Part shown: in pieces, positions 1-22,466 of the stretch
Numbering within the stretch: position 1 is the stretch's first letter
Layout: every line of letters starts with the position of its first letter
Source: a virus
Length of the DNA: 22,466 bases
Strand: one strand, 5' to 3'
Virus record (IMG/VR): IMGVR_UViG_3300043015_003012
Coordinates: 1-22,466 of that record
Notes under the pieces: generated by a model
What the model was told of the DNA's origin: nothing
The model's input: only the letters and a program-made list of their open reading frames with translations
The model's database searches: none
Program-made: the position numbers and the translations under genes

Positions 1-1
1 C

Positions 2-100
2 CAAAACCCCGACTGGTTCAAGGTCTATACCGAAACCGAAGAGATTCTTGGTGACATCAGCGATGTATTTGTGGCCAGAGGATTTAAGCGAGCTGTATAG
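2..100 (+). CDS. C-terminal end of an upstream gene (partial)
   Basis: An open frame enters from the left edge and stops with TAG at 98-100. It gives 32 residues, ending with the motif GDISDVFVARGFKRAV. The stop lies 23 nt before the tail chaperone start, so the gene is very likely another tail gene in the same operon. In lambda-like phages the gene before G encodes the major tail protein, but the visible fragment is too short and not distinctive enough to say so. The 23 nt between the two genes contain no obvious Shine-Dalgarno sequence or promoter. Confidence 0.6.
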   Translation, partial: QNPDWFKVYTETEEILGDISDVFVARGFKRAV

Positions 101-123
101 TGTAATAGTCAAGTCCAATTTTT

Positions 124-495
124 ATGTCTGGTACAAGAGCAATCGACAAGCTGCGCAAGGCTTTCAGCGTTGAAGCCCGCAGCAGCTACACGATCAAAAA
201 TGGCGACGAAGTTGTCCTGAAGGTGTTTTGGCGCCCTTTGACGATCGCCGACCGCGACCGTATCAACGACGTGATCAAAACCCTGAACAAGGGCGACGAC
301 GAAAACAGCTTGGAGTTTGCGCTCCAGACCATCATCCAGAAGGCTGAGGACGAGGGTGGCGCCAAGCTGTTCAGCCAAGGCGACCGCGCCGCACTGCGCA
401 ACGAACTGCCGATGGCAATTTTGTTGGACATCATGACCAAGATGCAGGGCATGGCAGAGGGGGTCGAGCCGGAGGCCGTCAAAAGCGCAGATTGA
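124..495 (+). CDS. Tail assembly chaperone, short form (lambda gpG-like)
   Basis: This 123-residue protein sits directly before the tape measure gene, the place of the G/GT tail assembly chaperone in lambda-like siphophages. It carries a short basic N terminus (IDKLRKAF), a beta-rich segment (YTIKNGDEVVLKVFWRPLT) and a helical, acidic second half ending in EAVKSAD. In lambda, gpG and its frameshift product gpGT bind the tape measure protein and recruit tail tube subunits; neither remains in the finished virion. The role here is inferred from position, size and the second-frame extension, since G proteins are too divergent to recognise by motif. The start is the only ATG that fits. The stop is TGA at 493-495. 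Confidence 0.7.
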   Translation: MSGTRAIDKLRKAFSVEARSSYTIKNGDEVVLKVFWRPLTIADRDRINDVIKTLNKGDDENSLEFALQTIIQKAEDEGGAKLFSQGDRAALRNELPMAILLDIMTKMQGMAEGVEPEAVKSAD

Positions 496-685
496 TAAGG
501 ACCCGCAGCTTTACCTGCAGTTCTTTATCGCCGAAACGTTGGGCATGACGCTGGCCGAATTACGCCAGCGCATGTCCACGGAAGAGCTGTACGCCTGGAG
601 CGCTTACTTGAACCTCAAGTCCGAGCGTGAGGAGAAGGCGTACGAACGCGCCCGTCAGGAGGCCCAGTACCGCAGAGTTCGCTAA
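124..685 (+). CDS. Tail assembly chaperone, frameshifted long form (gpGT-like)
   Basis: Past the end of the short form, the +1 frame is open from 437 to TAA at 683-685. From about 482 it encodes a convincing protein segment of about 67 residues, beginning KAQIDKDPQLYLQFFIAETL and ending in a helical, charged tail (EREEKAYERARQEAQYRRVR). It has no good independent start: the first in-frame ATG, at 545, would cut off the conserved-looking first part. This is the arrangement of the lambda T domain, which is made only as a G-T fusion by ribosomal frameshifting and contacts tail tube subunits. The shift needed is +1 (or -2), not the -1 used in lambda. The long form would have about 187 residues. 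It ends 27 nt before the tape measure start, as expected. The frameshift is inferred, not shown. Confidence 0.6.
459..484 (+). promoter_or_regulatory. Candidate +1 frameshift site in the G/GT overlap
   Basis: The overlap between the two chaperone frames runs from 437 to 495. It contains two runs on which a P-site tRNA could re-pair one base forward. GGGGG at 459-463 is read as GAG GGG GTC in the zero frame. AAAA at 481-484 is read as GTC AAA AGC. A slip at either site enters the downstream frame. A lambda-type GGGAAAG heptamer is absent. The choice between the two sites is open. Confidence 0.45.
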
Positions 686-712
686 TCTGGATCTACTAGG
701 CGGGCGTTTTCT

Positions 713-3163
713 GTGGCTGGCGTCAACTACGAAGTTAATATCCAGCTGAACGCCAAGACGCTCGACAAGCAACTTGGCGACCTCGAAAAAAGGGTAAACA
801 ACCTCAAGAAAAACCTTGCTGCGCCATTACGAACAGAAGAGCGTGCCGCTAAACAAGCCGCTGCCAGTGCAAAGGAGCGAGCCCGACTCGAGGATCGAGC
901 CGCCGCCGCCCAAGTAACTCGTGTCAACTTGGGTCAGCGACTAAATCGCCTTGAGGAGAAAGGTCTTGATGTAACTAAAGGCCGCACAATTATCAATCGC
1001 TCTTTGAAAGCTTATGAAGAAGGGCGTATCCAAACAGCCAGAGCACAGAACAGCCTGGCACGTACATATATTACGCAGCTCGAAAGGCAATTGAAAGTCG
1101 GCGTAAAAACAGGCCGTATGCAGGCCGAAAACATCGACGCATTATCTAAAGCGCAGGTAAAACGCTATACCCTAGATCAGCAAATACGTCGTTTAGAAGA
1201 AGCTGGATTAAATACAGATAAGTTACGCGCAAAACTGGGCGAAGTCACTACCGCCCAAGCACGTCGTCAATTTGGAAGCTTTAAGCAGCTAACAAATGAA
1301 CTGTCTTTAGCTATCCGCAAAGAGCGCGACAGGTTAGAGCTGCAAAAGCGCCAGACCCGCGAAATTGAACGTCAAGCCAGGATTGGCGGACCCCGTAGTC
1401 CGATTGGCGGAAGAGCAAACATTTCGGGATCTCCCGCCGCTCTGGCGGCGAGTGGTAAAGCCCGGTCGCAGCGTCTTCAAGGTGTTGCTCTTGGTGCTGG
1501 CTTCCCGCTGTTGTTTGGCGGCGGCCCGGGCGCAATATTGGGTGGTGCCGCCGGCGGTCTAGTTGGCGGACCAGCCGGGTTTGCTGCTCAGATTGCACTT
1601 AGCGCCATCGGCCAACAGTTTGACAAGTTGGGCGCAGCTGCTCTCGATCTCGGCAAAGCACTAAACCCTCTTACGTTTGACCTGAAAACCGTTGCTGGCG
1701 CGACTGGTATTGCCGGAACAAAAACAGAAGAGTTTTTAGCCAAGATTGAAGAATTCGGCGGTAAAGCAGCCGCTGCTGCCGAAGCATCCAAGTTGATGGC
1801 GGTACGTATCGGAAAAGATGCGACAGACGCACTAACCAAGTTCGGCAAAGATGCCCAAACAGTCGGTAATCAAATAAGTATTATTTTCACAAAAGTTCTT
1901 GCTGCTATTGCTGCTGCAGCCGGGCCACTTTTGGCATCTTTAGGTGCAGGTTTAACCCGAATAAATCAACTCGGAGGTTTCAAAGAACGCACTGGTTTGA
2001 GTGGTGCAGATTTAGTTGCACAACAGTTTTTAACACGCACGGGCCGGCTCCAACCTAAGCAGCGACAACGATATGCTGTGGGCTTGGGGCTTGAAGCTAC
2101 TGCTACTGCAGGTCAGATCCGTAAAGCCGCCGAAGCACGTGCGGCCACCAGCCAACAATCGTTTGAGACGCAACAGGCAACCGCCTTGGAGCAGAAAGCG
2201 GTTCGTTTAGAAGCCGAAGCGGAAGCAGCTAAGCAACCTAAGAAAAAAGGTCGCCGCAGCCGTCTACCCGACCTTCAAGCAGAAGAGAAAAAATTACAAG
2301 ATCTGCTTCGCCTCGACCGAACAATGTTTGAGTTGCGCCGTAATGACGACGCTTTGGGAATCAGACGTTTAGAGCACCAAATGCGTTTAGTAGAGTTTGC
2401 CGAAGAAAAAGCAAAGGTACAAGCTAGCGACGTACCAAACGCGGAAAAACTACAGTCAATAGCGAACATAGACCTGGAGATTAAGCGAGAAGAGCTGCAA
2501 CTTGCTTACGACATTGATGAAATCAATAAAAAAACATCCCAGCGTGCGTTTGAAGAAATGCAGAACAAAATTAAGCAGCAAAATCAGCTGAATAAAGGAC
2601 TACAGCAACAGCTACAGCTTGCAGAGCAAGTTTCAAATGTGCTTGGTCAGGGTATGACTCAGTCTTTCGAGCTACTTATTACGGGGGCGGAAAACTGGGG
2701 CATGGCACTGCGCGACATTGCTGCAAACGTGCTGCGAGATATTGCCCGGCAGTTGATTCAGATTTACGTGATCGAACAGGCAGTGAGTTTTATGCGCACA
2801 CTGTTTAGTGCGACCAGCCTTACGGCACCAGGAGGTCGGTATGAAGGTCAAGCCGGAGCTCTCGCTGCTAAACCACCGCCGCTACCACCTCTTCCCGGAA
2901 AAGCTTTGGGTGGCGCAGTTTCTTCCGGCAAGCCCTACATGGTTGGCGAGCGCGGCCCTGAGCTGTTTGTACCTGGCGCCAGCGGCAACATCGTTCCGAA
3001 CCACGCAATGGGCGGCGTTGAGGTCGGCTCGATCAACATCACCGTCGAAAACACTGGCGAACAGCTGAGCCCTGCCGCCCAGAAGCAGATCGCCAACCAA
3101 GTTCAAGGTATCGTGATGTCAACCCTGGTCAACGAGCGCCGTAGCGGAGGGGTCCTGCGTTAA
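713..3163 (+). CDS. Tail tape measure protein
   Basis: This 816-residue protein sets tail length and is thought to be ejected with the DNA. Residues 1-245 are strongly helical and rich in K, R, E and Q (coiled coil). Residues about 256-300 form a glycine-rich hydrophobic stretch (GAGFPLLFGGGPGAILGG) that is typical of tape measure proteins and may insert in the host membrane. A second charged coiled coil covers about residues 490-640. Near the C terminus (about 743-760) is the hallmark VGERGPELFVPGASGNIV motif. The start is GTG at 713, preceded by AGGCGGG as a weak ribosome site. The length is short to moderate for the family and implies a siphovirus tail of roughly 120 nm at about 1.5 angstrom per residue. 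The central part (about 950-2680) looks more AT-rich than the flanking genes. Confidence 0.93.
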   Translation: MAGVNYEVNIQLNAKTLDKQLGDLEKRVNNLKKNLAAPLRTEERAAKQAAASAKERARLEDRAAAAQVTRVNLGQRLNRLEEKGLDVTKGRTIINRSLKAYEEGRIQTARAQNSLARTYITQLERQLKVGVKTGRMQAENIDALSKAQVKRYTLDQQIRRLEEAGLNTDKLRAKLGEVTTAQARRQFGSFKQLTNELSLAIRKERDRLELQKRQTREIERQARIGGPRSPIGGRANISGSPAALAASGKARSQRLQGVALGAGFPLLFGGGPGAILGGAAGGLVGGPAGFAAQIALSAIGQQFDKLGAAALDLGKALNPLTFDLKTVAGATGIAGTKTEEFLAKIEEFGGKAAAAAEASKLMAVRIGKDATDALTKFGKDAQTVGNQISIIFTKVLAAIAAAAGPLLASLGAGLTRINQLGGFKERTGLSGADLVAQQFLTRTGRLQPKQRQRYAVGLGLEATATAGQIRKAAEARAATSQQSFETQQATALEQKAVRLEAEAEAAKQPKKKGRRSRLPDLQAEEKKLQDLLRLDRTMFELRRNDDALGIRRLEHQMRLVEFAEEKAKVQASDVPNAEKLQSIANIDLEIKREELQLAYDIDEINKKTSQRAFEEMQNKIKQQNQLNKGLQQQLQLAEQVSNVLGQGMTQSFELLITGAENWGMALRDIAANVLRDIARQLIQIYVIEQAVSFMRTLFSATSLTAPGGRYEGQAGALAAKPPPLPPLPGKALGGAVSSGKPYMVGERGPELFVPGASGNIVPNHAMGGVEVGSINITVENTGEQLSPAAQKQIANQVQGIVMSTLVNERRSGGVLR

Positions 3164-3687
3164 TGGCTTACATCGCATTTGACGACATCCCACTGGCACA
3201 TGCCACCCCGGTGGTGAAACGCAGCCAACGCCGTCAGCAGGCAACGTTTGGCGACGGCTATGTCCAGCTGTTGACTGACGGACTTAATACGGACCGCGAA
3301 GTTTGGCAATGTCTTACTTCGCCAATGCCTTACGCCGATGCGTATTCGATTGAAAGCTACTTGCTGACATTGCGCGGTTCGGCAGTGGAATGGACCGCTC
3401 CAATGTCCACCAAGACGTTTTCTCGTCCGTTTGCTGGTGGTCAGCTTGATCTGGGCTACAAGGACATCAGCACCCTGTCGCTTGACGGCTACACCCGCCC
3501 GACGAACTACACCGCCAACCTTGACACTGGTCTGCTGACCTCGGTGGACATTGCGAATGACACGGTGGTCGAAGTCACTTTGACCTTGGCTGCTCGTGAT
3601 TATGTGGTGCGTGACGGCTGGACGATGACACCAGTCAGCGCATCCTTCATGACGATCTCGTTTGAACTGGAGCGGGTGTTCGTATGA
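3163..3687 (+). CDS. Minor tail protein, lambda gpM-like
   Basis: This 174-residue protein resembles the phage minor tail protein family of lambda gpM. The N-terminal half carries the typical pattern RSQRRQQATFGDGYVQLLTDG followed by a tryptophan strand and WTAP. In lambda, gpM belongs to the distal tail tip, next to gpL and the tape measure protein. The ATG overlaps the tape measure stop (TAATG), and its own stop overlaps the next start by 4 nt (ATGA), so the genes are probably translationally coupled. At 174 residues it is longer than lambda gpM (about 109). The family call rests on the GDGY motif and on gene order. Confidence 0.8.
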   Translation: MAYIAFDDIPLAHATPVVKRSQRRQQATFGDGYVQLLTDGLNTDREVWQCLTSPMPYADAYSIESYLLTLRGSAVEWTAPMSTKTFSRPFAGGQLDLGYKDISTLSLDGYTRPTNYTANLDTGLLTSVDIANDTVVEVTLTLAARDYVVRDGWTMTPVSASFMTISFELERVFV

Positions 3688-4391
3688 CGCAATCACCACC
3701 AGTCGCTGAGACCTTCAAAACTCAGATGCCAGAGGTCATCGACCTCTTCACTCTGGACATTTCGACGCTGTTACCTGCTGGTTCGACTGATCAGTCGATC
3801 TATCGTTTTTGTAACTGGTCTCAGACTGACGGCGACGACATCACCTACAGGACCAATACCTATACCGCCGTACCAATGCAGGCGAGTGGGTTTGAGCTGA
3901 ATACCAGCGGCAAGCTAGAGCGCCCCAGCATCACATTTGCCAATGTTGGTTTGGCGATTACAGCGCTGACTAATACTTACAGCGACTTGGTTGGTGCAAG
4001 CGTCAGCCGGATACGCACGCTGACGACGTATCTCGACGGCACTCCCGGTGCAGATCCTGATGCTTATTGGGGACCAGACCAGTGGGTTGTTGAGCAGAAA
4101 TCAAACGAGACAAAGCTTCAGGTCACATTCCAGTTGGCGGTTCCGTTTGACCTTGAGGGTCGGAGCTTGCCTGGTCGACGCCTTTTGCGTGAGCAGTGCC
4201 AGTGGATCTACCGCAGTGATATTGGGTGTCACTATGACGGCACGGACTATTTCGACGCAAATGATGACGCAGTTACGGATCTTGCCGATGATGTTTGCGG
4301 TAAACGTTTGACCAGCTGCCAACTTCGGTTTGGTGATGGCTCACGCCTGCCTTTTGGCGGATTTCCTGGTCTCGTTGACTCCCAAGGCTAA
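3684..4391 (+). CDS. Minor tail protein, lambda gpL-like, with four-cysteine C-terminal domain
   Basis: This 235-residue protein matches lambda gpL in size, position and C-terminal pattern. The N-terminal two thirds look beta-rich. The C-terminal domain has Cys172, Cys182, Cys205 and Cys212 and ends with RFGDGSRLPFGGFPGL, close to the gpL signature. In lambda, the C-terminal domain of gpL has been reported to bind a 4Fe-4S cluster through four cysteines; conservation of the spacing suggests the same here. gpL forms part of the tail tip complex between gpM and gpJ. The start overlaps the preceding gene (ATGA), and the stop overlaps the next start (TAATG). Confidence 0.88.
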   Translation: MTQSPPVAETFKTQMPEVIDLFTLDISTLLPAGSTDQSIYRFCNWSQTDGDDITYRTNTYTAVPMQASGFELNTSGKLERPSITFANVGLAITALTNTYSDLVGASVSRIRTLTTYLDGTPGADPDAYWGPDQWVVEQKSNETKLQVTFQLAVPFDLEGRSLPGRRLLREQCQWIYRSDIGCHYDGTDYFDANDDAVTDLADDVCGKRLTSCQLRFGDGSRLPFGGFPGLVDSQG

Positions 4392-5113
4392 TGCTGTCGC
4401 AATGGCAAAACCCGCTTACCGCTGAACAGCGGTTGGCAATGCGCACTTATGCAGAACGCGCATACCCGAAGGAGACATGCGGCTTCATCCTGATTGACGG
4501 CACGGTTATCGAGTGCCAGAACACCAGCAATGAGCCAGACACTTTTGTCATCAGCGCTCAGGACACTGCTGATTATTTGGACGACGCCAAAGCCTGCTGG
4601 CACAGCCACGCCAAGTACAGCGGCTTCAGCCCAGCTGACATCAAAGCGTGCAAGGCGCTGAATTTGCCCTATGCCGTCTGGAACTGTGCTGGCAGCGAAG
4701 CGTTTTGGCTGGACCCGTCCCAAGACGCAGGGTTACTGGGACGCCCTTGGAACTATGGCGTTTATGACTGTTATTCCGCAGTGCGGGACTGGTACAAGCA
4801 GCAGATGGGCGTCGAGATGGGCGATTACGCCCGCCGCTATGAGGGCGAGTGGTCAAAGCCCGGCTTCATTTATTTCGAACAGAACTTTGCCGCCGAAGGC
4901 TTCGTCAAAGTGCCTGCCGGCTTGGATCTGGCGCGTGGGGACGTGATCTTGATGCGAATCCGCAACCAGAATGTTTGTAATCACGTTGCTGTTGTGGAAG
5001 ACCCAGCTGCCAACCAGCTGTACCAGCATTTAGTGGGCAGATTGTCTGGAACGACTGCTTACAGCGGATATTTCCGCGAGAATAGCTACATGGTTGTGCG
5101 GAGGGCAGGCTGA
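4391..5113 (+). CDS. Tail tip protein with JAMM and NlpC/P60 peptidase domains, lambda gpK-like
   Basis: This 240-residue protein has two hydrolase domains. The N-terminal JAB/MPN domain shows the metal-binding JAMM motif with His71, His73, Ser80 and Asp83 (HSHAKYSGFSPAD). The C-terminal NlpC/P60 domain shows the catalytic Cys127 in NYGVYDCYSAVRDWY and His198 in VCNHVAVVED, with His213 as a possible third residue. Lambda gpK has the same architecture and is needed for tail tip assembly. NlpC/P60 enzymes cleave peptidoglycan peptides, so a role in cell wall passage during infection is plausible but inferred. All visible catalytic residues are intact. The gene is coupled on both sides by 1-nt stop/start overlaps. 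Confidence 0.93.
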   Translation: MLSQWQNPLTAEQRLAMRTYAERAYPKETCGFILIDGTVIECQNTSNEPDTFVISAQDTADYLDDAKACWHSHAKYSGFSPADIKACKALNLPYAVWNCAGSEAFWLDPSQDAGLLGRPWNYGVYDCYSAVRDWYKQQMGVEMGDYARRYEGEWSKPGFIYFEQNFAAEGFVKVPAGLDLARGDVILMRIRNQNVCNHVAVVEDPAANQLYQHLVGRLSGTTAYSGYFRENSYMVVRRAG

Positions 5114-5757
5114 TGGTGACGATCCGATTGCTTGGCGAGGCAGGACGCCGTTTTGGTCGTCAGTTCAAGCTTGCGGTCAAAACCCCAGCCGAAGCCATTC
5201 GTGCATTGTGCGTTCAGATCCCTGCGTTACGCCAATACTTTTTGGAATCGGAGGAGAACGGAATACGGTGGCGTGCAATCACTGATCACTCAATCGGTCT
5301 AGACGAAGAGGGATTGCTGTGGCCGCTCAGTAAGAAATTTGTGCTTGCACCCATTCCGGTTGGACGTGGCGGTGTCGGCAAAATTATTGCTGGCGTGGCG
5401 TTAGTCGCTGTTTCTTTGTTGCTACTCCCCGGTGCACCTTTGGCAGGGGCATTGGGATTTTCAATCGGTGGGCAAGCAGTAGGTGCAATCGCAGCTGTTG
5501 GTGTAAGCATGTTGTTCGGCGGTGTCGCTGATCTTTTGACACCAACGCCCAAGATGCCCAATGTTGCCGGTCCGGGCGGTATCGGCAGTGGAGCCACTAG
5601 CGGTCGCAGCCGAGAGGAACAGGAACGCTCATTTACCTTCGATAAATCCAACGCCAATACCCAGCAGGGCGAAGTCGTTCCAGTGCTCTACGGTGAGCGC
5701 ATCATCGGATCGTTGCCCGTCCTGAGCTTCGGTCTGGAACTGCAGAACAGCCTCTGA
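5113..5757 (+). CDS. Tail assembly protein, lambda gpI-like
   Basis: This 214-residue protein lies between the K-like and J-like genes. The N-terminal 75 residues (TIRLLGEAGRRFGRQFKLAV, then TPAEAIRALC) look like the ubiquitin-like fold of the lambda gpI family. The middle (about 88-145) is hydrophobic and glycine-rich and looks like two membrane segments. The C-terminal part has the conserved pattern FDKSNANTQQGEVVPVLYGE. In lambda, gpI is required for tail tip assembly but is absent from the virion. Start and neighbouring stop overlap (TGATG) on both sides. Confidence 0.88.
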   Translation: MVTIRLLGEAGRRFGRQFKLAVKTPAEAIRALCVQIPALRQYFLESEENGIRWRAITDHSIGLDEEGLLWPLSKKFVLAPIPVGRGGVGKIIAGVALVAVSLLLLPGAPLAGALGFSIGGQAVGAIAAVGVSMLFGGVADLLTPTPKMPNVAGPGGIGSGATSGRSREEQERSFTFDKSNANTQQGEVVPVLYGERIIGSLPVLSFGLELQNSL

Positions 5758-8700
5758 TGGAAGACTTTCAAGATCTGCCAGAAGTCAGCGGCGCTGGTGG
5801 CGGTGGTGGCGGCGCAACAGTCGTACAACAGACTGTTCAACAGAACGTCACTGTCACGCCAACTGCACGGCAACCTGTTGAGGCTGCCAACAACCTGTTT
5901 TCGGTTGCATTTGCCAAGACGGTTTATGCGCTGAGCGAAGGCGAGATCGAGGGATTCCCTAACAGCATTACCAAGGACACTTACCTGGATTCAACGCCAA
6001 TCCAGAACCCAGACGACAGCTACAACTTCACCGGCTACACGATTGAATCGCGCACTGGAACGGACGAGACGCAGACCCCGATAGCTGGGTTTAGCACTGC
6101 TGAAAATGCAGTCGGCGTCAACACTGCGATCACCGTTGCAACTGGTCCGATCACCCGGACGATCACTGACACCGATATTGAGCGTTGCCGGGTAATTATC
6201 AACCACCCTGCACTTCAAGCAAACAACAAAGACAACGGCGACATCACTGGCACCAGTGTTAGCTATCGGATTGAAGTTTCAGCCAATGGCGGTCCTTACA
6301 GCACAGTTGCTGAGCCTACCGTTAGCGGCAAATCAAGCAGCCAATTCCAGCGGGCATACGAGTTTGATCTGGATGGCACTGGACCATGGACAATCCGCGT
6401 TAGTCGTTTAAGCGCTGATAGCAGCACTGTCTATCTGCAAAACAGCATCAGTTGGCAGAGCTACATTGAAATTATCGACGAGAAATTTGCCTACCCCAAC
6501 ACCGGCTTGCTGGCGCTGAAGGTTGATGCCCGACAGTTCAACAGCATCCCAAATGTTTCGGTCAAGCTGCGCGGCAAGCGCGTTCAGATCCCAACCAACT
6601 ACAACCCAACAACCCGCGTCTATACGGGCATCTGGGACGGCACGTTTATAACTGCTTGGACCGATAACCCTGCTTGGATTTTCCGGGACATTGTGGTCAA
6701 CGACCGCTTTGGGGTGGCGCGTTATGTCTCCAACATCTCGATTGACCCGTGGTATCTCTACACGGTTAGCCAGTATTGCGACGAGTTAGTACCCGACGGC
6801 AACGGTGGAACGGAGCCACGCTTTACATGCAATGTATTCCTGCAAAATGCAGGCAGCGTCTATGAAGTGCTGAATGGTCTTGCCTCGTGTTTTCGGGGTT
6901 TGATTTATTACAGCCAGGGACAGCTGTTCCTTACGCAGGATCGTGAGCAGCTTCCGGTTCAGCAATTCAGTGAAGCCAACGTTATCCAAGAGGTTGACGA
7001 TTCTGGTCAAGTCACCTCACCTTGCTTTACCTACAGCGGCACGGCACGAGGCGCCCGCAAGTCTGTTGTTCTGGCTAACTGGGACGACCCAAATCAGGCT
7101 TATTCGAGCGTTACCGAGTACCAGCAGGATGATGCGCTGCTGCAGACCTTTGGTTACAACCCGATTGACCTGCGCCTGCTTGGTGTTACTTCACGCGGTC
7201 AGGCGCTGCGGGCAGCAAAGCACACGCTGTTCTCCAACCGTTATCTGACAGAAAAAGTCAGCTTCCGCATTGCGGCTGAAGGTTTGGCGGCTGGCGTTGG
7301 CGAGATCATCCAAATTGCCGACCCAATGAAGCAGGGTCAGCGCCTGGGCGGTCGCATCAAAGAAATCAGCGGCAACAACATCACGCTCGACGCCGTGTTG
7401 AGCCTGAACGACGCGATTGATTACACCCTGACGCTGGTGGTGCCTGACGGTGAGACCATCACCAACCCTGATAGCACGATTACAAAACGCCCCAAGCTCA
7501 GCGTTCACAACCTGATCAGCTCATCACAAGACCGGGGAAATCCTGAGCTGCGCGACCTGGCAGTACAGAACGGACTTGATGTACTGGTTACCCAAGACGG
7601 CGACGTGCTTGAAGGCGTCACCATCATTGATTCGCTTGGAACGACCACTGCCGTTGTTGACGGCAACGTTGATAGCCAAGTCAACGCCTTGTGGGTTCTG
7701 GAGTGGTCTGACATGCAGGCTGCCCTCTACAAGATTGTGGCGATCACTGAGGTCGAGCCGCTTGTCTTCCAAGTTGAGGCAATCCAGTACAACGCGAGCA
7801 AATTTGATTACGTCGATAACGACCTGCCGATTGCGATTCCCAAGGATCGTTTCACGCTTGAGGCACCACAAGCAGTTGAGAGCCTGACTGCAAAGCTGAT
7901 TTACAACAACGGTCGCACGCAGATCAACGCTGATTGGCGTTCACCGCAGCGCAACGGTTCCGACGATCTGCTGGTGCGTGGGTATAGGTATCAGTGGCGT
8001 GATGCAACTGCTGCTCAGTGGAATGACATCGAGCTGACCTCGGTTACTAATGCAGCGGTCAGCCTGCCTGATCATGTCTACGGCACCGAATATCAATTCC
8101 GCGTTGCAACCTTTGATCGCCTTAGCCGCCAGAGCGATTACTCAACCGTTGACGTTTCAGACTTTGATGCAATTCCAGACATCAGCGACGCTGAGTTTGG
8201 CGCCACGGTCACCCACGCCAACCAGCCTGATGGCACCCAGCTGATCATTGTTGATCCTGGAACGTGTCCGATCTTGCCTCGGATTACTGGTTTCAGGTGC
8301 TGGGCAAAACCACGCAACCTCAAGGGCGGTGAGATCCCTGGCGTCAAGACCCCCGGAAACGACGGCTACTACTTCCTGGCCGACATTCCGCTCACGGGCT
8401 ATTACACGATTGCGTTCCACGCACCGGACACCTACGACGTTCGAATCAGCTTTACCAGCGCAGTCTTTGGCGAAGAGCCTGACGACTACATCTACGACGT
8501 GGTGGAACGTGCTGAGATTGCACCGCCAACGCCCAACAACTTCAGCGTCGTTGAAAGTGCAAACCGTGCAGGCAAGCGCTTTAGCTGGCAGCTACCGCTG
8601 AGTGAATACGGCAGCTGGGACCAAAAGGTTGTCAGCGACATTGTTGGCTATGAGGTCCGTTTTAAGCGTGGCCAGCTGGCTACAAACATCGTTGAGTTTG

Positions 8701-10151
8701 ACGTTGCCACTGACATCGTTACGGTCAAGACCTCAACGGTTATCGGCATTAAAACCAACCAGCACCTGCTGACTGTTGGCGAAGAGATCGTTTTTGCCGC
8801 TAGTGCTGGCACCCTGCCCACCGGCATCACAGCTGGCACCACTTATTTCGTGGCGGCAGAAGGATTCAACAGCGTTGAGTTCAAGCTTGCTGCAACTGCA
8901 GGTGGCGACCCAATCAACCTGACGGGCACTGCCACTGGGACGTACAACGTCTCCGGTCCGGCAGCGCTTGCCACTCGCCTGAACTTGTCTGCCAGCTGGG
9001 GCGCCGGTATCGAATTGGCGTCCGGTGGCTTGAACGCCAACCAGCAGTGGTTTGAAACCAGCCTGTTTGACGCTGACACCTGGGTGGTGATGGTCAAGTC
9101 GGTTGATGCGACCAACTGGCGCTCTGATCTTCCTGCCTTTGTGCTGGTCAACATTGGCGCTCCGCCAGTCAGCAACGCAGTTGCAACGATCAACGCCAGA
9201 ACCCAAGGCGATGGTGGCTGGGTCGGCAACTACATCAACTGCGAGGTTGACGGTGACGGTGATCTGGTTCAGACCGATGCAGGTCGAGACAGCATCTTCA
9301 CTTGGAACTTCGACAACAACGAGGCTGAAAGCAACCTGCTGTTTAGCACTACCGCGACGGCAACTTATCAACACAAACTGGTCGCCCTGACTGGCGAAGA
9401 CACTGTGCTGGTGCAGGAGCCTGATGGCACCAACGACGATGACAAGCTGTTGCAGGAAGACACGCCGGTAGTGATCACTGTTGCCAGCAGCAGCTTTGAG
9501 CTACAGCGAGGCGGTTCGACAATTCCTCACCTGCTTGAGGTCAACGACACGCTTGAGTTTGTTGAAGTTGCAGGCAGTCTGCCTACCGGGATTTCTACTG
9601 GGACGACCTACCACGTCGTTTCAACTGATCTGACTACCACCGTTTTCCGTGTTGCGGCTACCCAAGGTGGCACGGCGATTACGCTTAGCGGCACTGCCAC
9701 TGGAACGTATGCCGTCAGAGGCGCAGCATTTGGCATCTTGGGTGAGCAGCGTTTCTACGACGACACCGAGCTAGCAGAGGGCGGCATTGTTCACCCTTAC
9801 GCCCCATACGAAAGGTTGCTTGGTGATGTGTACCGCGTGCAGACCACCTTTAAGTCGCCTGACGGTGTTGTCGCTGGCAACATCACTGCCCTGACCGCCC
9901 AGCTTGATTACCCCGACGTGATCGAGAAACAGAATGACGTTGCAATCAGCAGCGCTGGCACGGCGGTCAGCCTGAACAAGACATTCCGCAGTGTTGAAAG
10001 CGTGCAAATCACTGCCCTTCAGACTGGTGGGTCAACGGCGATCACCGCTGTTGTCACAGCCAAAACCACGACCTCGGTTACGATTAAGTGTCTCGATGCC
10101 AGCGGTTCCGGCGTGACCGGCTTGGTTGACATCACAGTGATTGGCTACTGA
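5757..10151 (+). CDS. Central tail tip / host attachment protein, lambda gpJ-like
   Basis: This 1464-residue protein is the largest in the window; lambda gpJ has 1132. It forms the central tip and reaches the host receptor. A glycine/glutamine-rich leader is followed by the gpJ core (from ANNLFSVAFAKTVYALSEGE) to about residue 700. A fibronectin type III-like domain lies at about 704-800 (YRYQWRDATAAQWNDIEL). Two copies of an 80-residue module with LPTGI-(S/T)-GTTY and GTATGTY lie at about 986-1064 and 1239-1320. A short C-terminal beta domain starts about residue 1395. The start codon overlaps the I-like stop, and its stop overlaps the first fibre start (TGATG). Extra C-terminal length probably reflects receptor-binding variation. 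The core assignment is firm; domain borders are approximate. Confidence 0.92.
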   Translation: MEDFQDLPEVSGAGGGGGGATVVQQTVQQNVTVTPTARQPVEAANNLFSVAFAKTVYALSEGEIEGFPNSITKDTYLDSTPIQNPDDSYNFTGYTIESRTGTDETQTPIAGFSTAENAVGVNTAITVATGPITRTITDTDIERCRVIINHPALQANNKDNGDITGTSVSYRIEVSANGGPYSTVAEPTVSGKSSSQFQRAYEFDLDGTGPWTIRVSRLSADSSTVYLQNSISWQSYIEIIDEKFAYPNTGLLALKVDARQFNSIPNVSVKLRGKRVQIPTNYNPTTRVYTGIWDGTFITAWTDNPAWIFRDIVVNDRFGVARYVSNISIDPWYLYTVSQYCDELVPDGNGGTEPRFTCNVFLQNAGSVYEVLNGLASCFRGLIYYSQGQLFLTQDREQLPVQQFSEANVIQEVDDSGQVTSPCFTYSGTARGARKSVVLANWDDPNQAYSSVTEYQQDDALLQTFGYNPIDLRLLGVTSRGQALRAAKHTLFSNRYLTEKVSFRIAAEGLAAGVGEIIQIADPMKQGQRLGGRIKEISGNNITLDAVLSLNDAIDYTLTLVVPDGETITNPDSTITKRPKLSVHNLISSSQDRGNPELRDLAVQNGLDVLVTQDGDVLEGVTIIDSLGTTTAVVDGNVDSQVNALWVLEWSDMQAALYKIVAITEVEPLVFQVEAIQYNASKFDYVDNDLPIAIPKDRFTLEAPQAVESLTAKLIYNNGRTQINADWRSPQRNGSDDLLVRGYRYQWRDATAAQWNDIELTSVTNAAVSLPDHVYGTEYQFRVATFDRLSRQSDYSTVDVSDFDAIPDISDAEFGATVTHANQPDGTQLIIVDPGTCPILPRITGFRCWAKPRNLKGGEIPGVKTPGNDGYYFLADIPLTGYYTIAFHAPDTYDVRISFTSAVFGEEPDDYIYDVVERAEIAPPTPNNFSVVESANRAGKRFSWQLPLSEYGSWDQKVVSDIVGYEVRFKRGQLATNIVEFDVATDIVTVKTSTVIGIKTNQHLLTVGEEIVFAASAGTLPTGITAGTTYFVAAEGFNSVEFKLAATAGGDPINLTGTATGTYNVSGPAALATRLNLSASWGAGIELASGGLNANQQWFETSLFDADTWVVMVKSVDATNWRSDLPAFVLVNIGAPPVSNAVATINARTQGDGGWVGNYINCEVDGDGDLVQTDAGRDSIFTWNFDNNEAESNLLFSTTATATYQHKLVALTGEDTVLVQEPDGTNDDDKLLQEDTPVVITVASSSFELQRGGSTIPHLLEVNDTLEFVEVAGSLPTGISTGTTYHVVSTDLTTTVFRVAATQGGTAITLSGTATGTYAVRGAAFGILGEQRFYDDTELAEGGIVHPYAPYERLLGDVYRVQTTFKSPDGVVAGNITALTAQLDYPDVIEKQNDVAISSAGTAVSLNKTFRSVESVQITALQTGGSTAITAVVTAKTTTSVTIKCLDASGSGVTGLVDITVIGY
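8712..8949 (+). repeat. Internal module of gpJ-like protein, copy 1
   Basis: This stretch encodes about 80 residues with the order VTVKTSTV, HLLTVGEEIVFA, AGTLPTGITAGTTYFV, FKLAATAGGDPINLTGTATGTYNV. The same order returns in copy 2 about 760 nt downstream. The bases at the end are nearly identical (GCACTGCCACTGG followed by ACGTA). The pattern is known from many phage structural proteins. Confidence 0.8.
9470..9718 (+). repeat. Internal module of gpJ-like protein, copy 2
   Basis: This is the second copy of the module, with ITVASSSF, HLLEVNDTLEFV, AGSLPTGISTGTTYHV and FRVAATQGGTAITLSGTATG. Protein similarity to copy 1 is clear while most of the DNA has diverged, so the duplication is not recent. 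Confidence 0.8.
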
Positions 10152-11221
10152 TGGCTGACCGTCGCATATCCCAATTAGCTGCACAGGAGACACTGGTCGA
10201 AAACGACCTGCTGCCCTTTGTTGACATCAGCCAGACCGAAACCAAGCGCATCACTGCTGAAAACCTTGGTCTGGCGCTGGTTGCATTTGGAACGACACGC
10301 GGATCGGACGTACCAACATCACCAGCTAACGGTCAGCTGTGGGTGGATACGTCCAACAACCCGCCTGAGCTGAAGATCTATAACGGCGCCAGTTTTTCGC
10401 TGGTTAGCTTCCTGCCTAGCTCGGCGGTCATCACCAATCCAAGTGGAACGGAACCCGGTAGCCCTGTTCTGGGTCAGTTGTGGCTTGATACCAGCCAAAC
10501 ACCTGATGAGCTGAAGGTGTACGACGGGGCAAACTTTGTCCGCGTTGATCCGCTTGGTATTACGCAGGCAGCTGGTGACGCTCGCTATTTGCGAATCACG
10601 GCAGCGTCTACTACTTACCTGCCTTTGGCCGGTGGCACGCTGACTGGAACGCTGACCTTAGATGCTGCACCAACAGCAGATCTGCAGGCGGCGACCAAGA
10701 AATACGTTGATGACGAGGTTGCAGGCATCCCAGCCGCAACGGATCTGACGCCTGCTGGAACGGTGATTTACACCGCCCGGTCTACTGCCCCGACCGGCTA
10801 CCTGAAGGCAAACGGTGATGCAGTCAGCCGGACAACTTACGCCACGTTGTTCAGCGCCATCGGGACGACTTATGGCGGCGGTGATGGATCAACCACGTTC
10901 AATTTGCCTGACCTGCGTGGTGAATTTGTCCGTGGTTTAGACGATGGTCGCGGCGTTGATACCAGCCGCACGCTCGGATCGTCTCAGGGTGATGCAACTG
11001 CACTGCCCAGCAACGCCTTCACCACCAGCAACCCTGGCAACCACTCGCACTCCTACAGCGGTGGTGATCGTCAGAATGTGGGTGACGGCGGTCAGTCGCA
11101 ACCTGTATCGCAGGGCGGCAACACCACTGGATCGGCTGGCGCCCACACCCACACGATTGGCGGTGGTGACGCTGAGACTCGTCCGCGAAACATTGCACTG
11201 CTGGCTTGTATCAAGACCTAA
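10151..11221 (+). CDS. Tail fibre with collar domain
   Basis: This 356-residue protein is a receptor-binding fibre candidate. The N terminus (RRISQLAAQETLVENDLLPF) is shared in pattern with the next gene and may dock onto the tail tip. Two repeats follow with the pattern GQLWxDTSxxPxELKxYxGAxF at about residues 61-88 and 108-135. A helical linker (YLPLAGGTLTGTLTLDAAPT, then KKYVDDEVAG) leads to a phage tail collar domain at about 197-275 (GYLKANGDAV, FNLPDLRGEFVRGLDDGRG). The tail end is rich in Gly, Ser and Thr with HSHS and HTHT motifs, which in T4-type short and long fibres coordinate iron along the trimer axis. It is preceded by a 1-nt overlap with the J-like stop. Confidence 0.9.
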   Translation: MADRRISQLAAQETLVENDLLPFVDISQTETKRITAENLGLALVAFGTTRGSDVPTSPANGQLWVDTSNNPPELKIYNGASFSLVSFLPSSAVITNPSGTEPGSPVLGQLWLDTSQTPDELKVYDGANFVRVDPLGITQAAGDARYLRITAASTTYLPLAGGTLTGTLTLDAAPTADLQAATKKYVDDEVAGIPAATDLTPAGTVIYTARSTAPTGYLKANGDAVSRTTYATLFSAIGTTYGGGDGSTTFNLPDLRGEFVRGLDDGRGVDTSRTLGSSQGDATALPSNAFTTSNPGNHSHSYSGGDRQNVGDGGQSQPVSQGGNTTGSAGAHTHTIGGGDAETRPRNIALLACIKT

Positions 11222-11256
11222 GCCACAACTAAGATCTCTCTATCGGAGCATCGTCA

Positions 11257-14200
11257 ATGGCCAACATCAAGATCACGGATCTGGACGCCTACTCAGATCC
11301 CAAAAGCACTGATGTACTGCCCGCCGTTGACGTAACCAACGACGAGACAAAGAAGGTCAGCATTGCTGACTTGATGGAGAACGCTGGCTCTGGTACGGAG
11401 TCGGCTCCCGGCATTGCGTTTGACGGTGACCCTAATACTGGTATCTATCGCCCTGGTGCTGATCAGCTTGCGATCTCGACGGCTGGTACGCAGCGGCTGC
11501 TGATTTCGGACACTGGTGCGGTCACGATTCCTGGCGACCTGACGGTTCAGGGCACGACCACGACGATTGATACCGAAACACTTGTCGTCCAAGACAAGAA
11601 CATTGAATTAGGTGTTGTTGATAGCCCGACCGACTCCACGGCTGACGGTGGCGGCATCACGCTGAAGGGCACTACCGATAAGACGATCAACTGGGTCAAC
11701 GCTACGGATGCTTGGACCAGCAGCGAGCGCTTTGATTTCCCCGCTGGTACGGCAGCTTCCCCCAGCATCATCCTGAACGGTGACGTTAATTCAGGTATTT
11801 ATCAACCTGGCGCAGACCAAGTAGCCATCTCGACTAATGGCACTGGGCGGTTGTTTGTTGATGCGAATGGGCGGGTTGGTGTCGGTGCAGCGGCAGATGA
11901 TTCCGCGCAATTTAGATCTCTTACTGGAACATCAGGCAAATCGTGGACTGCTCCAACCGGGACTACTGCGTTATTTGAGCGCAACAGCATTAACTATGTC
12001 ACAATTGCTGCGGCTAACAACAACACTTCGCAGCTCAACTTTGCCGACACTGATGATGCAGACATTGGCAATATTAAGTACAACCACTCTGAAGATTCAC
12101 TTGCATTTGGCGTCAACAACAGCGAACGCCTCCGCATCACATCGGACGGGAAGGTAGGTCTGGGGACTAGTAGCCCTGACAATTTGCTTCATTTGTCTGG
12201 AAACAACAGCGCGATTGGATCTAATTGGTCTTCAGCAAATAACTTAATTCGCATTGAAGATACAGATACTAGCCAAGCAGGCGGACAGGTTAGTGGTGGC
12301 ATAATTTTTGAGGGCAACGATGGCGATTCTGGAGCCGCTGGAGTTCAAGCTGTAATCACGGCCAACGCGAACAGTGGTACTGGCGGAGGCCAACTTCGTT
12401 TTTACACGGCGGCTAACAGCACTACGCTATCAGGCAGTGAAGATCCAAGACTAATTATTGATGGCGATGGTCGCGTCGGGATTGGTACTACTTCGCCTGG
12501 AGCCAAGCTTGAAGTGTCTGGCACTGGTCAATCCCAGCAGATTATTCGTTCAACCGATAATGCTTCGGTATCTATTAGATGTATTAACACTTCAAATAGC
12601 GACGTTTACTTTGGATCCAGCGGCGGCGATTTTAGGGTTCAAACTAATGCCCAAGAAAGAATTCGTGTAGACAGCTCCGGTCGCTTAGGTCTGGGGACTA
12701 GTAGCCCTAGCACAAACCTTGAAATTAGCTCATCAAACTGCAAAGTACGTATCACAGACAACGACAGCGCGTCTTCAGGAAACTGCAGCCTTGAATGGGC
12801 ATTTAGTGGAGGAAGAAACGGTTACATAGGTTATGGTGGTAGCAACGATCTTTATGTTTGGCAAGAACTAAATAATAAAATTAGGTTTGGCACTAATTCC
12901 ACAGATGCTTTAACTATTGACTCGTCACAGCGAGTAGGGATTGGCACTACTTCGCCTCAAACCCTGCTGCACGTTGCAGATGATAGTCCCGTTTTAAGGT
13001 TGCAAGATACTGCGGCTGCTGGTGATCCTTATTCACAAGTATCAGGTAATAACGGGAATTTGTTTTTACTGGCTGATGACGGCAATGATTTTGCTGATAG
13101 TCGTATTCAGTTTGATGTTGACGGTTCCGAAGCAGCCCGCATCGACAGCTCTGGCCGCTTAGGTCTGGGGACTAGTAGCCCTAGCGAACAGTTAACTGTT
13201 TCAAGTACGAACAATACAATTCTTTCTGTTTCAACTGGCAACACTTCAGCAAAAGTAGCTGTTGATAGTAATCGAGCAGCGAATCTTGTTGGTGGCCAGA
13301 TTGTTGGCCGATGGAACGGCAACGATATTGCAAGAATTGATTTTTACAACGGTGCAGACGGCACAAACAAGGATGATGGTGCCATAGCGTTAAGCACGTC
13401 TAATAGCGGATCGACCCCTCAGGCGCGTCTTTATGTATCTCAGGCAGGCAACGTAGGGATTGGGACTACGAGTCCTGGCGCACCTCTAGATGTTTCTGGT
13501 GACAATGGGTCCGGAAGAGTTGCCAGATTCATTGGAGTTAATGATGGCACTTTTCAGGTTCAAAATGTAAGTACCGATCTTATTAGTATCGGCGCTACAG
13601 GTACTGGAGACTCTTTGGCGTTTATTTCCGATGGAGATGAACACGCCCGCATCGACAGCGCGGGACGCCTGTTAGTTGGCACGTCTAGTGCAGTTCAGAC
13701 TGCCTCTAGCTCGGTAATCCAAGCCGTTAGTCCTTCAGGCGGATACTACATTGCTGCCAGAAACGACACTTCGGTTACTTCGAATAACGCTCTTGGTGGT
13801 ATGCGTTTCTACGGAAACGACTCTGATGGTAATTATGACGAATGTGGCCGTATTGAGTGTGCTGGAGATGGGACGCATACCAGTACCAGCAAACCAAGCC
13901 GTCTAGGGTTTTCCACTACCGCCTCCGGAGCGAGCAGCACGACGGAGCGGATGAGGATTGATAGCGCTGGAGTTGTAATGGTTGGAACTACCAACAACAG
14001 CCCGGCGTTTAATAATGTGCAAGGAGTGAGCCTTGAGGGTCTTAATGGAGTTGTCAATTGTTGCCGTTCTTCAGGCAATTCTTTAAATGTTGGAAGAAAA
14101 GCCGATGACGGCAACCTCGTTGGTTTTTACCAAGATGGTGTACTAGAGGGAACAATTTCTGTTTCTGGCACCACTGTTTCCTACAACGGTGCCCACCTAA

Positions 14201-14625
14201 GCCGTTGGTCGCAACTTCCTTCTGGTGCTGAACGTACTGAAATCCTTCGCGGATCCGTTCTTAGCAACATTGACGAGATGTGCGATTGGGGCGAGGAAGA
14301 AAACGAACAGCTCAACCGCATGAAGGTGAGCGATGTCGAAGGTGACAAGAACGTGTCTGGCGTCTTCCAAGCTTGGGACGATGATGACGACACCTACATC
14401 AACGATTTCTATTGCGCGATGACGGGTGACTTTGTTATCCGCATTGCTCAGGGCGTCACGGTTGAACGCGGTGATCTGCTGATGTCCGCTGGTGATGGCA
14501 CCGCCAAACCTCAGGACGATGACATCATCCGCAGCAAGACCATCGCCAAAGTAACTTCAACTCACGTCAGCGAAACCTATGCCGATGGCAGCTACTGCGT
14601 GCCGTGTGTGCTGATGGCGTGCTGA
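11257..14625 (+). CDS. Long repetitive tail fibre or tail-associated protein
   Basis: This 1122-residue protein begins with MANIKITDLDAY and the pattern DVLPAVDVTNDETKK, which matches the N terminus of the preceding fibre. The body contains about nine copies of a turn motif, roughly (I/L)DSSGRLGLGTSSPS, spaced 75-100 residues apart, as in long trimeric beta fibres of cyanophages. The last 140 residues form a distinct domain (WSQLPSGAERTEILRG, GDLLMSAGDGTAKPQ, YCVPCVLMAC). This may be a trimerisation or self-cleaving chaperone domain like those of peptidase G2-type fibres, but no catalytic residues could be assigned. A GGAG lies upstream of the ATG. The middle is visibly AT-richer (about 32% GC in 12841-12900) than the tail genes. 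Confidence 0.85.
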   Translation: MANIKITDLDAYSDPKSTDVLPAVDVTNDETKKVSIADLMENAGSGTESAPGIAFDGDPNTGIYRPGADQLAISTAGTQRLLISDTGAVTIPGDLTVQGTTTTIDTETLVVQDKNIELGVVDSPTDSTADGGGITLKGTTDKTINWVNATDAWTSSERFDFPAGTAASPSIILNGDVNSGIYQPGADQVAISTNGTGRLFVDANGRVGVGAAADDSAQFRSLTGTSGKSWTAPTGTTALFERNSINYVTIAAANNNTSQLNFADTDDADIGNIKYNHSEDSLAFGVNNSERLRITSDGKVGLGTSSPDNLLHLSGNNSAIGSNWSSANNLIRIEDTDTSQAGGQVSGGIIFEGNDGDSGAAGVQAVITANANSGTGGGQLRFYTAANSTTLSGSEDPRLIIDGDGRVGIGTTSPGAKLEVSGTGQSQQIIRSTDNASVSIRCINTSNSDVYFGSSGGDFRVQTNAQERIRVDSSGRLGLGTSSPSTNLEISSSNCKVRITDNDSASSGNCSLEWAFSGGRNGYIGYGGSNDLYVWQELNNKIRFGTNSTDALTIDSSQRVGIGTTSPQTLLHVADDSPVLRLQDTAAAGDPYSQVSGNNGNLFLLADDGNDFADSRIQFDVDGSEAARIDSSGRLGLGTSSPSEQLTVSSTNNTILSVSTGNTSAKVAVDSNRAANLVGGQIVGRWNGNDIARIDFYNGADGTNKDDGAIALSTSNSGSTPQARLYVSQAGNVGIGTTSPGAPLDVSGDNGSGRVARFIGVNDGTFQVQNVSTDLISIGATGTGDSLAFISDGDEHARIDSAGRLLVGTSSAVQTASSSVIQAVSPSGGYYIAARNDTSVTSNNALGGMRFYGNDSDGNYDECGRIECAGDGTHTSTSKPSRLGFSTTASGASSTTERMRIDSAGVVMVGTTNNSPAFNNVQGVSLEGLNGVVNCCRSSGNSLNVGRKADDGNLVGFYQDGVLEGTISVSGTTVSYNGAHLSRWSQLPSGAERTEILRGSVLSNIDEMCDWGEEENEQLNRMKVSDVEGDKNVSGVFQAWDDDDDTYINDFYCAMTGDFVIRIAQGVTVERGDLLMSAGDGTAKPQDDDIIRSKTIAKVTSTHVSETYADGSYCVPCVLMAC
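11868..14010 (+). repeat. Array of degenerate SSGRLGLGTSSP repeats in the long fibre
   Basis: Related copies of the motif begin near 11868, 12143, 12467, 12675, 12925, 13147, 13441, 13657 and 13963. Three of them contain an identical 23-nt block, at 12155-12177, 12686-12708 and 13160-13182 (core GGGGACTAGTAGCCCT). Exact identity among otherwise diverged copies suggests recent recombination or gene conversion. Confidence 0.85.
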
Positions 14626-14707
14626 TTAGTCCTACTCACTAGGCGGGCAACCGGCCATTCCCAACAGGTTGCACCACCCTTAAGCTCACCGAGGATCTAC
14701 TCCAATC
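14626..14707 (+). other. Intergenic gap after the fibre gene with a weak hairpin
   Basis: This 82-nt gap holds no gene. GCAACC (14647-14652) and GGTTGC (14667-14672) could pair around a 14-nt loop but no T run follows, so a terminator is not supported. An 11-nt sequence, ACTAGGCGGGC at 14638-14648, also occurs before the tape measure gene at 695-705. GAGGA at about 14691 may serve as ribosome site of the next gene. Confidence 0.4.
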
Positions 14708-15043
14708 ATGGCTACTACCTTCACCTGGAACGTCAACCAAATGGAGCGGCGCTTGCCTAACCATTGCGTTTATACGGTCCACTACACCGTCAACGCGGTG
14801 AGCAACCAAGTGAACGCTGAAGGCGAGAACATCTCCAAGGGCGCCTACGGTTCTATCGGTCTTGAGGCTCCCGAGTCTGAGGACGACATGATCCCGTTTG
14901 CTGATCTGACCAAGGATGTTGTCCTGGGCTGGGTTCAGGAAAAGCTTGGCGGCGCTGAAAAGGTTGCTGAGATCGAAGCTGCTCTGCAGGCAGGCATCGA
15001 CGAACAAGTGGCGCCCACTAAGGCTGCCGGAGTGCCCTGGTAG
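14708..15043 (+). CDS. Conserved cyanophage hypothetical protein (DUF7936-like)
   Basis: This 111-residue protein starts with MATTFTWNVNQMER and contains YTVHYTVNAV, an acidic middle (EAPESEDDMIPFADLTKD) and VVLGWVQEKLGGAEKVAEIE, ending in VPW. From memory this pattern is common in marine cyanophages, both T4-like and siphoviruses, next to structural genes. The function is unknown. The two halves look like a small beta domain plus a helical tail. Its stop overlaps the GTG of the next small gene, suggesting coupling. Confidence 0.8.
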   Translation: MATTFTWNVNQMERRLPNHCVYTVHYTVNAVSNQVNAEGENISKGAYGSIGLEAPESEDDMIPFADLTKDVVLGWVQEKLGGAEKVAEIEAALQAGIDEQVAPTKAAGVPW

Positions 15044-15177
15044 TGGCGGTCAAGTCGAAGACTGCACTGGGGCGGATTGAACACCGCCCTGGAAAGCCAA
15101 AGAAAACCCGTCAAGGTGCGGGTCAACACTCAAAAGCCAGCCACGGTAGGAAGAAGTATCGCGGCCAAGGTAGATAG
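15043..15177 (+). CDS. Very small basic protein (44 aa), unknown function
   Basis: This 44-residue frame starts with GTG within the preceding stop (TAGTG) and ends at TAG 15175-15177. The product is strikingly basic and rich in Lys, Arg, Gly and Gln (KSKTALGRIEHRPGKPKKTR, ending KKYRGQGR). I recall similar small basic proteins in T4-like cyanophages in a comparable place. Charge and lack of hydrophobic segments suggest binding of nucleic acid or an acidic partner, but no fold can be named. Its stop is followed directly by the GTG of the next small gene. Confidence 0.65.
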   Translation: MAVKSKTALGRIEHRPGKPKKTRQGAGQHSKASHGRKKYRGQGR

Positions 15178-15330
15178 GTGGATCAGCACACCCGCGACAA
15201 CTGGCACAAGATCAAACAAGTGCTGGAAGACGCGGGTAAGACCGATTCATTTTTCTACCGTCGGGCGGTGGCTATCTGCCGTGGTGGAAGGGATCCGTTT
15301 GAAGATCCACTTGATAAACCGGCCACGTAG
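15178..15330 (+). CDS. Very small protein (50 aa), unknown function
   Basis: This frame begins with GTG at 15178, immediately after the stop of the basic protein, and stops with TAG at 15328-15330. It encodes VDQHTRDNWHKIKQVLEDAG, then KTDSFFYRRAVAICRGGRDP, and ends FEDPLDKPAT. The composition (helix, FFYRRAVAI core, acidic end) looks like a real folded small protein. It resembles, from memory, small conserved cyanophage hypotheticals. The tight packing with the preceding two genes (GTG starts, 0-1 nt spacing) supports co-translation. Confidence 0.65.
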   Translation: MDQHTRDNWHKIKQVLEDAGKTDSFFYRRAVAICRGGRDPFEDPLDKPAT

Positions 15331-15354
15331 ACAACGTCGGTAAACTTTCGGGGA

Positions 15355-15369
15355 TGTTGTGTTACAACA
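15355..15369. promoter_or_regulatory. Inverted repeat before the exported-protein gene
   Basis: TGTTGT and ACAACA are perfect inverted arms separated by GTT. They end 6 nt before the ATG at 15376, in a 45-nt gap that has no recognisable Shine-Dalgarno sequence. The site could be an operator or a hairpin over the translation start. No convincing -35/-10 pair was found next to it. Confidence 0.35.
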
Positions 15370-15375
15370 CCTCAA

Positions 15376-15744
15376 ATGTTTAAGACTGCTTCTGCTGCTC
15401 TCGCCTGCGTGGCATTGGGTGCCGCCTTTGTGCCTGCAGCCAAAGCTGACGGTTTCTACGTGAACCCCGAGTACAACCTCGGCTTCGCTGGTAACCAGAC
15501 CAATGGCGGTGGTGCAATTGACGCCCACGTCGGTTACGAGGCTGGCCCTTGGTACATCCAAGGTGGCCCTCAAGTTGTATTCCCGGAAAGCGGTGCAACT
15601 GATTATCAGTTCTCTGCCAAGACTGGTCTGAGCGCTGATGTCACCAAGGACGGCAAGCTCGGTATCTACACCGAAGTGAGCATGGCCACTGGCGACAAAA
15701 GCAACAGCTACGGCCTCAAGCTCGGCTCCAAGTACAAGTTCTGA
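15376..15744 (+). CDS. Exported outer-membrane-like beta protein
   Basis: This 122-residue protein starts with a clear signal peptide (MFKTASAALACVALGAAFVP, cleavage probably after AAKA at residue 24). The mature part has alternating strands (GFYVNPEYNLGF, IDAHVGYEAGPWYIQGG, YGLKLGSKYKF) and ends in phenylalanine, as bacterial outer membrane barrel proteins do. With about 98 mature residues it could form a small barrel or half barrel. I recall similar YVNPEYN proteins in many cyanomyoviruses, with no known role. Export to the host outer membrane during infection is inferred. Two hairpins follow at once, so the transcript probably ends here. Confidence 0.75.
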   Translation: MFKTASAALACVALGAAFVPAAKADGFYVNPEYNLGFAGNQTNGGGAIDAHVGYEAGPWYIQGGPQVVFPESGATDYQFSAKTGLSADVTKDGKLGIYTEVSMATGDKSNSYGLKLGSKYKF

Positions 15745-15779
15745 TCGAGCACATGGCCCGTTTCGGCGGGCCTTCGATC
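15743..15779 (+). terminator. Hairpin at the end of the exported-protein gene
   Basis: GGCCCG (15755-15760) and CGGGCC (15767-15772) form a perfect stem with a 6-nt loop. Outer arms GATCGA (15743-15748) and TCGATC (15774-15779) can extend it. There is no T run directly after it, so it may work together with the next hairpin or protect mRNA 3' ends. Confidence 0.5.
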
Positions 15780-15796
15780 AACTCATCGTTACGCGC

Positions 15797-15832
15797 AACT
15801 ACCTGTCAGCTTTCTGGCGGGTGGTTGTTTTT
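15797..15832 (+). terminator. Intrinsic terminator
   Basis: The arms 15797-15809 (AACTACCTGTCAG) and 15814-15826 (CTGGCGGGTGGTT) pair over 13 positions including G-U pairs, with a CTTT loop. GTTTTT follows at 15827-15832. This is a textbook rho-independent terminator for the + strand genes ending at 15744. Confidence 0.78.
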
Positions 15833-15973
15833 CCATGTCTGACCAACCCCGACAACTGGGAGTATTGCTGGCCACCTGACTGGCTGGTGCCCTATGTGCA
15901 GGATGCCTTCGAGTTCCTTACAGTCGAGCCATACGCCAACGAAAAGGCAATCCTCAATGCGAAAGATCATTGA
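15821..15973 (+). CDS. Small hypothetical protein (50 aa) starting in the terminator
   Basis: A frame with protein-like composition (VFPCLTNPDNWEYCWPPDWL, then VPYVQDAFEFLTVEPYANEK) ends at TGA 15971-15973. The only usual start is GTG at 15821, which lies in the 3' arm of the preceding terminator hairpin. The frame stays open further upstream (reading NYLSAFWRVVV through the hairpin) but offers no normal start there. The protein is rich in Trp, Pro and Tyr and has two cysteines. It overlaps the next gene by 17 nt. The reality of the protein is likely from composition; the start is uncertain. Confidence 0.5.
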   Translation: MVVFPCLTNPDNWEYCWPPDWLVPYVQDAFEFLTVEPYANEKAILNAKDH

Positions 15974-16181
15974 CTTGATGGCCATCACCGGCTTTCTGCT
16001 GAGTGGTTCGATGACCGCAGCGCTGGTGATTTCTTACTTCCAGTTCGACAGCTACATGAACAAGAGCATGGAACGCATTGGCGGCAAGGTGACCGAGCAC
16101 ATTGAGGCCGAGCTTGAGGGCAAGATCAAGGACGCCATGCCGAAGATGCCCGAGGTCACTGGACCTGCACTGCCCTTCTGA
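15957..16181 (+). CDS. Small single-span membrane protein
   Basis: This 74-residue protein starts at ATG 15957 (MRKIIDLMAITGFLLSGSMT). Residues about 6-27 form one membrane segment; residues 30-62 form a charged amphipathic helix (KSMERIGGKVTEHIEAELEG), and a Pro-rich end (PKMPEVTGPALPF) follows. An upstream in-frame ATG at 15894 would add residues that belong to the overlapping small gene in another frame, so it was not chosen. The stop overlaps the next ATG (TGATG). The layout resembles a gene I recall before the proline-rich protein in T4-like cyanophages. A role in the envelope or virion is possible, but unproven. Confidence 0.7.
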   Translation: MRKIIDLMAITGFLLSGSMTAALVISYFQFDSYMNKSMERIGGKVTEHIEAELEGKIKDAMPKMPEVTGPALPF

Positions 16182-16846
16182 TGCCCGAGATCCCCGAGAT
16201 CCGCATCCCCCAAATCCGCGAGATACCCATAAATACACTGCCCACGGCTCCACCGATCACGCTGGAGCTGGGGCAACCGATTATCGAGATGCCTGGCTGC
16301 GTGCCAGTGCACCCGGACGCCAAGCTGAACCCCAGCCTTCTGCAGGATGACCCGGGAAGGACTGGAGCATTTTGTCCCCACGGTCAAGTGCCATCGCTCA
16401 ATCCGATGGACTTTTCGCCGCATGAATATGTACGTACATCACCCGTACAACCGAGGGCCACAGATTCCGAGGACGAGGAACAGCCGTCCCCTAACGTCCC
16501 TGCAGTCCCGCGACTACCTGAATCAGATGCGCCGATACCTAAGGGAACGGAGGTTCCAGCGTTACCAAAACCGCTACTCGAAAAAGTGGTGGATGGGCTT
16601 CCGCCCGTTGAGATGGTGGTCACGACGACCACGATCGCCCTGGTGGCTTCCACTGCTGCTCTGGTGGCAAAACCAGCAGGAGAACTAATCCTCAAGCTGA
16701 TCAAGCCAACCATTAAGAAGGTGGTGAAAAAGGCTGCACAGGTAAGGGGCGTGCCTTTGAAGGTTGACTCTGTGCGGGAGCGGCGGCTGGCTCAGCGAGA
16801 CCGGAATCGGGCGATACGCGCTTTGCGTCGGGCATTGAAACCGTAA
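16181..16846 (+). CDS. Proline-rich protein with membrane segment and basic tail
   Basis: This 221-residue protein has a repetitive Pro/Ile N terminus (MPEIPEIRIPQIREIPINTL), a middle with Cys40 and Cys65 and a conserved-looking PGCVPVHPDAKLNP, and an acidic Pro-rich linker (about 90-135). A membrane-like segment follows at about 144-162 (VVTTTTIALVASTAALVA), then a very basic helical tail (RRLAQRDRNRAIRALRRALK). From memory, T4-like cyanophages carry proteins of the same architecture, sometimes annotated as virion structural proteins. The basic tail could contact DNA or membrane lipids. The last 134 nt overlap the end of the convergent minus-strand gene. Confidence 0.75.
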   Translation: MPEIPEIRIPQIREIPINTLPTAPPITLELGQPIIEMPGCVPVHPDAKLNPSLLQDDPGRTGAFCPHGQVPSLNPMDFSPHEYVRTSPVQPRATDSEDEEQPSPNVPAVPRLPESDAPIPKGTEVPALPKPLLEKVVDGLPPVEMVVTTTTIALVASTAALVAKPAGELILKLIKPTIKKVVKKAAQVRGVPLKVDSVRERRLAQRDRNRAIRALRRALKP

Positions 16847-17456
16847 TTTTGTGGCGATGGGGCAACACCTGCCCGGGCTTCGGCACCAGCACTACATCCG
16901 AGCAAACGGCGTAGAACTTCGATCTCGGATGAAAACTGATCCCCTTCTGGGCCAGTTCACCACAGTGCCGCAAACGAGATAGCTCAAAATCCAGCCGTTT
17001 GTTTGCCAGCAGCTGGCGCTGAAGCGCAGTGTGGGTATCGGCGGAAGCCTTACATCTTTCCTGCAGACCACCATCCAAAGGAATTGATACGGTGGCGCTG
17101 ATGCCGAAGTTCAAGGCGTGGTTATTTTTCTGACCGCTCGGGACCTCTTGGTAATAGAGGATATTTCCTGGGTTGTCGGGTACGCCGTTTTCATCATCGT
17201 CGGTGGGATCGTAATACGGAGTACGGACTGTCGAGCTGTACGGCAGAGCGTACGAATTGCTCTTGGTTACGAACGGCGAGATGTTGAGCGTGGGACCTTG
17301 GCACGAAATGCCAGGCCCATACGCATTGGTCGGATAAGGACCCGTGAGCATCTGAATAGCCTGGTTCGTAACGGAACCCGTGCTGTTTGCAACTGGATTT
17401 GCCGTTGCATTCGCCTGTGCAAGAACCGGCTGGGGCAGAAGCGTTAAGGCCCAAAT
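16713..17456 (-). CDS. Exported cysteine-containing protein, start codon unusual
   Basis: The frame runs to TAA at 16713-16715. The recognisable protein begins with a hydrophobic leader (WALTLLPQPVLA, cleaved before QANATANP). It then has VTNQAIQMLTG, YGPGISCQGPTLNISPFVT, PYYDPTDDDENGVPDNPGNI (calcium-loop-like acidic turn), LNFGISATVSIPLDGGLQERC, LRHCGELAQKGISFHPRS and YAVCSDVV. Four cysteines in the mature part suggest two disulfides. No ATG, GTG or TTG precedes the leader closely; ATT at 17456 fits and would give 247 aa. An ATG at 17582 exists, but its first 42 residues are the upstream gene read in another frame. From memory, similar proteins occur in T4-like cyanophages. The last 40 residues are antisense to the proline-rich gene. 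Confidence 0.65.
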   Translation of the reverse strand: MWALTLLPQPVLAQANATANPVANSTGSVTNQAIQMLTGPYPTNAYGPGISCQGPTLNISPFVTKSNSYALPYSSTVRTPYYDPTDDDENGVPDNPGNILYYQEVPSGQKNNHALNFGISATVSIPLDGGLQERCKASADTHTALQRQLLANKRLDFELSRLRHCGELAQKGISFHPRSKFYAVCSDVVLVPKPGQVLPHRHKITVSMPDAKRVSPDSGLAEPAAAPAQSQPSKARPLPVQPFSPPS

Positions 17457-17869
17457 ACCGAGACCGTATCGGTAACACTTTCGACGATGGTTGTCCGAGT
17501 GATTTCGGTCACGGCTTCTAGTCCCGGCCCGGTGTAGCTCTCGACGAACTGGAACGAACCACCGGGATTGACGATTGACCATGTGGGTTTGTTTTGTAGT
17601 TCAAGGCCCGTCCAACTCGACGAAACCCCATCAACGGTTTGGGTTTGAGTAGCCCCAGCGCCCGGCACCAGGCTGGAGCCCGAGTGCTGAACGTTGGTGC
17701 CTGAAGCGCTGTAGGTGTAGCCGGTGCCGAAGTTGACACTGCGGATCTGCTCGTTGATCTGCGTGGTGCTTTCAGTCCGACTGGTCATTGTGCCAGTGCG
17801 GAAATTAGGCACAACTGGTACAGCAACCGCTGGACCCGCCAATAGCAGCAGAACAGCTACCCACCGCAT
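17444..17869 (-). CDS. Exported protein (141 aa), unknown function
   Basis: The protein starts with a clear signal peptide (MRWVAVLLLLAGPAVA, then VPVVPNFRTG). The mature part is rich in Ser, Thr and Gly and looks beta-structured: MTSRTESTTQINEQIRSVNF, YTYSASGTNVQHSG, DGVSSSWTGLELQNKPTWSI and FQFVESYTGPGLEAVTEI. There is no cysteine. I recall proteins with this SWTGLxLQNKPTW pattern in cyanomyoviruses, always beside the two neighbours seen here; the function is unknown. The start overlaps the preceding gene's stop by 1 nt, and the end overlaps the start region of the next gene, so the three exported proteins are probably made from one transcript. Confidence 0.78.
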   Translation of the reverse strand: MRWVAVLLLLAGPAVAVPVVPNFRTGTMTSRTESTTQINEQIRSVNFGTGYTYSASGTNVQHSGSSLVPGAGATQTQTVDGVSSSWTGLELQNKPTWSIVNPGGSFQFVESYTGPGLEAVTEITRTTIVESVTDTVSVFGP

Positions 17870-18357
17870 CAGTCGATCTTGATCTCGGTGACCATCTGAC
17901 CAACTGCACTGGTTCCAGCACCACCAGCGGTCAGGCTGATGACGTGATCACTGGCGATGGAACCATCAAGCAGACCCGCGACACCCCCTGCTGTTGTCGT
18001 CGTATTGCCCAGCATCGGAAGCGATCCAACAACTCCTGAAGTGACGGTGGTAGCGGAGGGGGTGGCATCACCTTCGGTGAATGCTTCGGTGAAGGAAAAG
18101 GCATCCCCCGCAGTGGTCACGCTGTAAGCAGCTGGCGTATAACCAACCGCAGACCCAGCAGTCAAAGAGCTAAGTCCCCCGGCTGTATCCAAGGTGATGT
18201 TGTTTCCGGTTACCGAGTAGCTGGAGCCAATGCGAGTAGCAGCACTGGCAGCAGCATCAACAGTGAGAGAAACGCTGGACTGAATCCTGTGTGTGAGGTC
18301 TGCTTTAGCTGGAGCAGCGGCTAGTACAAGCGCTGCCAGAATCAGTACCGATTTCAT
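17869..18357 (-). CDS. Exported beta-rich protein (162 aa), unknown function
   Basis: The signal peptide MKSVLILAALVLAAAPAKA is followed by DLTHRIQSSVSLTVDAAASA. The mature protein is rich in Thr, Ser, Ala and Gly (IGSSYSVTGNNITLDTAGGL, AFSFTEAFTEGD, HVISLTAGGAGTSAVGQMVT). It has no cysteine, and low-complexity strands give the look of a beta-helix or adhesin-like surface protein. It is the first of three consecutive exported proteins and overlaps the preceding membrane protein gene by 4 nt (ATGA). Similar genes occur, from memory, in T4-like cyanophages. A virion or host-surface role is a guess. Confidence 0.75.
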   Translation of the reverse strand: MKSVLILAALVLAAAPAKADLTHRIQSSVSLTVDAAASAATRIGSSYSVTGNNITLDTAGGLSSLTAGSAVGYTPAAYSVTTAGDAFSFTEAFTEGDATPSATTVTSGVVGSLPMLGNTTTTAGGVAGLLDGSIASDHVISLTAGGAGTSAVGQMVTEIKID

Positions 18358-18617
18358 GGCTTGACCTTTTGACTTGGCTCAAGGCTAGGGTCTTCCTTCT
18401 TTTTCTGGCCGTTGTTTGCCTTACCTACGGAAACACCGAAGGAAGCCATCGTGCCAGTGAGAAGGGAGGCTGGAAACGTTGGATCCATTGCTTTTACGTA
18501 GCCCAAATAGTTGAGGGAAAGCATTGCGATGGACCAGCTCAACACCGCTAGTCGAACGAAATCGGCAAGCGGCGTATGGTTTCCATCGTCCGCTGATTTT
18601 TCCTCGTTAGCTGCCAT
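18354..18617 (-). CDS. Two-span small membrane protein, possible holin
   Basis: This 87-residue protein has a charged N terminus (MAANEEKSADDGNHT), one membrane segment at about 20-40 (FVRLAVLSWSIAMLSLNYLG), a short loop with PTFPAS, a second weaker segment at about 48-65 (LLTGTMASFGVSVG) and a highly charged Lys/Glu tail. The size, two segments and charged tail match class II holins. Its position beside the peptidase gene and the divergent membrane protein supports a lysis role, but this is inference. It is the first gene of the minus-strand operon of exported proteins. Confidence 0.7.
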   Translation of the reverse strand: MAANEEKSADDGNHTPLADFVRLAVLSWSIAMLSLNYLGYVKAMDPTFPASLLTGTMASFGVSVGKANNGQKKKEDPSLEPSQKVKP

Positions 18618-18641
18618 GATGCTCGTGTACTGGTGCGGCCA

Positions 18642-18893
18642 ATGATTGAGATTTTGGCAGCCGTAACGGGCGCCTCGATAACGGTAGCGGCAGTCGGATT
18701 TGGCAACTACAGCCGACGCGCATATGAGAGTCGAGATGCAGTGGTGCGTCTAACTTCGGCGGTGGAGAACGTGGCCACCCGACTGAACATGATGCACACG
18801 GATATGAAAAGCCGGGACACGGAAGTATTCAGTCGTCTGCGCGACCTCGAAGCAGCAGTCGCACGACTGGAAGGTACTAAAGAAGCACACTAG
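18642..18893 (+). CDS. Membrane-anchored coiled-coil protein, possible spanin or holin partner
   Basis: This 83-residue protein starts with MIEILAAVTGASITVAAVGF, one membrane segment at residues 3-22. An Arg-rich border (YSRRAYESRDAV) and a long heptad-like helix to the end (LTSAVENVATRLNMMHTDMK, RLRDLEAAVARLEG) follow. The ATG at 18642 is preferred because the protein then begins at its hydrophobic segment; GTG at 18633 is an alternative adding three residues. The layout (N-terminal anchor, coiled coil outside) resembles inner-membrane spanins, and the position before an endolysin candidate agrees, but there is no proof. The gene diverges from the minus-strand operon with only 24 nt between starts. 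Confidence 0.7.
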   Translation: MIEILAAVTGASITVAAVGFGNYSRRAYESRDAVVRLTSAVENVATRLNMMHTDMKSRDTEVFSRLRDLEAAVARLEGTKEAH

Positions 18894-18913
18894 AATCCGA
18901 CTGCCATCAGCTC

Positions 18914-19636
18914 ATGATCTTTGCCCTAACGCTGGCTATGGCTTTCAAACTCCAAGATTTTTTCAATCACTACACGGGCGCTCCGCACCAGCTCGCCGCA
19001 ATCCAACAACTCCAAGAGGATTTACCCCCTGACCTAAAGGATCGAGACTCTGCCTGGTTCGAGATCTGGCGAGCCGGTGGCAAGGTGCTGTGGGTTCCAG
19101 TTCCCTATTTCCACCAGCTGGATCTCAAAAACGGCCACCGCAAGTGCTTTACGGCTGCGATTGCGATGATCGCCGCCGACTTCATGCGCGTTGATAACGC
19201 CAAGGAATACGACGAGATCCGCCGAAAGTACGGCGACACCACCGAAGTTGCCGCCCACCTCAAAGCACTGGACGAGCTGGGGCTACACGCCGAGTTCGTG
19301 CAAAACGCCACCCCGGACTTGATCGAAGCAGAAATTGACGCAGGCCGAGCCGTTGCTGTTGGTTGGCTACACAGAGGAGACGTAGAACGCGGCGAACCAC
19401 CGACCGGCCCCGGGCACTGGAGCGTGATCATCGGCTACACCAAAACGATGTTTGTCGCCAAAGACCCTCGCGGCAAACCGGACTTGGTGCACGGCGGCCA
19501 CGAGAATCACTATGAAGGTGAATACACCTACTACCCTCGAAAGCAGTGGCTCCCCCGATGGGAAGCGGAAGGCCCTGGCACTGGGTGGGCCATTTTGATC
19601 GACGACAACCCCTCCCGAATTTTCTACGAGAAATGA
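18914..19636 (+). CDS. C39-like cysteine peptidase, endolysin candidate
   Basis: This 240-residue protein shows the papain-like C39 pattern: Gln68 in PYFHQLD (oxyanion hole), Cys78 in HRKCFTAAIAMIAADF (nucleophile), His168 in GPGHWSVIIGY and Asp184 in FVAKDPRGKP. All are present, so it should be active. The first 45 residues (FKLQDFFNHYTGAPHQLAAI) form a helical lead-in that I recall from cyanophage C39 proteins. These are thought to cut host peptidoglycan or to be virion-associated; position beside two small membrane proteins favours lysis. Either ATG 18914 or ATG 18938 (MAFKLQDFF) could be the start; neither has a clear ribosome site. The stop overlaps the next ATG by 4 nt (ATGA). Confidence 0.85.
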   Translation: MIFALTLAMAFKLQDFFNHYTGAPHQLAAIQQLQEDLPPDLKDRDSAWFEIWRAGGKVLWVPVPYFHQLDLKNGHRKCFTAAIAMIAADFMRVDNAKEYDEIRRKYGDTTEVAAHLKALDELGLHAEFVQNATPDLIEAEIDAGRAVAVGWLHRGDVERGEPPTGPGHWSVIIGYTKTMFVAKDPRGKPDLVHGGHENHYEGEYTYYPRKQWLPRWEAEGPGTGWAILIDDNPSRIFYEK

Positions 19637-19800
19637 CTGTTGTTCACAGCGACGACATGGGCGACGGCTTTCTGCTGGAGCAAATCGAGAACGACAAGGG
19701 AGAGATTTACTACCGCGCCTGCAAGGACAGCATCTGCCGCTACGCGGAAGACGAGTACATCGCCCGCATGTACCTTGAGGGAATGGGCTGGAAACCTTAG
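19633..19800 (+). CDS. Small acidic hypothetical protein (55 aa)
   Basis: The frame starts in the stop of the peptidase gene (ATGA) and ends with TAG at 19798-19800. It encodes MTVVHSDDMGDGFLLEQIEN, then DKGEIYYRACKDSICRYAED, and ends in EGMGWKP. It is acidic, with two cysteines seven positions apart. Coupling to the peptidase gene suggests a shared role, for example a small regulator or accessory subunit, but no family is recognised. Its stop shares four bases (TTAG) with the convergent HNH gene's stop. Confidence 0.7.
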   Translation: MTVVHSDDMGDGFLLEQIENDKGEIYYRACKDSICRYAEDEYIARMYLEGMGWKP

Positions 19801-20117
19801 ACCGCTAAGTCTTCGGTAATCCAGTAGGCGATTGCGATTTCGCGGTCGCGGCTCCAGAACTTCTGGTTGCGGTACCAGTCAATCCAGTCATGGGCTGACT
19901 TGGAGATGTTGCAGGCAAAGCAACAGGCAACAAGGTTTGCCTGGCACGTATGACCACCGCGCATCTTGGGGTGCACGTGGTCGAGAGTTGCGGATCGTCC
20001 CAGATCATTCCCGCAGTAGGCGCAGCAGTGGTCCCAGCTGCTGAGGATGTCTTGGCGAAATTTTTTCTTGGCTTGTTTTTTGCTTAAGTATTCACCACCG
20101 CAGATGTGATGATCCAT
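19797..20117 (-). CDS. HNH endonuclease
   Basis: This 106-residue protein has the full small HNH layout. A zinc-binding CAYCG (Cys32, Cys35) is followed by the catalytic LDHVHPKMRGG (His47), then Asn61 in NLVACCFACNISK with the second zinc pair Cys66 and Cys69. The third position is Asn70, making an H-N-N type active site. Such free-standing HNH proteins in phages are homing endonucleases or, near terminase genes, packaging helpers. Here it sits alone between the lysis region and the replication region, which favours a homing nuclease. It converges with the small gene at 19633 and has its own upstream region shared with the gene at 20215. Confidence 0.88.
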   Translation of the reverse strand: MDHHICGGEYLSKKQAKKKFRQDILSSWDHCCAYCGNDLGRSATLDHVHPKMRGGHTCQANLVACCFACNISKSAHDWIDWYRNQKFWSRDREIAIAYWITEDLAV

Positions 20118-20128
20118 ACCCAGCTGTC

Positions 20129-20145
20129 GCTACCTGGACGGTAGC
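20129..20145. promoter_or_regulatory. Inverted repeat in a divergent intergenic region
   Basis: GCTACC (20129-20134) and GGTAGC (20140-20145) are perfect inverted arms around TGGAC. They lie in the 97-nt gap between the HNH gene start (20117, minus) and the gene starting at 20215 (plus). The gap should hold both promoters, but no clear -35/-10 pair could be picked. The repeat could be an operator or an mRNA leader hairpin of the HNH gene. Confidence 0.35.
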
Positions 20146-20214
20146 CGTAGAAACTATTACGCACTGGAAAACTCTCTGTAGAAGCTTTAGTCTTTAACAA
20201 GATTGCACTTATGC

Positions 20215-20364
20215 ATGGACCCCACCACTGCTGCAGCTGTCGCCATCGCAATCGCGGCTGGATCTGAGATTATTGGGATGCTCCCAATCAAGGACAACAG
20301 TTGGGTACAGCTGGTTCTCCGAGTTCTCCAGGTGGTCTTCCCCTCGAAGAAGAAGGAGCAGTAG
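20215..20364 (+). CDS. Very small membrane-associated protein (49 aa)
   Basis: The frame starts at ATG 20215 and ends with TAG 20362-20364. It encodes MDPTTAAAVAIAIAAGSEII, GMLPIKDNSW, VQLVLRVLQVVFPSKKKEQ. Two hydrophobic stretches (about 4-22 and 31-42) and a basic end suggest membrane association. From memory, proteins with SEIIGM followed by K-NS-VQLV are very widespread in marine cyanophages and have no known function. The conserved pattern makes this a real gene despite its size. The out-of-frame ATG at 20211 yields only an 18-residue peptide and was not used. AAGGAG at its end serves the next gene. Confidence 0.75.
   Translation: MDPTTAAAVAIAIAAGSEIIGMLPIKDNSWVQLVLRVLQVVFPSKKKEQ
20354..20359 (+). 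promoter_or_regulatory. Ribosome binding site that fixes a GTG start
   Basis: AAGGAG lies 7 nt before GTG 20367, inside the end of the preceding small gene. It favours this GTG over the in-frame ATG at 20301, whose extra 22 residues are the preceding gene read in another frame. Confidence 0.65.
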
Positions 20365-20366
20365 AT

Positions 20367-20588
20367 GTGAGGCCGCTCGAACAGTCGCTCCAATCTCAAT
20401 TCCGCCAAGCCGCCAACGACAAGTGGCTTCGTGCGAAATACGAGGAGGGCGACTACACCGGCCTGCTTGAAGCAGCACTGGCGCTGAATGCGCTGTGCGA
20501 GATTGAAAAAACAAAATCGACCTGGGCTATCGGCGAAGCCGCCGACAACCTGGCCGATCAATTTGGTCTAGACCGCGACTCAGCGTAG
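20367..20588 (+). CDS. Small helical hypothetical protein (73 aa)
   Basis: The protein starts with GTG 20367 (VRPLEQSLQSQFRQAANDKW) and is predominantly helical (LRAKYEEGDYTGLLEAALAL, NALCEIEKTKSTWAIGEAAD), ending in FGLDRDSA. It is acidic with one cysteine. It follows the small membrane protein with 2 nt between genes, so the two form a short plus-strand operon in a region otherwise read from the minus strand. No family is named with confidence. The last 9 nt overlap the end of the convergent gene 20580-20747. Confidence 0.7.
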   Translation: MRPLEQSLQSQFRQAANDKWLRAKYEEGDYTGLLEAALALNALCEIEKTKSTWAIGEAADNLADQFGLDRDSA

Positions 20589-20747
20589 TTTCTGCAGGGT
20601 GTACTGCTGGTATAGACCGGTATAGGTCCCATGCAGGGGATGGCTCACCTGATCGCGGCCATCCTTGAAGAACAGCTGGTCGAGGTAGTCAGCCCGCGCT
20701 TTTTCTGCTGCGGCCTTGGTGAAGTTGAGCTTGGGAGGAGGCGTCAT
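20580..20747 (-). CDS. Small hypothetical protein (55 aa)
   Basis: The minus-strand frame starts at ATG (20745-20747) and ends with TGA (20580-20582). It encodes MTPPPKLNFTKAAAEKARAD, YLDQLFFKDGRDQVSHPLHG and TYTGLYQQYTLQKLR. The composition is protein-like with a helix, a YLDQLFF core and a Tyr/Gln-rich end. It overlaps the upstream minus-strand gene by 4 nt (ATGA), fitting the chain of coupled small genes here. No function can be assigned. Confidence 0.65.
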   Translation of the reverse strand: MTPPPKLNFTKAAAEKARADYLDQLFFKDGRDQVSHPLHGTYTGLYQQYTLQKLR

Positions 20748-21058
20748 TTGTTGTCGGCAGTTTTCTTCCGGTTGGCAGCCGCCACGCTGGGGCTAGTCCG
20801 GGAACGAGCCAGCTTAGGTTTCTTCGCCGTCTGCGGGGGAACGTCTACCCGGCAACCGGGGTAACGATTTTCGGCAAACAGGATTGCCTGCTGAAGCGAC
20901 TCTGCCCGAATCAAATCCCGCATGGCGCCTTGACCGGCAAGCCAGATCTGCAGCTCGAACAGCTGTGCCCGCTCTGCACTGGTGCGCGAGCGACCCTCAC
21001 CGAGACGCTGAGACTTTTCAAATTCTTCCTGCCACTGCAGGACACCGTTTTTCATCAT
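20744..21058 (-). CDS. Hypothetical protein (104 aa)
   Basis: The first part is helical and charged (VLQWQEEFEKSQRLGEGRSR). The middle is LFELQIWLAGQGAMRDLIRA, and LFAENRYPGCRVDVPP closes a possible small domain. The last 25 residues are basic and unstructured (KKPKLARSRTSPSVAAANRK). Two ATGs in a row open the gene; either may be used. It overlaps the genes on both sides by 4 nt. Basic tail and location suggest a nucleic-acid-linked role, but this is only an impression; no family was recognised. Confidence 0.7.
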   Translation of the reverse strand: MMKNGVLQWQEEFEKSQRLGEGRSRTSAERAQLFELQIWLAGQGAMRDLIRAESLQQAILFAENRYPGCRVDVPPQTAKKPKLARSRTSPSVAAANRKKTADNK

Positions 21059-21258
21059 CGGTAAGACGGTTCAGTAACGCTACAAATTGAGATCGGGTTG
21101 GTGGTGCACTGCTGGATGGTGTGAACAGCCTGCACTGCCCGCTCGTACGTAGGCCAGCTGGAGGCATCCTCCTCAATCGAGGTGAGCTGGAGCCCTTGAT
21201 CTGGTCCGAAGATTGCCATGACCCAACGGTCGCTGACTTTGACTGCGTAGCGGGTCAC
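21055..21258 (-). CDS. Small hypothetical protein (67 aa)
   Basis: This protein looks like a single small alpha/beta domain (MTRYAVKVSDRWVMAIFGPD, LTSIEEDASSWPTYERAVQA, VHTIQQCTTNPISICSV). The TYERAVQAVHTI helix following a beta pair recalls other small cyanophage proteins with a strand-helix layout, but no family is named. It is the first gene of a three-gene minus-strand operon (21258 down to 20580) coupled by ATGA overlaps, and it is preceded by the long inverted repeat at 21273-21308. Confidence 0.7.
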   Translation of the reverse strand: MTRYAVKVSDRWVMAIFGPDQGLQLTSIEEDASSWPTYERAVQAVHTIQQCTTNPISICSVTEPSYR

Positions 21259-21272
21259 GGTGGACTACTGTA

Positions 21273-21308
21273 GGAGCCTAGAGATTTTACTTTGAATTTC
21301 TAGGTTCC
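21273..21308. promoter_or_regulatory. Long inverted repeat upstream of the 21258 operon
   Basis: Arms GGAGCCTAGAGATT (21273-21286) and AATTTCTAGGTTCC (21295-21308) match at 12 of 14 positions around TTACTTTG; both mismatches are G-T. The site begins 15 nt upstream of the operon start at 21258 and lies after the end of the gene at 21341. No T run follows on either strand, so an operator is more likely than a terminator. Confidence 0.5.
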
Positions 21309-21340
21309 AGTCGGCTTATTACTGAGTCTCGTGATTCTCT

Positions 21341-21604
21341 TCACTCTTGCGGCTTCTTCTCTTGCTTGGAGCGCAGCCGCCCTTCTACCCGTCGCCGAAC
21401 AGATTCATTCCATTTCTCAACGTCGGCCTCTTCAGCAATTTTGTAAATTTCCGGCATCTCTTGTTGAAGTGCACCATATACATACTCCCGCAGAAGAGCC
21501 GTCACCTTCTTTCCCTGCTTATCGGCGAGGGTCTCAGCCAATTTGTACCGATTGGCATCCAGAAGTAACTGGCAATAAATTTTCGACCCGTGTCTGAGGG
21601 GCAT
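21341..21604 (-). CDS. Ribbon-helix-helix-like DNA-binding protein
   Basis: This 87-residue protein has the order expected of a ribbon-helix-helix repressor: a strand (about 8-16, KIYCQLLLD), a helix (about 18-30, RYKLAETLADKQG) and a second helix (about 33-48, VTALLREYVYGALQQE). A charged helical C terminus follows (EKWNESVRRRVEGRLRSKQE). Such proteins bind DNA as dimers at palindromes with short half-sites. I recall similar proteins in cyanophages. Directly upstream of its start is a strong palindrome (21620-21648), which suggests autoregulation. The fold is inferred from the pattern only. A long helical tail is unusual for a minimal repressor and may mediate oligomerisation. Confidence 0.65.
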   Translation of the reverse strand: MPLRHGSKIYCQLLLDANRYKLAETLADKQGKKVTALLREYVYGALQQEMPEIYKIAEEADVEKWNESVRRRVEGRLRSKQEKKPQE

Positions 21605-21619
21605 GGCTAACGATCTACT

Positions 21620-21648
21620 CTGCTACACAGTAGCATACTGTGTCGCAG
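21620..21648. promoter_or_regulatory. Operator-like palindrome upstream of the ribbon-helix-helix gene
   Basis: CTGCTACACAGTA (21620-21632) and TACTGTGTCGCAG (21636-21648) are inverted arms around GCA with one mismatch; the inner 8 bp match perfectly. The site lies 16-44 nt upstream of the gene start at 21604. No T run follows on either strand, so it is not an intrinsic terminator. TATGCT on the minus strand at its centre could be a -10 box. Confidence 0.6.
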
Positions 21649-21653
21649 TAGTC

Positions 21654-21857
21654 CTACCAGCGCACATCGCTGTCCACGCGTTTCCTCCAGGCATTGGACT
21701 GGGCCACCCGAGCCCCACCCCTCTGCTTGGAGCAGCCCTTTCGGATACCCCGCGCCCACTCCAAAAAAGCAGCGGCCCGCTGTAAATCAGCAGTCCGCGC
21801 CATCCGAATCTCCTTATTCAGCCACTCCAGGACAATTTGTCTGCCAGTGCGACTCAT
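21654..21857 (-). CDS. Small basic hypothetical protein (67 aa)
   Basis: The protein is basic and helical at the start (MSRTGRQIVLEWLNKEIRMA, RTADLQRAAAFLEWARGIRK), then rich in Gly, Arg and Lys (GCSKQRGGARVAQSNAWRKR). The helical half looks like a real fold; the rest may be disordered. It overlaps the upstream gene by 4 nt (ATGA), so it belongs to the polymerase operon. No family is recognised. Confidence 0.6.
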   Translation of the reverse strand: MSRTGRQIVLEWLNKEIRMARTADLQRAAAFLEWARGIRKGCSKQRGGARVAQSNAWRKRVDSDVRW

Positions 21858-22048
21858 AGGTCCAGCACATTTTTAATGGCGACGATGGTGTGTTCCGGGT
21901 AGACGCGCTGCGTGTACGTACGTGCGCCGTACACATCTGGCGCCTCCATAAAGATATTTTCAGTGGCCCCATGCTTTGGCCAGATCGTCACTCGATACTG
22001 GTTGAGCTTGATTGGGTTGTCGGGCGTGGAGCCAACCTTACCTGTCAC
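21854..22048 (-). CDS. Small conserved hypothetical protein (64 aa)
   Basis: The core is YRVTIWPKHGATENIFMEAP, then DVYGARTYTQRVYPEHTIVA, a beta-strand/helix/strand pattern. Similar small proteins with a KHGATE...EAPD.YGAR order are familiar to me from cyanophage genomes, with no known function. It sits directly after the DNA polymerase gene with a 4-nt overlap (ATGA), so it is made from the same transcript and may belong to replication or repair. Confidence 0.75.
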   Translation of the reverse strand: MTGKVGSTPDNPIKLNQYRVTIWPKHGATENIFMEAPDVYGARTYTQRVYPEHTIVAIKNVLDL

Positions 22049-22466
22049 TTTGCCTGATCCCAGCTATCCCCGACGTTAGCTTCGGCGAGAGGCGGAATCT
22101 CACCCAACCACCGCGCTTCGCATTCCTCCATCACGGCTTGCAGCTGGTGCGCCCAGGTTTCAGCGTGCTGTTCTTTTACGAGCAGGATGATCTCGTCATG
22201 CACCACGCCGGCCAAGCGCACCGTATCTTCCCCGTCGGCGTTAAGTAGCGGCCACAGCTTGCTGAGAGTGAGCTTGAGAACTGCTGCACCCGCACCTTGG
22301 ATGGGGGTGTTGCAGCGCGTAGTGAGCTTGTTGTTCTCGCCCGGTAGAAACCGCCGCAATTCCGAGATGCGTATGCGGATAGATGGATTCCCCTTAGCCG
22401 CATCAGCAGCGCGAGCATTGTCGTGCTGCCATTTGGAGATGCCTTGATAAGCAGCGTGGAACTTCC
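22045..22466 (-). CDS. Family A DNA polymerase, C-terminal part (runs off the right edge)
   Basis: The last 139 residues are visible. They start in the fingers/palm (KFHAAYQGISKWQ), continue through RRFLPGENNKLTTRCNTPIQ and GAGAAVLKLTL, and reach motif C, VVHDEIILLV, whose His-Asp-Glu holds the catalytic metal-binding Asp. This is typical of T7-like and Pol I-type phage replicative polymerases. Motifs A and B and any 3'-5' exonuclease lie outside the window. The end overlaps the next gene by 4 nt. The gene shows that phage replication genes lie to the right on the minus strand. Confidence 0.93.
   Translation of the reverse strand, partial: KFHAAYQGISKWQHDNARAADAAKGNPSIRIRISELRRFLPGENNKLTTRCNTPIQGAGAAVLKLTLSKLWPLLNADGEDTVRLAGVVHDEIILLVKEQHAETWAHQLQAVMEECEARWLGEIPPLAEANVGDSWDQAK

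Follow-up and report, generated by a model that had tools for sequence, protein, structure and literature searches.

A small gene on the minus strand of a 22.5-kb virus record (hereafter the window, meaning the whole of the stretch of DNA analysed) is preceded by an inverted repeat, and this raises two questions: whether the repeat belongs to an operator bound by the product of the gene that it precedes, and, if so, how far the control exerted by that product would reach. A preliminary description had read the pair as a ribbon-helix-helix (RHH) protein with its own palindromic operator and, possibly, as the switch for the replication-region transcripts. The virus is an uncultured siphovirus of Synechococcus; of the 102 records in the phage collection that its endolysin matches, all are Synechococcus phages or cyanophages. 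On the minus strand, polA is followed by two small genes, by the gene in question, which we call rhh, and by a few more small genes, with structural genes on the plus strand facing them, and in a near-full-length relative rhh again comes after polA, directly beside the convergent structural module. An HNH endonuclease gene (window 19797-20117, minus strand) lies between the replication and structural modules. Of integration genes, which the phage of a lysogeny-switch repressor would be expected to have, Phage_integrase was found in one of 11 records, which are possibly incomplete. The features discussed below are collected in Table 1.

Table 1. Features of the rhh region, with positions in the window
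Feature	Position	Strand	Remarks
polA, family A DNA polymerase, 3' part, same operon	22045..22464	-	Pfam PF00476, 3.6e-14
Preceding gene, 67 aa	21654..21857	-	stop codon where O1 begins
O1, conserved 40-bp candidate operator element	21614..21653	-	10-49 nt before ATG
O1 dyad 1, TACTG CGACA CAGTA	21636..21650	-	sequence, relatives
O1 dyad 2, CTACTGTGTAGCAGAGTAG	21615..21633	-	TGnTAnnnT extended -10-like match at upstream edge
13-bp inverted repeat of the preliminary description	21620..21648	.	clade-specific; repeat search, shuffles, pairing counts
rhh, 87-aa RHH-like repressor gene (predicted)	21341..21604	-	ATG at 21604; ORF, conserved family, model and Foldseek
O2, second conserved element between rhh and next gene	21262..21330	-	related half-sites (GAGACTCAGT ... 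CTAGGCTCCTACAGTAGTCC); -10-like TAAAAT at 21284-21289
Next gene, 67 aa, GTG start	21055..21258	-	downstream of O2

A repeat search recovered the inverted repeat as it had first been drawn, with arms of 13 nt at 21620-21632 and 21636-21648 that are 92% complementary (12 of 13 pairs, one mismatch) and stand 3 nt apart (spacer GCA), 16-44 nt before the ATG of the 87-aa frame. Within the window it ranks first among the inverted repeats; at least one of equal strength occurs in one third of 60 shuffled windows, at a mean of 0.42 per window. Its core, ACACAGTA-N3-TACTGTGT, occurs once in the window, and a match with up to three mismatches was found in 7 of 100 shuffles. Taken by itself the repeat is therefore modest, and only its place in a 49-nt gap makes it suggestive; what carries it beyond chance is the conservation of the element in relatives. 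Outside the close relatives of the window the exact 13-bp palindrome is absent, and the same 40-bp element takes the form of two adjoining dyads, so that the palindrome represents a two-dyad element as it appears in a single clade and not, as drawn, the general operator.

This element, O1, could be followed through a family of about 150 virus loci from marine and freshwater samples, in which the lowest identity to the window protein is 57%. Present in almost all homologues, it starts 48-49 nt before the ATG in 100 of 100 loci and ends about 10 nt before it. Its mean conservation over 91 non-redundant loci is 1.64 bits per column, and 21 of its 40 columns exceed 1.9 bits and are practically invariant; the corresponding means are 0.46 bits for the 8 nt that directly precede the ATG and 0.80 for the third codon positions of rhh. 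A scan of the 2.9 million viral contigs of IMG/VR that used the DNA of O1 only returned 112 new loci, every one of which has rhh directly downstream, at an O1-to-rhh gap of 17-18 nt in the 80 newly fetched loci in which it was measured. Within single records the element is just as exclusive: a 40-column weight matrix detects a single site in each of seven records, the window among them, where it reaches 59-69 bits while every other position stays at -11 or below (the eighth record, G004, a single-site variant, has no weight-matrix site), and in 24 related phage records the exact pattern of the first dyad occurs at rhh only. Conservation upstream of homologues, the check that the preliminary description had named, thus speaks in its favour, and the claim that the gene has an operator of its own is supported, in the form of a conserved, repeated candidate operator at a fixed distance directly before it.

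The element also varies. A single site is kept in L039-L043, and a changed element is found in L143, L189, L196, L215, L274 and their relatives, several of them with an HNH gene directly upstream. In L025, L196, L215, L216 and L220 an AP2/HNH-like gene directly precedes rhh, and another short conserved element stands in place of the operator; in the HNH-upstream loci this is ACWSTGTAGACTACTG-like and still contains a CTACTG half-site. L130, L132, L137, L142, L146 and L150 combine a conserved operator with an upstream gene whose C-terminus has diverged strongly; the idea that this gene had been replaced proved wrong, a diverged homologue being present.

The family-wide sites within O1, TANTG-nGWCn-CANTA and CTAYTGTGTAGSAGACTAG, are pseudo-palindromic, and their centres lie 18 bp apart. 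Column shuffling gave p = 0.002 for the 18-bp direct repeat and p = 0.014 for the inverted one. In dyad 1, four of the seven pairs show complementary bases in 26-27 of 27 sequences. No compensatory covariation was found in the two dyads, so the dyad symmetry rests on invariant positions. The core of dyad 1 reads CGACA in the clade of the window and its reverse complement TGTCG in most others, with TGACG and AGACA also occurring, a change of orientation that a symmetric binder would tolerate. The extended -10 pattern TGnTAnnnT occurs at one place inside O1 in 90 of 100 copies and could mark the place where RNA polymerase is blocked, although its conservation could be explained by the operator alone; no good -35 box was found in O1. 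The same pattern gives some weight to a different reading, in which O1 is the site of another protein, be it a host regulator, RNA polymerase or a phage replication or late factor, and merely the promoter of rhh, with the RHH protein not the binder, since the conservation of O1 by itself leaves its binder unnamed. The site of a general factor would, however, be expected at other genes, whereas the dyad is unique to rhh in the 24 records and in all loci found by DNA only; two dyads exceed the needs of a promoter, and RHH genes are commonly preceded by such sites. We consider this reading unlikely.

Searches of Pfam and PHROGs with the 87-aa protein gave no family match, the weak hits there, among them an RNA polymerase inhibitor, being at chance level; in NCBIfam the RHH-type RelB family was matched weakly (best E 0.049), and hhalign comparisons with single Arc and CopG sequences were likewise weak, with no clear sequence match. 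A first structure model, built on 25 sequences, was mediocre and its PDB matches were mixed; among the matches that VIA-align listed, histone folds appeared at Z no higher than 4 and RHH chains did not appear. A second model, from a deeper alignment of 34 more diverse sequences, places helices at residues 17-29, 34-49 and 51-82 of the monomer in helix-turn-helix geometry. Foldseek ranks 1-9 against the PDB are all RHH proteins (CopASO, PutA52, Arc, omega), with probabilities up to 0.92 and weak E-values of 0.6 or worse, a common outcome with domains of this small size. For ranks 1-8 the rmsd is 0.8-1.9 Å over 34-38 residues, and two helices superpose on those of Arc, PutA52 and CopASO. Residues 8-15, where the ribbon strand is expected, have low pLDDT in the monomer models, as would be expected where a sheet forms only in the dimer. 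All 34 sequences share K8, Y10 and Q12, every second residue of this presumed ribbon stretch, as would befit residues that face the DNA. Membership of the RHH superfamily, as first proposed, is accordingly supported and likely, on the strength of a fold likeness without significant sequence match.

No homologue was found in deposited phages or plasmids, and the single family match in bacterial genomes, a 3.5-kb contig in a Verrucomicrobiota MAG (L090) that bears both the rhh gene and the operator, is probably a stray, misbinned phage contig. None of the collections searched contains a cultured or annotated representative of the family. Even cyanophage KBS-S-2A (Synechococcus WH7803), the closest deposited relative of the tail module of the window, which has a similar layout and a host-specificity protein 66% identical over 81%, was found to have neither an rhh homologue nor an O1 dyad. 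What is new here is thus the protein family and its candidate operator; their kind, the autoregulated RHH repressor, is known. The Arc repressor of phage P22 is, like the rhh product, a phage-encoded protein with an RHH domain, and its structures 1bdv, 1myl and 1baz match the model at an rmsd of 0.8-0.9 Å over 35-36 residues; Arc, of 53 aa, lacks the long C-terminal helix of the 87-aa protein, has an operator different from O1 and gives no clear sequence match.

The RHH antitoxins (CopASO, RelB, ParD) share the RHH domain of the model, 6iya being its best Foldseek match, and autoregulation is usual among them. One could accordingly see in the 87-aa protein the antitoxin of a type II toxin-antitoxin pair, with a neighbouring 67-aa gene as the toxin and an antitoxin-like autoregulation, and the weak RelB-family matches, the rank of CopASO as the best fold match and a conserved C-terminal helix that could bind a partner all lean this way. 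RHH antitoxins have a toxin partner, however, and none was recognised beside rhh, the neighbouring genes matching none of the toxin or defence families searched; moreover, rhh and the next gene are kept apart by O2, a conserved element in its own right, and an HNH gene may come between rhh and the gene before it. This makes a toxin-antitoxin pair very unlikely. That the inverted repeat acts instead in the mRNA, forming ahead of the start codon a hairpin through which rhh translation or mRNA decay is controlled, is hardly credible: 12 of 13 pairs could indeed form 15-16 nt before the ATG in the clade of the window, but a conserved RNA hairpin was rejected, since RNAalifold predicts no pair and no consensus structure, pairing amounts to 78.1% of cells versus 77.6% in shuffles, and three of the pairs are broken in one third to two thirds of sequences.

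The closest studied counterpart of the rhh product is TrcR (All0854) of Anabaena PCC 7120, a small cyanobacterial RHH autorepressor whose conserved motif, ATACTACACTTGTATTAC, lies about 25-50 nt before its own start and overlaps the -10 box (PMC10272220), an arrangement like that proposed for rhh. The two differ in that TrcR has several targets (PMC10272220), whereas the exact dyad of rhh is found at one gene only, and in the letters of their operators. TrcR homologues have been reported in two Nodularia phages (PMC10272220), and in one of the two, vB_NpeS-2AV2, the best of 1067 frames for our family profile is an RHH-looking protein (E 0.13). We regard this match, which compares the families indirectly and without significant sequence match, as a lead and no proof of kinship with TrcR. 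It is quite improbable, in our estimate, that rhh represents a phage branch of the TrcR lineage that would act on its own and the distal gene through O1 and O2, some 0.3 kb apart and possibly looped, and on TrcR-controlled promoters of the host besides; if it did, the virus would be adjusting the translation control of its host.

O2 lies between rhh and the next gene and is composed of GAGACTCAGT, CATAGTCTG, a -10-like box and CTAGnCTTACACAGTA; its block in the window is GGACTACTGTAGGAGCCTAG, at 21262-21281. In loci found by the DNA pattern of O2 alone, rhh precedes in 64 of 64, and the spacing between the blocks is exactly 25 nt in 63. O1 and O2 have a TACTGTGTA core in common, in inverted orientation, with a modest p = 0.017 in the profile comparison, and within single genomes the two mostly show no significant likeness. 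One clade has a near-consensus sigma-70 promoter in O2 (TTCATA-17-TATAAT), which was discarded as a general feature, the score of the whole set being not much above that of shuffles. Putative action of the same RHH protein at O2 is plausible.

Taken together, these observations make it very probable, on sequence and model grounds, that the rhh product is an RHH repressor which is negatively autoregulated through O1. Adjoining RHH dimers would bind the two pseudo-palindromic sites of the 40-bp element, in the short gap before their own gene, and would thereby block a promoter inside O1, so that the level of the protein is kept low and steady; at O2, where related half-sites surround the -10-like box, the same protein would probably restrain a short distal transcript. 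The reading that the evidence supports is control of its own gene and possibly, via O2, of the next. Regulation in cyanobacterial siphoviruses has been little studied, and the locus offers, besides a possible connection with the host regulator TrcR, a precise, testable pair of an 87-aa protein and a 40-bp operator, conserved across marine and freshwater viruses, which, if confirmed, would provide a compact repressor-operator part for cyanobacteria and an example of an early-region gene that limits itself.

A wider reach, and with it the proposed switch for replication-region transcripts, is unsupported, because the exact dyad occurs only at rhh in the 24 records and the gene itself, which follows polA, is close to the far end of the operon, beside the convergent structural genes; in the records scanned, neither polA nor any other replication gene was found to be preceded by a site. 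A regulon was likewise looked for and set aside: no exact dyad occurs elsewhere in these 24 phage records, and the sites with one mismatch are scattered, without a common neighbour gene. Two local occurrences may be recorded, neither of them conserved between records: an intergenic array, GTTACAGTGTGACACATTACTAAGTGTAACAGTA, that resembles the dyads near 40280 of G002 (the record of L019), and a dyad with one mismatch just before a gene at 40830-40844 of G008 (the record of L056).
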